From contig SVFY01000004.1 of the NCBI GenBank assembly GCA_015056625.1, positions 1 through 64,000 on the forward strand: DNA of 64,000 nt, given 5' to 3'. Position numbers and translations under genes: made by a program. This document shows, piece by piece, positions 1 through 64,000 of this stretch (position 1 is its first letter; the number at the start of each line of letters is the position of its first letter). The stretch comes from Butyrivibrio sp. (GTDB taxonomy: Bacteria > Bacillota > Clostridia > Lachnospirales > Lachnospiraceae). The notes under the pieces are model-generated. The model made no database searches, was not told the origin of the DNA, and saw only the letters and a list, made by a program, of their open reading frames with translations.

Positions 1-854
1 ATCTGTACTGACTGAGACTTGATGTTACCCATTACGATAGCTGTTGTATCAAGAACAACTGGTCCGTGAACGTCGATATCGCCCTTTACAGCACCTGCGA
101 TAACCGCGCTTGATCCAAAGATGTTACCAACGATAACAGTGCTCTGGCCAACCTTAACGCTGCCCTTACTTCTAACTTCACCTGTGATCCTTGCTGACTC
201 AGCATAGATCTCAGCTGCATCTGAATCGCCTGTGATCTCGCCAGTTACATTGAGCTTGCCAAGGCACTTGATGTTACCTGTGATCTTACCAATAAGATCA
301 AGAGAGCCTGTTGTTGCAAGGTCGCCCTTGACGATCATTCCTTCAGTAATGCTGGCTACCTCATCTGTAGGTGTCTGATTTTCGAAATCCATAATGTCTA
401 TTCCCCCATTTTTCTTAGTTATCATTTCTGTTTCTGCATTCTTGTCAGCTACATACTTGTCAATGTGAGCTGGGTTTATTGCTTCAAGAGCATTCTTAGG
501 CTCAGAAACAGCGATTTCCTCCATTGTCTGCTCTTCGATCTTCTCTTCAAGAACATCTTCCTCAGAAGCAGTCTCTTCTGGCTCCTTGACAGGCTTCTCT
601 GCTACCGGCTCTTCTACCTGTGCAGGAGTCTCCTCTACTGCCTCATCAAGTTTTTCATTAACGTTATCTTCTGCCTTATCTGCGGTGTCTTCCAGCTTGA
701 TATCATCCAGGCGGTTAAGCATGCTGTCGATGTCTACTGGCTCTTTGGTTTCAGTTGCCTTGTTATCAAGACCTTCTGCTTCTGGCTTGTCTTCAGGCAT
801 AAGTGTGTTCACAGCCTGAGAGAGGTCGCTCTTGAGCTCAGAAAAAAATCCCAT
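1..854 (-). CDS. Bactofilin family protein (3' end outside window)
   Basis: Bactofilins are polymer-forming cytoskeletal proteins that assemble into filaments without nucleotide and often recruit cell-wall or polarity factors. The gene starts at ATG 852-854 behind a GGAGGAT ribosome site at 861-867. The protein begins MGFFSELKSDL, followed by about 150 residues rich in Glu, Lys, Pro and Asp that are probably disordered. From about residue 165 it shows the repetitive bactofilin beta-helix pattern (short Gly-centred turns such as GDLATTGSLDLIGKITGNIKC cut into repeats of about 17 residues). About 284 residues are visible and the C-terminus runs off the left edge. The acidic N-terminal extension is unusually long for the family. 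It is co-directional with the deacetylase gene upstream (31 nt gap), so the two may share a transcript. Confidence 0.85.
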   Translation of the reverse strand, partial: MGFFSELKSDLSQAVNTLMPEDKPEAEGLDNKATETKEPVDIDSMLNRLDDIKLEDTADKAEDNVNEKLDEAVEETPAQVEEPVAEKPVKEPEETASEEDVLEEKIEEQTMEEIAVSEPKNALEAINPAHIDKYVADKNAETEMITKKNGGIDIMDFENQTPTDEVASITEGMIVKGDLATTGSLDLIGKITGNIKCLGKLNVTGEITGDSDAAEIYAESARITGEVRSKGSVKVGQSTVIVGNIFGSSAVIAGAVKGDIDVHGPVVLDTTAIVMGNIKSQSVQ

Positions 855-885
855 CTTGATATCCTCCATTCAATCTTTTTTTCTT

Positions 886-1857
886 TTAATTATTGTTGAT
901 ATGTTGAACCGGTAACGTATCGTCGGTTATCGGTACTATCACTGTGTCATCCATTGCCTTAATGGCCTCAATGACCTCTGGCAATGCCTCTACTGTACTC
1001 TTTTTGTCCGCTGCATCATGCATAAGGACTATGCAGTGCTTGAACTTGGGAATATTCCCGACTATGTTGTTATAGATAGTGTCCTTGGTAGCTCCTGCCC
1101 TATCGTCACCTGCTGAGACATTCCAGTCAAAGTAAGTTACTCCCTCAGTTTCAAGAACATCCATCAGCTCATGAATGTCCACCTGGGTGACCTTGTTGGA
1201 ACTTCCACCAGGGAACCTGTAGTACCTGGGCAGAACATCTGTGGTGTCATAAAGGAAATGCTTAAGCTTCTTAAGATCCTCAGAAAAAGCATCCACCGAG
1301 GAGTAGATATCACTGTACTTGTGGCTGTAAGAGTGCATACCAAGTGTATGCCCTTCATCAACTATTCTCTTGTAACTATCTGTATACTTGGCATCCGGCT
1401 TGCCACACACAAAAAATGTGGCCTTTACATCATACTCTGCCAAAATGTCTAGTATCTCGTCTGTGTATATGCTGGGGCCATCATCAAAGGTCAGGTATAC
1501 ATACCTAGTGCCTTCTATATCTTCAGGATTCTGAGCTCCGCTGACATCCACTGTTGCGTAATCCACATCCATGGACTCAGATGTGGGAGCACTGCTGTCT
1601 GCGCCGCCTTCAGAAGACGCCTTATCAGTTTCCTCTAAAGCAAGAATATCCTTTTCATTGCCGAAGCGCTCTCTGTACCACTCAAGATCCGCCTTGGCCT
1701 GCTCGTACTTAGAATTCAATCTGTCATATCTGACAGCAAGAATAACACATATACATATTGGGATAAGACAGGCTGCTGCCACGCTGGTAAGTATAAGCCT
1801 GCGCAAATATCGGATACGTTTACTGTACTGAACTTTCTCTTTATTACCCGATCCCAT
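886..1857 (-). CDS. Membrane-anchored NodB-type polysaccharide deacetylase
   Basis: This is a metal-dependent deacetylase of carbohydrate esterase family 4, likely removing N-acetyl groups from peptidoglycan or another amino-sugar polymer outside the membrane. The 323-residue product has one N-terminal membrane anchor (about 20-43), a short coiled linker, a low-complexity Ser/Glu/Asp spacer (75-115) and then the NodB domain. All five family motifs are present: TFDDGPS (123-129, catalytic base and metal Asp), HSYSH (175-179, metal His pair), RFPGGSS (214-220), DWNVSAGD (244-251) and LMHD (278-281, catalytic His). The substrate cannot be read from sequence. It sits next to the bactofilin gene, which fits a cell-surface or morphology role. 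Confidence 0.9.
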   Translation of the reverse strand: MGSGNKEKVQYSKRIRYLRRLILTSVAAACLIPICICVILAVRYDRLNSKYEQAKADLEWYRERFGNEKDILALEETDKASSEGGADSSAPTSESMDVDYATVDVSGAQNPEDIEGTRYVYLTFDDGPSIYTDEILDILAEYDVKATFFVCGKPDAKYTDSYKRIVDEGHTLGMHSYSHKYSDIYSSVDAFSEDLKKLKHFLYDTTDVLPRYYRFPGGSSNKVTQVDIHELMDVLETEGVTYFDWNVSAGDDRAGATKDTIYNNIVGNIPKFKHCIVLMHDAADKKSTVEALPEVIEAIKAMDDTVIVPITDDTLPVQHINNN

Positions 1858-1935
1858 TACAATATTTATCTCTTTCTAATATTATTAACCAAGCTATAGT
1901 ATAGCATATAATACTAATCTCAAAAAGGAGTTTTT

Positions 1936-2430
1936 CTATTGAATAACGCGCATTATCTCATCCGCAATGAGGTTTGCGACATAGAGCTTGTAGTCGTATC
2001 TTGTGGCCTGCTCTGGGATGGTGACATGATGTGAATACGTCTCTTTGTACAGAACTGCAAAGTAGACCTCTCCCGGAATGCTGTCCCCGTTATTGGGGTC
2101 AACATTTCCCATTGTGCCAGTTACTCCAATGGAGATCTCCGCGTTATAGGCCCTCATGGCAGCTACCGCCATGGCGTAGGCTGTCTCGTCAGAATACACC
2201 CCATAAGCAGCTACTATTCCTGCAGGAACTCCCTGCATGATCTTGGCCTCGTTGCTGTATGTGACAAAGGCTCCCTTCATCACAGCAGATGATCCTTCTG
2301 TATCAGTCAAAAGAGAAGCTATGAGTCCTGAGGTACAGCTCTCCATGGTGGTTATGTGAAGCCCTTTTTCGATGAGCGTTTTTGTGATCTTTTCGTACTT
2401 TTGGGAAACTGTTTCCTGTAGCGATGACAT
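1936..2430 (-). CDS. CinA C-terminal-domain amidohydrolase
   Basis: A stand-alone CinA-C domain of 164 residues. In characterised family members (PncC type) this domain deamidates nicotinamide mononucleotide for NAD salvage. The family signature ESCTSG is at about residues 30-35, followed by GAFVTYSNEAK and GVTG, which line the active site. The N-terminal molybdopterin-binding half of full-length CinA is absent, as is usual for PncC-type proteins. The reading frame is open upstream to 2520, but ATG 2428-2430 is chosen because a run of seven G (2438-2444 on the complementary strand) lies six bases before it; the upstream part would pass through a terminator hairpin. Monocistronic by position. 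Confidence 0.8.
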   Translation of the reverse strand: MSSLQETVSQKYEKITKTLIEKGLHITTMESCTSGLIASLLTDTEGSSAVMKGAFVTYSNEAKIMQGVPAGIVAAYGVYSDETAYAMAVAAMRAYNAEISIGVTGTMGNVDPNNGDSIPGEVYFAVLYKETYSHHVTIPEQATRYDYKLYVANLIADEIMRVIQ

Positions 2431-2467
2431 GACATACCCCCCCTTTTTTGAGTCTATTGTATCACGT

Positions 2468-2498
2468 AAAAAAGCGGAAGTGCAGTGCACTTCCGCCG
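2468..2498 (-). terminator. Terminator of the aminotransferase gene
   Basis: A perfect inverted repeat (GCGGAAGTGCA / TGCACTTCCGC, 2474-2496) is followed on the minus strand by six T. It lies just downstream of the aminotransferase stop codon at 2526 and ahead of the CinA-type gene, which therefore needs its own promoter. Confidence 0.85.
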
Positions 2499-2525
2499 GT
2501 ACTATCAATTCGATAAGCAATATTT

Positions 2526-3836
2526 TTACGCCATCTCTTTAAGCATCTTCTCAGCTGCTGTAAGTCTTACACAAACTGTAAATACGTCCATTGCAAGGCG
2601 AAGGTCATGAAGATTAGGGAATGTTGGAGCAATACGGATGTTGGAATCGCGAGGATCCTTGCCGTATGGATATGTAGCTCCAGCCTTGGTCATTAAGACG
2701 CCTGCCTTCTTAGCTCTGTCAACGATGGCCTTAGCGCATCCCTCAGGAGCGTCAAAGCTGATGAAGTAACCGCCCTTTGGCTTGGTCCAGTCGCCAATTC
2801 CGCATGGTGTAAGGTCTCTGTCAAGGATCTCCTCTACTGCCTCAAATTTAGGTCTGATGATGGCTGCATGTTTTTTCATGTGCTCCTTGATACCCTTGAT
2901 ATCTCCAAAGAATCGAACATGACGAAGCTGGTTAACCTTGTCGTGACCGATGGTCTGATATGTGAGCTGAGCCTTGATCTCCTCAAGGTTGTTAAGGGAA
3001 GTTGCGATCGCTGCAATTCCGCTTCCTGGGAAGGTGATCTTGGAGGTTGATGAGAACTTGTAAACAAGGTCTGGGCTTCCAGCCTTCTTGCACTCCTCAA
3101 GGATCTCAATAAGGTAATCCTGCTGACCGTCATAGAGGTGGTGAACGCCGTAAGCATTATCCCAGAAAATACGGAAGTCCCTTGCTGCAGGACGAAGGCG
3201 TGCAAAACGTCTTACTGTCTCATCAGAATATGAATAGCCCTGTGGGTTTGAATACTTAGGTACACACCAGATTCCCTTGATGGACTCATCGTCAGCAACA
3301 AGCTTCTCAACCTGGTCCATATCTGGTCCCTCAGGGGTCATATCAACAGGTATCATCTCTATTCCGAAGTACTCTGTAATAGCAAAATGTCTGTCATAGC
3401 CTGGAACAGGGCAAAGGAACTTAACCTTGTCCAGCTTGCACCATGGAGTATTACCCATGATCCCGTGGGTATAAGCCCTTGATACTGTATCATACATAAC
3501 GTTGAGAGAAGAATTGCCGTAGATGATGATGTTCTCAGGCTTGTTCTCCATCATGGCTCCAATAAGGACCTTGGCCTCATGAATACCATCAAGAACGCCG
3601 TAGTTACGGCAGTCAGTACCATCTTCGCAGGAAAGATCAGCTTCTGAATTAAGTGCATCCATCATTCCCATGGACAGATCAAGCTGTTCTCTGCATGGCT
3701 TACCTCTTGCCATATTAAGAGAAAGTTCCATCTCCTGATATTTTTTGTACTCAGCCTTGAGCTTAACTAACTCCTGCTCAAGCTCCTGTCTGTTCATCTC
3801 AGCATACTTCTTGGCTTCGCTCACTGCCTTTGGCAT
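2526..3836 (-). CDS. PLP-dependent class I aminotransferase (aspartate aminotransferase-like)
   Basis: A fold-type I aminotransferase of 436 residues, similar to the subgroup related to Corynebacterium aspartate aminotransferase (MocR-like aminotransferase family without a DNA-binding domain). It would transfer amino groups between aspartate or alanine and 2-oxoglutarate. Visible motifs are YGNSSLNVMYD (phosphate cup), PVPGYDRHF, PKYSNPQGYS (the Asn-Pro that holds the cofactor), FWDNAYG (Asp/Tyr contacting the pyridine ring), SSTSKITFPGSG (Schiff-base Lys) and SNIRIAP (carboxylate-binding Arg). The N-terminal 40 residues form a charged helix typical of this subgroup. It lies between the GH9 gene upstream and a terminator downstream. 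Substrate specificity is inferred from family only. Confidence 0.85.
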   Translation of the reverse strand: MPKAVSEAKKYAEMNRQELEQELVKLKAEYKKYQEMELSLNMARGKPCREQLDLSMGMMDALNSEADLSCEDGTDCRNYGVLDGIHEAKVLIGAMMENKPENIIIYGNSSLNVMYDTVSRAYTHGIMGNTPWCKLDKVKFLCPVPGYDRHFAITEYFGIEMIPVDMTPEGPDMDQVEKLVADDESIKGIWCVPKYSNPQGYSYSDETVRRFARLRPAARDFRIFWDNAYGVHHLYDGQQDYLIEILEECKKAGSPDLVYKFSSTSKITFPGSGIAAIATSLNNLEEIKAQLTYQTIGHDKVNQLRHVRFFGDIKGIKEHMKKHAAIIRPKFEAVEEILDRDLTPCGIGDWTKPKGGYFISFDAPEGCAKAIVDRAKKAGVLMTKAGATYPYGKDPRDSNIRIAPTFPNLHDLRLAMDVFTVCVRLTAAEKMLKEMA

Positions 3837-3916
3837 TTTTCCATTACTCCTCTCATTTCACCACTTTAATCTGTAAAAACTTATTTTTTAAAGAATATAC
3901 CTGTATACAATTAATT

Positions 3917-5557
3917 TCAAGCACTAAAATATGCAAGAACAAATACAAGTGGTGAATTCCAGTAAATGGTTATCTCATTTAGTGAGTAGCAGGACACATC
4001 ATCAAGGTAACATTTCATTGCCGGAGTATCCTTTGGAAGCTCAGAAGCCTTTTCGTCCTGAAGTCCTCTGTTTGGTCCACCGGAGACAAGTCCTGGCCAT
4101 GGATCATCGATTCCGTCAACAGCTGTTGGGCGAAGGTGAGGATTTTTATATGCCTTCTCACCATAGCCTGTGACATAGCTAATATCCACGCTGTTACAGC
4201 CAAGAAGATAATCAAGGCCAGCGCAGATCACTTTTTTATACTCATCCTTTGCCTTAACAAACTTATCAGTCACAGCAAGGATCATCATATACTTTTCTAT
4301 TTCAAAATTGCTGCCCCAGATGAAATCTTCAGCAAGCATCGGGATTCCAAAACCGTTTTCAGCTGCCACCTTTACAAGCCTGTCTGCTTCTGACTCGTAG
4401 CGGGTCCTAAGCTCTTTTTCAAGGTCGCCTCCATCTCCTGCAAGAAGGATTGACAAAGATCCAAGTCCTGCGACCTCAGCCCAGCCAAGACATGTGAGGT
4501 AGTCGCCCTGGAATCCGAAGCCTGCGTGCTTTTCTCCGTAGTCGCCAGCCTTCCTCTTCTGGTCCACCGCATCATGGTAATAGCTCTTATCGCCAGTAGC
4601 TTCGTAGAGAGAAGCTGCTGCCCAGTACCTGTTGGAATAATCCTCAGCCTCGTCGTACTGGCCGGTATTGGATCCTTCAGGGTTGTAAAAGAGAAGTGGC
4701 TGTGGATTATCAAGAAGCCACTCATAAGCTTTTTTAGCTGCCTCTAAAAGAGAATCAGCATAGGCCTTGTCATAGTCCTTGTAGATGGTGTATGCAAGGG
4801 CAAACACCGCAGCAACATCTGCAGTTGCGATAGATGAAACCGCAAAGAGGAACAGATCGCTCTTATCTTCCTCTGGCATGATAAATGGCGCATGGTTAAA
4901 GGTTGTTACCTTGTGATAAACCGCTCCATCTTCCCTCTGCATCTTTTTAAGGAAATCAAGCTCAACCTTGACCTCAGATAAGATATCAGGGTACTGGCCC
5001 TTTTCGCAGTTTTCCTTTGGAATATTAAAATCAGTATCAAGAAGGCCTTTAAAGAACCTGACGCCGTAGAGGATATGCGCAACAGCCACAGATCCTGCGG
5101 TTGAATATCTTCCGTAGTCTCCCGCATCGTGCCATCCACCGGTGACATCTTTCTTCTCATCAGTTCCATAAACCGTGGCAAGTCCCATGTGACATGGCTC
5201 GTGGTAATAAACACCTGCATGCTCCTTTGTCAGGGCATCGCCGCAGCGAAGGTAGTAAAAGCACTTGCAGACGTCCTTCATAAGTTTGCCATAGATATCA
5301 TCCTTTATTTCAAAAGAAACAGACGTAGCATCACCTGCATTGACAGTAAAACTTCCATCGCCCTTAAACTCTGAAAAATCAGCCACAAAGGTCTCTTCGC
5401 CTGAGATCTTGTCTCTGCCAAATTCCCTTACGTTTCCGGAAAAAACACATTCTCCGCCGTTTGTTCTTACTTCAAACCTCTCAGCAGGGAAATTGAGCAC
5501 TGCCTTTTTAGGCGCATTTTTTGTAAATCCAACCTGGTTGATGTAAATGCTTTTCAT
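3917..5557 (-). CDS. Glycoside hydrolase family 9, probably intracellular cellodextrinase
   Basis: An inverting beta-glucanase of 546 residues. Residues 1-85 resemble the immunoglobulin-like CelD N-terminal domain; the rest is an alpha6/alpha6 barrel. The catalytic pattern is intact: DAGDYGR (144-150, the two Asp of the base), PHLRP (substrate His/Arg) and LNEITIYWNSP near the C-terminus (Glu 528 as the acid). There is no signal peptide, carbohydrate-binding or dockerin domain, so it most likely cleaves imported cello-oligosaccharides in the cytoplasm. The frame is open to 5602, but ATG 5555-5557 has a good AAGGAGAGGG site and begins directly with the family-typical IYINQVGF. Confidence 0.9.
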   Translation of the reverse strand: MKSIYINQVGFTKNAPKKAVLNFPAERFEVRTNGGECVFSGNVREFGRDKISGEETFVADFSEFKGDGSFTVNAGDATSVSFEIKDDIYGKLMKDVCKCFYYLRCGDALTKEHAGVYYHEPCHMGLATVYGTDEKKDVTGGWHDAGDYGRYSTAGSVAVAHILYGVRFFKGLLDTDFNIPKENCEKGQYPDILSEVKVELDFLKKMQREDGAVYHKVTTFNHAPFIMPEEDKSDLFLFAVSSIATADVAAVFALAYTIYKDYDKAYADSLLEAAKKAYEWLLDNPQPLLFYNPEGSNTGQYDEAEDYSNRYWAAASLYEATGDKSYYHDAVDQKRKAGDYGEKHAGFGFQGDYLTCLGWAEVAGLGSLSILLAGDGGDLEKELRTRYESEADRLVKVAAENGFGIPMLAEDFIWGSNFEIEKYMMILAVTDKFVKAKDEYKKVICAGLDYLLGCNSVDISYVTGYGEKAYKNPHLRPTAVDGIDDPWPGLVSGGPNRGLQDEKASELPKDTPAMKCYLDDVSCYSLNEITIYWNSPLVFVLAYFSA

Positions 5558-5639
5558 GTAGCCCTCTCCTTTAGAAATCAAAATTGGTGCTTTAAATATC
5601 ATATCACAAGTTTTTCACCTGCATCATCAATCTATAGAT

Positions 5640-6824
5640 TCAATTTGCGTCTTTCTTTGTCAGTAAAACTACTGTCTCTATCCCTCTTGTAAATGGGAAC
5701 ATGTCCACAGGAACTGCTCTGCGGGCCTTGTAACCTTTCTTTTCAAATATCTTAAGATCGTTTGCCAGAGAATCCGGACTGCAGGAAATGTACACAACTT
5801 TCTCTGGAGAAAGAGTTGCTACCGCTCCGATAAACTCTGGTGTTGAGCCGGATCTTGGAGGATCCATGAACACAAGGTCCACCTTATCCCCTGACTCTGC
5901 CATCTGCTGCATGAAGATCGTGGCATCATTCTGATAGAAAGTGATGTTCTTTATTTCATTGATCCTGGCATTTAAAATGGCATCTTTTACCGCGTCTTTA
6001 TTGAGCTCCACGCTTATTACCTCTTTTACATGGGGCGATGCTATGATCCCGATAGTTCCTACGCCGCTGTAGCAGTCAAGGGCAACCTCGCTTCCCTTAA
6101 GGTCTGCCATGTCTATTGCAGTCCTGTACAGGATCTCTGTCTGCACGGGATTAACCTGATAGAAGGACTTGGGACTTATCTTGAACTTCATGCCGCAGCA
6201 GATATCATAGATAAATCCAGGGCCATACATGGGCTTTTCCTTATCTCCAAGGATCATGCTGGTCTGCTTGTCATTGACGTTAAGAACGATAGTTGTGATC
6301 TCCGGGTGCTCTTTTCTAAGGGCCTTAACAAAGTTGTTCTTGGAAGGGAAAATAGGGGATACGGTAACAAGTACCACCATGATCTCCCCGGTATTTTTTC
6401 CGATCCTTATAAGGACGTGCCGAAGAAGTCCGTAGCCGTTGTCCTCATCAAAGGTCTTGATCTTGAAGGATTTAAGAAGGCCCCTTATGGTGGCGATTAT
6501 GGCATCGGCCTTCTGATCTTCCAAAAGGCAGGAGTCCACTGGAACTACCTCGTGGGTTCCCTCTCTGTAGATGCCGGATAAAGCATTGCCCTTTTTATCA
6601 TGGGTAAATACTGCATGTACCTTGCATCTGTAGTGTTCAGGCTTCTCCATGCCAATAAATGACTCAACTTTGCAGTAGGGTTCAAGAAGGTCAGCTACCT
6701 TTTTATGCTTCTTGCGAAGCTGGGTCTCATATGGAGTATCGATCATCTGACATGCACCGCACTTTTTAAACACCGGACAGCGGCTCACAGATTTTGTAAG
6801 CTTTTGTTTATTTTTCTCAGCCAT
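5640..6824 (-). CDS. RlmD/RumA-like 23S rRNA uracil-C5 methyltransferase
   Basis: An iron-sulfur, S-adenosylmethionine-dependent RNA methyltransferase of 394 residues, of the family that makes 5-methyluridine in 23S rRNA. Cysteines 16, 22, 25 and 98 reproduce the C-x5-C-x2-C-x~70-C cluster pattern of RumA. Further motifs are SFYQVNPVQTE, DCYSGVGTIGI (cofactor loop), FMDPPRSG and YISCSPDS (catalytic Cys). The usual N-terminal TRAM RNA-binding domain is missing, giving a shorter protein. Which uridine is modified cannot be told from sequence. The gene follows a small unknown gene and its terminator, and precedes GH9. Confidence 0.85.
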   Translation of the reverse strand: MAEKNKQKLTKSVSRCPVFKKCGACQMIDTPYETQLRKKHKKVADLLEPYCKVESFIGMEKPEHYRCKVHAVFTHDKKGNALSGIYREGTHEVVPVDSCLLEDQKADAIIATIRGLLKSFKIKTFDEDNGYGLLRHVLIRIGKNTGEIMVVLVTVSPIFPSKNNFVKALRKEHPEITTIVLNVNDKQTSMILGDKEKPMYGPGFIYDICCGMKFKISPKSFYQVNPVQTEILYRTAIDMADLKGSEVALDCYSGVGTIGIIASPHVKEVISVELNKDAVKDAILNARINEIKNITFYQNDATIFMQQMAESGDKVDLVFMDPPRSGSTPEFIGAVATLSPEKVVYISCSPDSLANDLKIFEKKGYKARRAVPVDMFPFTRGIETVVLLTKKDAN

Positions 6825-6844
6825 ATAATCTCCTATCCTTTGCG

Positions 6845-6878
6845 AAAAAACGAGCAGGAGACATCAATCCCCTGCTCT
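6845..6878 (-). terminator. Terminator after the small 6.9 kb gene
   Basis: A hairpin with arms GAGCAGG and CCTGCTC (6852-6877) is followed on the minus strand by GTTTTTTC. It lies between the stop codon at 6921 and the methyltransferase start at 6824, so the two genes are probably separate transcripts. Confidence 0.75.
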
Positions 6879-6920
6879 ATGTAGTGTTACATTCACCTGA
6901 AGCTGGTCGCTTCCTGGGTA

Positions 6921-7316
6921 TTACTCTTCCTCGTCCAAATCCTCAACCTTGTTCTCAAACTTGAGCTCTGGCATCTCAAGGCCTGAATCCTCTCCAGTAA
7001 CAGCCTCTGATCTGCGACGGATGCGCTCAGTGTTCTTGACCTCTCCGTAGTCCTTGAACTTGATGCCCTCAATGCCCTGGGCCAGCTCTCTTGCTCTTGC
7101 GATCTCGCCCTTGTTGATCTTGAAGGTACATACTATCTTGCTGCCGCTTCTGTCAAAGATGCGCTGGAGGATGGACTTGTCCTGCCACTCGATAAAATAT
7201 GAGATCCTGTGTGCAAGAAATCTCTCTTCAAGCTGTTTCTTGCTGTCCACACTGTAAACCCTGCAGAAGGGAACCTCATTATTAAATACCTGATTGTTCT
7301 GAATAATTGATGACAT
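6921..7316 (-). CDS. Small protein of unknown function, acidic C-terminus
   Basis: I do not recognise this 131-residue protein. It is soluble, has no signal peptide, and its first 90 residues look like a compact alpha/beta domain (VYSVDSKKQLEERFL, then a basic stretch). The last 40 residues are highly charged and end in EDLDEEE. The frame extends to 7349, but ATG 7314-7316 has GAGGTAG seven bases upstream and is preferred. It is flanked by its own terminator and by a divergent serine-hydrolase gene, so it is probably a single-gene unit. Confidence 0.75.
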   Translation of the reverse strand: MSSIIQNNQVFNNEVPFCRVYSVDSKKQLEERFLAHRISYFIEWQDKSILQRIFDRSGSKIVCTFKINKGEIARARELAQGIEGIKFKDYGEVKNTERIRRRSEAVTGEDSGLEMPELKFENKVEDLDEEE

Positions 7317-7456
7317 AACTACCTCACAAAAACTTTTGTCAATTACCAATTATAAACTAGAGGTGCAATTCTTTCAACAAGAGTTAAGTAGTAACATGTT
7401 ATGCTGCATCCATGATATAATCTTTTCATGCATGCAAGTAGCCAAGGAGTCAAAAG

Positions 7457-8968
7457 ATGTTTGAATTTGAAAAAGTCCTGCCACAGGATGCAGGCATAGC
7501 TCCAGAGAAAATAAAGAGAGTTCTTGAAAGCTTAGATAAAAGAAATATCCCAATGCACAGCCTGCTCATTTTAAAAGATGGCAGGCTTGTTTTCGAAAAG
7601 TATTACGCACCCTATAAAAAAGACACCCTTCACAGGATGTTTTCCATAAGTAAGAGCTTTACTGCGACGGCCATAGCTCTTTTGACCATGGAAGGGAAAA
7701 TAGGACTTGATGATCCGGTTGCAGACTATTTCCCAGAATATATCACCCCTGATACCCACCCATACATCAAGATGATGACCATCCGCAACATGCTTCAGAT
7801 GCGGACCTGTCATGCCTCCACCACCTATAAAGTCAATATGAAGGAGGACTGGGTAAAGAGCTTTTTTATCGTACCGCCAACCCACAAGCCTGGCACTGTC
7901 TTTCACTATGACACCTCTTCTGCCCATGTGCTGTGTGCCCTTGTGGAGAAATTATCCGGCACCGACATGCTAAGCTACATGAAAGAGCATATGCTCAAAT
8001 ACGTGGACTTCAGCACTGATTCATATATGGTTAAGGACCCCTTTGGCGTATCCATCGGAGGCTCCGGCCTTATGGCAACTCCAATGGACGTCCTTAAGTT
8101 TTTGTACATCCTAAGCAGGAACGGACGCATTGTATGTAATGACGGAGTGGAAAGATCTCTTTTGCCTGAGGAATTTGTCAAAGAGGCCACTTCAAATATC
8201 TCTGATACATTCGTCACAGGCCCTGTTCCCAGCGAGATGCAGGGCTATGGAATGCAGATCTGGCAAAATGAAAAGGGCGGCTTTGTCCTTTATGGAATGG
8301 GCGGCCAGCTTGGCATCAGCCTTCCTGAACAGGGACTTCTTATCATGACAACTGCTGATACCCAGGGAATAGCCGGAGGTAATCAGGTTATATATGATGC
8401 GATCTACGAGAATCTGCTGGGGAATGATGAAGCGGACGAAAAGCCTGGCAGCGGATCTACATCAGATGTCACAAAAGACAGTGCACAGGCCTACGAAGAT
8501 CTGCTCTCCTACGCTGACACTTTAAGGATCGCGCCTCCAAGGCTTCCTGAGAATTATAGAATTAATGGTATTCCAGGCAACAGCAAAGAAGGCGCTGCAG
8601 ATCGTACTAATTTAGAATATCATCTTGATCCCAATAAGTCCGGGTTTGAAAAGCTTACCATCACCCTGAGTGAGCACGGTCCATCCTCTATTTCTTTTAT
8701 GCAGGGTGGCAAAACTCATACAATAAACTTTGGAATAGGCTCGATGTACGAAGGCTCTTTTCCAATTTACGATATCCCCTACACCGCCGGAGCCATGTGG
8801 AGCCGGGAAAATGTCCTCTACATAAAGGCCCACCTTATTGGTGAGTGTGTTGGAAGCGTCCACTTCCAGCTCTTCTTTGAGCCCAGAGAGGTTACTGTAT
8901 TCATGAGAAAGATTGAAGAGACTTACTTCCAGGAATTTGATGGTCACCTCCAGGGACATTTGATATAA
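7457..8968 (+). CDS. Serine hydrolase of the class C beta-lactamase/esterase family
   Basis: A 503-residue penicillin-recognising-fold hydrolase without a signal peptide, so probably a cytoplasmic esterase or peptidase rather than an antibiotic-resistance enzyme. The nucleophile motif S-x-x-K is at residues 63-66 (SISK), the second motif Y-x-T/N is in FHYDTSS, and the third motif is replaced by GMGGQLG. A C-terminal domain of about 150 residues (from about 340) is beta-rich and unlike classical beta-lactamases. A good AAGGAG site precedes ATG 7457, and TATAAT-like bases lie at about 7416-7421. Substrate unknown. Confidence 0.85.
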   Translation: MFEFEKVLPQDAGIAPEKIKRVLESLDKRNIPMHSLLILKDGRLVFEKYYAPYKKDTLHRMFSISKSFTATAIALLTMEGKIGLDDPVADYFPEYITPDTHPYIKMMTIRNMLQMRTCHASTTYKVNMKEDWVKSFFIVPPTHKPGTVFHYDTSSAHVLCALVEKLSGTDMLSYMKEHMLKYVDFSTDSYMVKDPFGVSIGGSGLMATPMDVLKFLYILSRNGRIVCNDGVERSLLPEEFVKEATSNISDTFVTGPVPSEMQGYGMQIWQNEKGGFVLYGMGGQLGISLPEQGLLIMTTADTQGIAGGNQVIYDAIYENLLGNDEADEKPGSGSTSDVTKDSAQAYEDLLSYADTLRIAPPRLPENYRINGIPGNSKEGAADRTNLEYHLDPNKSGFEKLTITLSEHGPSSISFMQGGKTHTINFGIGSMYEGSFPIYDIPYTAGAMWSRENVLYIKAHLIGECVGSVHFQLFFEPREVTVFMRKIEETYFQEFDGHLQGHLI

Positions 8969-8976
8969 CTATTAAC

Positions 8977-9008
8977 AAAAAGGCCGTGAGCATGCTCACG
9001 GCCTTTAT
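8977..9008. terminator. Bidirectional terminator
   Basis: A perfect palindrome (AAAGGCCGTGAG / CTCACGGCCTTT, 8979-9006) lies between the convergent serine hydrolase and HD-GYP genes. The T-run is better for minus-strand transcripts. Confidence 0.9.
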
Positions 9009-9017
9009 CAGCCCTTA

Positions 9018-10280
9018 TCATAGTCCCATGTATACTCCTGGGATATCATCTTCTGTAAGGTGGAAGTCTCCACGGCCTTCCTCTCTCTCTGCTGTCTCCA
9101 TCTTGACAACGTTGACGTAGCCATCGTTGATCATATCTATCATGTAAACCACAATATTAGGATCAAACTGGGTTGCAGCGCCCTGCTGAATCTCTTCGAT
9201 GATCTCGTCCTTGTTAAGATGTCTTCTATAGACTCTGTTACTGGACATGGCATCGTAGGAATCAGCAACACCTACAATTCTTGCATAAAGAGGAATTGAC
9301 TCTCCCTTAAGTCCCTCGGGATAGCCCTTGCCATCGTATCTCTCGTGGTGATAAAGAGCTGTCTCTCTGATGCCTCGAAGGGATGAGAGCTGCTTAAGCA
9401 TATCTCCGCCTGCGATGGTGTGCTCCTGGATCTGGCGCCTCTCATCCTCTGTGAGTTTGCCAGGCTTGTTGAGCACCGCGTCCGGGACACTGATCTTGCC
9501 TGCGTCATGGAGAAGTCCTGCGTAGTATACGTTCTGAACTTCATCCTCTGACAGATGCATTCTCTTGGCAATCTCAGCTGCATACATGGCAACTCGCCTT
9601 GAATGGCCCCTGGTATATGGATCCTTGGCATCTATGAAGTTGATGAAAGTATTCATAGACTGAAGGATGATCTTGACGTCTGTCTTTTGCTTCTCTCTGT
9701 AGTTCCTTAAGTTGAACCTTGTTACGAAGAATCCAACAAAGAGAACTGCCCAGATGACAAATGCAATATAAATAAGTCTCTTGATTGCTGAGTCTGAAAC
9801 AATGGCTGCCTTGTATCCTACAAGATGCATAAATGTAGGAGTAAAGTTGTTGTCCTTGGTATTTATGATAAAGCCAAAAGTGATCTGATCGTTATTGGGG
9901 ATGATGGAGTTATAGGAAAGCGGGGTCAGATACAGTATCCCATCCTTAACGCTGGTGCCGGCATTCCAGCAGTCAGCGATCTCAGCATCCTCAGGAACCT
10001 CAATCTCAATGGTCCAGTTACTGATGTTGGACCTATCATTGTTGAAGAGGGTGAACTCAAACTGAAGGCCAAAGTCTTTGGCATTTTTCCACTGTTTGAC
10101 CTTCTGACAGGTGCTGTAGACCTTGTCAGAAAGTCTGACTCCAGTAAGACTCATATCCTGATTGTATTCAAGAGAGACGTTGTTTCTAAGGCTGATATCT
10201 TCTACGTAATACGCAGTGACTATAATGACAAGTACAGCCATAAAAACCAGTAAAGTCTCTGATGTCTTATCAAGCTTCAT
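9018..10280 (-). CDS. HD-GYP cyclic-di-GMP phosphodiesterase with CBM2-like outer domain
   Basis: A membrane protein of 420 residues likely to hydrolyse cyclic-di-GMP. The order is: membrane helix 9-25, extracytoplasmic domain about 50-160, membrane helix 168-187, then HD-GYP. The phosphodiesterase motifs are intact: LLHDAGK (HD at 258-259), an H-containing EHTIAGG (287-292) and HHERYDGKGYP (311-321). The outer domain strongly recalls cellulose-binding family CBM2: FEFTLFNN, ISNWTIEIE, CWNAGTS, then IIPNNDQITFGF. This would be an unusual sensor, with polysaccharide binding outside and cyclic-di-GMP breakdown inside. The ATG directly abuts the stop of the upstream GGDEF gene, so the two are translationally coupled. 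Confidence 0.9.
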   Translation of the reverse strand: MKLDKTSETLLVFMAVLVIIVTAYYVEDISLRNNVSLEYNQDMSLTGVRLSDKVYSTCQKVKQWKNAKDFGLQFEFTLFNNDRSNISNWTIEIEVPEDAEIADCWNAGTSVKDGILYLTPLSYNSIIPNNDQITFGFIINTKDNNFTPTFMHLVGYKAAIVSDSAIKRLIYIAFVIWAVLFVGFFVTRFNLRNYREKQKTDVKIILQSMNTFINFIDAKDPYTRGHSRRVAMYAAEIAKRMHLSEDEVQNVYYAGLLHDAGKISVPDAVLNKPGKLTEDERRQIQEHTIAGGDMLKQLSSLRGIRETALYHHERYDGKGYPEGLKGESIPLYARIVGVADSYDAMSSNRVYRRHLNKDEIIEEIQQGAATQFDPNIVVYMIDMINDGYVNVVKMETAEREEGRGDFHLTEDDIPGVYMGL

Positions 10281-11444
10281 TTATTGTTCCTCGCCTTGTC
10301 TTCTGTTATCTGCCAGATGATGTTTGCGCTTCTGATTGTACATAAGCTCATCAATTGCCATCTGGAACTCTTTTGCACTAAGCTTTGTTTCCGGGTCATA
10401 GACCATACTTCCCATACTGACTTCTATCTTGTAGGGCTTTTCTTTTTTATAATTCCACTTATCAAGCTCATCCTCGACTATATCCACGATATCTGAAAGA
10501 GCATGCTCATCCTGTACTTCCGTAAGGATACAGAACTCATCTCCCCCAAATCTTCCGATGGAAGCCTGTTGGGAAAAAACCTGAAACAAAACCTCTGCTA
10601 CCTTCTTGAGGGCGAAATCTCCCTCAATATGTCCATATGTGTCATTGATCTGTTTAAAGTGGTCCAGATCCAGCATGATCGCTGAAAAAGTCCGTCCACC
10701 AAGCTGTGCGTTCTTGATCGCCTCCTCCAGACGAATATCAAGTCCTCTCCTGTTGAGGGCTCCAGTAAGGTAATCCACATCAAGGTTCTTGCTCTGCAGC
10801 TGGAAAAAGAGGATCAGAAGTCCTACAGCTATAGAAGCATAGGTCATATTCATATCCGGAGCCAGAACCTGCAAAAGAGCTCCGATCGCTGCCAGGGTTG
10901 GAAGCGAAAAGATAGCCCTGCGGTAATCCGCAAAAATACTGCCCCGATAAATAACTGTATAAACAGAAAGCAGCAGGCAAAACAGCATCAGCAAAACTGC
11001 CCTAAGCAAAAACAGCGGGCCTCTTAAATATGTGGTTCCATCAAAGTAATAAAACCATTTGAGATTAAATAATGTGGAAACTGTAACCAGAACCAAATTA
11101 GCGACAACAAATATCCAATATGAAAGGACAAAATACTTCCTACCCTTTGTCCTGCCTGTATCACTAAGCCAGCAATTAATATAAAGAATCGCAAAAAGAT
11201 AATCCGCAGGGTCCAGTGCATATATGACGTAGTACCCTATCTTGGTAAGAAAAAGATATTGCTCCGGATAAAACTCCCCGATGTGTCCTATAGTTTCACA
11301 GGCAAGCAGAATAAGAGTCATAAGATCGATTCTTATAAACCTGTCACCCGCAGTAGTATGAATTGTCTTTCTCTCAAATATCAAAAGAAGGACTAACAAA
11401 AGTGCGGTATAAAAATTGAGGATTATCCAACCGGGTATTTGCAC
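10281..11444 (-). CDS. Multi-pass membrane diguanylate cyclase (GGDEF)
   Basis: A 387-residue protein with about seven hydrophobic segments in the first 210 residues and a C-terminal GGDEF domain that makes cyclic-di-GMP from GTP. The active site RFGGDEF is intact and the D-x-L-T-G-x-x-N-R-R entry motif (DYLTGALNRRG) is present. The allosteric RxxD inhibitory site five residues before GGDEF is absent (SQQA), so product inhibition of the usual type is not expected. It is immediately followed, without a gap, by the HD-GYP gene, giving a synthase/hydrolase pair on one message. Confidence 0.9.
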   Translation of the reverse strand: MQIPGWIILNFYTALLLVLLLIFERKTIHTTAGDRFIRIDLMTLILLACETIGHIGEFYPEQYLFLTKIGYYVIYALDPADYLFAILYINCWLSDTGRTKGRKYFVLSYWIFVVANLVLVTVSTLFNLKWFYYFDGTTYLRGPLFLLRAVLLMLFCLLLSVYTVIYRGSIFADYRRAIFSLPTLAAIGALLQVLAPDMNMTYASIAVGLLILFFQLQSKNLDVDYLTGALNRRGLDIRLEEAIKNAQLGGRTFSAIMLDLDHFKQINDTYGHIEGDFALKKVAEVLFQVFSQQASIGRFGGDEFCILTEVQDEHALSDIVDIVEDELDKWNYKKEKPYKIEVSMGSMVYDPETKLSAKEFQMAIDELMYNQKRKHHLADNRRQGEEQ

Positions 11445-11499
11445 CTTGTCTCCTTAACGGGCAATTTTATTAAAAAAACAAACCCGCATTTTTATTATA

Positions 11500-11545
11500 C
11501 AAAAAAGCACCATGTTTTAAAACAGAAAACATGGCGCTTTTTTGA
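11500..11545 (-). terminator. Terminator of the kdu/kdg operon
   Basis: Arms AGCGCCATGTTTT and AAAACATGGTGCT on the minus strand are followed by six T. It lies directly downstream of kdgK (stop at 11575) and before the GGDEF gene. Confidence 0.9.
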
Positions 11546-11574
11546 ATAATTTTAGTAATTTTTTGTGAACTTTA

Positions 11575-12600
11575 TTATCTCTGGATACGTCCTGAACCGT
11601 CTCCACCAGCGAGCTTGTTAACCTCATCAACAGTAACAAGGTTGAAGTCGCCCTCGATTGAGTGCTTAAGTGCTGATGCAGCAACAGCAAACTCGATTGT
11701 CTCCTGTGGTCCAAAGCCGTTTACACAGCTGTAGATAAGTCCACCGCCGAAGGAATCTCCTCCTCCAACACGGTCAACGATGTGAAGAGCGTACTTCTTG
11801 GAGAAGTAAGCCTGTCCATCAGTGTAGAGCATAGCGCTCCAGTTGTTGTCGTTAGCTGAGATAGACTCTCTAAGTGTGATAGCTACCTTCTTGAAGCCAA
11901 ACTTATCTGTGAGCTTCTGAGCAACCTCGATGTAGCCCTCTCTGTTAAGCTTACCTGTTGTAACATCTGTTGAAGAAGCAGCGATACCAAATACATCATT
12001 AGCATCCTCTTCATTAGCGATGCATACGTCAACGTACTGGCAGAGCTCGCCCATAACCTTGCCTGCCTTCTCCTTGCTCCAGAGCTTTCCTCTGTAGTTA
12101 AGGTCACAGGAAACTGTAAGGCCGTGCTCTTTAGCCTTCTTACAAGCCTCTAATGTGATAGCTGCAAGAGAATCACTTACAGCTGGTGTAATTCCTGTAA
12201 AGTGGAACCACTCAGCACCCTCAAAGATCTCATCCCAGTTAAAGTCTGCAGGAGATGCCTCAGCAATTGCTGAATGAGCTCTGTCGTAGATGCACTTTGA
12301 ACCTCTCTGAGAAGCACCCTTCTCGTTGAAGTAGATACCTACTCTGTCACCGCCTCTTGTGATCTTAGAGGTGTCAACGCCGTACTTTCTAAGGGAGTTA
12401 ACAGCTGCCTGTCCGATCTCGTGCTTAGGAAGCTTGGTTACATATACAGAATCAAGACCATAGTTTGCAAGAGAAACTGATACGTTAGCCTCTCCGCCGC
12501 CAAATGTAGCCTCAAGATGGTCTACCTGTACGAATCTTAAATAGTTATCTGGCTGCAGACGCAGCATGATCTCACCAAATGTAATTACCTTTTTTGCCAT
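11575..12600 (-). CDS. kdgK: 2-dehydro-3-deoxygluconokinase
   Basis: A PfkB/ribokinase-family sugar kinase of 341 residues that phosphorylates 2-keto-3-deoxygluconate (KDG) to KDPG with ATP in the cytoplasm. FGGGEANVSVSLANYGL (substrate loop, about 33-49) and DRVGGGDSFGGGLIY (anion hole and catalytic Asp) are intact. The KDG specificity is supported by the N-terminus GEIMLRLQP and above all by its place as the last gene after kduI, kduD and the KDPG aldolase. There is a 21 nt gap to the aldolase gene. Confidence 0.93.
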   Translation of the reverse strand: MAKKVITFGEIMLRLQPDNYLRFVQVDHLEATFGGGEANVSVSLANYGLDSVYVTKLPKHEIGQAAVNSLRKYGVDTSKITRGGDRVGIYFNEKGASQRGSKCIYDRAHSAIAEASPADFNWDEIFEGAEWFHFTGITPAVSDSLAAITLEACKKAKEHGLTVSCDLNYRGKLWSKEKAGKVMGELCQYVDVCIANEEDANDVFGIAASSTDVTTGKLNREGYIEVAQKLTDKFGFKKVAITLRESISANDNNWSAMLYTDGQAYFSKKYALHIVDRVGGGDSFGGGLIYSCVNGFGPQETIEFAVAASALKHSIEGDFNLVTVDEVNKLAGGDGSGRIQR

Positions 12601-12621
12601 AATGATATCCTCTCAACTTTC

Positions 12622-13584
12622 TTAGTTTAATCCAAGGTGTACTGCAAATCCGCCGAAATCATCAGCAAGATAAGCAACCTTAAGGTGGTTATCAGCATCA
12701 TATGCAAATGATGACTCATCAAATTTAACGCCCTGCTTTGAAAGGTGATAAACAGCTCTGTCAACGTTATTGCAGCCAATTGCAATATGTCCGCACTCTC
12801 CGCGGCCCTTAGCCTTCATAACCTCAACAAAAGATCCTGCAAATACAGAAGAGTTTCCAACCTTCTTGGTAAATCCAAAGAGATTGTCAAACTTGTCAGC
12901 TACTGCCTCAGCAGCAGAAGCATCGTTCTGGTTGATTCCAACGTGCTTAAGCTTGAAGCCAAGCATTGCATTAACTGCATCTCTTGTCATCTCTTCAATC
13001 TTGTCGAACTTACCAGCAGCGATGAGGTCTTTTTTAACCATCCATGTACCGCCGCAGCAGAATACCTTGTTAAATCCAAGGTAGTCGTTTAAGTTGTCCT
13101 TGGTAACTCCGCCAGTTGGCATGAAGTGCATCTTGGTGTATGGAGCAGCCATAGCCTTGATCTTGGCGATACCGCCGTTCTGCTCTGCAGGGAAGAACTT
13201 AACACAGTCAAGTCCCAGCTCAATAGCCTGCTCAACCTCTCCAGGTGAAGCTGTTCCAGGAACTACAGGAACACCGATTGACTGGATGTACTCAACGTTT
13301 GATCTGTTGAATCCAGGGCTAACGATGAACTTGGCACCTGCTGCCTTGGCGCGGTCAGCCTGTTCTTTGTTAAGTACAGTACCGGCTCCTACGATCATCT
13401 CAGGGAATTTCTGAGAAATGATCCTGATAGCCTCCTCTGCAGCTGCAGTTCTGAATGTAACCTCAGCAGCAGGAAGTCCGCCCTTAATAAGTGCCTCTGC
13501 CAGGGGCTCAGCGTCCTTGGCGTCATCGATTGCGATTACAGGCACAATACCAATTTTGTAAAGCTCTTCACAAATCTTATCCAT
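12622..13584 (-). CDS. eda: KDPG/KHG aldolase fused to a VOC-like domain
   Basis: Residues 1-208 form a class I KDPG aldolase, which splits 2-keto-3-deoxy-6-phosphogluconate into pyruvate and glyceraldehyde-3-phosphate. The catalytic Glu in EVTFRTAAAE (41) and the Schiff-base Lys in CVKFFPAEQ (about 130) are present, with the phosphate site PTGGV. The usual enzyme is about 210 residues; here about 110 more follow (from LKHVGINQND), with the pattern of a glyoxalase/VOC half: GNSSVFAGSFVEVMK, GHIAIGCNNVDRAV, FGGFAVHLGLN. The extra domain lacks an obvious full metal triad. Its role is unknown; it may bind a sugar acid or aid oligomerisation. Confidence 0.9.
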   Translation of the reverse strand: MDKICEELYKIGIVPVIAIDDAKDAEPLAEALIKGGLPAAEVTFRTAAAEEAIRIISQKFPEMIVGAGTVLNKEQADRAKAAGAKFIVSPGFNRSNVEYIQSIGVPVVPGTASPGEVEQAIELGLDCVKFFPAEQNGGIAKIKAMAAPYTKMHFMPTGGVTKDNLNDYLGFNKVFCCGGTWMVKKDLIAAGKFDKIEEMTRDAVNAMLGFKLKHVGINQNDASAAEAVADKFDNLFGFTKKVGNSSVFAGSFVEVMKAKGRGECGHIAIGCNNVDRAVYHLSKQGVKFDESSFAYDADNHLKVAYLADDFGGFAVHLGLN

Positions 13585-13623
13585 TGTTATTACCTTTCTT
13601 TCCTTATAACTATTTAAACTTAA

Positions 13624-14481
13624 TTACTGTGCTTCGTTCTCATCAATATCTGTGAACTTACTTGGATCAAGGTTGTTAGGATCCTGTCCGATGTAAGCTG
13701 AAATACCACCGTCGATGTAAACTACCTGGCCATTGATGAAGTCAGATGCTGGTGATGCAAGGAATACTGCAAGTCCCATAAGGTCTTCAGTCTTGCCCCA
13801 TCTCTGAGCAGGTGTCTTGGAACGGATGAATCTGTCGAATGGATGCATTGATCCATCAGGCTGTTTCTCACGAAGAGGTGCTGTCTGAGGTGTTGCAATG
13901 TAGCCAGGTCCAATGGCGTTGCACTGGATGTTGTACTGACCATACTCAGAGCAGATGTTTCTTGTGAGCATCTTAAGACCACCCTTAGCTGCTGCATAAG
14001 CAGAAACTGTCTCACGGCCAAACTCAGACATCATTGAGCATGCGTTGATGATCTTGCCGCTGCCCTTCTTGATCATTGCAGGAAGAACTGCCTTGGAGCA
14101 GATGAAAGGACCTGTAAGGTCTACATCAATAACCTGCTGCCACTGATCAACAGTCATCTCTGTCATAGGGATTCTCTTGATGATACCTGCGTTGTTAACA
14201 AGGATATCGATTGTTCCGCCCATTGCCTTCTCAGCGTCAGCAACAAACTTAACAACCTGGTCCTCTTTTGTTACGTCACATACAGCACCGTAAGCATCGA
14301 TGCCGCGCTTTTTGTACTCAGCAAGTCCCTTGTCCACAAGCTCCTGGTTGATGTCGTTAAATACGATCTTAGCTCCTGACTCAGCATAAGCTACTGCATA
14401 TGCAAGTCCAAGTCCGTAAGAAGCACCTGTGATCCAGGCAATCTTACCTTCAAGTGAAAAGTTCTTTAAAAAGTCTCCCAT
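13624..14481 (-). CDS. kduD: 2-dehydro-3-deoxy-D-gluconate 5-dehydrogenase (SDR)
   Basis: A classical short-chain dehydrogenase of 285 residues that reduces 2,5-diketo-3-deoxygluconate to KDG using NAD(P)H. TGASYGLGLAYA binds the cofactor, NNAG is intact, and the catalytic Ser-Tyr-Lys is seen in NACSMMS and YAAAKGG. A C-terminal tail of about 20 residues (DPNNLDPSKFTDIDE) exceeds the average SDR. The function is assigned largely from its position directly after kduI (45 nt gap) and before the aldolase. Confidence 0.92.
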   Translation of the reverse strand: MGDFLKNFSLEGKIAWITGASYGLGLAYAVAYAESGAKIVFNDINQELVDKGLAEYKKRGIDAYGAVCDVTKEDQVVKFVADAEKAMGGTIDILVNNAGIIKRIPMTEMTVDQWQQVIDVDLTGPFICSKAVLPAMIKKGSGKIINACSMMSEFGRETVSAYAAAKGGLKMLTRNICSEYGQYNIQCNAIGPGYIATPQTAPLREKQPDGSMHPFDRFIRSKTPAQRWGKTEDLMGLAVFLASPASDFINGQVVYIDGGISAYIGQDPNNLDPSKFTDIDENEAQ

Positions 14482-14526
14482 TTTATTACCCTCCTATAAG
14501 TAAATAATTATTGTTTACAAATTGAA

Positions 14527-15390
14527 TTACATAAGGTCTGTCATAGCGCAGTCGTCCATGTCATCGAAGTCCTGGTTTTCTCCAACCATTCCCCAGATAA
14601 ATGTGTAAGCCTGTGTGCCGCATCCTGAGTGGATTGACCAGCTTGGGCTTATAACTGCCTGCTCATTTCTCATGATGATGTGTCTTGTCTCTGTAGGCTC
14701 TCCCATAAAGTGCATTACCAGAGCATCCTCAGGGATATCAAAGTACAGATAAACTTCCATTCTGCGGTCGTGGGTGTGGCATGGCATTGTATTCCATACG
14801 CTGCCGGGCTTAAGCTCGGTCATACCCATCTCCAGCTGGCAGGTCTCAACCTGGCCTGGAAGGATGTACTTGTTGATGACTCTGTGGTTAGCCTGTTCAA
14901 GGCTTCCAAGTTCCTTCTTGTTCTCATCCTTGATGATGACAACGTTCTCAGATGGTGTGCCCTCTCTCTTAATGAGAACTGTTGGATATGTCTTGTGGGC
15001 AGGTGCGCTGTTTATGTAGAACTTTGCAGGCTTTTTAGGATCCTTGCTGGCAAAAGAGATATCTTTTGAGCCCATTCCTATGTACATGCCCTGCTTGTAC
15101 TCTACCTCATACTTTTTCCCATCAATGGTGATGACGCCATCTCCACCGATATTGATAACACCCATTTCCCTTCTCTGAAGAAAATACTCGGCGCGCAGCT
15201 CATCGCCAGCTGTAAGCTTAAGTTCCTTGTTTACAGGAACTGCAGAGCCTGTGATGATCCTGTCGATGTGGCTGTATACAAGTTTGATATCATCCGGCTG
15301 AAACAGGTCGTCGATGAGGAATTCCTCTCTTAGCCTCTTGGTGTCATAGTACTTCTCGTCCTTAGGTGAACATGCTGTTCTAAGTTCCAT
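14527..15390 (-). CDS. kduI: 5-dehydro-4-deoxy-D-glucuronate isomerase
   Basis: A cupin isomerase of 287 residues that converts 5-keto-4-deoxyuronate, released from unsaturated oligogalacturonates, to 2,5-diketo-3-deoxygluconate. Zinc ligands are visible as H-T-H-x4-E in PCHTHDRRMEVY and the later His in SWSIHSGCG. ATG 15388-15390 with GGAGGTAG just upstream is chosen over an open frame to 15402. It is the first gene of a four-gene uronate operon that starts from a good promoter at 15414-15442. No pectate lyase, hydrolase or uptake gene is next to it, so those functions lie elsewhere. Confidence 0.95.
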   Translation of the reverse strand: MELRTACSPKDEKYYDTKRLREEFLIDDLFQPDDIKLVYSHIDRIITGSAVPVNKELKLTAGDELRAEYFLQRREMGVINIGGDGVITIDGKKYEVEYKQGMYIGMGSKDISFASKDPKKPAKFYINSAPAHKTYPTVLIKREGTPSENVVIIKDENKKELGSLEQANHRVINKYILPGQVETCQLEMGMTELKPGSVWNTMPCHTHDRRMEVYLYFDIPEDALVMHFMGEPTETRHIIMRNEQAVISPSWSIHSGCGTQAYTFIWGMVGENQDFDDMDDCAMTDLM

Positions 15391-15413
15391 AACTACCTCC
15401 AATACATGAAATC

Positions 15414-15442
15414 TTATAAAACCACTATCATCATAATGTAAA
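15414..15442 (-). promoter_or_regulatory. Promoter of the kduI-kduD-eda-kdgK operon
   Basis: On the minus strand TTTACA (15437-15442) and TTATAA (15414-15419) are separated by exactly 17 bases, a near-consensus vegetative promoter, about 24 bases before the kduI start codon. Confidence 0.7.
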
Positions 15443-15495
15443 CAATATTCAATTTCACTTCATATTTAGGTCAAAAAGTTGCAAATCTTGACTAA

Positions 15496-15509
15496 TGTAA
15501 GTGCTTTCA
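15496..15509. promoter_or_regulatory. Possible CcpA/LacI-family operator (cre-like)
   Basis: TGTAAGTGCTTTCA matches the cre consensus TGWAANCGNTNWCA at all but one position. It lies 54 bases upstream of the kduI -35 box and about 170 bases before the divergent lipoprotein gene, so it could serve either. Confidence 0.35.
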
Positions 15510-15683
15510 CATTTCTATTCTATCATTTCCATTTCGTAATAACATTGCAAAAATTGCCAGAAAAAAAACTTTAAACCATTTATAAACTTTCTCTAAATAT
15601 TCGACTTTGGGTATATACAGCCACTAAATCTAGTGCTAGAATTCAAAACTGTTGTAAAACATATCTTTGAGGGAGGAGATGTT

Positions 15684-16232
15684 ATGAAAACTGAGATAAT
15701 GAGAAAGGTACTTGCAGGTCTTACTGTCACAACAATTTTTGGAATTCTTGTGGCATGTGGTAAAAGCGAAGAGGCTGTTGCTACTGAAGCTACAGAGGCA
15801 GTCAGCGAGGTTGCTGAAGCTGTTGATGCTGCTCAGGAAGATGCTGCAGGTGCACAGGAAGAAATGATGAACCTTGAGGAGCAGATTCAGGCTGTACAGG
15901 ACACCCTTGTATTCATGGGCGGACTTAAGACAGGTGATGACGCTGCTAAGGACATCGAGATTGCAATGTTTAGAAACGACCAGGGCGACATAATCTACAT
16001 CTATGTAGAGGATGGTCATCTTGACTATGGTATGTGGGCAGCAGAGGATGCCACAACCACTGATGGCAAGCCCTATTCCAAGCTTACAGGCGGAGAAAAA
16101 GAGTACGGCTACTACTTCAATGAGGACCTTGTAACAGGTATTATTGTAGATGCAGACGGAACAGTTTACGATGCTGTTGAGCTGGACGAAAAGGTAGCCA
16201 GAGAGTTTGTAAGTCAGACTCTTGGCGGCTGA
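15684..16232 (+). CDS. Small secreted lipoprotein of unknown function
   Basis: A 182-residue protein with a signal peptide and lipobox ILVAC (lipidated Cys 25), so it should be anchored on the outer face of the membrane. After the Cys comes an Ala/Glu-rich, probably helical segment (TEATEAVSEVAEAVDAAQE) acting as a stalk, then a folded domain from about residue 65 with alternating strands (IYIYVEDGHLDYG, GYYFNEDLVTGIIVDADG). I do not recognise the domain. ATG 15684 is chosen because GAGGGAGGAG lies six bases before it; an earlier in-frame ATG at 15633 lacks a ribosome site. Transcribed alone, between the kdu promoter and a bidirectional terminator. Confidence 0.8.
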   Translation: MKTEIMRKVLAGLTVTTIFGILVACGKSEEAVATEATEAVSEVAEAVDAAQEDAAGAQEEMMNLEEQIQAVQDTLVFMGGLKTGDDAAKDIEIAMFRNDQGDIIYIYVEDGHLDYGMWAAEDATTTDGKPYSKLTGGEKEYGYYFNEDLVTGIIVDADGTVYDAVELDEKVAREFVSQTLGG

Positions 16233-16263
16233 TGATCGATCAGGAACTTTCAGAGAAAAAAAG

Positions 16264-16308
16264 AAAAACAAGGTGTTTTCCCGGGGAGGAAAGCACCTTG
16301 TTTTTTAT
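16264..16308. terminator. Bidirectional terminator
   Basis: Arms ACAAGGTG and CACCTTGT with flanking A and T runs form a hairpin between the lipoprotein gene and the convergent GH13 gene. The T-run overlaps the GH13 stop codon. Confidence 0.88.
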
Positions 16309-17957
16309 TTATTCTTATATCTGTACACCCTGGTTTCAAAGGGCTTTAGGAACTTGCCGGTCTCTTTATAGTTGCAAAGAATCAGTTCTCCGTGCATCCC
16401 CTTATATTTCTCAGGCTTTTTAGGCTTTACCGGAAGTCTTGAAAAAGAGCAGATGATGAGGTATGACTCATTACCAAGGCACCTTTCATACATATATATG
16501 GAAGGATCTTTTGGGAAAAACTCATCATAAGTGCCGTATAACAGGGTATCTGAACTCTTTCTAAGTGCCAGGCACTTCCTGTAAAAATTAAGGATACTGT
16601 CAGGATCTTTTTCCTGCTTTGCGACATTGATCTTCTTGTAGTTGGGATTAACATAAAACCATGGCTTTGCCTTTGAAAAGCCTGCATTCTCACTGTCATC
16701 CCACTGCACCGGAGTCCTGGCAGAATCCCGGCTTGATAAATGTATCCTGTGGAGGCGCCTTTCAGGGTCCTCTTTAAGGTGATAGGTGTGATAGTTGGTT
16801 ATCGAGGAGACATCCACGTACTGGTCTATGGACATGAGCCTTATGTTGGTCATGCCAATCTCCTGCCCCTGATAGATAAAGGGCGTTCCCTGCTGGAAAA
16901 GATAACATGCAGCCAGCATTGTTCCGCTTTCCCTGTGGAAGTGCTCACTGCCGTATCTGCTGATGATCCTTGGATGATCATGGTTTTCTATGTAAAGAGC
17001 ATTCCAGCCCTTGCCATCAAGAGCCTTCTGCCATTTGGTAAAGGCCTTTTTTAATTTGACCAGAGAAAAAGGTCTGTGGAGGTACTCTGTGTACAGGCAG
17101 TCCGCCATCATGTGGTCAAAGGAGAACATCATATCAAGGCTCTTAGTGGGGCCTGTTAAATAGTTCATGGCAGACTTCACCGTGGTCATTGGGCCTTCCC
17201 CAAGCTGGAAGCAGTCGTATTCATTGCACACCTGCCTGAACTCGCTTAGATACTCGTGGATGTGAGGACCGTCCTTATAATGGGACATGCCCTTGGCTGC
17301 AGGCAGGAAAGGAAGTCCGTTTGGAAGCCCTTCTTTCTTGGATATGAAATTGATGACATCCTCTCTGAAGCCGTCAACTCCCATATCAAGCCAAAAGCGC
17401 ATGATGTCCTTTACTTCCTGCCTCACCTTTGGATTATCCATGTTAAGATCCGGCTGCTTTTTTGCAAAGATATGGAGGTAGTACTGATCTCTTTCTTTTA
17501 CATACTCCCAGGCCTCTCCCTCGAAAAGAGAGTCCCAGTTATTAGGCTTATCCCTCCAGATGTAATAGTCGCTATACGGGTTGTCCCTGCTTTTTTTGCT
17601 CTCTAAAAACCAGGGATGTTCGTCCGAAGTGTGATTGATGACAAGGTCCATAATAACCTTAAGTCCCATCTCATGGGCTTTTTTCAGAACCTTTTTGAAC
17701 TGATCAAGATCTCCGTAGTCCGGATGAATATCCTTGTAGTCTGATATGTCATAGCCAAAGTCGGCGTTTGGTGACGGGTATATAGGCGAAAACCAGATAC
17801 CATCAACACCTAAAGATTTAATATATGGCAGTTTGTCATAGACGCCATAGAGATCTCCAATGCCATCGCCATTACCGTCTGCAAAGCTTCTTATCCAGAT
17901 CTGGTAGAAGCTCATTTTCTTGTACCAATCCCGTTTATTTCCAGTCTGCTCCATCAT
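16305..17957 (-). CDS. GH13 alpha-glucosidase (oligo-1,6-glucosidase type)
   Basis: A cytoplasmic retaining alpha-glucosidase of 550 residues acting on isomalto- or malto-oligosaccharides. The catalytic triad is visible: DGFREDVINF (nucleophile Asp), FQLGEGPMTT (acid/base Glu) and ENHDHPR (stabilising Asp). The early GH13 motifs DLVINHTS and DGIWFSPIYPSPN are also intact. The start overlaps the end of the upstream glycosyltransferase gene by about 20 bases, so the two are probably translated in a coupled way. Grouping with a glycosyltransferase hints at glycogen, glycolipid or storage-glucan turnover, but this is inference. Confidence 0.9.
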   Translation of the reverse strand: MMEQTGNKRDWYKKMSFYQIWIRSFADGNGDGIGDLYGVYDKLPYIKSLGVDGIWFSPIYPSPNADFGYDISDYKDIHPDYGDLDQFKKVLKKAHEMGLKVIMDLVINHTSDEHPWFLESKKSRDNPYSDYYIWRDKPNNWDSLFEGEAWEYVKERDQYYLHIFAKKQPDLNMDNPKVRQEVKDIMRFWLDMGVDGFREDVINFISKKEGLPNGLPFLPAAKGMSHYKDGPHIHEYLSEFRQVCNEYDCFQLGEGPMTTVKSAMNYLTGPTKSLDMMFSFDHMMADCLYTEYLHRPFSLVKLKKAFTKWQKALDGKGWNALYIENHDHPRIISRYGSEHFHRESGTMLAACYLFQQGTPFIYQGQEIGMTNIRLMSIDQYVDVSSITNYHTYHLKEDPERRLHRIHLSSRDSARTPVQWDDSENAGFSKAKPWFYVNPNYKKINVAKQEKDPDSILNFYRKCLALRKSSDTLLYGTYDEFFPKDPSIYMYERCLGNESYLIICSFSRLPVKPKKPEKYKGMHGELILCNYKETGKFLKPFETRVYRYKNK

Positions 17958-19386
17958 GTATCCTGTCTCTTATCTCTGTAATACTGTCAGATATCCTCTC
18001 AATTCCATCTGTGATATCGTTTCTAAAATCCTCAAAATTTTCTCTCATGCCCTCATAGATAGTTCTTGGGGTGTCAAAAAAAGCCTTCTGAGTCCCGTCA
18101 AGAGTCATCGCAGCCATGTTCATCAGATTTTCAAAGCTCTGGTGCTTCCTAATGCCAAGCTCTCCAGAAGCCTTCATTTCATAGAGTTCTTTATACCTGT
18201 CGTAGGCAAGTCTTACAGCCTTGTCCCATGAAATATAGATCTCATCCATGGCATGCTGTCCTGTTTCACGGAGCCCTGAGATATTGCCATTTACGCGCTT
18301 TAACAAAGCAGCCATGGAGGCGCTGTTTTCATCAATAAGGTATCCGTTTCTTCCATCTGTGATGCCCTCTGCCGCACAGGACCCCTTTATAAGAACACTT
18401 GCAAGCCCGCAGGCTGCAGCTTCTCTTACAACTATTCCATTGGTGTCGTAGGTAGATGGGAAAAGAAACAGATCAGCCCTGGTGTTCCAGGCCCGGAGTT
18501 TTTCTCTGTCGTGTTCAGGGCCTGTGAAAATAACCTTTCCCGCCATGTTTTCATGACCATCAGTGTGAGACAGGGCCCCGTCCTCTCCATAGACGTCAAG
18601 GCTTATGCCATACTCTTTTATTTTTCCCTGAAGACCCTCTGCGTCGGCGCCTCCGCCCACAAATACCATGCAAAAATCGCTTCCCTCTTTAGAGAGCTCT
18701 TTTATGGCATCCACAATAATCGGAAGCCCCTTGTAGTTCATAAGTCTTCCCACGAAAAGAAAAACTGTTACATTCTCCGGTATGTCGTAGGCCTTTTCAA
18801 GCTCTTTTACCATATCCAGGGAAGCTCTGCCCTTGGGGAAGTCAACGCCATTTGGCATGACCCTGAGTTCCCCCTGGTATCCTAAGTCCCTAAGGTTATC
18901 TCCTGCTCCCTTCGAAACAACCCAGACATCGTCGCAGGCTTCTATGTTGCTCACCATAACCCTGATGGTCTCTTTTTTAAGAAGCCCCTCTCCAACAGCT
19001 CTTTCGATATCCACATCAAACTTGGTGTGGTAGGTAAAGACAATAGGAGCCCCTGTTTCCCTTCTAAGTATCCTTGCCATTATGGTTGAAGCTGCCGGGC
19101 AGTGTGTGTGGATGATGTCTGGCGCTCCCTCTGCCATCTGGGCGATTTCCCTAATAGCAAGAGGGTTACCTGTACGGTAACCCTTAATAAAATCAGTAGT
19201 ATCAAAGCTGGGATAAGGAATGACCCTGTATGGGTAACCCTCGTACTGCGCATTGGGGTATCTTGGCGTTCCTACAACCACATTGGCTCCAAGCTCGCCC
19301 GTCAGCACATTTCCGTAGTTCATTACCACATTTGCAACTCCGTCGATCACTGGAGGAAAAGAGTCATTCAGAAGGCATATGTTCAT
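17935..19386 (-). CDS. GT4 glycosyltransferase (diacylglycerol glucosyltransferase-like)
   Basis: A GT-B fold glycosyltransferase of 483 residues. The N-terminus NDSFPPVIDGVANVV is typical of enzymes that glucosylate diacylglycerol or phosphatidylinositol. The donor-binding half shows FVGRLMNYKG, GPEHDREKL, and VVREAAACGLA (E-x7-E type). The last 80 residues (FFDTPRTIYEGMRENFEDF and onward) form an amphipathic helical extension beyond the usual 400 residues, perhaps for membrane contact. The gene starts three bases after the 7TM gene stops, with GAGG inside that gene's end as the ribosome site, and overlaps the GH13 gene downstream. Confidence 0.85.
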   Translation of the reverse strand: MNICLLNDSFPPVIDGVANVVMNYGNVLTGELGANVVVGTPRYPNAQYEGYPYRVIPYPSFDTTDFIKGYRTGNPLAIREIAQMAEGAPDIIHTHCPAASTIMARILRRETGAPIVFTYHTKFDVDIERAVGEGLLKKETIRVMVSNIEACDDVWVVSKGAGDNLRDLGYQGELRVMPNGVDFPKGRASLDMVKELEKAYDIPENVTVFLFVGRLMNYKGLPIIVDAIKELSKEGSDFCMVFVGGGADAEGLQGKIKEYGISLDVYGEDGALSHTDGHENMAGKVIFTGPEHDREKLRAWNTRADLFLFPSTYDTNGIVVREAAACGLASVLIKGSCAAEGITDGRNGYLIDENSASMAALLKRVNGNISGLRETGQHAMDEIYISWDKAVRLAYDRYKELYEMKASGELGIRKHQSFENLMNMAAMTLDGTQKAFFDTPRTIYEGMRENFEDFRNDITDGIERISDSITEIRDRIHDGADWK

Positions 19387-19389
19387 ATA

Positions 19390-20424
19390 TCAGTTAACCT
19401 CTTTTAACAGTCTAAAATCTTCTACGTTGAAGTCAGTTACGTCGATAACACGGATATAATATCCCTTTAATGAAGAGCCTCTGTATATCTTGCCTATTTC
19501 ATAGCTATACACATTGTCATTGGATTTATAGACCCTTACAGGGCTCTTGTCCTCACTGGAATCATCTTTTACAAACTCCATGAAATCAGGATTTAAGTAC
19601 ATATTGAATCTTCCGCCATTTGCAGGAACGGTTTTCTCAAGCTCCCATTCAGCAACCTCAGGGAAAATAACCTTTGCATACTCGCTGCATCCCATGAATT
19701 TAAGCTGTTTGGAGAACACCAGATATCCCTTGTTGTTAAACTCCGTATCCACTATCTCTACATTGTTGTAAGGCGAGAAGATAGCTACTTTCACAAGGGG
19801 GATCATCATTATGACCAAAGTGATGGTGGATGCAATGGGCATAAGCTCAATTGGAGTCTTTACCATTCTCTCATTGACATAAACGCTGATGGAAAAGAAA
19901 TCCACAAACAGGAGTATATCCACATTTATGCGGCTTACAGCAGTCCTTCTCTTTATGGAATAGATCGCCACCACAATGCCTGCCAGAGTATAAAACGCCA
20001 GGGAAATCAGGTACACCGTGTGCATTGGGCCATAGGTCTTTGTAAGGTACGAACCGGAATCACTTAAATGAAGCTGCACCGTCTTATAAAAAATATCAAG
20101 TCTTCCTGTAGTGCACACGCTGGCATATATAAGGATCTGAACAAATGTCATTATCGCGATCACAGGATTAGGAAGCTGTATCTTGCACACTCCGCAAACT
20201 ATGAAAAACACCAGCATAGGAGAAAAAATACCAAGGACATAAGATATGGTATTGGCAAGGATAGCTTCCGGAAGAGTTCTTGAAACCGAAAGGGCATAAT
20301 AGCCGCCATTACTTACTGCCGCTACCACTATTAAGAGCATGAGATTATAATCTATTATCCTGCCATATGTCATGATGTACATAAGGAGTAATAGAGCCAC
20401 TGAAAAGCATACTAGATAAATCAT
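19390..20424 (-). CDS. 7TM sensor-like protein with PAS-like tail and no output domain
   Basis: A 344-residue membrane protein. About seven hydrophobic segments fill residues 1-225, like the N-terminal 7TM region found in some histidine kinases and diguanylate cyclases. Residues 230-344 look like a PAS-type domain (KGYLVFSKQLKFMGCS, then YYIRVIDVTDFN). In relatives this would lead into a kinase or GGDEF domain, but here a stop codon follows DFRLLKEVN and the glycosyltransferase begins three bases later. I see no frameshift remnant, so it appears to be a natural output-less sensor in an operon with GT4 and GH13. Confidence 0.75.
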   Translation of the reverse strand: MIYLVCFSVALLLLMYIMTYGRIIDYNLMLLIVVAAVSNGGYYALSVSRTLPEAILANTISYVLGIFSPMLVFFIVCGVCKIQLPNPVIAIMTFVQILIYASVCTTGRLDIFYKTVQLHLSDSGSYLTKTYGPMHTVYLISLAFYTLAGIVVAIYSIKRRTAVSRINVDILLFVDFFSISVYVNERMVKTPIELMPIASTITLVIMMIPLVKVAIFSPYNNVEIVDTEFNNKGYLVFSKQLKFMGCSEYAKVIFPEVAEWELEKTVPANGGRFNMYLNPDFMEFVKDDSSEDKSPVRVYKSNDNVYSYEIGKIYRGSSLKGYYIRVIDVTDFNVEDFRLLKEVN

Positions 20425-20513
20425 ATCTTATTCCACCCTCATAACCGAATAATCGATACTATTTCAATTATATATCAGTTAATTCAAGTTAAAAAGAGTG
20501 GTTAACAAGTAAA

Positions 20514-20551
20514 TAAAAAAAGTCAAAGGAGACTCATCTCCTTTGACTTTC
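20514..20551 (-). terminator. Terminator of the gap-pgk-tpiA operon
   Basis: Arms AAAGTCAAAGGAGA and TCTCCTTTGACTTT with a T-run on the minus strand, 15 bases after the tpiA stop codon. Confidence 0.92.
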
Positions 20552-20564
20552 ATCATAAGGCTTA

Positions 20565-21311
20565 TTAAGCGTTGACGATCTGACCGAAGTCTGGCTTAAG
20601 GCTTGCGCCTCCGATAAGACCACCGTCGATGTTAGGCTTTGAAAGAAGCTCAGCAGCGTTGCCAGCGTTCATTGATCCGCCGTACTGAATGCGTACTGCA
20701 TCAGCTGTAGCTGCGTCATACATCTGTCCGATGAGCTCACGGATAAGTCCGCAAACTTCCTCAGCCTGGTCAGATGTAGCTGTCTCGCCTGTTCCGATAG
20801 CCCAGATAGGCTCGTATGCGATAACAAGCTCCTTAACCTGATCTGCTGTTACGCCGTCAAGATCCCATTTGATCTGTCTTGCGATCCACTCCTTGTATGT
20901 GCCAGCCTTACGAAGTGCAAGGGACTCGCCACAGCAAAGGATTGGCTTAAGGCCTGCTGCAAATGCCTTCTTAACCTTCTGGTTGATGAGGATATCGTTC
21001 TCACCGAAGATATCTCTTCTCTCAGAATGTCCAATGATGATGTACTCTACACCAGCATCCTTGAGCATAGGAGCTGAGATCTCGCCTGTGAAAGCTCCCT
21101 TATCCTCAATGTAGAAGTTCTCAGCACCAACGTGTACATTTGTGCCCTTGACAGCCTCTGCCACAACGCAGATGTCAATTGCTGGAACGCAGTAAACTAC
21201 GTCAACAGCATCATTTTTAACTAAATCTTTAAGCTCATTGCAAAGAGCTACAGCCTCGCTGGGAGTCTTGTTCATCTTCCAGTTTCCGGCAATAATACGT
21301 CTTCTTGCCAT
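20565..21311 (-). CDS. tpiA: Triosephosphate isomerase
   Basis: Interconverts dihydroxyacetone phosphate and glyceraldehyde-3-phosphate in glycolysis. The 248-residue protein has the full TIM-barrel signature: GNWKMNK (substrate Lys), GHSERR (electrophilic His), [11 protein letters not shown] (catalytic Glu and loop 6) and QYGGSMN (phosphate site). Last gene of gap-pgk-tpiA. It is preceded by a hairpin element related to one before ptsI (21336-21409), between the pgk stop and the ribosome site TTGGAGG. Confidence 0.98.
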
Positions 21312-21335
21312 AACAATATTCCTCCAATTTTTTTA

Positions 21336-21409
21336 TAAGGAAGTTCTGCTCTCGCACCGGAGGTGCTCGCCAGAACTAAGTAGTAGTCCAAGCTCGAAAA
21401 AACCTCGCT
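21336..21409 (-). repeat. Structured intergenic element, copy 1 (pgk-tpiA)
   Basis: Read on the minus strand, this begins GAGGTTTTTTCGAGCTT, then has a hairpin with outer stem GTTCTG/CAGAAC and inner stem GCACC/GGTGC (loop TCC), and ends AACTTCCTTAT before the tpiA ribosome site. A second copy with the same layout lies before ptsI (48331-48400). There is no U-tract after the hairpin, so it is not an ordinary terminator. Confidence 0.7.
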
Positions 21410-21415
21410 AAGACA

Positions 21416-22651
21416 TTACTTATCGTCAGCAGCGTAAACACCAGGAAGCTTCTTGCCCTCAAGGAACTCAAGTGAAGCTCCGCCACCTGTTGAGATATGG
21501 CTCATCTTGTCTGCATAGCCAAGCTGGTTAACAGCAGCTGCACTGTCACCACCACCGATGATTGTTGTAGCGTCTGTCTCTGAAAGAGCCTTAGCAACTT
21601 CCTTGGTACCTGCAGCAAGAACAGGGTTCTCAAATACGCCCATAGGTCCGTTCCAAACTACTGTCTTAGCTGACTTAACAGCCTCAGCGTAAAGCTCGAT
21701 AGTCTTAGGTCCGATATCAGCGCCTTCCTTGTCTGAAGGGATCTTGTCAGCATCAACAACTGTTGTTGTGATGTTAGGATTGTCGATAGGATCTGGGAAA
21801 GAATCGATGCAAACTGTGTCGATAGGAAGAAGAAGCTTCTTGCCTGCCTTCTCAGCCTTAGCCATCATCTCCTTGCAGTAGTCAACCTTAGTCTCATCAA
21901 GAAGTGACTTACCAACTTCATATCCCTTAGCCTTAAGGAATGTGTAAGCCATACCACCACCGATGATAAGAGTGTCACACTTGTCAAGAAGAGTGTTGAT
22001 AACGTTGAGCTTGTCAGCAACCTTAGCGCCACCAAGAATAGCCACGAAAGGTCTAACTGGGTTCTCAACTGCGTTTCCAAGGAAGTCGATCTCCTTCTGC
22101 ATAAGGTATCCAACAGCGTTGTTTCCGCCCTTTTCCTTGATGTACTTGGTAACAACTGCTACAGAAGCGTGTGCTCTGTGAGCTGAACCAAAAGCGTCGC
22201 ATACATAGTCATCAGCAAGATCAGCAAGCTCTTTTGCAAAAGCCTCACCAGCCTCCTCAGGCTTGGTCTCCTCTTTGCCTCTGAAACGGGTATTCTGAAG
22301 AAGGATAACATCTCCCTCGTTCATAGCCTCTACAGCACCTGTAGCTGCAGCGCCTGTTACATTGTAGTCGTCAATGAACTTAACGTCCTTGCCAAGCTTC
22401 TCTGAAAGTCTCTTGGCAACTGGTCCAAGTGACTCACCCTCGTTAGGGCCATTCTTAACCTTGCCAAGGTGTGAGCAAAGGATAACCTTGCCGCCGTCCT
22501 TTACAAGCTTCTTGATTGTTGGAAGAGCTGCTACGATCCTGGTCTCATCTGTGATCTCGCCGTTCTTTAAAGGAACGTTGAAGTCACAACGAACAAGAAC
22601 TCGTCTGCCCTTTACGTTGATGTCATCAACAGATTTCTTATTAAGTGCCAT
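21416..22651 (-). CDS. pgk: Phosphoglycerate kinase
   Basis: Transfers phosphate from 1,3-bisphosphoglycerate to ADP in glycolysis. The 411-residue, two-domain enzyme shows [20 protein letters not shown] (substrate-binding N-domain, split here across family positions 19-38), [18 protein letters not shown] and [10 protein letters not shown] (nucleotide-binding C-domain). Length and motifs are typical. It lies between gap (109 nt upstream, with a strong hairpin) and tpiA (104 nt downstream, with another structured element). The long structured gaps suggest differential mRNA processing inside the operon. Confidence 0.98.
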
Positions 22652-22703
22652 ATTTATATCCTCCTGGGATTTTTTATATTCAGCATTTCATGAAATGAAA
22701 TAA

Positions 22704-22727
22704 GGTCCGGTCCACATGGACCGGACC
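22704..22727. promoter_or_regulatory. Strong hairpin in the gap-pgk gap
   Basis: GGTCCGGTCCA and TGGACCGGACC form a perfect 11-bp stem with a two-base centre. On the minus strand it is followed by TTATTTC, too weak for a normal terminator, so it may be an attenuator or an mRNA-stability or cleavage site. A second palindrome, CATTTCATGAAATG, is at 22684-22697. Confidence 0.65.
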
Positions 22728-22760
22728 TCATTGAAAAGTCTATTCCTAAACTTAGGTAGA

Positions 22761-23792
22761 TCAGCCAAGCTCTGCGAAGTACTTGATTGTTCTAACCATC
22801 TGTGATGTGTATGAGTTCTCGTTGTCATACCATGAAACAACCTGTACTTCGTATGTATCATCATCAACCTTGTTAACAAGTGTCTGAGTAGCATCGAAGA
22901 GTGAACCAAATCTCATACCAACGATATCAGATGAAACGATCTCGTCTGTGTTGTATCCGAATGACTCTGTAGCTGCTGCCTTCATAGCTGCATTAACAGC
23001 TTCCTTTGTAACGTCAGCCTTCTTAACAACTGCGAAAAGAAGTGTTGTTGATCCTGTAGGTGTAGGAACACGCTGAGCAGCGCCGATAAGCTTGCCGTTA
23101 AGCTCAGGGATAACAAGGCCGATAGCCTTTGCAGCACCTGTTGAGTTAGGAACGATGTTAACAGCACCTGCACGTGATCTTCTAAGGTCGCCCTTTCTCT
23201 GAGGACCATCAAGGATCATCTGGTCACCTGTGTAAGCGTGGATTGTGCACATGATACCTGACTGGATAGGTGCATAGTCGTTAAGAGCCTTAGCCATAGG
23301 AGCAAGACAGTTTGTTGTGCAAGAAGCAGCTGAAATGATCTTGTCGTCCTTTGTAAGTGTCTTGTGGTTAACGTTGTAAACGATTGTAGGAAGATCGTTT
23401 CCTGCAGGAGCAGAGATAACTACCTTCTTAGCACCAGCATTGATGTGTGCCTGTGCCTTCTCTTTTGATGTATAGAATCCTGAGCACTCAAGAACTACGT
23501 CTACACCGAGCTCACCCCATGGGCAATTGTTTGCATCAGGCTCTTTGTAGATCTTGATTGTCTTACCCTTTACTGTAATTGTTCCAGCCTCGTCATCAGC
23601 TGTTACGTCATCTTCGTGACCAAGTTCAACATAACGTCCCTGTGAAGAGTCATACTTCAAAAGATGAGCAAGCATCTTAGGGCTTGTCAAATCGTTGATA
23701 GCTACTACTTCGTAACCTTCTGCACCAAACATCTGTCTGAATGCAAGACGACCAATACGGCCAAAACCATTGATTGCTACTTTTACTGCCAT
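22761..23792 (-). CDS. gap: Glyceraldehyde-3-phosphate dehydrogenase
   Basis: Oxidises and phosphorylates glyceraldehyde-3-phosphate with NAD in glycolysis. The 343-residue protein has the Rossmann motif NGFGRIGRL, the catalytic Cys in [12 protein letters not shown] and the C-terminal [14 protein letters not shown]. Asp after the second strand (INDLTS) favours NAD. First gene of the gap-pgk-tpiA operon, with AGGAGG just before ATG 23792. A TTGATA / TATTAA-like pair in the upstream 70 bases could be its promoter, but the spacing is not ideal. Confidence 0.98.
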
Positions 23793-23969
23793 TTTAAGTT
23801 CCTCCTAAAATGAATTTAATAAATAGGTTGCTGTTCCTATATCAATCTGAATTGATAATAATTTATCAGCAATCTCTATTCTATTCGACTTTTAGCCATA
23901 AATCAAGTGAGAATATTAAAAATATGCTAGAATAACTAAAGAAAAATTCTAAGAAAAATGGAGACACCT

Positions 23970-24791
23970 ATGCCAATACTTTCCGACTACCATATGCACA
24001 CTCATCACTCAGGAGACAGCACAGCTCCCATGGAGGATATGATAAAGCGTTCCATAGAGCTTGGACTTAAGGAGATCTGTTTTACCGACCATCTGGACTA
24101 TGATTATCCGGCCTGCTACGACCTTCCAAAAGATCCCTTTAATCTTGACGTTTCTTCGTATTACGAGGAGTACAAAAAATACGCTGACATCTATAAGGAT
24201 GAGATAGCTGTGCGCTTTGGCGTTGAAATTGGCATGCAGACCCAGGTTGTCTCTGATAATCTCTCTTTTGTAAAAGAAAACAATTTCGATTTTGTCATTG
24301 CGTCCATCCATCTTGTGGGCAAAAAAGATCCCTACTACCCTGACTTCTGGCAGGGAGAGAGCGTAGAGAATATATTCAGAAGATGTTTTGATGCCACACT
24401 GGAAAACATAAAACTCTTTGACGACTATGATGTCCTTGGTCATCTGGATTATATAAGCCGCTACGTTCCCAAGGGAGATACCACCTACTCCTATGAGCGT
24501 TTTGCTGATCAGATAGACGCCATCCTAAGATACCTCGTAGCCCATGACAAGGGCCTTGACTTTAATTCCAAGGTTTTAAGCAGCACCCCTGGCGGCGATC
24601 CAAATCCATGCCCTGCTGCCCTTAAGCGCTTTAGGGAGCTTGGAGGCAGGATCATCACCTTTGGCTCAGATGCCCACAAACCGGAGACTATCGCCTGCGG
24701 ATTTGACAGGATGCGCCAGATTGCACTTGAGAGCGGATTTACAGAGTACTTTACTTTTGAAAAGAGAAATCCCATTCCTCATATGCTTTGA
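23970..24791 (+). CDS. PHP-family histidinol-phosphatase-like protein
   Basis: A 273-residue metal-dependent phosphoesterase of the PHP superfamily, related to HisJ histidinol-phosphatase. The metal-binding motifs are present: DYHMHTHHSGD at the N-terminus, ICFTDHLDY, GVEIGMQ, ASIHLVG, LGHLDYI and GSDAHKPE near the C-terminus. No other histidine gene is nearby, so activity on histidinol phosphate is only a family inference. ATG 23970 is preferred to ATG 23958 because GGAG lies seven bases before it and the protein then starts directly at the first metal motif. A promoter for the next operon overlaps its stop codon. Confidence 0.85.
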   Translation: MPILSDYHMHTHHSGDSTAPMEDMIKRSIELGLKEICFTDHLDYDYPACYDLPKDPFNLDVSSYYEEYKKYADIYKDEIAVRFGVEIGMQTQVVSDNLSFVKENNFDFVIASIHLVGKKDPYYPDFWQGESVENIFRRCFDATLENIKLFDDYDVLGHLDYISRYVPKGDTTYSYERFADQIDAILRYLVAHDKGLDFNSKVLSSTPGGDPNPCPAALKRFRELGGRIITFGSDAHKPETIACGFDRMRQIALESGFTEYFTFEKRNPIPHML

Positions 24792-24816
24792 TTAGACGCA
24801 TTAAATATAGTAAAAT
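24788..24816 (+). promoter_or_regulatory. Likely promoter of the pilus-like operon
   Basis: TTGATT (24788-24793) and TAAAAT (24811-24816) with 17-bp spacing, overlapping the end of the PHP gene and 44 bases before the next start codon. Confidence 0.5.
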
Positions 24817-24859
24817 AGTATTTAATAATCCGAACATCAAATCAGCTGGGAGAAAGTCC

Positions 24860-25600
24860 ATGAAGCCCGAGTTTTATAACACAAGCAAAAGAGCTAATGT
24901 ATATAATTCAATCTTCATCTACAAGATAATTTCTTTGATAGTGGCTGTCGTACTGGCCGTCACACTGGCTGTTCTCTTTTTCCGTGACAAGGCTCTTTAC
25001 AAGGAGTTTACAGACAGTCATCCCACAGCTTTTTTCATAGTAGTAGCTATTTTCCTTGCAGTTTATATCCTGTCTATAGTTGTTGATTTCTTTATTCTGC
25101 ATCACACTGTGTCAATTCGCAGAAGGCTCAACAACCTGGCTTTTTTGGATCACCTCACTGGTCTTCCCAACAGATACAGCTGCGACCTTTTGATAGAGAG
25201 CTTCAACGACGAAGAGCATCTTCCAGATACAGGTTTTTTCCTGATGCAGATTTCCAACCTTGGCAACATCAATGTTAATGAGGGCCACAAAAACGGCAAT
25301 TACCTCATTTCAGAGTTTTCATCGATCCTTGAGGACGTGGCTGATGGCTACGGATATGTAGGAAGGAACGGAGGAAACGAGTACATTGTCCTTTTGGAGG
25401 ACTGCGACCAGGAAAAGGCTGACAAATTCCTCTCAGAGCTCTCAAAGAGGATCAGAGGCTACAACGAGCTTAACGTTGGCGCTCCTCTTGAAGTAAGATA
25501 TTCAAAAGTACTTAACAAAGAAGCAGGCAAGGAAAAAATCTCAGAGATCATCTCTTTGGGATACCAAAAAATAAGAGAAATGCCACTGGCACTTTCGTAA
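24860..25600 (+). CDS. Membrane protein with degenerate GGDEF domain
   Basis: A 246-residue protein with two membrane helices (about 20-42 and 55-80) and a GGDEF-like domain. The entry motif DHLTGLPNRYS is good, but the active-site loop reads RNGGNEY instead of GGDEF: the metal-binding Asp is Asn. It is therefore probably not an active cyclase but a GTP- or cyclic-di-GMP-sensing or scaffolding domain. ATG 24860, with GGGAG eight bases upstream, is chosen over an open frame to 24788 inside the previous gene. It opens a run of seven closely packed genes ending at 29482 that looks like a pilus-related operon. Confidence 0.8.
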   Translation: MKPEFYNTSKRANVYNSIFIYKIISLIVAVVLAVTLAVLFFRDKALYKEFTDSHPTAFFIVVAIFLAVYILSIVVDFFILHHTVSIRRRLNNLAFLDHLTGLPNRYSCDLLIESFNDEEHLPDTGFFLMQISNLGNINVNEGHKNGNYLISEFSSILEDVADGYGYVGRNGGNEYIVLLEDCDQEKADKFLSELSKRIRGYNELNVGAPLEVRYSKVLNKEAGKEKISEIISLGYQKIREMPLALS

Positions 25601-25603
25601 AGC

Positions 25604-26602
25604 ATGAACACTTTTTTCAACAGGAAGAGAAAAAGATCATACGCACTGCTTTGTGTATTCATGGGTATTGCCATGACTTTTCTTAATGGATGCGGAGAGG
25701 AAGAGACTCCTATTGGTGTCTCCACCACCAAGACCGCTCCACCTCAGTACAAGGATCCAGAAGTAACGAGGGAAAAGGGAAGTCGCGATAATACTCCTGT
25801 TTGTCTTGTGCCAACAGCGCCGGGTGAAATTGTCTACGAGAACGAATATGCAAGGCTGGATGCATCCAACGCCTCCGATGGTTACGTTGTTGTGACCTAC
25901 ATCGGAGAATCCCCAAAGGTCAAGCTTCAGATCACGGGCCCGGGTCAGAGGACCTACACCTACGACCTTCAGTCAGGTGTGCAAAAGCCTGAGGTCTTCC
26001 CTCTTCAGACCGGCAATGGCGAGTACATGATAAACGTCTTTGAAAACATTCAGGGAACCCAGTATTCCCAGGCATTTTCACAGCTGATCGACGTGACCAT
26101 TGAAAATGAATTCTCACCATTCCTTTATCCAAACCAGTACTGTACCTTTGACAGCTCCACAAAGGCAATAGCCAAGGCTGAGGAACTTGCTTATATCTGC
26201 GACTCAGATATCGAAGTGGTTTCAGAGGTTTACAACTACATAATCGCCAACATCGAATATGATCACGAGGAGGCAGAAACTGTAGAGAGCGGTTATCTTC
26301 CCAATGTGGATGAGGTTCTTTCCACTAAGAAGGGAATCTGTCTTGACTACTCCTCTCTCATGACCGCCATGCTAAGAAGCCAGCGCATCCCCACAAGAAT
26401 GGAGATTGGCTACGCAGGAACCGCTTATCACGCATGGCTGAGTACCTACATCGAGGACATCGGATGGGTCAACGGAATGATCGAGTTTGACGGAACTGAG
26501 TGGTCACTTATGGATCCAACCTTTGCATCCAACACCAAGAACAAGGAACTTAAGGAATTTATCGGAGACGGTGCAAACTACTCTGTAAAATATATCTACT
26601 AA
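25604..26602 (+). CDS. Transglutaminase-like lipoprotein
   Basis: A 332-residue secreted lipoprotein (lipobox LNGC, lipidated Cys 30) with a transglutaminase-like papain-fold domain in the second half. The catalytic triad is visible: Cys 246 in KKGICLDYS, His 276 in YHAWLS and Asp 304 in LMDPTF. Residues 75-170 form a beta-rich region that may be an Ig-like spacer. Such domains are usually cysteine proteases or cross-linkers at the cell surface. It starts three bases after the GGDEF-like gene and precedes the PilC gene by about 20 bases, so a role in assembling or processing a surface filament is possible. Confidence 0.88.
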   Translation: MNTFFNRKRKRSYALLCVFMGIAMTFLNGCGEEETPIGVSTTKTAPPQYKDPEVTREKGSRDNTPVCLVPTAPGEIVYENEYARLDASNASDGYVVVTYIGESPKVKLQITGPGQRTYTYDLQSGVQKPEVFPLQTGNGEYMINVFENIQGTQYSQAFSQLIDVTIENEFSPFLYPNQYCTFDSSTKAIAKAEELAYICDSDIEVVSEVYNYIIANIEYDHEEAETVESGYLPNVDEVLSTKKGICLDYSSLMTAMLRSQRIPTRMEIGYAGTAYHAWLSTYIEDIGWVNGMIEFDGTEWSLMDPTFASNTKNKELKEFIGDGANYSVKYIY

Positions 26603-26624
26603 TGAAGATAAATTGGAGGGCACA

Positions 26625-27680
26625 ATGGGCGCTAACTCTAAACTGAAAAAACTAAACAGCTACGAAATCTCAAGCTTTTGCAGGGAGATGGCACTGCTTT
26701 TGCAGGCCGGAATTGCTCCCGGTGATGGAATTGATATTCTGGCGCAGGATACGCAGGATGCTTCTGCAAAAAAGATCTATGACTCCATAAGCCAGGTACT
26801 CCACAGCGGAGAAAAATTCCATGTTGCTCTTTCCATGAGCGAGGTATTTCCTGACTACGTGATCCACATGGTGACCATCGGTGAGGAATCAGGAAGCATG
26901 GACACTGTTATGGAATCCCTTGCAGATTACTACGACAGAGAGGAAAACATCGAGTCCAGCATAAAGAGTGCGGTCAGCTACCCTCTTATCATGGTATTCA
27001 TGATGCTTGTGGTTGTACTGGTGCTTATCACCAAGGTCCTTCCTATCTTTGACCAGGTATTTGCGCAGCTGGGAACCAGTATGAGTGGCTTTTCTCAGTC
27101 TCTTTTAAATCTTGGAAACGCCCTCAATACCTACTCCTTTGTAATGATCGCAATCCTTGTTATTCTGGCACTTTTCTTTATATATTTTGCAATGACCGAA
27201 AGCGGCAAGACCAACCTTCGCAAGCTCCTTAGGAAGTTTGGCCCGACCAAGAGGCTTATGCAGGAAATAGACACTGAGCGCTTTGCAAGCGGCATGGTCC
27301 TTACTCTTTCAAGTGGTATGGACACCTATGAAGGTCTTTCCCTTGTTAAAAAGCTTGTAGCATCCGATGAACTTAAGGAAAAGATCGAAAGCTGCAGAGA
27401 GCTTCTTTTAGACGGCGACAGCTTCCCTGAGGCCCTTGAAAAAGCCAAGATCTTTGGCTCTTTCTACTCACAGATGGTGTCCGTAGGCTTTAAGTCAGGT
27501 TCAATGGATCAGGCCATGAGACGAGTTTCTGAGCGCATCGAAAGAGATACTCAAAAGAGGATCTACGCTCTTATCTCCGTCCTTGAGCCGACCCTTGTTA
27601 TCATACTTTCAGTAATTGTTGGAATGATCCTTTTGTCCGTGATCCTTCCTCTTCTTGGAATCATGTCAACTATCGGTTAA
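26625..27680 (+). CDS. PilC/GspF-type inner-membrane assembly protein
   Basis: The platform protein of type IV pilus or type II secretion machines, 351 residues with two GspF repeats. The first has FCREMALLLQAG and MVTIGEESGSMD; the second has FASGMVLTLSSGM and MVSVGFKSGSMD. Three membrane helices lie near 125-145, 165-190 and 325-350. The frame can be read from a TTG at 26613, but ATG 26625 with GGAGGG five bases upstream is the clear start. It normally works with a GspE/PilB ATPase, which is not found anywhere in this window. Confidence 0.92.
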   Translation: MGANSKLKKLNSYEISSFCREMALLLQAGIAPGDGIDILAQDTQDASAKKIYDSISQVLHSGEKFHVALSMSEVFPDYVIHMVTIGEESGSMDTVMESLADYYDREENIESSIKSAVSYPLIMVFMMLVVVLVLITKVLPIFDQVFAQLGTSMSGFSQSLLNLGNALNTYSFVMIAILVILALFFIYFAMTESGKTNLRKLLRKFGPTKRLMQEIDTERFASGMVLTLSSGMDTYEGLSLVKKLVASDELKEKIESCRELLLDGDSFPEALEKAKIFGSFYSQMVSVGFKSGSMDQAMRRVSERIERDTQKRIYALISVLEPTLVIILSVIVGMILLSVILPLLGIMSTIG

Positions 27681-27692
27681 TGAGGCAAATGT

Positions 27693-28028
27693 ATGGCAAA
27701 CAGATTTGATAAAACAAGCATTTCCATATTGCCCTCTGACAATTTCTACAGAGTGATCTCCGTGGTGATCTTTGTACTTATTGCCGTGTTCTTTATTCAG
27801 GCGGTCGAGTACTCCGGAAGAAGCTCTATAGAAAAGGAGCAGGAGTCTTTGGAAAATGCCATTTCCAGGGATATAGTCCAGTGCTATGCCCTTGAGGGCA
27901 TGTATCCTCCCTCCCTGTCCTACATGGAGGACCACTACGGACTTACCTACGATAAAAATGTGTTCTTTGTGGATTACCAGCCTATAGCTGCTAATCTTTA
28001 TCCGGATTACACAGTGATCCTGAGGTAG
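27693..28028 (+). CDS. Small pilin-like membrane protein
   Basis: A 111-residue protein with one hydrophobic helix near the N-terminus (about 22-40) followed by a helical stalk (SSIEKEQESLENAISRD) and a small domain with YALEGMYPPSLSYM, a pattern often seen after the helix of type II secretion pseudopilins. It lacks a clear prepilin peptidase site (G-F-x-x-x-E). Its position 12 bases after the PilC gene supports a minor-pilin or assembly role. The exact family is not recognised. Confidence 0.75.
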   Translation: MANRFDKTSISILPSDNFYRVISVVIFVLIAVFFIQAVEYSGRSSIEKEQESLENAISRDIVQCYALEGMYPPSLSYMEDHYGLTYDKNVFFVDYQPIAANLYPDYTVILR

Positions 28029-28032
28029 CTAA

Positions 28033-28518
28033 ATGAAACAGGACCAGAAAAAAAATCACACAATTGATACGGTATTTGTAATCTGCCTGCTGCTTTTATT
28101 TGTGCTGTCTTCTCTTTCAGTGATAGCCATCGGAGCAAGTATTTACAAAAAGAACGTGAGGGAAATGGCGGACAATTCTTCTCACAGGATAGCCTGCGCC
28201 TATATCACGGAAAAGGTCAGACAGGCTGATGAAGGCGGTCAGGTAAGGGTTGAAGAGATATTTGGAGAAAACGCCCTGGTCCTTACCAAGGAGATCAACG
28301 GTGTTTCCTACAACACTTATATTTACGACTACGACGGTAATCTCATGGAACTGTTTGCAAGGTCAGACCTTGGAAGCTTCTATCCCCAGTCAGGACAGAA
28401 GATCCTTAAGATAGACTCTTTTGATGTCAAAGAGATATCTGATGGACTGTTTAAAGCAGACGTGGTGATGTCTGACGGGCTTGAAGATTACCTGTACATA
28501 ACAAGAAGGAGCAATTAA
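28033..28518 (+). CDS. Pilin-like protein, DUF4860-type
   Basis: A 161-residue protein with a short charged N-terminus, one membrane helix (about 11-35) and an extracytoplasmic beta-rich domain (NTYIYDYDGNLMELF, FYPQSGQKI). It resembles the DUF4860 family that is linked with pilus loci in clostridia; this match is from memory of the pattern. It starts four bases after the preceding gene. No classical prepilin cleavage site is seen. Confidence 0.72.
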   Translation: MKQDQKKNHTIDTVFVICLLLLFVLSSLSVIAIGASIYKKNVREMADNSSHRIACAYITEKVRQADEGGQVRVEEIFGENALVLTKEINGVSYNTYIYDYDGNLMELFARSDLGSFYPQSGQKILKIDSFDVKEISDGLFKADVVMSDGLEDYLYITRRSN

Positions 28519-28526
28519 GCACCCAC

Positions 28527-29078
28527 ATGGAAAGCAAACGTAGTTCCCAGTTAAGTTTGTTCCTTATGGAACTCATAGTAGCAATCATGTTCTTTTCCCT
28601 TTCTGCAGCTGTCTGCGTAAGGCTTTTTGCTTCTGCCCACATTTTAGCTGAAAAGACAGGAAACCTTGAGAATGCCATCATGTGGACCCAGAACCTCTCT
28701 GAGGTTTACGTATCCAAAGGCGGAGATCTTGAGCAGATGGCCAGCCTCTTTACTGATGCATACCTCAGCAAATCCTCTGAGGATGATGGCACATCAAGCC
28801 TTATCCTGATCTTTAATAAAGACTGGGAGCCTATGGAACAGGGGCTCTCCGACGCTTCTTACGAAGTGATCCTCTCATCCTCAGTAAAAGATGCCAGTGA
28901 TGTTTACGCTGATGTAAACACCTATGGTGTTGAGCTTCTCGGAAAGGCTGCAACTGGAAATATAGCTGTTCTTGATATCCGCGGCGAATCTGAGATCCTG
29001 TCCGATATTCCAAAGGACTCTTCACTTATCTTTTACGAGAGCAGCATCGATACCTATATCGGAAAGGAGAAGGAATAA
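28527..29078 (+). CDS. Pilin-like membrane protein
   Basis: A 183-residue protein with a basic N-terminus and a hydrophobic helix containing a Glu (LSLFLMELIVAIMFFSLSAAVC), the pattern of a type IV pilin helix with its Glu 5-like residue. The stalk is followed by a domain of mixed strands (TSSLILIFNKDW, YGVELLGKA). The Gly normally before the cleavage point is not evident. Its stop overlaps the next gene's start by one base, so translation is coupled. Function in filament assembly is inferred from context. Confidence 0.75.
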   Translation: MESKRSSQLSLFLMELIVAIMFFSLSAAVCVRLFASAHILAEKTGNLENAIMWTQNLSEVYVSKGGDLEQMASLFTDAYLSKSSEDDGTSSLILIFNKDWEPMEQGLSDASYEVILSSSVKDASDVYADVNTYGVELLGKAATGNIAVLDIRGESEILSDIPKDSSLIFYESSIDTYIGKEKE

Positions 29079-29482
29079 TGAGTAAAAATGAATCCTCTGG
29101 TTCTCACGTGGGAACTGCTTCTATCCTTTTGATATTCACGGTTTTGTCCATTATCTCTTTCGCCACACTAACCCTTGTAAACTCCAAGGCGGACTACAAC
29201 CTAAGCAATAATCTGGCCGAGAGACAAAAGAGCTACTACAGCGCCTGCCACCAGGGCAACGCCTTCGTAGCTGCTGTAAATTCAGGGTTTGAAACAGGTG
29301 CAGAAAATGGTATAATTAGAGAAAGTGTACCAATTAGCGATAATCAATCGCTTGATATTGCGTTAATTATCAATAGTGCAAAAAACTCGCTCAATTTAGA
29401 CAATAGTGAGAACATTCTGCAGTGGCAGGTGGTAAATAACGGCGATTACAGCTACGATACGACCCTTCCAGTCATGAAATGA
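29078..29482 (+). CDS. PilX-like small membrane protein
   Basis: A 134-residue protein with an N-terminal hydrophobic helix (about 13-34, GTASILLIFTVLSIISFATL) followed by DYNLSNNLAERQKSYYSAC, a pattern typical of PilX-type minor pilin components whose helix is followed by a helical spine. It is the last of the operon; no strong terminator follows. The first base of its ATG is the last base of the upstream stop codon. Family name uncertain, context strong. Confidence 0.72.
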   Translation: MSKNESSGSHVGTASILLIFTVLSIISFATLTLVNSKADYNLSNNLAERQKSYYSACHQGNAFVAAVNSGFETGAENGIIRESVPISDNQSLDIALIINSAKNSLNLDNSENILQWQVVNNGDYSYDTTLPVMK

Positions 29483-29568
29483 TAGACCTTGTTTGATGCG
29501 GGATTTTTCGTATTTTATCAAATTTTTATTTTTGACATACCGATTTTACGTGCATTACTGAAAACATG

Positions 29569-29590
29569 TGGTACAATATATTATGTACCA
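29569..29590. promoter_or_regulatory. Palindrome upstream of cheY
   Basis: TGGTACA and TGTACCA arms separated by eight A/T bases, centred about 78 bases before the cheY start. It could be an operator or the -10 region of a promoter (TACAAT lies inside). Confidence 0.35.
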
Positions 29591-29657
29591 TAGTAAAACA
29601 CAAAAATAATTGCTTTAATTTTTTCAGCAACTAAAAATACTTTTTTGGAGGTTCAAC

Positions 29658-30020
29658 ATGGGAAAAAGAATACTCATTACAGATGACGCCGCTTTCATGC
29701 GCATGATGCTTAAGGATATCCTTTCCAAGAACGGATATGAGATTGCTGGCGAAGCAGAGAACGGAAAAGTCGCAATCGAGAAGTATAATGAGTTGAAGCC
29801 CGACCTTGTAACTCTTGATATCACAATGCCTGAGCTTGATGGTATCGGAGCCTTGAAGGGAATCAAGGCTGCAGATCCTAATGCGGTTTGCATCATGTGT
29901 TCTGCTATGGGTCAGCAGGCAATGGTTATTGAATCTATTCAGGCTGGTGCCAAGGACTTTATCGTTAAGCCTTTCCAGGCTGACCGTGTTCTTGAGGCCG
30001 TTAAAAAGGCTATCGGCTAA
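29658..30020 (+). CDS. cheY: CheY-type single-domain response regulator
   Basis: A 120-residue receiver domain with no output domain, as in chemotaxis CheY, which carries phosphate from CheA to the flagellar switch. Acidic pocket Asp 9/Asp 10, phospho-acceptor Asp 54 (TLDITMPE), Ser 82 and Lys 104 (FIVKPF) are all in place. TTGGAGG precedes the ATG. A CheC-like phosphatase gene is 13 kb away in this window (43429), but no flagellar or CheA gene is visible. Confidence 0.92.
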   Translation: MGKRILITDDAAFMRMMLKDILSKNGYEIAGEAENGKVAIEKYNELKPDLVTLDITMPELDGIGALKGIKAADPNAVCIMCSAMGQQAMVIESIQAGAKDFIVKPFQADRVLEAVKKAIG

Positions 30021-30055
30021 ACCGGCGCATATACTGACAACTTAAGAAGGCAATA

Positions 30056-30090
30056 TAAAAGAGGTTCTGTTTCCAGAACCTCTTTATTTT
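30056..30090. terminator. Bidirectional terminator
   Basis: Arms AAAGAGGTTCTG and CAGAACCTCTTT with A and T flanks (30058-30085) between cheY and the convergent acetyltransferase-like gene. Confidence 0.9.
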
Positions 30091-30104
30091 GTGCTCCTTT
30101 ATAT

Positions 30105-30956
30105 TCAGTTCTCTGCTCTTTCACCTTCATATACAGGTATTCCAAAGCCTCGAGGAAACAATCTCTCTCCCAGAGCCAGTGAAGCATAGTCGTGGCGGTT
30201 AATGATTATCCTGGTATCAGGTTCATAGGATTCGTAGGCGCTTTCAACTGCCTGCTTGATCATCTGTGGAAGGAGCTTCACAGATTCTTTTCCGGTCACG
30301 TGCATGAGCACTACCTCCAGCTGCTCAGATGGGGTCCTGTGAAGGAGTAACATTCCTACTATCTGACCGTCGATCTCAGCGTAGCAGGATACATCATTTT
30401 CAAAGTAGAGCCTTGGAAGGTATGCAAGGTCCTCACAGGTTCCATAGTGTCCCTGCACCAGGGTTCTGCTGACAGCAGCTGAAAAGCCTCTCTGGGTTGC
30501 GCTCCTTAGTGGCATTATAGCGTCTGAAATGCTTATCTTGGAGAAGGCACTGATATCAGCTATCTCAGAGAGCTTGGCGGTAATACTGTCCCCCTCCATG
30601 AGGTTTACAGTAAAGCCCCTTTCCTTTAGCATTTTCTTAAGATCCTGGCTGGTCTTTGCAGGAAGGCAAAAGAATGATCGAACTATGCCCTCCTGTTTTA
30701 CTTCCCGATCATACTTATCAAAAAGTCCATCGAAGGACTCCTGATCCTCTGCCTGCAGCCATTCTATATGGCTCTCCTTGTCAGAGTCACTTAGCATATT
30801 CTTATATCTCCAGATGATCCCTCCTACCGGACTTTCAAGGTCATCAGTAGCCACAAGACCGCTATAAAAGGTTCTGCCAATGTTCTCCGCAACATCTTCA
30901 GAAAGATACTCCATGTACTCTTCAACATTATCTTCTGTAAGTTCTATAATGTTCAT
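30105..30956 (-). CDS. GNAT-like acetyltransferase-type protein (island gene, last)
   Basis: A 283-residue soluble protein. Its overall pattern suggests two GNAT-type halves; the second has CYAEIDGQIVGMLLLHRT followed by LEVVLMHVTG, the core strands of an acetyl-CoA-binding fold, but the canonical Q/R-x-x-G-x-G/A loop is not clear. The N-terminus (YMEYLSEDVAENIGRTFYSGL) resembles that of the protein at 34916 (FKDFFPEDIYSNIGKENYYTL), so the two are paralogues. The upstream gene's TAG stop lies next to the GGAGG that serves this gene. No function is known. Confidence 0.7.
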   Translation of the reverse strand: MNIIELTEDNVEEYMEYLSEDVAENIGRTFYSGLVATDDLESPVGGIIWRYKNMLSDSDKESHIEWLQAEDQESFDGLFDKYDREVKQEGIVRSFFCLPAKTSQDLKKMLKERGFTVNLMEGDSITAKLSEIADISAFSKISISDAIMPLRSATQRGFSAAVSRTLVQGHYGTCEDLAYLPRLYFENDVSCYAEIDGQIVGMLLLHRTPSEQLEVVLMHVTGKESVKLLPQMIKQAVESAYESYEPDTRIIINRHDYASLALGERLFPRGFGIPVYEGERAEN

Positions 30957-30965
30957 TCAGGCCTC

Positions 30966-32948
30966 CTAAAAATTTTTTTGGTATATGAGATCGGTATCAA
31001 GATATGAAGTCTTCTCAATTAAATCCTTGACTTTTTCTGGATCTTGAGCATTCAGTAGATCGTTTCTGACCTTACTCTGGTATTTCGCATATGCCTTTGG
31101 CCAGTCATCCTTGCCGATGAATACAGAGTCAACTGATCGCCCTTTGGCCCTTAGCTTATTTTCCTGATCTTTCGTTTTGCGGATAAGCTTCTGTACTCCC
31201 TTTATTCTGTCTATAAGTGCGTTTCTCTCCTTTTTACTTAGAATATCGCACATAGTGTAGTTTAGCTCTTCGAGCTTTATGCCAAGGATCCTGTTAGCCA
31301 GATCTTCGTCCATGTATGGAACTGCCAGCTTGTTCTTGTACTCAATATTCCTAAGGCACTGTTCTCCACTTTTGCCTGTTTTTAATATGTCATTATAGGT
31401 CAGATTTCCAAAAGAAAGATCGTTGTCAATAGCTTTGATCTTTGTGATAAAAGTAACTTTATTATCCGTTTGAGTCTCGCACAAGTAATTGCTCCTATTT
31501 CTGTCTATCTGGCCGCATATGATGTCAAACACCTGAAGATTAAGGGTTTGTCTGAATGCACTGTTTGAATAGCGGGATTCTTTCTTGTTTGCTGTTGCTG
31601 TTGCCTGTATATCAGTGGCATTCTTTCCCTTGACCTCCTCCATTGCAATGCCCTGCATACTCTTGCCATCAACTACCAGGTTTACAAGATCTGACTTGGC
31701 GACCAGCTTCTCAAGTCCCAAAAGCTTGGCCATCCTGCTGGTAGCCACGTTTCGTTTAGAGATCTCCGCGCTATTCTCGATCCTTGCTCCATCTGTAGCC
31801 ATCATGGAAAGATTGGACTTTTTTTTCATCTCATTGAGGGTATCCAGAAGAAATTGCTGGTCATTTGCTTGTTCCCGTTCCTCTTTTGTCATTTTCGAGA
31901 ATTCCAAACCGGACATGTTGTCTTCGATCTCATCCATCATTTCGCCAAAATTGCGATCCAGCCTAGCCCAGTTTCTAAGCAACGACGCAAGCTCCCAATC
32001 TTCTTTTCCGTCGTTGAAAAGGGCCATAAGGACAGATCTTTCGTCTCCATATAGCTTTTTTAATGTCTTGTTGGTGATCTCCAGATATCTTGCCCTGCGC
32101 TTGCTGGTATCATCTTCTTTTTTCTTAAAAGTCTTGGTTCTGTCACTCAACAGCTGAAAGACACTGCGTTTAGGTACCTTCTCGTTTTCTTTGAAGTAGC
32201 GGGTAGAATCATTCTTTGTTATGATATACACCTTTGAAGTTCCGGCACCACCTATTTCAACCTCAGCACCATCTTTGTTATTTTCAATTACTTCCGTTCT
32301 GACTTCCGAAAGTATACTTAGCCAGGTTTTGCCCTCCAGGAGCTTTTGGTCACCCTTGACCAGTTCCTCCACTCTATCGGCAAATTGAATAGACTCCGTC
32401 TGTATCTGTTTTTGAAAGTCCTTTACCATCGCAAGCCTTGCTTTTCCTTCGGCTGTCCAGGGATTTCTGTTTGCTATGTAGTTTTCGCAGGCCAAAATAG
32501 TGTCACGAAAACACTTATGGATAGCATTTTGATCCTTTGAATCAAACTTCCCTTCAAGAAGGGTGTCAAGGTCTTTAAGCTTATCAAGGATTGGCTGCAT
32601 GTACTTGCTTGATGGCGTTGTTCTTTTCGCCTTTTTAAAGGTGCCATCCTTAGCAAGGAAGGTGTACTTTCCTTCACTTATAAGGGAGTGCTTCATGCTA
32701 AAAACACTGACAGGCGCAGGAATATTGGCCTCAACATCCTGCCTTTTATCCTGGATAAGTGGCTCGTCAATAACAGGGTCCTTTATCTTATTGCTCGCAA
32801 AGATATCCTGCCCATTATCAAGTATCTGCTTCTGGTTCTGAGCATTTAGATAGTTCTGGGCTTCCTGCTCTTCTTCCTTGCTGTCAAGGATCCCGATATT
32901 CATTTCTGACTGCTTGGCAGTCCAGTTGTAGAGTTTTTGTGTATCCAT
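30966..32948 (-). CDS. Atypical kinase-like protein A (tandem paralogue)
   Basis: A 660-residue cytoplasmic protein I cannot place in a named family. Its C-terminal half carries kinase-like motifs: glycine loop GGAGTSK (233-239), a candidate ATP-binding Lys in YFKENEK (253), SKRNVATSR (397-405, helix-C-like), a catalytic-loop-like GQIDRNRSNYL (479-489) and a metal-site-like IKAIDNDLSFG (504-514). The last two resemble the D-R-x-x-N-x-L and A-I-D-N-x-x-F motifs of type II phosphatidylinositol 4-kinases and related HipA/FAM20-type kinases. The first 230 residues are helical and conserved with the neighbour. ATG 32948 has AGGAGG upstream and lies 11 bases after the paralogue's stop. Confidence 0.75.
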   Translation of the reverse strand: MDTQKLYNWTAKQSEMNIGILDSKEEEQEAQNYLNAQNQKQILDNGQDIFASNKIKDPVIDEPLIQDKRQDVEANIPAPVSVFSMKHSLISEGKYTFLAKDGTFKKAKRTTPSSKYMQPILDKLKDLDTLLEGKFDSKDQNAIHKCFRDTILACENYIANRNPWTAEGKARLAMVKDFQKQIQTESIQFADRVEELVKGDQKLLEGKTWLSILSEVRTEVIENNKDGAEVEIGGAGTSKVYIITKNDSTRYFKENEKVPKRSVFQLLSDRTKTFKKKEDDTSKRRARYLEITNKTLKKLYGDERSVLMALFNDGKEDWELASLLRNWARLDRNFGEMMDEIEDNMSGLEFSKMTKEEREQANDQQFLLDTLNEMKKKSNLSMMATDGARIENSAEISKRNVATSRMAKLLGLEKLVAKSDLVNLVVDGKSMQGIAMEEVKGKNATDIQATATANKKESRYSNSAFRQTLNLQVFDIICGQIDRNRSNYLCETQTDNKVTFITKIKAIDNDLSFGNLTYNDILKTGKSGEQCLRNIEYKNKLAVPYMDEDLANRILGIKLEELNYTMCDILSKKERNALIDRIKGVQKLIRKTKDQENKLRAKGRSVDSVFIGKDDWPKAYAKYQSKVRNDLLNAQDPEKVKDLIEKTSYLDTDLIYQKNF

Positions 32949-32959
32949 AGGATAACCTC

Positions 32960-34897
32960 CTATTTCAAAAGGCAAACGCCCCACAAATATGTTTTATACT
33001 GAAGAATTTCCATTTCGTTTTTATCTTTTTCATAATCCTTGGCAAAGTTTTTAGAAAGGTCGTCCAATGACTTTTTCCAGTCTTCAGGGTTATTATCAAG
33101 AATGATCTTCTTTTTATTTCTTCTTTTAGCTTCCGCATTCATTCTTGTGCGAAGCGCCCTCTTTACACCATCTATCCTGTTAATAAGAGCCGTTCTTTCA
33201 GATTTGCTAAGGACATCACACAGCAGATAGTTTATTGTTTTTTCATCAAGGGCCAGTATCCTGTCTGCAAAAAGCTTATCCACAGCAGGAACCTGAAGTT
33301 CATCTGCATATTCAATGTTCCTCATACGATTTATCCCATATAAACCTTTTTGGTAAATATCTTCATAATCCAGATTTCCAAATGCTATATCATTGTCTAT
33401 CGCTTTTATTTGTGTGATCTCAACCGCATCATCAGTTTCCTCTTGTTCACACAGGTAATTTCCCATGTTTCTGTCCACCTGTCCGCAGATCAGGTCAAAA
33501 AGCTGAAGATTTAGGAGCTGCCTGTATGCCTTTGGCGAATACCTGACTTTCTTTTTATTCTTTTCGGCATTTTTTACAATGCTCGTTATCTTATCTCCCT
33601 TGGCCTCTTCCATGGATATGCCATTCATTTGTTTTCCATTAATGGAAAGTTTTACCAATTTAGACTCTGAAACCATATCTCCTATCTGAAGAAAATTTGC
33701 CAGTCTGCTAGTGGCCACATTTCTCTTGGAAATCTCTGCATTTTTCTGTATCTGTGCATCTCTGAATGATATTGCACTCAGAGTCTTCTTTTTCATCATT
33801 TCCTTTAGTTCATTATTTATAAAATCCATGTCATTGTCTTTTTCTTCCGGATAAGCATTCGTCCGCTCCATAATTTCCAGCATCATATTATTTATTTCTT
33901 GATCTTTACCAAACATAGCAATGATAAACGCATAGAGTTTATCATCTTTTCTATAGGCTAATTTAAGCTGCTTTGCAGCTTCTGCTTCAGTTTTATATTT
34001 CTCCATTATCACGCGTTTGATCGCCTTCAGATAGCCAAGTCGCCTTTGGCTTTTATCATCTTCTTTTTCACTTAGTTTTTTAATTGGTTCATCCATAAGG
34101 ACAAAAATATCATTGACCGGGCATTTCTCATTTTCTTTAAAATATTGTTTCTTCCCATCCTTTTCAATAATGTAAATCTTGGAAGTTCCTGCTCCTCCCT
34201 CTTCTAGTTTATAACCATCTTTTCCATGCTCGATATTATCAGTTCTGACCTCTGTAAGAACGTCAAGCCACGTCTTTGTAGTATTGACGTTAGCATTTGC
34301 CTCGTCCGTGGACAAAGCCTCTACCCTGCCAGCGAACATTATAGACTCATGCCGCATCTGAGCACGAAAATCCTTTATCATCTGTAGCCTTGCTTTTCCT
34401 TCAGCTGTCCAGGGATCTCTGTTTTCTATATAGTTTTCACAGGCGATGATAGTTTTAAGAAACAAATCCTGTATAACATCCTTTTTAGCAATGTCAAATT
34501 TCTCATTAAAGAGATTATCAAGGCTTTCAAGGTTATCCAGGATTGGCTTCATATACTTCTTCGACGGCGTACTTCTGGTGCCTTTCATCATGACACCTTT
34601 TTTTGAAAGAAAGGTATAATTGCCGCTTCTTATAAGAGATTGTTTCCTGCAAAATACATCCATGGCTGGCGGCATATGAGCAGGAACTTTCTCCCTTTGA
34701 TCCACTATGGGCGCATCTGATGGCTCGCTGCCAGAGGCATGCTCATTGCCTGGCATGTCAATGCCAATCTCATTCATATGCTTTTCTTGTAGTGCAGCAT
34801 TAGCGTCCTTAGCCTCTTTGATCTCTTTCTCATCCTCCAGGACCCCAATGTTCATATCCTGTTGTTTTGCCCAGCTATATAGTTTATGAGTATCCAT
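32960..34897 (-). CDS. Atypical kinase-like protein B (tandem paralogue)
   Basis: A 645-residue paralogue of the following gene, with which it shares the N-terminus (MDTHKLYSW, MNIGVLE), the block TPSKKYMKPILDNL, NPWTAEGKAR-like DPWTAEGKAR and all kinase-like motifs: GGAGTSK (234-240), Lys 254, SKRNVATSR (390-398), GQVDRNMGNYL (472-482) and IKAIDNDIAFG (497-507). Keeping the same motifs in both copies while other parts differ suggests both are active. The middle (260-385) is divergent and may set substrate choice. No membrane helix or signal peptide. Starts after AAAGGAG, 18 bases downstream of the acetyltransferase-like gene. Confidence 0.75.
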   Translation of the reverse strand: MDTHKLYSWAKQQDMNIGVLEDEKEIKEAKDANAALQEKHMNEIGIDMPGNEHASGSEPSDAPIVDQREKVPAHMPPAMDVFCRKQSLIRSGNYTFLSKKGVMMKGTRSTPSKKYMKPILDNLESLDNLFNEKFDIAKKDVIQDLFLKTIIACENYIENRDPWTAEGKARLQMIKDFRAQMRHESIMFAGRVEALSTDEANANVNTTKTWLDVLTEVRTDNIEHGKDGYKLEEGGAGTSKIYIIEKDGKKQYFKENEKCPVNDIFVLMDEPIKKLSEKEDDKSQRRLGYLKAIKRVIMEKYKTEAEAAKQLKLAYRKDDKLYAFIIAMFGKDQEINNMMLEIMERTNAYPEEKDNDMDFINNELKEMMKKKTLSAISFRDAQIQKNAEISKRNVATSRLANFLQIGDMVSESKLVKLSINGKQMNGISMEEAKGDKITSIVKNAEKNKKKVRYSPKAYRQLLNLQLFDLICGQVDRNMGNYLCEQEETDDAVEITQIKAIDNDIAFGNLDYEDIYQKGLYGINRMRNIEYADELQVPAVDKLFADRILALDEKTINYLLCDVLSKSERTALINRIDGVKRALRTRMNAEAKRRNKKKIILDNNPEDWKKSLDDLSKNFAKDYEKDKNEMEILQYKTYLWGVCLLK

Positions 34898-34915
34898 ATA
34901 TTACTCCTTTTCAAA

Positions 34916-35662
34916 TCATCGGGGCTTTATTTGCGGTATAACATTAAATATCTTTTCAAGCTGCAGATATTCTTTACATTCAATTTTTATGAGCTCATCG
35001 TCACCATACTGGTCTCTGGCTCTTTTTACGCTGTAAGCTAAAAGGCTCACTAACCTGTCTGAAGTTTCAGGCTTATCACAGCCAAGGTAAGTTATGATAA
35101 GATCTTCAAAGGCGTTCTTTTTCGCAAGAAGAAGCGCGCATCCATCCTTCGCCTTGTAAAAAGAGCTGATCTCGTCCTCAAAAAATCTTTTTTGCTCAAG
35201 GACAGTTCCCTTAGCTACTTGTTTTTTTATTTTGATAAACTCGAGATTGTCGATAAAAGAAATACTGTAGATATCTTTGGTAGAAACAGATTTAAACAGA
35301 TCAAGAGCGCATAGCTCTTTTGCACGTGCACCATAGACATACACGCAGTCATCACCTGGAAGTTCAACAAGATCTTCAGAGATCCCGCTTTCAAGCACAA
35401 CGTTTTTGTATTCTTCCAAAAGAAGAAATGCTATATCGCTGTCAACAAACTCCTCAGGAACATAGAGATAGAACACCCTGGAGTAAGTACCTTTGTTTTC
35501 ATCAAATCCCACAAAAAACTGCAGGACTCCAGCGACAAATTCCTCGTCGTCAAACGCCCCAAGGGTGTAGTAATTCTCTTTTCCAATGTTGCTATATATA
35601 TCTTCAGGAAAAAAATCTTTAAAAGCTTCAGCTTCATTTTTCGTAACTGTAAAAACAGACAT
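34916..35662 (-). CDS. GNAT-like acetyltransferase-type protein (island gene)
   Basis: A 248-residue soluble protein, paralogous at its N-terminus to the one at 30105 and shorter. The first half has the strand pattern GAFDDEEFVAGVLQFFVG, then VFYLYVPEEFVDSDIAFLLLEEY, which fits the middle of an acetyltransferase fold; a clear acetyl-CoA loop is not visible, so activity is uncertain. It is the first gene after a 124-nt gap in the island and has an inverted repeat whose arm overlaps its ribosome-site region (35663-35727). Confidence 0.68.
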   Translation of the reverse strand: MSVFTVTKNEAEAFKDFFPEDIYSNIGKENYYTLGAFDDEEFVAGVLQFFVGFDENKGTYSRVFYLYVPEEFVDSDIAFLLLEEYKNVVLESGISEDLVELPGDDCVYVYGARAKELCALDLFKSVSTKDIYSISFIDNLEFIKIKKQVAKGTVLEQKRFFEDEISSFYKAKDGCALLLAKKNAFEDLIITYLGCDKPETSDRLVSLLAYSVKRARDQYGDDELIKIECKEYLQLEKIFNVIPQIKPR

Positions 35663-35727
35663 AGGACAGATGCTCCTTCCGATAAATTCCTGATTATATA
35701 ATATAATATTTCGTTAGCATCTGTCCT
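35663..35727 (-). promoter_or_regulatory. Inverted repeat over the ribosome site of the 34.9 kb gene
   Basis: Perfect 12-base arms, AGGACAGATGCT on one side (35716-35727 read on the minus strand) and AGCATCTGTCCT (35663-35674), enclose an A/T-rich loop of 41 bases containing TATAAT. The proximal arm lies between the AAGGAG ribosome site and the start codon, so pairing could hide the start; alternatively it is a regulator-binding pair around a promoter. Confidence 0.5.
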
Positions 35728-35786
35728 GAATTTAATAAATACTTAATTATTTCTTTTTTCTGTCCCGAAGGAGTTTTATGATAACT

Positions 35787-35960
35787 CTAATTTTGTGCAG
35801 CCTTCGACAACTGTCCATGATATCTCTTAAGTCCGGCATTCAGATACACCTTCAGGCTCTCCACCACATCCGTAGCGAAAGGTTTATCGCTGTTATAATA
35901 TGCAGTGAAACTGGTATGGAGAATGTCTTGCCCACCATCGCCGCCGTCACGTCCTATCAT
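35787..35960 (-). CDS. Small 57-residue protein, translationally coupled
   Basis: An open frame of 57 codons starting at ATG 35958-35960, whose A is the last base of the preceding gene's TGA, with CGGAGG nine bases before it inside that gene. The protein begins MIGRDGGDGGQD and contains ATDVVESLKVYLNAGLKRYHG, a likely amphipathic helix. The Gly/Asp-rich start and lack of a membrane segment suggest a small soluble partner. The overlap and ribosome site make it a credible gene; I recognise no family. Confidence 0.6.
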   Translation of the reverse strand: MIGRDGGDGGQDILHTSFTAYYNSDKPFATDVVESLKVYLNAGLKRYHGQLSKAAQN

Positions 35961-36808
35961 CAGAATACCTCCGTTTCAAAGCAAAAGCTTACCAGACTGC
36001 CAACTTTTTTCGCATTTTCAGACGAAAAATCCTTTAACATTCTGCTGTATCCTCTGCCAGAAAACATATACATATATATAGGTGAATCCTTGGATAGGCT
36101 CTTTTTTGCTGCTGACTTGCCCCAAAAGATGAGGTCATTTATAAGAGCTCCTTCGTCGCTTCCGTAAGCAGCTACGCCTTCTATAAAAAGAGATCCATTC
36201 CTGATACTGGTAAGCATCCCTCCCTGAACTACGCCATCGTCATCAACCAGAAAAGTACTGGTTTTAGGGTCATAGCAGGTCCTGTCCAGTATTTCAAAGC
36301 TGTATCCTGAAGCTTCCCTTGCAAAATAGATCCACTGATCCTCTGACAGGTCATTAAGATGAAGACATCCCATTTCGGTCACAGGATCGTTAGCTTTTAC
36401 ATCTCCAAAACTGATCTCATACAATGAAAGTTTTTTCTCCTCTTCAAAGAAACCAAGATCTGCAAAGAACTTTTCTGTTTCTTCCTCCTGTTCCTCTGCA
36501 ACATATTCGGAGTAAAAAACTGCGCTACACTTTGCGATTCTGGCCACATCCTTAAGCAGCGTCAAAAGAGCTTTAAGCGCATCTTCATTATTGTACGCAT
36601 CTTCAATGATCACTTCTCTTACGGACAGGGCAAAAGTCTTGTCACTGCCGTCAGAAACTGTAGCCACTGCCATTACACCGCAGGCAGTATCAGATTCCAC
36701 TTCATATAAGCCCATAAAGAAATCGCTCTGCTCCTTTACTGCTTCATCAAGTGGTGTCAGGAAAACCCCTCTATTCTTTTCATCAACTAGCGTCGCTGCA
36801 AAAGTCAT
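35960..36808 (-). CDS. GNAT-like two-domain protein (island gene)
   Basis: A 282-residue soluble protein. Two alpha/beta halves with GNAT-like strand patterns: CGVMAVATVSDG then AKCSAVFYSEY in the first, and STFLVDDDGVVQGGMLTSIRNGSLFIEGVAAYG in the second, where an acetyl-CoA-type helix would follow (GALINDLIFWGKSAAKKSL). ATG 36808, with GGAGG eight bases upstream, is preferred to an ATG at 36823 that has no ribosome site. It begins about 18 bases after the lipase-like gene and ends by overlapping the 57-residue gene. Enzymatic activity is not proven by any motif I can see. Confidence 0.68.
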   Translation of the reverse strand: MTFAATLVDEKNRGVFLTPLDEAVKEQSDFFMGLYEVESDTACGVMAVATVSDGSDKTFALSVREVIIEDAYNNEDALKALLTLLKDVARIAKCSAVFYSEYVAEEQEEETEKFFADLGFFEEEKKLSLYEISFGDVKANDPVTEMGCLHLNDLSEDQWIYFAREASGYSFEILDRTCYDPKTSTFLVDDDGVVQGGMLTSIRNGSLFIEGVAAYGSDEGALINDLIFWGKSAAKKSLSKDSPIYMYMFSGRGYSRMLKDFSSENAKKVGSLVSFCFETEVF

Positions 36809-36826
36809 ATTGGCATCCTCCATGCA

Positions 36827-38434
36827 TTATTTCTTTTTCCTGTCTCTGATAAGTTTTAATACCTCAAAAATGGAATCTATAAGAAGAAGGGTTCCGCAGG
36901 ATAGCATGTACCAGCTGTTCTCAATGTCAGGCATTATAAGGATATACGCCCCCAAAAGGAAAGTTACGATCCCTTCAAATGAGTATCTGAAGCGCTCGAA
37001 CACCTTGGTGTTGTATATCCTGAAATTGATGATGTTCTGATAAGCAAGAGAAAGAAGCAGTACTCCTAAGATCATGCTGGATACCACAAAAAGAGCTCCT
37101 TCCTTCACCAGAACTGCTGAGGTCAGAACCCAAAGCACGATACAGAGCATAACTCGTGGTCTTTCTTTTTTGAAATCCCATTCTGAGTTCTTTAAGTGCC
37201 TTATGGTGAGCACAACCTCGTAGATGCATGTAAATACAAGGACTGCGAACACCACGGATTCCATGGCAAAGTCAGGAAACGCAAAGCTTAATATGCTAAG
37301 AAGTAGCGTAAGGCCAATCCTTATTGACTCTTTTCTGTTGATCAGTCCCCAGGCTCTTACAAAGATTCCCTTGCTGTCATCGTCTTCTTTTTTTATGCTC
37401 TTTGCCTTGTTTTTTAAGTTAAGGGCATCGCTGCCTGCCATGTTGAAAAGAAGCTCTTCAAAGGCTTCAGGCCCTTTCATGGCGAACTCTCTTATGGTGT
37501 TGGCTCCGGTGTCAGTCATGGAGTTAAAGAGACTGTCAATGAAGTTTTCCCTGGCCCCAAGATCCATGCCCTCCACAAAACGGTCAATTAAATCTGTAAT
37601 AAGGTGGCTCTCAGGAGCATGGTCCTTACAGGTTATAAGCCCCTCAGGACCAAGCATCCAGGTCTGCATGCTGTGCTGGATAAGAGCATGGGCTGAACTT
37701 CTTACTATGATGCTCTCCCCTGCCGGGGGTTCAAAGATCCTGCCAATAATTGAGTATTCAGGAGTTATCTTGGTGATCTTATCAAGAATATTGTTGATAA
37801 GGGCCTGATCAAGGACTTCATCGCAAAAGCCAGGCCCATCATTAATATAGACTCTCTTTAGCTTGGCCTGCTGTCTGATATCAAGATGAGCTGCGGCGTA
37901 AAGAGCAAGATGGGCTCCCTTGGAGTGACCAAGGATTATCACATCTCCAGAAGCTTCATTCACATGCCTTATGGCATAGTCAAGAGCCAGGTCCTGGGAA
38001 GGAACATTTGTGTAGCTTATCATGAAGTCTTCCTTCCAGCCTATGATGGTAGAATCTGTTCCTCTAAATGCAATGACTGTAGTGCCGTCACTTAAGGAAT
38101 AAGTCACAGCTGCAAACTGCTTATCTGAGGTATCAAATATATCCTGAAAGTCAGAAATGACTATGTTCCCAAAGCGCTTACTTGATGCGCAATACCTTGC
38201 AAAGTCCAGATCTTCTTTACCGGAGCCTGCACGGGTATTTCTTATGGCGTGCATATCTTCCAGGTGGTAGATGGCGTCACGCAGGGTGGCAGTATCAGAT
38301 TTTACGTGTTCAAAAAACGGCTTGTAATCAATATATACAAGCTCAGCCAGAACAAGGTTATCTTCAATTCTAAATTCCCGCTCTCCAAAATCCAGATCAC
38401 CCTTCCAGAGAACGTAATCAGACAAATGAGCCAT
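36827..38434 (-). CDS. DUF2974-type lipase-like protein with C-terminal membrane domain
   Basis: A 535-residue protein. Residues 1-320 form an alpha/beta-hydrolase of the DUF2974 (Mbeg1-like) family with nucleophile elbow GHSKGAH and the oxyanion-type FRGTDST. The C-terminal 170 residues hold about six membrane helices (FAMESVVFAVLVFTCIYEV and onward), so the hydrolase should be held at the inner face of the membrane. Related proteins are common in Firmicutes but their substrates are unknown. It starts 11 bases after the second ABC subunit gene and is followed within a few bases by the acetyltransferase-like gene, so it links exporter and island. Confidence 0.85.
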   Translation of the reverse strand: MAHLSDYVLWKGDLDFGEREFRIEDNLVLAELVYIDYKPFFEHVKSDTATLRDAIYHLEDMHAIRNTRAGSGKEDLDFARYCASSKRFGNIVISDFQDIFDTSDKQFAAVTYSLSDGTTVIAFRGTDSTIIGWKEDFMISYTNVPSQDLALDYAIRHVNEASGDVIILGHSKGAHLALYAAAHLDIRQQAKLKRVYINDGPGFCDEVLDQALINNILDKITKITPEYSIIGRIFEPPAGESIIVRSSAHALIQHSMQTWMLGPEGLITCKDHAPESHLITDLIDRFVEGMDLGARENFIDSLFNSMTDTGANTIREFAMKGPEAFEELLFNMAGSDALNLKNKAKSIKKEDDDSKGIFVRAWGLINRKESIRIGLTLLLSILSFAFPDFAMESVVFAVLVFTCIYEVVLTIRHLKNSEWDFKKERPRVMLCIVLWVLTSAVLVKEGALFVVSSMILGVLLLSLAYQNIINFRIYNTKVFERFRYSFEGIVTFLLGAYILIMPDIENSWYMLSCGTLLLIDSIFEVLKLIRDRKKK

Positions 38435-38445
38435 TATTGCTCCTT

Positions 38446-40380
38446 TTATGCTGTCTCAGATTTCATGCCGGTGTACAGCTGATAGTATTTCTGCTTTTTA
38501 GCGATGAGCTCATCGTGAGTACCCTGCTCAATGATCCTGCCCTGCTCAAGGACTATGATGCAGTCAGAGTTTCTGACAGTCGAGAGCCTGTGGGCAATTA
38601 CAAAGGTTGTTCTGCCCTTCATGAGCCTGTCCATACCGTCCTGAACGATTTTCTCTGTTCTGGTGTCGATGGAGGATGTAGCCTCATCAAGGATCAGAAC
38701 TGGAGGATCTGCGATAGCAGCTCTGGCAATTGCAAGGAGCTGTCTCTGTCCCTGAGAGAGGTTTGCACCGTCTCCTGTGAGCATTGTGTCGTACCCCTCA
38801 GGAAGTCTCTTTATAAAGCTGTGAGCATTGGCGAGCTTGGCTGCTGCAATCACTTCATCATCTGAAGCGTCAAGTTTTCCGTACCTTATATTGTCCATTA
38901 CAGTTCCTGTAAACAGGTGCGTATCCTGAAGAACAATTCCAAGAGATCTTCTAAGATCTGCCTTTTTGATCTTGTTGATATTGATGTTGTCGTACCTTAT
39001 CTTGCCGTCCTGAATGTCATAGAAGCGGTTGATGAGGTTTGTGATGGTGGTCTTACCTGCACCAGTTGAGCCGACAAAAGCAATCTTCTGACCTGGCTTT
39101 GCATGAAGCACAATATCGTGAAGTACCATCTTTTCATCGGTATAACCAAAGTCTACACCGTTAAAGGTAACATCGCCCTCCATTGGCTGGTATGTAGTGG
39201 TATCTGTAGCCTTGTGGTAATGCTTCCAGGCCCAGTGTCCGGTATGGTGATCAGCCTCAACAATCTCGCCGTCTTTCTCTTCGCTGTCCACAAGCATTAC
39301 GTAGCCTTCATCAGTTTCAGGTTGCTCATCAAGGAGCTTAAATATTCTCTCAGCACCTGCAAGAGCCATGATGATGGAGTTAAACTGCATGCTGACCTGG
39401 TTTATAGGCATTGAAAAGCTCTTGTTAAAAGCAAGGAAGCTTGCAAGTCCGCCAACAGTAAATCCAACAGCAACGCTGTCTGAAAGGGCTATTGCTGCAC
39501 CTATCATGGCGCAGAGAACGTAGCTGGTGTTTCCAAGCTGAGCGTTTATTGGTCCAAGAGCTCCAGAATAAGCATTAGCTTTAAATGCACTCTGACATAG
39601 TTCTTCGTTGAGCTCATCAAACCTTTCAATAGCTTCTCTTTCATGATTAAAGACTTTGACCACCTTCTGGCCTGTCATCATCTCCTCGATGAAACCATTG
39701 AGCTCGCCCAGGTTCTTTTGCTGAGCCACAAAATTCTTGCCTGAAGACTTGGTAGCCTTAGCAGAGCAAAAGAGCATGATGCCAACCATTACAAGAGTCA
39801 CAAAAGTAAGTGGCAAGGACAGAACAACCATAGATACAAGAACCGAAACAATTGTGATGGCACTTGAGAGCATCTGAGGGATACTCTGGCTGATCATCTG
39901 CCTTAATGTATCAATGTCGTTGGTGTAAATTGACATGATATCGCCGTGGGCATGGGTATCAAAATACTTGATCGGAAGACTCTCCATGTGGGTAAAAAGA
40001 TCTTCTCTTAATCTTTTTAGTGTTCCCTGGTTGATCTCAACCATGACCCTTGCCTGTAAAAAAGCCGAGAAAACGCCAAGGGCATAAAACCCTGCTACTC
40101 TCACGATGGCCCCAAGAAGTGGTCCATAGTCAGTACTGCCGCTATCAAGCATGGGCTGAATATAAGCGTCAATAAGTGTCTTGGTGAAAAGAGTTCCCTG
40201 AACGCTTGAAAATACAGTCAAAAGTATACATACAAGTACCGTCAGCATATGAATGGGATAGAACTTGAATACATATCCCATGATCCTCTTAAACAATGCG
40301 CCAGGATTTTCAACCTTAGGCCTTGGCATTCCTCTGCCTCTGGCTCCTGGTCCGCCTTTTATCTCTTTAACTTCTGCCAT
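38446..40380 (-). CDS. ABC exporter subunit with consensus ATPase site
   Basis: A fused membrane/ATPase half-transporter of 644 residues (six membrane helices, then nucleotide-binding domain). Walker A is GSTGAGKTT, the signature NLSQGQRQ, Walker B LILDEATSS with catalytic Glu, and the switch His in IAHRLST: all consensus. An insert of about 45 residues rich in His, Trp and Glu (EADHHTGHWAWKHYH) precedes the ATPase domain. Together with the adjacent subunit, which has a degenerate site, it forms a heterodimer like BmrC/BmrD or TM287/288 that exports lipids, drugs or peptides. Fourteen bases separate the two genes. Confidence 0.92.
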   Translation of the reverse strand: MAEVKEIKGGPGARGRGMPRPKVENPGALFKRIMGYVFKFYPIHMLTVLVCILLTVFSSVQGTLFTKTLIDAYIQPMLDSGSTDYGPLLGAIVRVAGFYALGVFSAFLQARVMVEINQGTLKRLREDLFTHMESLPIKYFDTHAHGDIMSIYTNDIDTLRQMISQSIPQMLSSAITIVSVLVSMVVLSLPLTFVTLVMVGIMLFCSAKATKSSGKNFVAQQKNLGELNGFIEEMMTGQKVVKVFNHEREAIERFDELNEELCQSAFKANAYSGALGPINAQLGNTSYVLCAMIGAAIALSDSVAVGFTVGGLASFLAFNKSFSMPINQVSMQFNSIIMALAGAERIFKLLDEQPETDEGYVMLVDSEEKDGEIVEADHHTGHWAWKHYHKATDTTTYQPMEGDVTFNGVDFGYTDEKMVLHDIVLHAKPGQKIAFVGSTGAGKTTITNLINRFYDIQDGKIRYDNININKIKKADLRRSLGIVLQDTHLFTGTVMDNIRYGKLDASDDEVIAAAKLANAHSFIKRLPEGYDTMLTGDGANLSQGQRQLLAIARAAIADPPVLILDEATSSIDTRTEKIVQDGMDRLMKGRTTFVIAHRLSTVRNSDCIIVLEQGRIIEQGTHDELIAKKQKYYQLYTGMKSETA

Positions 40381-40394
40381 AATCTATTCCTCCA

Positions 40395-42146
40395 TTAAGC
40401 GCTGGGGCGATCAAAGTCCGCATCGCCGCTTCCGCCGGTCTGAGATTCGTAAACTTCTCTGTAGATGTTGTTGTTCTTTAGGAGCTCCTCATGGCTTCCA
40501 AAACCGTTGATCTGTCCATCATCCATAACAATTATCCTGTCGCAGTTCTGAACTGAACTGATCCTCTGAGCGATGATGAGCTTGGTGGTTCCAGGAATCT
40601 CCTCTGCAAATGCCTTTCTGATCTTGGCATCCGTGGCTGTATCTACCGCACTGGTGGAGTCGTCTAAGATAAGGATCTTGGGCTTTTTAAGAAGCGCTCT
40701 TGCAATACAGAGCCTCTGCCTCTGTCCGCCTGATACATTGGTTCCGCCCTGCTCTATGACAGTGTCATACCCATCAGGCATCCTCTCTATAAATTCATCT
40801 GCGCAGGCCATCTCACATACCCTCTTGCACTCATCAAGTGTGGCATCCTTTTTGCCCCACCTTAAGTTATCAAGGATAGTTCCGGAAAAGAGAACGTTCT
40901 TTTGAAGCACAACAGAAACCTGATCTCGCAAAACTTCCATGTCGTAGTCTCTTACATCAACTCCGCCAACCTTGATGCTTCCAGCTGTTACGTCGTAGAG
41001 CCTGCTGATAAGGTTAACAAGTGATGACTTGGCAGAACCTGTTCCTCCGATGACACCAATAGTTTCTCCTGACTTGATCGAAAGATTTATATTTTTAAGT
41101 ACCGGTTCATCAGACTCTTTATCGTAAGCAAAGTCCACGTTTTCAAAAGAAATACTGCCATCAGCTACTTCCATTACAGGATCCTTTGGATTTACCAGAT
41201 CAGCTTTTTCCTCGATAACCTCTGCAATTCTCTTGCCACTTGCTGCTGCCATGGTAAGCATTACGAAGATAACTGCAAGGAACATAAGGCTCATAAGAAT
41301 GTTCATGCAGTAAGTCAGAAGGCTCATGAGATTTCCTGTTGAAAGCTCGCCGCCAACTATCATGTGAGCACCAAACCAGCTGATAAGCAGGATGCAGGCA
41401 TAAACCGTACCTGTCATAAGCGGGCTCATATATACTACGTTCATCTCTGCCTTAACAAACATGTTGTAGATGTTGAGGGCAGCTTTTTTAAACTTGTCAT
41501 TCTCATAGTCCTCACGAACGTAGGCCTTTACAACTCTTATGGCTGATACATTTTCCTGAACGCTCTCATTTAAGGCGTCATACTTTTCAAATACTTCTTT
41601 GAAGTACTTGGATGCCTTGTTCATAACAAACATGATGACAACTGAAAGGAATAACACCGCGATAAAATAGATGCTGGCAAGCCTTGGGCTGATGATAAAG
41701 CTCATGACCATGGCAACTACCATTGAAGAAGGCGCTCTCATGGCCATCCTCAGGGTCATCATATAGGCATTCTGGATGTTTGTTACATCTGTGGTCAGCC
41801 TGGTTACAAGTCCTGATGTGGAGAACTTGTCTATGTTTGAAAAAGAAAAGGTCTGAATATTATCAAACATAGCCTTGCGGAGGTTTTTGGCAAAACCAGT
41901 GGATGCCTTGGATCCAAAATAAGCGCCTCCAATACCGCATAAAAGACCAAGAATGGCAATGACGATCATCATGCCTCCGGTCTCAAAAATGTATTCCATA
42001 TTTTTCCCATAGATACCTATGTCTACGATCCTTGCCATAAGGATTGGGATGACCATTTCGCAGACAACCTCGCCCAGCATACAGACAGGTGTCAGTATCG
42101 ATGGGAGTTTGTATTCTTTTACCTGGGATAAAAGTGTCTTAAGCAT
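40395..42146 (-). CDS. ABC exporter subunit with degenerate ATPase site
   Basis: The partner half-transporter, 583 residues. Walker A GGTGSAKSS and signature NVSGGQRQ are good, but Walker B reads LILDDSTSA (Asp in place of the catalytic Glu) and the switch region reads IIAQRISS (Gln in place of His). These two changes mark the non-hydrolysing side of a heterodimeric exporter. It is the first gene of the long co-directional run reaching 30105, with 14, 11, about 18 and similar short gaps, and is separated from DUF4317 upstream by a strong terminator. Cargo is unknown. Confidence 0.92.
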   Translation of the reverse strand: MLKTLLSQVKEYKLPSILTPVCMLGEVVCEMVIPILMARIVDIGIYGKNMEYIFETGGMMIVIAILGLLCGIGGAYFGSKASTGFAKNLRKAMFDNIQTFSFSNIDKFSTSGLVTRLTTDVTNIQNAYMMTLRMAMRAPSSMVVAMVMSFIISPRLASIYFIAVLFLSVVIMFVMNKASKYFKEVFEKYDALNESVQENVSAIRVVKAYVREDYENDKFKKAALNIYNMFVKAEMNVVYMSPLMTGTVYACILLISWFGAHMIVGGELSTGNLMSLLTYCMNILMSLMFLAVIFVMLTMAAASGKRIAEVIEEKADLVNPKDPVMEVADGSISFENVDFAYDKESDEPVLKNINLSIKSGETIGVIGGTGSAKSSLVNLISRLYDVTAGSIKVGGVDVRDYDMEVLRDQVSVVLQKNVLFSGTILDNLRWGKKDATLDECKRVCEMACADEFIERMPDGYDTVIEQGGTNVSGGQRQRLCIARALLKKPKILILDDSTSAVDTATDAKIRKAFAEEIPGTTKLIIAQRISSVQNCDRIIVMDDGQINGFGSHEELLKNNNIYREVYESQTGGSGDADFDRPSA

Positions 42147-42223
42147 ATATTATCTCCCTTGATCACTTATTTTTTCGTTGCACAAACAATAATATATTGC
42201 ATGCAATTCAATGTCAACTTCAT

Positions 42224-42279
42224 GAAAAAAAGCATGCCCCTGGACTGATGGTCCTCTCCTCATCAGTTCACGGGCATGT
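42224..42279 (-). terminator. Terminator of the DUF4317 gene
   Basis: A long hairpin with arms CATGCCC..ACTGATG and CATCAGT..GGGCATG, followed by seven T on the minus strand, just after the DUF4317 stop codon and before the ABC genes. Confidence 0.88.
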
Positions 42280-42283
42280 ATCA

Positions 42284-43420
42284 TTATTTATTCATAAAGG
42301 TTCTGACATTGATACCATTTACCTCAATATGATCATCAACCTCAATAACAAGACATTGTCTGCCATCAATGATCCTTGATTCTACAAGGTCTGTCCTCTC
42401 CGGATTGACCTTAATAACTACATCAGGAGTCTCAATATCAAACTTCTTGGTATGGGCTATGTTGCTGGCAAGAAGTGGATAATCCTCATTTCCTGCACAT
42501 TTTTCATAGGTCTCATCGAAAAATCCAAGGCGCTCCTCGGAAACTCCGCTGTCTGAAAGAAGCTGCTTTACATCCTTTTTAGTTAGCTCTAATGGCTCCG
42601 GATCCCCTTCGTGATCCTCAATCATGTCGTTGAGGTTGTCGTGGATATTTCTCATGATGTCGTAATCTGCATCTTCACCAATGGCGCTCTGTACTACAGC
42701 ATCGAAAAGATCCTTCTGCTCCGGGGCAGATATTGGAGCCCTTCCTCCAAACATAGCTTCCACAAACTCAGGCTGAAGGTCATCAGGCTTTTTGGTGAAG
42801 TAGAGCATGTTGTGGATGTCTGTATTTCTTTCGATAAACGCCGGGAAAAGAAATCCCTTTACCGGAGCATCTACTACCCAGTCCCTGTACCTCTCCTCTA
42901 TGACATTATCTTTTTCATTGTAGCCAAGACCAGCCTTGGAGAGCTTAACAGGACAGATGCTGCAGAGCATGTAATCGTAGATGTTGTCAGATGCATCCTC
43001 CATCTCGATTCCGTCCCTTGTAACTCCAGGAATGTCGTAAACTGCGTGAACTACTATGATGTAATAATTCTCACCGTCTACATAGTTTGCAATGATCTTG
43101 TCGTAGAACTCCTCAAGAAGCTCATCATCAGCGAGCTTGGAGTTTCTTAGTGTCAAAAGAAAGTCTTGAGTTCCTCCGGGCTGTTCCTGTTCAATAGGAA
43201 ACTCAAGACTTATCAGATTCTTACCAAAGGTCCCTGCGAGAGTATGCTGAAAAATATCCAGATACTTGAACATCTCCTCATCATGAATGGATCCAAAGGC
43301 CTTCCTGAATGTAAGGCGCTTGTTCTTTTCATGATCCACATAGCACCCGCAGATATTGTCGATGGTACATCTGTCAGGTGTGAACTGCTTTTTGATCTCT
43401 AGTGTTTCTGCCTTATTCAT
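42284..43420 (-). CDS. DUF4317 family protein
   Basis: A 378-residue soluble protein of the DUF4317 family, which is widespread in Clostridia and has no known role. Typical features are the N-terminal IKKQFTPDRCTIDNICGCYVD, the central ICPVKLSKAGLGYN and GFLFPAFIERNTDIHNMLYFTK, and the late DTPDVVIKVNPERTDLVE-like block (VVIKVNPERTDLVESRIIDG). It starts eight bases after the CheC-like gene ends, so they probably share a transcript, and it ends at a strong terminator. Confidence 0.88.
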   Translation of the reverse strand: MNKAETLEIKKQFTPDRCTIDNICGCYVDHEKNKRLTFRKAFGSIHDEEMFKYLDIFQHTLAGTFGKNLISLEFPIEQEQPGGTQDFLLTLRNSKLADDELLEEFYDKIIANYVDGENYYIIVVHAVYDIPGVTRDGIEMEDASDNIYDYMLCSICPVKLSKAGLGYNEKDNVIEERYRDWVVDAPVKGFLFPAFIERNTDIHNMLYFTKKPDDLQPEFVEAMFGGRAPISAPEQKDLFDAVVQSAIGEDADYDIMRNIHDNLNDMIEDHEGDPEPLELTKKDVKQLLSDSGVSEERLGFFDETYEKCAGNEDYPLLASNIAHTKKFDIETPDVVIKVNPERTDLVESRIIDGRQCLVIEVDDHIEVNGINVRTFMNK

Positions 43421-43428
43421 TTAAATAA

Positions 43429-44049
43429 TTACTTCCCCTTATTCATAAATTTGTCGCACATATCCTCTGCGAACTGCACAGGATAAAGCTGCACCATGAT
43501 GGAATCAATCAGATTTCCGATTGTCATCCTGAATGCTATTTTAACAAATTTATCATAAGTAGTATCAAACATTTTTTCAAATACTTTAATACTCTCAACG
43601 TCAATCTGGTTAACTATTGGAGTACTGATGTCTGTAGGCACGCCAAGCATGGATGAAAGGCTGGTTGCACTGGTGCCCATCATCTGGTTCATTGCTTCTG
43701 ATGCTGCAGATAAATGAAGATCCGTGATATCGCCATCTGTGTTGGTTCCATCGCCGCCCATCATAAGATCAGTCATTACCTTTACATCCTGCTCTTTAAG
43801 TACAAGGACATTGTTTCCCTCAAGTCCCTTTACATAATGGATCTGAACGAAGATACAGGTCTTCTCATAGTCGTCTAAAGCTTCACTTCTCTTTATAACC
43901 TTAACGTTGGGTGTTGTGATATCAACCTTCTTATTTACCATCATACTTAAGGTTGTTGCTGAATTACCCATGCTGATATTAGCAATTTCACCCAGAATAT
44001 CTATCTGGTCATTAGTGAGTACATAATCTTCCAAGCCCGTCACCTCCAT
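43429..44049 (-). CDS. cheC: CheC-like CheY-phosphatase
   Basis: A 206-residue protein with two CheC/FliY-type active-site repeats: EIANISMGNSATTL followed by VDITTP, and EAMNQMMGTSATSL followed by TDISTP (E-x2-N-x~20-P pattern, both intact). Such proteins remove phosphate from CheY-P. A FliN-type C-terminal domain is absent, so it is CheC-like rather than FliY. No other chemotaxis gene is adjacent; the nearest is cheY at 29658. Upstream is a divergent fructose operon. Confidence 0.85.
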   Translation of the reverse strand: MEVTGLEDYVLTNDQIDILGEIANISMGNSATTLSMMVNKKVDITTPNVKVIKRSEALDDYEKTCIFVQIHYVKGLEGNNVLVLKEQDVKVMTDLMMGGDGTNTDGDITDLHLSAASEAMNQMMGTSATSLSSMLGVPTDISTPIVNQIDVESIKVFEKMFDTTYDKFVKIAFRMTIGNLIDSIMVQLYPVQFAEDMCDKFMNKGK

Positions 44050-44198
44050 ATGTCTGTCGATACGTAACCATACTAATATTTTAGTTTAGTTTTGGTATCT
44101 TTGTAAAGGCGGATTTACGGTTGTAAGAAAAGCTTTATTCTTTTTTTAGATTATCATTAATTTGATATCTGATTACATATGATCATTTATTTTTGTTT

Positions 44199-44258
44199 TG
44201 TGATTATTTTACAAAGAGTTAATTGATTATTTGTGATTATTTGTGATTGCTATTGATT
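44199..44258 (+). promoter_or_regulatory. Phased TGATT operator array before fruR
   Basis: TGATT occurs at 44201, 44224, 44234, 44244 and 44254. The last four are spaced exactly 10 bp, one helical turn, in the form TTGTGATTAT. They overlap the -35 region of the fruR promoter and would suit a DeoR-family repressor, probably FruR itself. Confidence 0.6.
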
Positions 44259-44275
44259 GAAGGGGGTGCTATCAT
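44247..44275 (+). promoter_or_regulatory. Likely fruR operon promoter
   Basis: TTGCTA (44247-44252) and TATCAT (44270-44275) with 17-bp spacing, 36 bases before the fruR start. Confidence 0.5.
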
Positions 44276-44310
44276 AAGCTTAACCTAATCTGTGAATGTG
44301 AGGGAATACC

Positions 44311-45069
44311 ATGCTTACAGAAGAACGACGCAATCTGATCGTTTCATATGTCAACGAAAAAAATGCAGTGACTGTTGCAGAGCTTATGGAGGAGTTTGAT
44401 GCTTCTGCTGCCACCATCCGAAGAGATTTAAGTGCTCTCCACGATGAGAAAAGGATCCAGAAGGTCTTTGGCGGAGCAACTTCTATAAATAAGGGAGACA
44501 TCAGTACCTTTGAACCATCTGTATCAGCCAAGGCAACTCTCAATATTGAAGAAAAGGACGCCATCAGCAGATACGCAGCTTCCCTTATCAATGACGACGA
44601 TTTTGTCTACATCGATTCCGGAACTACTACCCTTGAGATGATCAAGTACATAGACAACCACAAGGCCAAGTACATCACTAACGGTATTGTCCATGCCAAG
44701 AAGCTCCTTGAAAAGGGTCTTAATACCATGATCATCGGCGGAAGATGCAAGGCATCAACTGAAGCCATCATAGGTCCCGAGTGCATCGATGGCATCAGCA
44801 AGTATCACTTCACCAAGGCATTTATGGGAACCAACGGTATTTCCATAAGCGCTGGCTACACCACTCCAGATGTGGATGAAGCAATGGTCAAGGAGGAGGC
44901 AGTAAGGCATGCTTATCTTTCCTATATCCTTGCAGATCACAGTAAGTTTGGTCAGATAAGCTCAGTCACATTTGCAGACATAGCAAGCTGCTGCATCATA
45001 ACCGATAAGGAAGCAACTAAAAACTATACCAGCAAGACCATCATCAAGGTGGTCCCAAAAGGGAGGTAA
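44311..45069 (+). CDS. fruR: DeoR-family regulator of fructose use
   Basis: A 252-residue repressor with an N-terminal winged helix (MLTEERRNLIVSYVNEKN, then the recognition helix SAATIRRDLSALHDE) and a C-terminal sugar-phosphate sensor domain (DSGTTTLEMIKY, TNGIVHAKKLLEKG, IIGGRCKASTEA). The family binds fructose-1-phosphate or related effectors and represses the operon in front of which it lies. The start is followed directly by fruK with a two-base gap. A phased repeat array upstream is the likely operator. Confidence 0.93.
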   Translation: MLTEERRNLIVSYVNEKNAVTVAELMEEFDASAATIRRDLSALHDEKRIQKVFGGATSINKGDISTFEPSVSAKATLNIEEKDAISRYAASLINDDDFVYIDSGTTTLEMIKYIDNHKAKYITNGIVHAKKLLEKGLNTMIIGGRCKASTEAIIGPECIDGISKYHFTKAFMGTNGISISAGYTTPDVDEAMVKEEAVRHAYLSYILADHSKFGQISSVTFADIASCCIITDKEATKNYTSKTIIKVVPKGR

Positions 45070-45071
45070 AA

Positions 45072-45977
45072 ATGATCTATACAGTCACATTCAATCCTGC
45101 TATCGACTACGTAGTCCGGATGAGTGATGAGCTCTTACCTGGTATGACAAACAGGTCAGACTCAGAGGAATGCTACTTCGGTGGAAAGGGCATCAACGTT
45201 TCCACAATTCTTAATAATCTTGGAATAGAAAACACTGCTCTTGGCTTTGTTGCAGGCTTTACAGGCAAGGCAATAGAAGAAAGCGTGATAGGAAAAGGTA
45301 TTCACGCTGATTTTGTAGAGCTGCCAGAGGGTATGAGCCGAATAAACGTCAAGATAAAGGGCGCTGCTGAAACAGAGATAAACGCTCAGGGACCTAAGAT
45401 TCCACAGGATGCCCAGGACAAGCTCTTTTCCAAAATAAATGCTCTAAAGGACGGAGATGTGCTCATCCTTGCCGGAAGTATTCCAAACTCCCTGCCAAGT
45501 GATGTATATGAAAAGATCATCGCCCTTGTAAATGACAGAAAAATTGAAGTCGTTGTGGATGCGACGAAGGATCTTCTTAAGAATGTCCTTAAATATCATC
45601 CATTCCTTATAAAGCCCAACAATCACGAACTTGGTGAGATGTTTGGCACAGTGCTTAAAACCGATGACGAGATCGAAGCTCACGCCAAAAAGCTTCAGGA
45701 ACTCGGTGCAAGGAACGTTCTTATTTCCATGGCAGGTGATGGGGCAATGCTCATCTCTGAAGACGGACGGAAATTCCGCATTGGGGTTCCAAAGGGACAG
45801 GTTAGAAACTCCGTTGGCGCCGGAGATTCTATGGTCGCAGGATTCATCGCAGGTTACCACAAGTATGGAGACTATGACAAAGCTCTTAAGATGGGAACTG
45901 CCGCAGGATCAGCCACCGCCTTTTCTGACGATCTTGCCACAGGCGAGGCAATACTTAATCTTTATGAAAGTCTTTAA
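45072..45977 (+). CDS. fruK: 1-phosphofructokinase
   Basis: A PfkB-family kinase of 301 residues that makes fructose-1,6-bisphosphate from the fructose-1-phosphate delivered by the PTS. It begins MIYTVTFNPAIDYV, the hallmark of this subgroup, with FGGKGINVS (substrate loop), and NSVGAGDSMVAGF (catalytic Asp and anion hole). ATG is two bases after fruR with AAAAGGGAGG inside fruR's end. It lies between the regulator and fruA. Confidence 0.96.
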   Translation: MIYTVTFNPAIDYVVRMSDELLPGMTNRSDSEECYFGGKGINVSTILNNLGIENTALGFVAGFTGKAIEESVIGKGIHADFVELPEGMSRINVKIKGAAETEINAQGPKIPQDAQDKLFSKINALKDGDVLILAGSIPNSLPSDVYEKIIALVNDRKIEVVVDATKDLLKNVLKYHPFLIKPNNHELGEMFGTVLKTDDEIEAHAKKLQELGARNVLISMAGDGAMLISEDGRKFRIGVPKGQVRNSVGAGDSMVAGFIAGYHKYGDYDKALKMGTAAGSATAFSDDLATGEAILNLYESL

Positions 45978-46041
45978 GAGGAAGATTTGTAAAGGTTTGT
46001 AAGGGGATACTACAAAAAAGAGGTTTTTAAAAGGAGGGTCT

Positions 46042-47979
46042 ATGAAAATCACAGATTTACTTAAAAAGGAAGGCATCGCTTTAAACGTAGATGCCGCAGA
46101 TCAGAATGCAGCCATTGATAAGCTCATCGCGCTGCATGAAGCTGTTGGTAACTTGTCAAACGTATCTGCCTTCAAGGAAGCAATCCTTGAAAGAGAAAAG
46201 AAGGGCTCAACAGCCATCGGAATGGGTATTGCAGTGCCTCACGGCAAGTCTTCTGCTGTTTCCAAGGCAGGTGTTACTGCCATCACTATTCCAGCAGGAA
46301 TCGACTACAAGTCCCTTGATGGCAACCCAAGCAATCTTTTCTTCATGATTGCAGCTCCTGACACAGCAGCTGACACACATCTTGAAGTGCTCTCAAAACT
46401 GATGACACTTCTCATGGATCAAAATTTTGCAAAAAAACTCGTAGAAGCTAAGACAGCAGATGAGTTCCTTAGTATAATTGATAGTAAGGAAGCTGAGAAG
46501 GATAAGGAAGAGGCAGCCAAGAAAGCTGCAGCTGCTCCTGCCGCCGCTCCTAAGACAGCTAAAAAGCTTGTTGGTGTTACAGCCTGCCCTACAGGAATCG
46601 CTCACACCTTCATGGCAGCTGAGGCTCTTGAGCTCAAGGCAAAAGAGCTTGGCATCGACATCAAGGTTGAAAAAGATGGTTCCGGCGGAGCTAAGGACGT
46701 TCTTACGGCAGCAGATATCGAGGCAGCTGACGCTGTTATCGTTGCCTGTGACAAGAACATCGAGATGGGCAGATTCAATGGCAAGCCTGTTATCATAACT
46801 TCCACAAAGGAAGCCATCCACTCTCCAGAAGCACTTCTTGAGAAGGCTACTTCAGGAAACGTTGCAGTATACCAGCACACAGGCGCTGTAACCAAGGCAG
46901 CTGACACTACAGCCAACGAGAGCGTAGGAAGAAAAGCTTACAAGCACCTTATGAACGGTGTTTCACACATGCTTCCATTCGTTATTGGCGGTGGTATCCT
47001 TATCGCTATTGCATTCCTTTTAGATGACTATTCAATCGATCCAAGCAACTTTGGTTCAAATACACCAATTGCAGCATGGTTTAAGACAATCGGCGGCGCA
47101 GCATTTGGCTTTATGCTTCCTATCCTGGCAGGTTTCATCGCCCAGAGTATCGCTGATCGCCCAGGTCTTGCAGTTGGTTTTGTAGGCGGATATCTTGCAT
47201 CTACAGGTGCTACCTTTGCTGCTCCAGGCGGCGATGTTCCATCAGCTTTCCTGGGTGCTCTTGTAGCAGGTTTTATAGGCGGTTACATAGTAGTTGGTCT
47301 TAAGAAGCTCTTTGAATTCCTTCCTCAGTCACTGGAGGGAATCAAGCCAGTACTTATCTATCCTCTTATTGGATCACTGCTTATCGCCATTGTTATGTGC
47401 CTCATCAACCCGATAGTTGGTGCCCTTAACGTATGGATCTCAGGCGTTCTTACAGGAATGAGCAGCGGATCAATAATCGCTCTTGGTGCTCTCCTCGGTG
47501 CAATGATGGCAACTGATATGGGCGGCCCTCTCAACAAGGCTGCATACGTATTTGCTACTGCTGCCCTTGCTAACCAGAACGAGACAGGCTTCATGATCAT
47601 GGCAGCTGTTATGGTTGGTGGTATGGTTCCTCCGATTGCAATTGCCCTTGCTACTATCATCTTTAAAAAGAAATTTACTGCAGCTGAAAGAAAGTCAGGC
47701 CCTGTTAACTTCATCATGGGACTGTCCTTCATCACAGAGGGTGCTATCCCTTACGCAGCAGCTGATCCTCTTCACGTGATTCCTTCTCTTCTTGTAGGAT
47801 CAGGCGTTGCAGGTGCTCTCTCAATGGCATTTGGTTGTACACTTCGTGCTCCTCACGGCGGAATCTTCGTATTCCCTGTTGTAGGTAACATGGTGATGTA
47901 CCTCGTTGCTCTCCTTGCAGGTTCAGCTGTAGGATGCCTGCTTCTTGGAATCCTTAAAAAGGACGCGAAGGAAGCTTAA
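46042..47979 (+). CDS. fruA: PTS fructose-specific transporter, IIA-IIB-IIC fusion
   Basis: A 645-residue fructose permease that imports fructose as fructose-1-phosphate. The order is: IIA (1-150, phospho-His 67 in AVPHGKS), an Ala/Lys/Pro linker (150-175), IIB (about 175-275, phospho-Cys 182 in VTACPTGIAHTF) and IIC (about 300-640, with the membrane segments and GGVLIAIAF-like GGGILIAIAF). All phosphorylation sites are intact. AGGAGG precedes the start. A 25-base hairpin follows the stop before ptsH. Confidence 0.97.
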   Translation: MKITDLLKKEGIALNVDAADQNAAIDKLIALHEAVGNLSNVSAFKEAILEREKKGSTAIGMGIAVPHGKSSAVSKAGVTAITIPAGIDYKSLDGNPSNLFFMIAAPDTAADTHLEVLSKLMTLLMDQNFAKKLVEAKTADEFLSIIDSKEAEKDKEEAAKKAAAAPAAAPKTAKKLVGVTACPTGIAHTFMAAEALELKAKELGIDIKVEKDGSGGAKDVLTAADIEAADAVIVACDKNIEMGRFNGKPVIITSTKEAIHSPEALLEKATSGNVAVYQHTGAVTKAADTTANESVGRKAYKHLMNGVSHMLPFVIGGGILIAIAFLLDDYSIDPSNFGSNTPIAAWFKTIGGAAFGFMLPILAGFIAQSIADRPGLAVGFVGGYLASTGATFAAPGGDVPSAFLGALVAGFIGGYIVVGLKKLFEFLPQSLEGIKPVLIYPLIGSLLIAIVMCLINPIVGALNVWISGVLTGMSSGSIIALGALLGAMMATDMGGPLNKAAYVFATAALANQNETGFMIMAAVMVGGMVPPIAIALATIIFKKKFTAAERKSGPVNFIMGLSFITEGAIPYAAADPLHVIPSLLVGSGVAGALSMAFGCTLRAPHGGIFVFPVVGNMVMYLVALLAGSAVGCLLLGILKKDAKEA

Positions 47980-47991
47980 AGCAAACACTTT

Positions 47992-48016
47992 CCCAGCCGC
48001 TTTTTGGGCGGCTGGG
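47992..48016 (+). promoter_or_regulatory. Hairpin between fruA and ptsH
   Basis: CCCAGCCGC and GCGGCTGGG form a perfect nine-bp stem 12 bases after the fruA stop. No U-tract follows, so it may act as an mRNA-stability or partial attenuation element that separates fruA from ptsH expression. Confidence 0.55.
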
Positions 48017-48051
48017 TAATGATAACTTCACCAAAAGAAAGGAATAAAACT

Positions 48052-48315
48052 ATGGTATCACAGAAAATCACAGTAACTAACGAACAGGGAATGCACATGC
48101 GTCCAGCAAGTGTTTTCAGCCAGGCAATGACCCCTTTTTCCTGCGATGTTAAGATCAATTTCAACGGAAACACTTTCGATGCAAAGAGCGTAATGATGCT
48201 CATGAGCGCATGCATCAAATGCGGCGCAGAGATCGAAGTTGTTTGCGATGGAGCAGATGAGCAGGACGCACTTAAAAAAGCTATCGAGCTCATTGAGAGC
48301 GGATTAGGAGACTGA
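48052..48315 (+). CDS. ptsH: Phosphocarrier protein HPr
   Basis: The general PTS phosphocarrier, 87 residues. His 15 lies in GMHMRPAS (a variant of GLHARPA) and is the site phosphorylated by Enzyme I. Ser 46, the regulatory site used by HPr kinase in Firmicutes, is present in AKSVMML. The start is ATG 48052 with AGAAAGGAA upstream. Having ptsH and ptsI inside the fructose operon is unusual compared with their common separate location. Confidence 0.95.
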   Translation: MVSQKITVTNEQGMHMRPASVFSQAMTPFSCDVKINFNGNTFDAKSVMMLMSACIKCGAEIEVVCDGADEQDALKKAIELIESGLGD

Positions 48316-48330
48316 CCTTGGTTACTTAAT

Positions 48331-48400
48331 GAGGTCTTTTCGAATTTAGTAAACAAGGTCGTTCTGGCGCAGGCACCGCCTGCGAGCAGAACTTCCTTAT
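48331..48400 (+). repeat. Structured intergenic element, copy 2 (ptsH-ptsI)
   Basis: Same layout as the copy before tpiA: GAGGTCTTTTCGAATTT, hairpin with outer stem GTTCTG/CAGAAC and inner stem CGCAGGC/GCCTGCG (loop ACC), then AACTTCCTTAT before the GGAGG of ptsI. The inner stem differs from copy 1 but still pairs, which supports a conserved RNA structure. Confidence 0.7.
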
Positions 48401-48412
48401 GGAGGTAATGAA

Positions 48413-50119
48413 ATGTACTTGGGAATTCCCGCATCCCGCGGTATTGGCATAGGCAGTATCTGTGTTATAGCTGAGCATGAGCTTAAGTATGACAACGCAA
48501 AAATTGAAGATACAGAGGCTGAACAGAAGCGTTTTAGTGACGCCATTGAAAAATTCAAGAAGGAAACCTCAGAGATGGCTGAGGATATCAGAAAGAGGAT
48601 CGGTCCCAAGGAAGCTGAGATCTTAGAGGGTCATCTTGTTATGATCTCTGATCCCAGCATGTCTGGCGAGATGAACAAGATGATTGCAGCAGGCCAGTGC
48701 GCAGAAGCTGCTGTTGAGGCTGTATGCGATATGTTCATTGGAATGTTTTCCAAGATGGACGATGACATGATGCGCCAGAGAGCTTCTGATATCAGCGATG
48801 TAAAGGTTAGTCTTCTAAAGATCCTACTTGGTATTGAGGACGTTGACATCAGCAAGGTAGCTCCCGGAACTGTTCTGGTTGCCAAGGATCTTACACCTTC
48901 GATGACAAGCCAGATCCACAAGGAAAATGTGGCAGGCATCATCACAGAGGTTGGTGGCAAGACTTCCCACTCTGCTATCCTTGCAAGGGCTCTTGAAATC
49001 CCTGCTGTTCTCTCCGTCCCTGACATCACAACTCTTGTTAAGGACAAGGACACAGCAATTGTTGATGGCACTGAGGGAAATGTTTACATCAATCCTGAGG
49101 GAGATATCCTTTCAAGCTATATCATCAAGCGCGAAGAATTCATCAAAAAACAGGCTGAGCTTAAGAACTTCCTGGGAAAAGAAACTGTCACAGCCGACGG
49201 TACAAGCCTTGAGCTGTTCTGTAACATCGGAACTCCTAAGGACGCCAAAAAAGCTGTTGAATGTGACGGCGAGGGAATAGGTCTTTTCCGTTCAGAGTTC
49301 CTGTTCATGGATAACAACCACCTGCCCTCTGAGGAGGAGCAGTTTGCTGCCTACAAGGAAGCTGCAGAGGTTCTTGGAGGAAAAGCAGTTATCATCAGGA
49401 CTCTTGATATCGGCGGAGACAAGGATATCCCTTACCTTAACATGAAGAAGGAAGAAAATCCTTTCCTTGGCTACAGAGCTGTACGGTACTGTCTTGGCAA
49501 CAGGGACACCTATAAGGTCCAGCTTCGCGCCATTATTAGAGCCAGCGCCTTTGGTAAGGTCAAGATCATGGTACCTCTTGTAACCTGCGTTGAAGAGATC
49601 CGTGAAGTCAAGGCTCTTGTTGCTGATATCAAAAAAGACCTGGATGCAGAGGGAATTGCTTATGACAAGAACATTGAGGTCGGCTGCATGATCGAGACAG
49701 CATCTGCTTCTCTTATCGCAGACCTTCTGGCTAAGGAATCTGATTTCTTCTCCATCGGAACCAATGACCTTACCCAGTACACCATGAGTGTAGACAGAGG
49801 AAATGCTGATGTTGCGTACCTCTACTCCACCTTCCAGCCATCAGTTCTTCGTTCCATTAAGCACATCATAGAATGTGGAAGAGCTGCTGGAATTCCAGTT
49901 GGTATGTGCGGTGAGGCTGCTGCCGATCCTCTGATGATACCACTTCTTATATCCTTTGGACTTACAGAGTTCTCTGTAAATCCAGTACTTGTATTAACAG
50001 CAAGATGCATTATCTCCAAGTGGAGTAAAGCAGAAGCTGATGAACTTGCAAACAAGGTAATGAATCTGGATACCGAAAAAGAAATAACCAAGCTCCTGAA
50101 AAAAGAAGCTAAAGAATGA
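48413..50119 (+). CDS. ptsI: PTS Enzyme I (PEP-protein phosphotransferase)
   Basis: The first PTS enzyme, transferring phosphate from phosphoenolpyruvate to HPr, 568 residues. The phospho-His is residue 186 in GGKTSHSAI; the PEP-binding domain shows GIGLFRSEFLFMD, GYRAVRYCL and the catalytic Cys in VGMCGEAAAD. Typical length. It is the last gene of fruR-fruK-fruA-ptsH-ptsI and is followed by a terminator at 50136-50185. Confidence 0.97.
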   Translation: MYLGIPASRGIGIGSICVIAEHELKYDNAKIEDTEAEQKRFSDAIEKFKKETSEMAEDIRKRIGPKEAEILEGHLVMISDPSMSGEMNKMIAAGQCAEAAVEAVCDMFIGMFSKMDDDMMRQRASDISDVKVSLLKILLGIEDVDISKVAPGTVLVAKDLTPSMTSQIHKENVAGIITEVGGKTSHSAILARALEIPAVLSVPDITTLVKDKDTAIVDGTEGNVYINPEGDILSSYIIKREEFIKKQAELKNFLGKETVTADGTSLELFCNIGTPKDAKKAVECDGEGIGLFRSEFLFMDNNHLPSEEEQFAAYKEAAEVLGGKAVIIRTLDIGGDKDIPYLNMKKEENPFLGYRAVRYCLGNRDTYKVQLRAIIRASAFGKVKIMVPLVTCVEEIREVKALVADIKKDLDAEGIAYDKNIEVGCMIETASASLIADLLAKESDFFSIGTNDLTQYTMSVDRGNADVAYLYSTFQPSVLRSIKHIIECGRAAGIPVGMCGEAAADPLMIPLLISFGLTEFSVNPVLVLTARCIISKWSKAEADELANKVMNLDTEKEITKLLKKEAKE

Positions 50120-50135
50120 TCATATCATGATGATA

Positions 50136-50185
50136 AAAGCGCTAAGGTGACGCGATCTGCGTTCCTTGGCGCTTATTTTTTATTT
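50136..50185 (+). terminator. Terminator of the fru-pts operon
   Basis: An imperfect hairpin (AAGCGC..AAGG..ACGC / GCGT..CTT.GCGCTT) followed by ATTTTTTATTT, 17 bases after the ptsI stop. Confidence 0.85.
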
Positions 50186-50314
50186 AATTCTCTTTATTTT
50201 TCTTAATTTTTCATTAAGATGGTTTAAATATGCGGAATTGTAGAAAAAATTGTAGTAGAATTTTAGTGTACGCGACTACTGACATAGTTCTGATTATACT
50301 CGCAGGAGGAGAAT

Positions 50315-51748
50315 ATGCAGTCAGATTTAGTCATCAAAGAGAATGAACTGCTGGACCCATCGAATTATCCAGAAGATCAGCGCCAGCTGGTTGAGGATTT
50401 TAATGCTCGTATTATGCGTTTGACCGGCATCATTACCGGAATTGGCAAAGAGTATCATACAATCTGGGTCATAAATGCTACTACAAAAAAGATGTATCTA
50501 TACCGCTCCACTGGTGAAAATACAAATCGAGATGCAGTGGAACTGGGATTTAAGTTTGACAACTACGACCGTTTTATTGAGGAATACGTAGATCGCTGCG
50601 TAGTGAACAGCATTGAGAGCATCCAGCGTGATACTAAGCTGGACGCAGTATTTTCCAGAATTAAAGGCGGTGGGCTCTTCACCCTTGATTATATGCGCCT
50701 TGCTGATGACGGAAATATGTCCTACCATCAGATGGCCTTTGCCCTGGCCGGACAGCCGGAAGAAACCGATAATTTCATCCTGGCCTTCAGGGATATTGAT
50801 AAATCCATCCGCAAGCATATTGCTGATAAGCGCTATTTAAGAGAACAGCTTGATATCGTGGAGACCTTAAGCCGCGATTACTACAATATTTTCAAGATCA
50901 ACCCCCAGACTGGTGACGTGGTCATCCTAAAGCTTGACGGCTATGTTACAAAAGGTATGGAAGGTGCAGGCGATAAGATATATCCCTACGAAGTACTCTA
51001 TAAGCAGTACGTTAAGGACCGTGTGTACTCAGAGGATCAGGAGTGGATGTATGAAGCCATCTCTCTGCCTGTTATCAAGAGCAAGCTAAAAAATAATTCG
51101 GAATACGTTTCCAGTTATCGCGTTATGGATAATGGCGAGGTACACTATTATCAATTTACCTATATTCTTATCAACGCCAACATTCCAAACAGTGCTATGC
51201 TGGCCGGTTTCAAAAACGTAGACGACATCGTTGCCTCTGCCAAGGAGCGCGCAAATCTTGAGATCCTGGCCAACACCGATATGATGACAGGAATCTTAAA
51301 CCGTGGCGGCGGCGAACGAAAAGTAATAGATGCCATGGCAAACAACAAACCTGGAATGCTCTGCATCATGGATGCTGACAAGTTCAAGAGCATCAACGAT
51401 GACTTCGGACATAATGTGGGCGACAAAGTCCTTCGCGTCATTGCAGATGCACTAAAGATAACCTTCAGGGATGAAGATATCATCTTCCGTTTAGGCGGTG
51501 ATGAATATGCTGTATATGTTATGGATCTGAATGATGAAGAGGCCGGAAAGGTTGTAATAGAACGCGCTTTTAATGAGATTTACAAGATGGATATTCCTGA
51601 GCTGGGAGACAGAAAGATCCACGTCAGCGCCGGAGCCGTATTCTACAAAGAAGGCGATAAGCGAACCTTTGAAGAGCTTTACAAGCTGGCAGACAGCGCT
51701 GTATATGAAAGCAAAAAGATTAGTGGAAGCGCACTGAATTTCCGCTAA
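50315..51748 (+). CDS. Soluble diguanylate cyclase with PAS-like sensor region
   Basis: A 477-residue cytoplasmic protein. Residues 1-310 contain two related PAS-like modules: one with TIWVINATTKKMYLYRS and DYMRLADDGNMSYHQMAF, the other with NIFKINPQTGDVVILKL and SYRVMDNGEVHYYQFTY. The C-terminal GGDEF domain has NTDMMTGILNRGG, the active loop RLGGDEY, and RDED as the inhibitory RxxD site five residues earlier, so product feedback is likely. GGAGG precedes the ATG. A solitary gene between the fru operon and a small ORF. Confidence 0.9.
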   Translation: MQSDLVIKENELLDPSNYPEDQRQLVEDFNARIMRLTGIITGIGKEYHTIWVINATTKKMYLYRSTGENTNRDAVELGFKFDNYDRFIEEYVDRCVVNSIESIQRDTKLDAVFSRIKGGGLFTLDYMRLADDGNMSYHQMAFALAGQPEETDNFILAFRDIDKSIRKHIADKRYLREQLDIVETLSRDYYNIFKINPQTGDVVILKLDGYVTKGMEGAGDKIYPYEVLYKQYVKDRVYSEDQEWMYEAISLPVIKSKLKNNSEYVSSYRVMDNGEVHYYQFTYILINANIPNSAMLAGFKNVDDIVASAKERANLEILANTDMMTGILNRGGGERKVIDAMANNKPGMLCIMDADKFKSINDDFGHNVGDKVLRVIADALKITFRDEDIIFRLGGDEYAVYVMDLNDEEAGKVVIERAFNEIYKMDIPELGDRKIHVSAGAVFYKEGDKRTFEELYKLADSAVYESKKISGSALNFR

Positions 51749-51818
51749 AAGCAGTATTTATAAAATAATAATTCACAAAAAAACATAGTTTTTTCATACA
51801 TTTTTAGTTCTTTTATCA

Positions 51819-51847
51819 TTGCCAAGAAAAGCCTTTTTCGTTATGAT
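51819..51847 (+). promoter_or_regulatory. Promoter of the 52-residue gene
   Basis: TTGCCA (51819-51824) and TATGAT (51842-51847) with 17-bp spacing, about 50 bases before the start codon. Confidence 0.65.
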
Positions 51848-51899
51848 AAATCTCGCTACGTGATTTCAACTTGTTTTTCAACCTTTAGGAGGTAACGAG

Positions 51900-52058
51900 A
51901 TGGGAGAATGGAAACTGGCCTTTGACAGGATAATGGATCAGCTCTACAATCATCCAGAAGAGATGAGAGCTAGACTTCTTAATAAGTATGATTATATTGG
52001 CAGGGATGAGAAGAAACCCCAGACAGCCATAGAGATGTTAAGAAGCATTCACAGTTAA
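51900..52058 (+). CDS. 52-residue small protein of unknown function
   Basis: A short open frame with a strong TTAGGAGG ribosome site six bases before ATG 51900, its own promoter and a terminator. The protein (MGEWKLAFDRIMDQLYNHP, then RARLLNKYDYIG and AIEMLRSIHS) is charged and mostly helical, with no membrane segment. I do not recognise it. The complete, tightly built transcription unit argues that it is a real gene despite its size. Confidence 0.7.
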   Translation: MGEWKLAFDRIMDQLYNHPEEMRARLLNKYDYIGRDEKKPQTAIEMLRSIHS

Positions 52059-52069
52059 ACATGAATAGT

Positions 52070-52108
52070 AAAACCCCTTAGGAACGATTGATTCCTAAGG
52101 GGCTTTCC
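52070..52108. terminator. Bidirectional terminator
   Basis: CCCCTTAGGAA and TTCCTAAGGGG arms (52074-52102) with A and T flanks, between the small gene and the convergent GH31 gene. Confidence 0.9.
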
Positions 52109-52120
52109 TTTGTCTTTATG

Positions 52121-54079
52121 TTAGATCCTGCTGATGCCATCGTCGGTGTACAGTTCATAGGATGAAGGCTCAGCTTCAAAGCATATATATGAAAGGTCAT
52201 CTTTTGTGACATCTCCCATGCCCTTTGAAGGCTCTGTAAGTGGAAGCACATGTCCTTTTCTTACAAATACCAGTATCTCATCAAGCTCTGCCTCGATGTA
52301 GTGATCGCCCTTTTCAATGATCTCCTCATCGTAGTCGTCAAAAGCTCTGAATCTTATAAGCTTCATATCCTCAGGAAGATATACATACCTGCCTGTGGCG
52401 TTCTGGGTGTAAACAGGGGCAAGCATAAGGCTCTCGCCAAGAAGGAGCTGATCCTCAACCTGAGAGCTTCTCTCATCGTCATACTCAAAGCAAAGAGGCT
52501 TAAAGAGCATCCTGTCATTAAGGACAGCCTTCATGTACTCAGAATAAAGATATGGAACAAGTGCATATCTTAAGTTCACTATATTCCTGAAGGCAGGAAT
52601 GTTTTCAAAGCGGTAAAACTCCTGGCGCCTTGTTCCCTCTGCAGAGTGGTTCCTGAACAGCGGTGTAAAGATTCCAAAGGCTGCCCATCTAAGAAGCAGG
52701 TCCTCTGTAACGTCACTGTCAAAGCCGCCTATATCAGCGCCAGAATAAAGGAATCCTGTCATGGAAAGAGCTGGCATTTCCTGAATGTTCATAAGAAGAT
52801 GTGACCACCAGGAGTGGTTATCTCCACACCATATTCCTCCGTATCTGTGGGCTCCAATGAAGGAAGACCTTGAGAACATAAGGATCCTCTTATCTGGAGA
52901 TATCTTTTCAAAGGCCTCTCCTGCTGCCCTGGTCATGTTGTAGCCAAAGATATTGTGGACCTTGTCGTGTCTTATCTTTTTGCCCTTGTATTCATGATAG
53001 AATCTCTTATAATCAGCCTCGTTGTTGCTGATGTGGGCAATAAGGTCCCTGAATCCAAAGAATTCCCTGACTCCCAGGTTCTTGCCCTTATATGTGTCTA
53101 TCTGGTCAAATACTTCGTTTAAGTGATCCTCTGTATAGAATATGGCAGGCTCATTCATATCGTTCCAGAAGCCGTCAATTCCAGCATCAGTTAAGATCTT
53201 GTACTTGCCGCCAAACCAGGCTCTTGCTTCATCCTTGAGGAAATCCGGGAAATGTACCTTGCCCGGCCATACAGCCGCCACAAGGTTTTCGCCATCTTCT
53301 TTTTTCACAAAGTAGTCGCCACTTACGCCTTCCTCGTAGATATCATAGCCATCTTCGATCTTAACACCTGCGTCTATAATGGGAACAAGATGGATCCCCC
53401 TGCTTTTCATCTCCTTAACAAACTCCGGAAAATCAGGGAAAGCTTTTTCATCTATGGTGAAGTCCTTGTACCTCTCCATGTAGTCGATATCAAGATAGAT
53501 CATATCGATGGGAATGCCAGCTTCCTGGTACTTGTCTGCCACTTTCCTTACTTCATCAGCAGTTAAATAGCTCCATCTGCTCTGACCAAAACCAAAGGCC
53601 CACTTTGGCGGAATGTAGCTTCGTCCAATAATATGCCTGAAGGATGAAACGATATCCTTTGCGCTGTCTCCATCGATCACATAGATGTCCGCATCAAAGT
53701 CCTCAAAAGAGATACCCATCCTGTTATGGAGAGTATAGCCAATATCAAAGTTCACGCACCCTGGAGTATCAATATATATACCAAAGGTTTTCTTTTTGGA
53801 AAAAACGATCAAAAAGTTCTGGGAGGCATAGAGGGAGTGCTTGTTCTCAGTATGATTCGGATCATCGGAGTTGTTGCTTACATAGAGCCATCCTCTTTTA
53901 TTGATGCCCCTTACAGTCTCTCCAAGGCCAAATACCTTGTCATCTTCCTCAAGGAAAAGAGATAGCTCCTTTGCCTCTTTATCCATGTCAAAATAGGGAA
54001 TGTTTCCCTCTGAAAGTTTTATGTCCTCCACCACAGCATCTGTGGGGATTGGATCGCCTATCCTGAATTTTCTGACCAT
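52121..54079 (-). CDS. GH31 alpha-glucosidase
   Basis: A cytoplasmic retaining alpha-glucosidase of 652 residues acting on maltodextrins or related alpha-glucosides. The nucleophile Asp lies in DGFWNDMNEP, and the acid/base Asp in IWCGDNHSWW; the domain entry PPKWAFGFGQSRW and DMIYLDIDYM are also typical. The N-terminal beta domain (galactose-mutarotase-like) is shorter than average. It ends the operon SBP-GH65-pgmB-GH31, and starts 25 bases after pgmB. Confidence 0.93.
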   Translation of the reverse strand: MVRKFRIGDPIPTDAVVEDIKLSEGNIPYFDMDKEAKELSLFLEEDDKVFGLGETVRGINKRGWLYVSNNSDDPNHTENKHSLYASQNFLIVFSKKKTFGIYIDTPGCVNFDIGYTLHNRMGISFEDFDADIYVIDGDSAKDIVSSFRHIIGRSYIPPKWAFGFGQSRWSYLTADEVRKVADKYQEAGIPIDMIYLDIDYMERYKDFTIDEKAFPDFPEFVKEMKSRGIHLVPIIDAGVKIEDGYDIYEEGVSGDYFVKKEDGENLVAAVWPGKVHFPDFLKDEARAWFGGKYKILTDAGIDGFWNDMNEPAIFYTEDHLNEVFDQIDTYKGKNLGVREFFGFRDLIAHISNNEADYKRFYHEYKGKKIRHDKVHNIFGYNMTRAAGEAFEKISPDKRILMFSRSSFIGAHRYGGIWCGDNHSWWSHLLMNIQEMPALSMTGFLYSGADIGGFDSDVTEDLLLRWAAFGIFTPLFRNHSAEGTRRQEFYRFENIPAFRNIVNLRYALVPYLYSEYMKAVLNDRMLFKPLCFEYDDERSSQVEDQLLLGESLMLAPVYTQNATGRYVYLPEDMKLIRFRAFDDYDEEIIEKGDHYIEAELDEILVFVRKGHVLPLTEPSKGMGDVTKDDLSYICFEAEPSSYELYTDDGISRI

Positions 54080-54104
54080 GTTTTTTCCCTCCTGGTAATT
54101 AATT

Positions 54105-54749
54105 CTAGCATAAAAAAGTGGTCAAAAGATCTGAAAATGCCTCCAGGTTATAGTCTGCCCGCTGACTCTTTGTGGCTGCGCCAATTGCAGCCACATCCAT
54201 ACCTGCAGCGTGGGCTGCGGTAACTCCTGCGTCAGCATCCTCAACCACAAGGCAGTTTGAAGGGCTCTCGGAAAGAAGCTCTGCGGCCTTTAGGAACACC
54301 TCTGGATCTGGCTTGGACTTTGTTATCATTGTTCCGTCAGCAACTGCGTCAAAGGCATCTGTAAGCTCTGTCCTTTCAAGGATGTATGCTGTATTCTTGC
54401 TGGATGAGCCGATGGCAAGACGATATCCACTCTCACGAAGCTTTTTTAAAGTGCTCCTGACATCCTCAGAAACATCGTTTCTATTCATGTCACCAAGAAA
54501 CTGTCTGTAGGTATCATTCTTTTCCGCAAGGTATTCCTGCTTCTGGGCTTCAGAAATAGGCTTTCCCTTATACTTTTCAAGGATGATCTCAAGGCTCTCA
54601 GCCCTGCTTACGCCCCTGAGCCTGTCATTGTCTTTTTCTGTAAAGTCAATTGAGAGCTTCTCTGCCAGTTTTTTCCACGCCTTGAAGTGATACTTGTCAG
54701 TAAAGACCAGCACTCCGTCCAGATCAAAAATCACTGCTTTATACTGCAT
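54105..54749 (-). CDS. pgmB: Beta-phosphoglucomutase
   Basis: A HAD-superfamily mutase of 214 residues that turns beta-glucose-1-phosphate into glucose-6-phosphate. Motif I is FDLDGVLVFTD (nucleophile and acid/base Asp), the cap has HFKAWKKLAEKL and LRGVSRAESL (substrate contacts typical of this enzyme), motif II is GSSSKN and motif IV VEDADAGVTAA. Its start overlaps the end of the GH65 gene by 19 bases, so the phosphorylase product is handed straight to this enzyme. Confidence 0.95.
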   Translation of the reverse strand: MQYKAVIFDLDGVLVFTDKYHFKAWKKLAEKLSIDFTEKDNDRLRGVSRAESLEIILEKYKGKPISEAQKQEYLAEKNDTYRQFLGDMNRNDVSEDVRSTLKKLRESGYRLAIGSSSKNTAYILERTELTDAFDAVADGTMITKSKPDPEVFLKAAELLSESPSNCLVVEDADAGVTAAHAAGMDVAAIGAATKSQRADYNLEAFSDLLTTFLC

Positions 54750-57043
54750 TTCTCACCTCCGGTGATAGTATAGGTTTTTCCTTTATGGTCAAAAGAAATC
54801 TCGTCGCCACTTATAAGTTCAACGACAATCTCTTTTTCATTTACAGATAACTGAAGGAGCCTTCCAAAGTAACCGAATTTAAAGGAGTAGCCCGTTACTG
54901 TCCCGGGCAGGAATGGATTGATAGAAAGGCCCTCTTCAGTGATCTTTACCCCTCCGAAACCAAACACAAAGGCCATATATGAGCCGCCCATGTTGGCTGT
55001 ATGTACACCATCAGAGCTATTGCCGTGAAGGTTGAGAAGGTCAAGCTTAGCTGAATCTCCAAGGTAGGAGACAGCTTCATCGAATAGTCCAAGCCTTGAT
55101 GCCTGCATTGAAAATACGCAGGTAGAAAGCGAGGAGTCGTGGGTTGTTATCTTTTCATAGTACCTGAAGCTCTTTTCCTGAGTAGTCTTATCTGCGCTGT
55201 CTGGGAAAAGAAAATGTGCAAGTACTGTATCCGCCTGCTTGCAGACCTGATATCTGTACAGGTGCAGCGGATGGTAATGAAGAAGAAGGGGAAACTCTTC
55301 CTTTGGAGTTGTCTCCAGGTCCCAGATGGGCTTTTGAAGGAAAGAATCATCCTGCGGATTGATCCCCAGCTCTTCATCGTAGGGAAGGTAAATGCTATCA
55401 GCAGCCTTTTCAATATCAGAAAGTTCCATGTCTGTTAAATGGAGCCTCTGTTTAAGGCCGATAATTTCTGGTGTGTCAGCGTATTTCTTAAGGAGCTTGA
55501 TGGTCCATTTCATGCCATGTGCTGCCGCACAGTTGGTGTAGAAGTTGTTGTCAACCATGCAGGTATACTCGTCAGGGCCTGTAACTTCGTTGATGACAAA
55601 TCTGCCTTTCCTGTCGTAGTTTCCTGTATCCAGCCAGAGACGTGACGTCTCGATCAGGATCTCGGCTCCCTCCTTTAATATGAAGTCCTTATCGCCGCAA
55701 GTCAGATAGTACTGAACTATGGCATAAGAAATTGCGCCATTTATGTGATATGCAGCTGTTCCGCTTGGGAAGTAGCCTGAGCACTCCTGTCCTGTAATGG
55801 TTCTCCAGGGATAGAGCGCACCTTTTTTATGTCCCAAAAGGGCTGCATTTTCTCTCGCTTTGTCAAGTGTCTTGTATCTGAAATGAAGGATATTCCTGGC
55901 AAGGTCTGTATCTGTCAGCGTAAAGAATGGCAGTGCATACATCTCTGTATCCCAGAAATAGTGGCCTTCGTAGCCTTCTCCTGTAAGGCCCTTTGCCGCC
56001 ATACTGTAGCCAGGTGTCCTAGGAGCAGAGCAAAAGAGCTCGTACATGTTAAAGCTCATTGAGAGATTAAGGTCCTCATCTCCAAAGATCTCCATGCCTG
56101 ACCGAAGCCAAAAGTCCTTAAGTATAGCGCTCTGTCTGTCGTATAAAGCCTTAAGGCCATTGCCATCTGTGCCCACTTTTTTCATAGCATCCAAAAGAAC
56201 TTTGTGGGCGTCATCTTTTGGATCGTCACACCTAAGTGAATCTGAAAAAGTGCAAAGCTTTAAAAGACTGATCTCCTGATCCTGACAGATGTGGGCCTTT
56301 ATGTAGCTGCAAAGCCTCTTGTCATTGTCATTGTCGCAGACCTCTATGTGGTCGTCCTCGCCAAATAAGAGGTGTGCTGAAGCAGACGCTATGCTGATGC
56401 CGCTTACCTTGGTGCGGCTGACACACAAAGTGATATCGCCCACAACCTCAGAGCTTGTAACCTCCAAATATGAGGGGCTCTCTGAAGCAAGACGCGGATC
56501 TGTTGGATCTGAATAGTTCTTAACGTCTGCAATATGCCAGGAATCAAAGACTATCTCCCCGTCAAAATCAAGGGATCTTACACTGTACTCGATGGTAAAG
56601 AGCTGTGGAATATCAAGGTGCGCAACTCTTTTTGTCACGATCTTTACAGTGTTTCCAAGAGGACTTTTCCAGACTATTTCCCTGGAAGTAAAGCCCTGAT
56701 CCATATCAAGGATCCTCTGGTTTGAGATAAGCTCTCCCGTTCCCATATCGAATCTCTCACCGCAGATATAAAGGTCAATTGACTGTGTATCTGCAACGTT
56801 TAGCATTGTCTGCTTTTCTTCAATGAGGTTACACAGGCTCTCAGCCTGCTTCATTGGGATAGTCTCATAAACTCCCGCCAGGTACATGCCGCGCATTGTC
56901 GAAAAGTCAGCGGGCACACCTTCTTCAAGTGTGCCCCTAACTCCAATGTACCCATTGGCATTTGAAAACAATGTTTCGTTTAACCTAAGTATTTTGTTAT
57001 CGTATCTCTCATCACGTCTGATGACACGATTACTGTTGTACAT
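54731..57043 (-). CDS. GH65 disaccharide phosphorylase (maltose phosphorylase type)
   Basis: A 770-residue inverting phosphorylase that splits an alpha-glucosyl disaccharide with phosphate to give beta-glucose-1-phosphate. HYFWDTEMYALPFF and NEVTGPDEYT (catalytic Glu) are intact, as is the phosphate-binding HGNSSDGVH in the C-terminal part. Maltose, kojibiose or trehalose as substrate cannot be separated by sight; adjacent pgmB and GH31 favour maltose. A TTG at 57055 could start the frame, but ATG 57043 with GAGG six bases upstream is preferred. It overlaps the binding-protein gene by 14 bases. Confidence 0.92.
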   Translation of the reverse strand: MYNSNRVIRRDERYDNKILRLNETLFSNANGYIGVRGTLEEGVPADFSTMRGMYLAGVYETIPMKQAESLCNLIEEKQTMLNVADTQSIDLYICGERFDMGTGELISNQRILDMDQGFTSREIVWKSPLGNTVKIVTKRVAHLDIPQLFTIEYSVRSLDFDGEIVFDSWHIADVKNYSDPTDPRLASESPSYLEVTSSEVVGDITLCVSRTKVSGISIASASAHLLFGEDDHIEVCDNDNDKRLCSYIKAHICQDQEISLLKLCTFSDSLRCDDPKDDAHKVLLDAMKKVGTDGNGLKALYDRQSAILKDFWLRSGMEIFGDEDLNLSMSFNMYELFCSAPRTPGYSMAAKGLTGEGYEGHYFWDTEMYALPFFTLTDTDLARNILHFRYKTLDKARENAALLGHKKGALYPWRTITGQECSGYFPSGTAAYHINGAISYAIVQYYLTCGDKDFILKEGAEILIETSRLWLDTGNYDRKGRFVINEVTGPDEYTCMVDNNFYTNCAAAHGMKWTIKLLKKYADTPEIIGLKQRLHLTDMELSDIEKAADSIYLPYDEELGINPQDDSFLQKPIWDLETTPKEEFPLLLHYHPLHLYRYQVCKQADTVLAHFLFPDSADKTTQEKSFRYYEKITTHDSSLSTCVFSMQASRLGLFDEAVSYLGDSAKLDLLNLHGNSSDGVHTANMGGSYMAFVFGFGGVKITEEGLSINPFLPGTVTGYSFKFGYFGRLLQLSVNEKEIVVELISGDEISFDHKGKTYTITGGEKCSIKQ

Positions 57044-58415
57044 AATATGCCTCAAGTGCTTTCTGAAGTGTATCGATGAACTGATCTGTATCCTTTATTG
57101 AACCCTTAGCAAAATCCTGGAAGATAACTGAAGTTACGTTCTGTGCAAGTCCAGCCTTCCATCCCTGCCAGTGCCATGCAGATGTCTTGCCTGCTGCTGT
57201 GTACTCACCAATAGTTGCTGCAAATGGATCATCAGGAGCGAACTCAGATGTTGTGAAAGGTGATACGCATCCGCAGTCCTTAGCAAGGATCTCCTGGCCG
57301 CCGTCGTTCTGTGAGCACCACTGGATAAATGCCTTAGCTGCATCTACGTTTCCGCCGTTGTAAAGTCCCCACCAGTTAGGTGAATTAGTCTGGATAGTAT
57401 CCTGTCCCTCGATGAATGCGTAAGGGATCATACCAACTTCGAAGTTGCCAGCTGCTGCATACTGATCAGCATAAGTTGTTGTCATAGAAGCGCCGATCCA
57501 TGAACCCTGTGTAACGAAAGCATACTGTCCGCTTGCAAATCCAAGAACCTGGTCATCATATGAGCCTGAGATTCCCTTAGGATCTGTGTACTCGTTGAAA
57601 AGAGCTACCATCTCTGCAAAAGCCTTAGCACGGTCAAGATCAAGCTTTCCGCCGTCGTTGATAAGATCAAGGTATGTTGTGTCATCTCTCTTAAGACCTG
57701 AATCAAGGTATGTTCCAAAGAGGTGCTGACCTGCTGTCCACCAAAGGTTAGCTGACTCTGTGTAGTAACCAACAACTGCTGTAAGTCCAAGCTCGTCCTT
57801 CATAGAGTCGATCTTTTCAAAAGCTGCTCTCATGCTCTCAGGGCCTGTGATTGACTTAGGATCGATACCAGCCTTGTCGAGGATTGACTTGTTATATGTA
57901 AGTCCAATTGCTTCTGTTGTTGTAGGGAAGCCGTAAACGTGGCCGTCTGCAACGTACTCAGCCTCTGTGTCATTGGTCCATGCTTCGTCTGAAAGGTCTA
58001 CAAGAAGGTCTTTCCATGTCTCGTAGTGTGTGTCGCCTTCGAATACGAAGATGTCTGGCATATCATCAGCCTGGTAGTAGTTCTTTAAGATAGCCTGTGT
58101 ATCCTGTCCACCACCGATGGTCTCGATGTCGATGGTTACGCCTGTCTGCTCCTTGTAAGTATCAGCAAGCTTTGTGAGGCCTTCCTGGATCTCTGCCTTG
58201 TTGTTAACAAGTCTTACAACTGTTCCCTCTGCTGAATCTGTCTTAGCCTCTGTTGTAGCTGCTGTGTCAGATGCAGTAGTGGTCTCTGTTGTCTCTGTTG
58301 TCTCTGGTGCCTGTGCGTTGTCTGCTGTTCCTGTTGTGCTTACGCCGCAACCAGCCAGAGCAAATGTCAGGGTAGTTGTTGCTGCAAGCATTAATGTTAA
58401 AGCTTTCTTTTTCAT
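57030..58415 (-). CDS. Extracellular sugar-binding lipoprotein (MalE-like)
   Basis: A 461-residue ABC-importer binding protein with a signal peptide and lipobox FALAGC, followed by a Thr/Glu/Ala linker (ETTETTTASDTAATTEAKTD, 20 residues) and a cluster B fold (GGQDTQAILKNYYQADDMPDIFVFEG-type start, cut here across family positions; AFVTQGSWIG; GEYTAAGKTSAWHW). It likely captures maltodextrin. No permease gene (MalF or MalG type) is present near it, so it must use membrane proteins encoded elsewhere. Directly coupled to GH65. Confidence 0.9.
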   Translation of the reverse strand: MKKKALTLMLAATTTLTFALAGCGVSTTGTADNAQAPETTETTETTTASDTAATTEAKTDSAEGTVVRLVNNKAEIQEGLTKLADTYKEQTGVTIDIETIGGGQDTQAILKNYYQADDMPDIFVFEGDTHYETWKDLLVDLSDEAWTNDTEAEYVADGHVYGFPTTTEAIGLTYNKSILDKAGIDPKSITGPESMRAAFEKIDSMKDELGLTAVVGYYTESANLWWTAGQHLFGTYLDSGLKRDDTTYLDLINDGGKLDLDRAKAFAEMVALFNEYTDPKGISGSYDDQVLGFASGQYAFVTQGSWIGASMTTTYADQYAAAGNFEVGMIPYAFIEGQDTIQTNSPNWWGLYNGGNVDAAKAFIQWCSQNDGGQEILAKDCGCVSPFTTSEFAPDDPFAATIGEYTAAGKTSAWHWQGWKAGLAQNVTSVIFQDFAKGSIKDTDQFIDTLQKALEAYYVQQ

Positions 58416-58524
58416 GTCTTCCTCCTTTTATATGAAAAAAATAATGCCCGTTTGTTTGTGTCTATATGCTACGGTATTAACCAGAAACCCCGCAATATTG
58501 CATAAAATTTTTGGCTGTTTACCA

Positions 58525-58566
58525 CAAAAAAAGACCTTCCACATGTGATATTCACACATGGAAGGT
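58525..58566 (-). terminator. Terminator of the LacI-type regulator gene
   Basis: Hairpin CCTTCCATGTGTG / CACATGTGGAAGG with seven T following on the minus strand, between the regulator and the binding-protein gene. The 58571-58641 stretch before it holds several TTTACTAAA-like repeats of unknown meaning. Confidence 0.88.
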
Positions 58567-58641
58567 TGTGTAATTTACTAAATTTGCATTTATTTTACTA
58601 AAATATTTTTCTGTTTTAGTAAATTTTGGTAAAATTCAGGT

Positions 58642-59607
58642 TTATCTGTGATCTCCAAGGGCTGTCTTTCTCCACTTGACTCTGGCCCCAATCCTGTATG
58701 TTTCATAGTCTCCGCTCTTATCCAGGATGTTTAAAAGAGCCTGTCCTGCAAGAAAACCTCTCTCGTAGTCAGGAACGCTTACCGTCGTAAGCCCCAGGTA
58801 CCTTGAAATGATGATATCATCAAAGCCTACAACACAGATGTCATCCGGAACTCTTATACCATTTTCCTGAAAATGCCTTATGGCGCCAATAGCCATCATG
58901 TCGTTGGCACACACCAAAACTCCCGGCATCTTGTCCCGGAGCATAATAAGCCTTGCAGCCTGGACTCCACTCTTTTCCCGCCAGTCCCCCTCATAGAGGT
59001 CATTGCGGTTAAATGGTATGCCGCTGTTCCTTAGTACATCCCTGAAGGCTGCGTACCTCTCCTTGTTATCAGGAGTGTTGGGGCCAGATAAAAACGCAAA
59101 GGTCTTAAAGCCCTCATCCACCAGCTTCTGCATGAGCTGCTTCTCACCCTCGTAGTTACTTACGATCATTGCCTTGATCATGGGGTGCTCAAGCTCTCTG
59201 TCCAGAGTTATCACAGGAAGCCCCTTATCTGCCACAGCCAGAACCTGGTAATCCTGTATCATTGAACTTAGGATGATACATCCGCACACCTCATCAGGGT
59301 CCGAATAATGTGCCAGGTCATCGCCATTACATATGAGGATGTGATACCCCTGCTTACTGACGTAATCACTTATCCCGTGAAGTATATCCAGATAATAAAG
59401 GGTATCAAAATCACTAAAGCTCACTATTATAGTGCGCCTTTTCCCGTCAAACCCTCTCTGCTCTTTATGGGTATATCCAAGCTCCTTTGCGATCTCAAGT
59501 ACCTTCTGCCTGGTTTCTACCCCGACATTTTTCTTCTTATTTAAGACATTTGAAACCGTGGTAAGCGATACCCCAGCTTTTTCTGCTATATCCCTGATAC
59601 CTGCCAT
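58642..59607 (-). CDS. LacI-family transcriptional regulator
   Basis: A 321-residue repressor. The N-terminal helix-turn-helix is IRDIAEKAGVSLTTVSNVLN with the hinge helix next to it; the C-terminal sugar-binding domain shows YHILICNGDD, LPVITLDREL, GVLVCANDMMAIGAI and VGFDDIIISRY. It lies directly upstream of the SBP-GH65-pgmB-GH31 operon and most likely controls it in response to a maltodextrin signal. It has its own terminator, so the operon has a separate promoter. Confidence 0.93.
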   Translation of the reverse strand: MAGIRDIAEKAGVSLTTVSNVLNKKKNVGVETRQKVLEIAKELGYTHKEQRGFDGKRRTIIVSFSDFDTLYYLDILHGISDYVSKQGYHILICNGDDLAHYSDPDEVCGCIILSSMIQDYQVLAVADKGLPVITLDRELEHPMIKAMIVSNYEGEKQLMQKLVDEGFKTFAFLSGPNTPDNKERYAAFRDVLRNSGIPFNRNDLYEGDWREKSGVQAARLIMLRDKMPGVLVCANDMMAIGAIRHFQENGIRVPDDICVVGFDDIIISRYLGLTTVSVPDYERGFLAGQALLNILDKSGDYETYRIGARVKWRKTALGDHR

Positions 59608-59647
59608 AACCTTCTCCCCAATAGTTTGCTACTTCTATAATACACTA

Positions 59648-59860
59648 TTTTCACAAGACACGGGGACGGTTTGCTGACACGGGGACGGTTTTGCTGACAC
59701 GGGAACGGTTTGCTGACACGGGGACGGTTCTACTGTCAGGTTTTATTTTGATAAAACCTGACAGTAGAACCGTCCCCGTGTCAGCAAACCGTCACCGTGT
59801 CAGCACGTTCCCGTGTCAGCAAACAGCCCCCCGTGTCTTGTCCCCCTGTCTTGTGAAAAA
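59648..59860. repeat. Long palindrome of GACACGGGGACGG units
   Basis: A roughly 210-base imperfect inverted repeat. The left arm has four direct copies of the unit GCTGACACGGGGACGGTT, the right arm five inverted and more varied copies; the arms meet around TTTTATTTTGATAAAA. The outer ends CACAAGACA and TGTCTTGTG also match. This unit is a known dispersed bacterial repeat type. It lies between the LacI gene and gdhA, in a 416-base gene-free stretch (59608-60023) that otherwise holds the gdhA promoter and leader. Confidence 0.88.
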
Positions 59861-59864
59861 ACTC

Positions 59865-59893
59865 TTGCGCTTTAAAGTGGTCATGTGTATAAT
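59865..59893 (+). promoter_or_regulatory. gdhA promoter
   Basis: TTGCGC (59865-59870) and TATAAT (59888-59893) with exactly 17 bases between them, about 130 bases before the gdhA start codon. Confidence 0.72.
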
Positions 59894-59921
59894 TGTATAC
59901 AGACAGTGATGTCTGCGCAAT

Positions 59922-59980
59922 GGGGCGTAGAGACCTTTAATTCCTTACGCCCTATTTTTATACAAAAAATTAAGGAATTA
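59922..59980 (+). promoter_or_regulatory. Attenuator-like leader of gdhA
   Basis: GGGCGTA (59923-59929) can pair with TACGCCC (59946-59952), a hairpin followed by TATTTTTAT. Alternatively TAATTCCTTA (59938-59947), which overlaps the second arm, can pair perfectly with TAAGGAATTA (59971-59980). The two structures exclude each other, as in attenuators. Confidence 0.5.
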
Positions 59981-59981
59981 G

Positions 59982-61358
<1,377 letters not shown>

Positions 61359-61380
61359 TACCTGATAATTGCAGATATAG

Positions 61381-61416
61381 CAAATCGCCAGGAGAATTAC
61401 CTCCTGGCGATTTTTC
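61381..61416 (+). terminator. Terminator of gdhA
   Basis: AAATCGCCAGGAG and CTCCTGGCGATTTTT arms, 23 bases after the gdhA stop codon. Confidence 0.92.
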
Positions 61417-61463
61417 ATTGTCATTTATTAAAAAGACATTACTCTCTTATCATCTTACTGGCT

Positions 61464-62900
61464 TTATTCGCCGCCGTCTCCGCCGTCATCTCCGCCGTCA
61501 TCTCCGCCGTCGTCACCGCCTTCATCTCCACCATCACCTGACTCTTCTGACGACTCTTCATGATACTCTTCCGATGATTCTGACTCTCCTGAATCTCCAC
61601 TGCTTTCTTCTGGCTGTGCATCCTCTGAAGGCTCAGGTTCCGGCTCCGGAGCTGCATAGGTTTCCCATCTGTAAAAGAAAGCATGGTTACCGATCATGGT
61701 GTAAGATGTGATGCGATAGTAATCAGCCCAATACTTGGTCATAAAGAAAAGGTAATCGCCAATACGGGCGCCTCCAAGAACTTCCTGGGCTGCTCTTACG
61801 CAGGTTGAGTTAGGTCCCCTTTCAACAAACAGTTCTACCTTGCCTGATCTGTAGGATGCAAACTGCATGTTCTGTGTGATAACACCTATTACTGTATTTG
61901 GAAATGCCGAGCTCTTGACCCTGTTCATTATTACCGTTCCAACGCCAAGCTTTCCTGTATAGGACTCTCCGTCTGCCTCAGCCTGTATTGTGGCTGCAAG
62001 CCAGATAAGCTCTGTATCGCTGGCATTGTAGGCACCGCCCAGATCTTCCTTCATAAGGGCAAGTCTTTCAGCGATCTGCTGAGCCAGCTTGGCCTGAGCT
62101 GCTGCTACCTGGGACTCAAGAGCTTTCATCTTTTCATCAAGAGATGCCAGCTGACTGTCGTAATCAGCAAGCTTATTTTTCTCATTCTTAAGAGAACTAT
62201 TGGTGGCAGAAAGCTGCCCCATTACCTGATTGGTAAGGCCCTCAAGTTCATCGTGCTTCTCATCGAGCTGATCCTGATAAGCATCAAGCTCAGCTTCTCT
62301 TTCTTCCACAACCTTCTTCTTGGCCTCTATGTCAGCCTGAAGATCTTTAAATTCAGCTATTTTCTGACGATCATACCTGACTATTGCATTTAGGTATTCA
62401 GATTTGGTAAGTAATTCTCCAAGAGATTTAGACTCCAAAAGAACGCGTACAAGGCCGCCTGTGCCGCCACTTTCGTAGGTGTTCTTAAGTCGCTTTTTTA
62501 AAGCTTCGTATCTGTCTTTTTCCTGCTGTTGAGCTTCAAACAGTTCGTTGTTTAACTTGACTATCTCAGCAGACACCTCTGCCATGGCATCCTCAGCATC
62601 AGATATTTCCTCGTCAAGGGTTGTCAGCTTACTGGAATAACCATTTATGGTGCTCTGAAGAGAGCCCTTCTGGTTTTCAAGATTATTTACGCTTGCCTGT
62701 GTCTGCTCTTTTTGTCCCTGAAGAGCGCTTATGGCATCCTTAGTCTCTTTTGTCTGCTTCTCAAGATTAGATATTGCCTGCTGAGTCTCAGCCTCACGCT
62801 CATAGAGCTCTGACAGGTTCTCATAAGCATGGCTGGTAAAAGAGAACTGACCGGCCAAAAGCACTAAAATCAGCATTAATGGTACAAACTTTTTCTTCAT
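61464..62900 (-). CDS. SleB-type cell-wall hydrolase with coiled coil and acidic tail
   Basis: A 478-residue secreted protein. Signal peptide 1-25 (cut after SHA), then a long coiled coil (about 27-270) like that of PcsB/EnvC-type wall hydrolases, a SleB (Hydrolase_2) domain from about 292 to 405 with IWLAATIQAEADGE (catalytic Glu), GVGTVIMNRVKS and Tyr-rich end, and a Pro/Glu/Ser-rich tail ending in repeated Asp-Asp-Gly-Gly units. SleB domains are lytic transglycosylases; here the coiled coil suggests control by a membrane partner during cell division rather than spore germination. Stands alone. Confidence 0.88.
   Translation of the reverse strand: MKKKFVPLMLILVLLAGQFSFTSHAYENLSELYEREAETQQAISNLEKQTKETKDAISALQGQKEQTQASVNNLENQKGSLQSTINGYSSKLTTLDEEISDAEDAMAEVSAEIVKLNNELFEAQQQEKDRYEALKKRLKNTYESGGTGGLVRVLLESKSLGELLTKSEYLNAIVRYDRQKIAEFKDLQADIEAKKKVVEEREAELDAYQDQLDEKHDELEGLTNQVMGQLSATNSSLKNEKNKLADYDSQLASLDEKMKALESQVAAAQAKLAQQIAERLALMKEDLGGAYNASDTELIWLAATIQAEADGESYTGKLGVGTVIMNRVKSSAFPNTVIGVITQNMQFASYRSGKVELFVERGPNSTCVRAAQEVLGGARIGDYLFFMTKYWADYYRITSYTMIGNHAFFYRWETYAAPEPEPEPSEDAQPEESSGDSGESESSEEYHEESSEESGDGGDEGGDDGGDDGGDDGGDGGE
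61471..61538 (-). repeat. In-gene 12-base tandem repeat
   Basis: Repeats of a 12-base unit (tctccgccgtca read on the plus strand) encode the Asp-Asp-Gly-Gly tail of the SleB-type hydrolase. Copy number is likely to vary by slippage. Confidence 0.75.
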
Positions 62901-62923
62901 ACACTCCCCGCTGAAGATACCTG

Positions 62924-64000
62924 TTACTGTTCGGTATCCTCTGTAACTGTCTCTATCTGTGTACTCTCATCAGATGATCCATCAGTAGGCTTACTATCAG
63001 AATCCTCATTGATGGGTGCCTCTGACAGCTGCTTCTCATCGTCAACAGCAAACCTTATGTTGTTGCTCTTTCTGATGAAGTCCATCATGTTCATAATCTT
63101 AAGTGACTCTGAGTGAGGCATCTGAGGACATTCAGTCCATCCTTCAGAAATTGCCTTTACACAGGCCTCTATCTCATACTCATAGCCTGTTATCTGCTTG
63201 GGTTTCTTGTAGGTAGCGACCTTTTTATACTCGCTGTCATAGACAGTAATAGACTCAGGGTTGTTGATATTCTCAACTACAATATAGCCATTGGTACCAT
63301 AGATGATGCCGCTCCTGTCACTGTTTGCAAGGGCTGTGGCATTAAGGACTGCCATCTTGCCATTTACATAGCGAAGGGTGATGGAATCCTGCATATCCAT
63401 TCCAAGATTGTTGAAAGTACAGATAGATGCAATGTCTGAAACATCATTGCCAAAGACCATTGATGCAAAGTTAAGGACATAAACGCCAAGATCAAGAAGG
63501 GCTCCGCCTCCAAGCTCAGGCTTGGCGATCCTCTCTTTGTAGGAAATGTTGTAGCCAAGATTGGCTGTAAGCATAGTAGGTTCACCAATGATGTTGCTTC
63601 CTAAAACTTCAAGGAGCTTGGTCCTCATTGGCATATATCTTGTCCAAATAGCCTCAGTAAGAAGAAGGTTCTTTTCCTTGGCAAGGTCAAAAACCTCTTT
63701 TGCCTGAGCCTCATTTAACATAAATGCCTTCTCACAGATAACGTTCCTGCCTGCGTTAAGACAAAGCTTAACATTCTCAAAATGCTCGGAATGTGGTGTT
63801 GCCACGTAAATAAGGTCGATCTTGGGATCATCAACCAGTTCCTGGTAGGAGCCATAAGCTTTTTTGATGCCATAGTACTTGGCAAACTTCTCAGCATTCT
63901 CTATAGTTCTTGAGCCAACTGCGTAGCAGGTAACACCCTTCATACCTTTAAGTGTATCTGCCATGACACCTGCAATCTTGCCAGTTCCCATGATAGCAAC
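62924..64000 (-). CDS. Gfo/Idh/MocA-family oxidoreductase (5' end outside window)
   Basis: An NAD(P)-dependent sugar or diol oxidoreductase. The frame is open through the right edge: the visible N-terminus VAIMGTGKIAG is the glycine-rich cofactor loop, so about five to ten residues are missing. Further motifs are DLIYVATPHSEHFENV, EKAFMLNEAQAKEV (EKP-like catalytic Lys region) and GGGALLDLGVYVLNFA (the catalytic Asp/His area). The last 50 residues are an unusual acidic, Ser/Thr-rich tail (DEKQLSEAPINEDSDSKPTD). Substrate not predictable. Confidence 0.88.
   Translation of the reverse strand, partial: VAIMGTGKIAGVMADTLKGMKGVTCYAVGSRTIENAEKFAKYYGIKKAYGSYQELVDDPKIDLIYVATPHSEHFENVKLCLNAGRNVICEKAFMLNEAQAKEVFDLAKEKNLLLTEAIWTRYMPMRTKLLEVLGSNIIGEPTMLTANLGYNISYKERIAKPELGGGALLDLGVYVLNFASMVFGNDVSDIASICTFNNLGMDMQDSITLRYVNGKMAVLNATALANSDRSGIIYGTNGYIVVENINNPESITVYDSEYKKVATYKKPKQITGYEYEIEACVKAISEGWTECPQMPHSESLKIMNMMDFIRKSNNIRFAVDDEKQLSEAPINEDSDSKPTDGSSDESTQIETVTEDTEQ

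Follow-up and report, generated by a model that had tools for sequence, protein, structure and literature searches.

Tandem PI4KII/Fam20-like kinases with GNAT-fold neighbours in Butyrivibrio as candidate cargo of a contractile injection system

Contractile injection systems (CISs) are reportedly already known from gut Bacteroidales. The eCIS effectors of the Photorhabdus virulence cassette are loaded by a Pvc15-type AAA ATPase, as described in one report (PMC11495950), and eCIS payloads are mostly unknown according to another (PMC11297309). The words 'Lachnospir' and 'rumen' are absent from three eCIS surveys, whose consulted passages mention no kinases of the kind described below as cargo. 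The locus considered here lies in a window of 64,000 nucleotides of a Butyrivibrio genome and encodes two kinase-like proteins, A and B, together with GNAT-fold neighbours termed c0 (Table 1). It resembles the Photorhabdus virulence cassette (PMC11495950) in an N-terminal leader, which here is a putative loading signal, in an AAA ATPase beside some family members and in the presence of a CIS in the genome; it would differ in having kinase cargo with a GNAT-fold partner, and in that its cassettes are dispersed over the genome instead of lying at the CIS locus.

The window kinases are 18% identical to PI4KIIalpha and PI4KIIbeta, and unlike these carry an extra N-terminal leader and module and a large helical insertion, with no Pfam match. 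They differ from Fam20C and Fam20A in being bacterial, in apparently having no N-terminal secretory signal (by eye, A and B look polar at the N-terminus, without a hydrophobic stretch), and in residue N480, which in the profile alignment lies opposite E in Fam20C but opposite N in PI4KIIbeta. CtkA, CotH, HipA and LepB, bacterial proteins of the same fold, share 11-15% identity with the window kinases and have other sizes and gene contexts. GlmA, MAB_4324 and VipF are tandem GNAT proteins, from which the window c0 copies differ by loss of the acetyl-CoA motif.

Table 1. Features of the kinase-c0 region (window coordinates; residue numbers in brackets)
Feature	Coordinates	Strand	Basis or remark
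Kinase-like protein A, 645 aa, ATG start	32960..34897	-	ORF
Kinase-like protein B, 660 aa, tandem paralogue of A	30966..32948	-	ATG at 32948, GGAGG upstream
A layout: disordered leader ~1-109, helical module ~110-217, PI4KII/Fam20-like kinase ~218-590, then C-terminal helices		-	predicted model and sequence
N-terminal leader of A (1-109)	34571..34897	-	pLDDT < 50 at 1-21, 47-97, 106-109
Glycine loop GGAGTSK of A (234-240)	34178..34198	-	
Putative catalytic loop DRNMGN of A (475-480)	33458..33475	-	
Putative metal loop IDND of A (500-503)	33389..33400	-	
Putative catalytic loop DRNRSN of B (482-487)	31488..31505	-	
c0 (tandem-GNAT-fold partner) of 283 aa, following B after 9 nt	30105..30956	-	acetyl-CoA P-loop motif lost
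c0 of 248 aa, preceding A by 18 nt	34916..35662	-	P-loop motif lost; fold inferred by alignment with 30105-30956
Third c0 paralogue, 287 aa, flanked by Mbeg1-like gene and 248-aa c0	35960..36823	-	
Mbeg1-like alpha/beta-hydrolase, C-terminal hydrophobic segments	36827..38434	-	cluster membership uncertain

The original prediction described A and B as tandem paralogues sharing the motifs GGAGTSK, YFKENEK, SKRNVATSR, GQ(I/V)DRNxxNYL and IKAIDND(I/L)xFG; both ORFs were recovered, with all five motifs, and their products align over 621 columns at 45% identity (E 1.4e-173). A GTG start would be an alternative for B (30966-32984, 672 aa). The prediction also held that the two proteins are kinase-like, with DRN and DND resembling catalytic and metal loops, and that they may be two active enzymes with different targets. 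Structure prediction yielded a kinase fold, in A with a helical insertion separating the lobes, for which PI4KII, CtkA and Fam20 are the closest matches and CotH and HipA lie further away. A and B almost certainly adopt a kinase fold. Consistently, when the family core profile is aligned with Fam20C and PI4KIIbeta, the DR of DRxxxN falls on their catalytic loop and the IDN of IDND on their metal loop, in agreement with the putative roles proposed for these residues; against PI4KIIbeta, the core profile scores E 0.0023, with D503 opposite G. The core was used because the whole-length profile drew mainly helical and coiled-coil chains from the PDB, plus Fam20C at 0.024, among the best 60 of 212 rows. 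Fold prediction and profiles together place A and B as atypical protein-kinase-like enzymes on the PI4KII/Fam20 side of the superfamily.

The claim that the family is unrecognised stands for A and B but not for the family. Neither protein has a Pfam or NCBIfam match above cut-off, PF00454 (PI3_PI4_kinase) and PF06702 (Fam20C) included, and a PDB sequence search with the 660-aa protein alone returned no relatives. A single-sequence scan of genome contigs likewise found none. Among family members, PI3_PI4_kinase is matched by 25 of 74 and Fam20C by 20 of 74 at E<=0.1, and one relative (L124) exceeds the Fam20C cut-off (35.1 vs 26.8 bits). These matches indicate that the family belongs to a known superfamily, within which it forms a divergent branch. 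A phage origin was set aside because no family match was found in phage sequences; a viral sequence scan gave one weak locus, BFVD gave nothing at E<=0.001, and a plasmid scan gave one 24% match, in Comamonas, annotated as phosphatidylinositol 4-kinase.

In an alignment of the window pair with 20 relatives from a whole-sequence search, R392, A400, G434, D468, D475, R476, N480, D501, E567 and R574 (645-aa numbering) are invariant, so the motifs shared by the pair are not due to chance. D468, D475, R476, N480 and G507 are invariant in a wider alignment of 74 rows, 72 of which come from loci retrieved by the IDND pattern, so that conservation of 500-507 in this set is partly built in. D475, N480 and D501 are kept in 137 of 151 family ORFs. 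Against the same genes of one close relative, the 660-aa protein (97% identity) has a dN/dS of 0.21, and the 645-aa protein (51% identity; dS 1.55, near saturation) one of 0.25.

Glutamine-rich N-termini are usual across the kinase family: Q makes up 8.4% of residues 2-41 (n=116), as opposed to 2.8% in other ORFs (n=483). At one locus (L072), the helical module occurs twice together with an ABC1-type kinase domain, alongside c0, which represents a module swap. Pfam matched nothing in L104 (2996 aa) and L129 (1865 aa), which are among the longest ORFs with a kinase of the family, and six giant ORFs adjoining c0 showed only a sub-cut-off peptidase C39 trace in Pfam.

The c0 gene directly adjoins 78 of 150 family ORFs, a count that takes some genes twice because the locus sets compared (L033-L072 and L073-L151) partly overlap. 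The predicted model of 30105-30956 has a tandem GNAT fold, and its Foldseek matches include Legionella VipF (1.2e-9). The acetyl-CoA P-loop motif RxxGxG/A is kept in 30 of 55 c0 proteins and missing in 25, including all three window copies; an ordinary acetyltransferase was set aside on account of these 25. The VipF match and the 30 intact motifs would agree with c0 being no chaperone but an acetyltransferase of the tandem-GNAT type that is delivered along with the kinase as another effector. This is quite unlikely, given the motif losses, the lack of a Q-rich leader (2.2% Q over residues 2-41 in 94 c0 sequences) and a model ordered from the start (residues 1-10, pLDDT 97), as well as co-diversification of c0 with the neighbouring kinase (Mantel r 0.49; 50 non-redundant pairs, near-identical copies removed). 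That c0 is instead a chaperone of its cognate kinase is suggested tentatively, at slightly below even confidence. Such a decayed acetyltransferase fold would be a possible loading partner, and is absent from the eCIS survey text that was searched. The GNAT-like partners and the CIS link did not figure in the original prediction.

The CIS of the host genome, which is of the eCIS type, lies on another contig (C6), with Pvc16_N, DUF4280, sheath, tube, gp25 and AAA+WHD genes; the window genes are neither in nor beside this locus. Among 61 Butyrivibrio genomes, the CIS tube gene is present in 16 of 20 family-positive and 5 of 41 other genomes, leaving 4 genomes with the family alone and 36 with neither (p 3e-7). 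These genomes do not represent independent samples, and common descent within Butyrivibrio may lie behind some of the co-occurrence; absences are soft, as several genomes are incomplete. Among 397 Lachnospiraceae genomes, a longer tube kind (~165-188 aa) occurs in 22, including 10 of the 21 family-positive ones (p 7e-9), and c0 was detected in 18, of which 16 carry a CIS tube (p 3e-15). These scans scored at most three family and six c0 candidates per genome, and the family cut-off (E<1e-10) was chosen after viewing the list; one genome with tube and c0 (G454) has a family match of 9.4e-10 and was counted negative. Another c0 scan, at a cut-off likewise chosen after viewing the list (E<1e-20), took in 37 of the 61 Butyrivibrio genomes plus 24 genomes belonging to other families of the order; five Butyrivibrio genomes have a c0 copy 25-27 kb from the tube gene.

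These distributions bear on whether the kinases act in their own cell, as regulatory or metabolic enzymes, with c0 as a regulator or ordinary acetyltransferase of the operon and the CIS correlation as a by-product of lifestyle. Eleven of the 21 family-positive Lachnospiraceae genomes have neither tube nor c0, which means that some family members function independently of this CIS, and the separate contigs of the window operon and the CIS would also fit such a role, as would a separate clade (support 0.95) mostly without c0 and CIS, to which these tube-less genomes are mostly due. Nevertheless, c0 is almost exclusive to CIS genomes and has copies near the tube gene, the kinases are patchy, multi-copy and fused to very large ORFs, and their leaders are biased in composition; an own-cell role is thus considered unlikely. 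A toxin-antitoxin or anti-phage pair, like HipA with its antitoxin, is very unlikely: no HTH or HipB-like regulator was matched in the window neighbours (c0 and the Mbeg1-like gene), c0 is GNAT-folded and accompanies the CIS in two genomes in which no family kinase was detected (G031 and G076), and a literature search for PDC-M03 gave no paper.

The score by which the separate clade was picked rewards tube-negative and penalises tube-positive reference tips, and therefore itself accounts for part of the split seen in these references; c0 counts and Butyrivibrio tips other than those of the window genome were excluded from picking. With near-identical copies removed, c0 lies beside the kinase in 54 of 93 members outside this clade vs 1 of 16 inside. 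The tube is present in all 12 Butyrivibrio genomes with a member placed outside the clade (12 of the 16 with family and tube), and in the four family-only genomes all placed members fall inside. Separate-clade members are also carried by tube-positive genomes: the Butyrivibrio genomes G033 (with another member unplaced) and G043 and, on a smaller tree, G439 (one member). Members of G008 and G050 are too incomplete for the larger tree, that of G050 lying outside the clade on the smaller one; in G002 the helical module is joined to an ABC1-type domain and the PI4KII-like core is absent, and a second match in G017 was left out of placement.

Physical links to CIS genes were found elsewhere in the family. 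A family gene adjoins an ORF of an AAA-ATPase cluster at 11 distinct loci, and all four of these ATPases that were scanned are AAA proteins. At nine loci the ATPase is the sole CIS-type neighbour, and the other two have further CIS genes beside the family gene (Baseplate_J and Tail_P2_I at L147; eCIS_core at L105). Three of the four distinct ATPase-adjacent members in Butyrivibrio (L058, L064 and L068) lack catalytic residues, and in one genome (G020) the family-adjacent ATPase is ~200 kb from the tube gene. eCIS_core was absent from both window kinases and from four c0 proteins scanned. Within the window, a type II secretion/pilus operon (23958-30020) was set aside as a delivery route because it is on the opposite strand.

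Overall, we infer that A and B are most likely effector cargo of the CIS encoded elsewhere in the same bacterium, a reading held with moderate confidence. The disordered Q-rich leader and helical module would dock the kinase to the loading machinery, and the adjacent tandem-GNAT c0, whose acetyl-CoA motif is lost in the window, would bind its cognate cargo as a chaperone or adaptor. The CIS AAA ATPase would then load the kinase into the tube, contraction would deliver it, and inside the target it might phosphorylate lipid or protein. A eukaryotic target, e.g., rumen protozoa, is plausible because of the PI4KII/Fam20 likeness and the gut habitat, but is a guess. It is conceivable, though rather doubtful as a whole, that rumen and gut Firmicutes possess a polymorphic injected-effector system, in which scattered cassettes of large cargo with its own GNAT-fold chaperone feed one CIS, a common helical module precedes interchangeable catalytic domains (PI4KII/Fam20-like kinase, ABC1-like kinase, pseudokinase or unknown giants), and gut eukaryotes, e.g., rumen protozoa, are the targets. 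By tracking a CIS in Lachnospiraceae, the kinase family and the GNAT-fold partner that diversifies with it supply this abundant gut group with a concrete set of candidate effectors that can be tested.

The Mbeg1-like gene product was considered as cargo; it carries hydrophobic segments at its C-terminus and its N-terminus is not Q-rich. An Mbeg1-like neighbour is also present at three relative loci, two of them on the same contig.

The kinase family, c0 (the tandem-GNAT-fold partner protein family adjoining the kinases) and the contractile injection system (CIS) co-occur across genomes. Among 61 Butyrivibrio genomes, 21 contain the CIS tube gene and 20 the family, with both present in 16 (p = 3e-7). 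The tube is present in 43 of 397 Lachnospiraceae genomes, the longer kind (about 165-188 aa) in 22 and the shorter kind in 21, as assigned from lengths and scores. Ten of the 21 family-positive genomes in this set have the longer tube (p = 7e-9) and none has the shorter; with tubes of either kind counted, p is 1e-5. c0 is present in 18 of the 397 genomes, 16 of which have a tube, including two with the shorter kind (G441 and G477); the two without a tube are assemblies only 60% and 68% complete. In a separate c0 scan of 61 genomes (37 Butyrivibrio and 24 from other families of the order), c0 was found with the tube in 13, c0 only in two (G003 and G017) and the tube only in one (G025). In addition, kinase and c0 are paired and co-diversify. 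The PF06841 tube itself occurs in the 397 genomes in two kinds, one of ~165-188 aa and the other of ~142-162 aa and mostly paired.

In the window, six co-directional genes fill the minus strand from 30105 to 38434 (Table), spaced by 3 to 18 nt with the sole exception of 297 nt between the genes for the 287-aa and 248-aa GNAT-like proteins. The kinase-like proteins A and B are 45% identical; neither has an above-cut-off match in Pfam or NCBIfam, and a search of PDB sequences with B alone gave no relative. Both proteins carry kinase motifs together with a predicted kinase fold, and their genes are under purifying selection. The Mbeg1-like alpha/beta-hydrolase, encoded 3 nt from a c0 gene, has hydrophobic C-terminal segments; close relatives (L035/L073, L036) likewise have such a gene near their kinases. 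Just past the cluster, on the opposite strand, lies a type II secretion/pilus-like operon.

Coordinates of the window genes and of related loci
Feature	Location	Strand
Mbeg1-like hydrolase	38434-36827	minus
GNAT-like protein, 287 aa	36823-35960	minus
GNAT-like protein, 248 aa	35662-34916	minus
Kinase-like A, 645 aa	34897-32960	minus
Kinase-like B, 660 aa	32948-30966	minus
GNAT-like protein, 283 aa	30956-30105	minus
Consecutive PHP, GGDEF, transglutaminase-like, T2SS protein F, DUF4860 and response regulator genes	23958-30020	plus
CIS region, 1537-aa protein, c0, protein of at least 1280 aa	L197-L198 and L218, contig C6, about 9.6-60 kb	
Very large ORFs next to c0 in the window's genome, 914 to 2793 aa	L220:7155-18556, L221:998-7390, L223:4455-7199, L224:3-8378	
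Two helical modules with ABC1-type kinase domain, 2216 aa	L072:9924-16574	
Pseudokinase-like members	L058:2382-3869, L064:7181-8743, L068:5897-7318	
Clade members	L053, L055, L057, L066, L067, L140, L141, L145, L148-L150 and tube-negative genomes among the 397	

The family is large and patchy in distribution. The 2.7-Mb assembly of the window's genome contains two more relatives on other contigs. A search with A detected the family in 20 of 99 genomes (own genome counted), all of the window's genus. A profile search with a cut-off of E<1e-10 found it in 21 of the 397 Lachnospiraceae, a count that excludes 21 further weak matches (E 9.4e-10 to 8.8e-4). When genome contigs were scanned, 184 of 232 pattern stretches proved genuine and 79 loci were kept, mainly from Lachnospiraceae of rumen and gut but also from Oscillospiraceae, Hungatella, Pseudoflavonifractor and Paenibacillus. 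Complete ORFs are about 400 to 3000 aa long. The PADLOC candidate defence family PDC-M03A is touched by 25 of 74 members (best 1.2e-6).

The window's genome encodes a CIS: AAA+WHD, Pvc16_N, DUF4280, sheath, tube and gp25 genes lie within one region of contig C6, with c0 ~26 kb downstream of the tube gene. This region is followed by a protein with a hydrophobic N-terminal segment, then c0, then a further large protein (Table). An AAA ATPase adjoins some family relatives, with a WHD domain in the first two scanned, accompanied at L147 by Baseplate_J and Tail_P2_I genes and at L105 by an eCIS_core ORF. Three ATPase-adjoining members have lost the catalytic Asp and metal-loop residues, and could be structural or adaptor forms.

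We infer that the kinases are CIS cargo and that c0 would act as their chaperone; the argument rests on the Butyrivibrio count (16 of 20) and on the results for c0. The N-terminal leader and the AAA ATPase would mediate loading of the kinase into the CIS, a model that draws on PMC11495950, in which loading of eCIS cargo by way of N-terminal leaders and of the Pvc15 ATPase is reported. A eukaryotic target is our guess. The nearest parallel in kind that was found is described in PMC9758233: effector kinases of Legionella, which belong to the Fam20/CotH and PI3K side. Among the papers listed by full-text searches, subscription papers and preprints aside, none was on the kinase family or such a GNAT-fold partner; the words Lachnospir-, Butyrivibrio and rumen are absent from PMC11297309 and PMC8213781, where kinase appears in other senses only, and Lachnospir-, rumen and kinase are absent from PMC12210884.

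One clade is mostly not tied to the CIS. The tube is missing from 11 of the 21 Lachnospiraceae genomes that carry the family, and from four of the 20 in Butyrivibrio. In a 126-tip tree, a clade (support 0.95, 26 tips) that excludes the window proteins takes in 10 of these 11 references (the remaining one unplaced), a split partly built in because the clade was picked by tube-negative reference tips. It also takes in the placed members of those four Butyrivibrio genomes, and c0 adjoins one of 16 testable members vs 54 of 93 outside; neither count played a part in the choice. Twelve Butyrivibrio genomes have a member that could be placed outside the clade, and every one of them has the tube. Evidence against a clean split is that clade members also occur in the tube-positive genomes G033 and G043, and that on a smaller tree the group includes a member from G439 (59% complete, weak tube match).

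Relative to 483 further ORFs from the same loci, the N-termini of the family are enriched in glutamine and in charged residues, glutamine being 4.5% in the clade without c0 (n=15) vs 8.9% in the rest (n=100). In 13 ORFs, some of which are one gene seen in overlapping loci, the helical module of A (about 110-218) is present but the PI4KII-like core is absent. One of the proteins with this module, at L072, has it twice with an ABC1-type kinase domain (5.1e-18; ABC1/APH-type) and c0 on both flanks; here the shared module is joined to a different kinase fold. Other c0 copies in the window's genome adjoin ORFs that range from 534 to 2275 aa and include two mutually related ones, and Pfam on six such ORFs gave nothing except one sub-cut-off trace. 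The very large ORFs beside c0, which had no domain above cut-off where Pfam-scanned, may be further cargo. The L224 ORF adjoins a weak c0-like gene.
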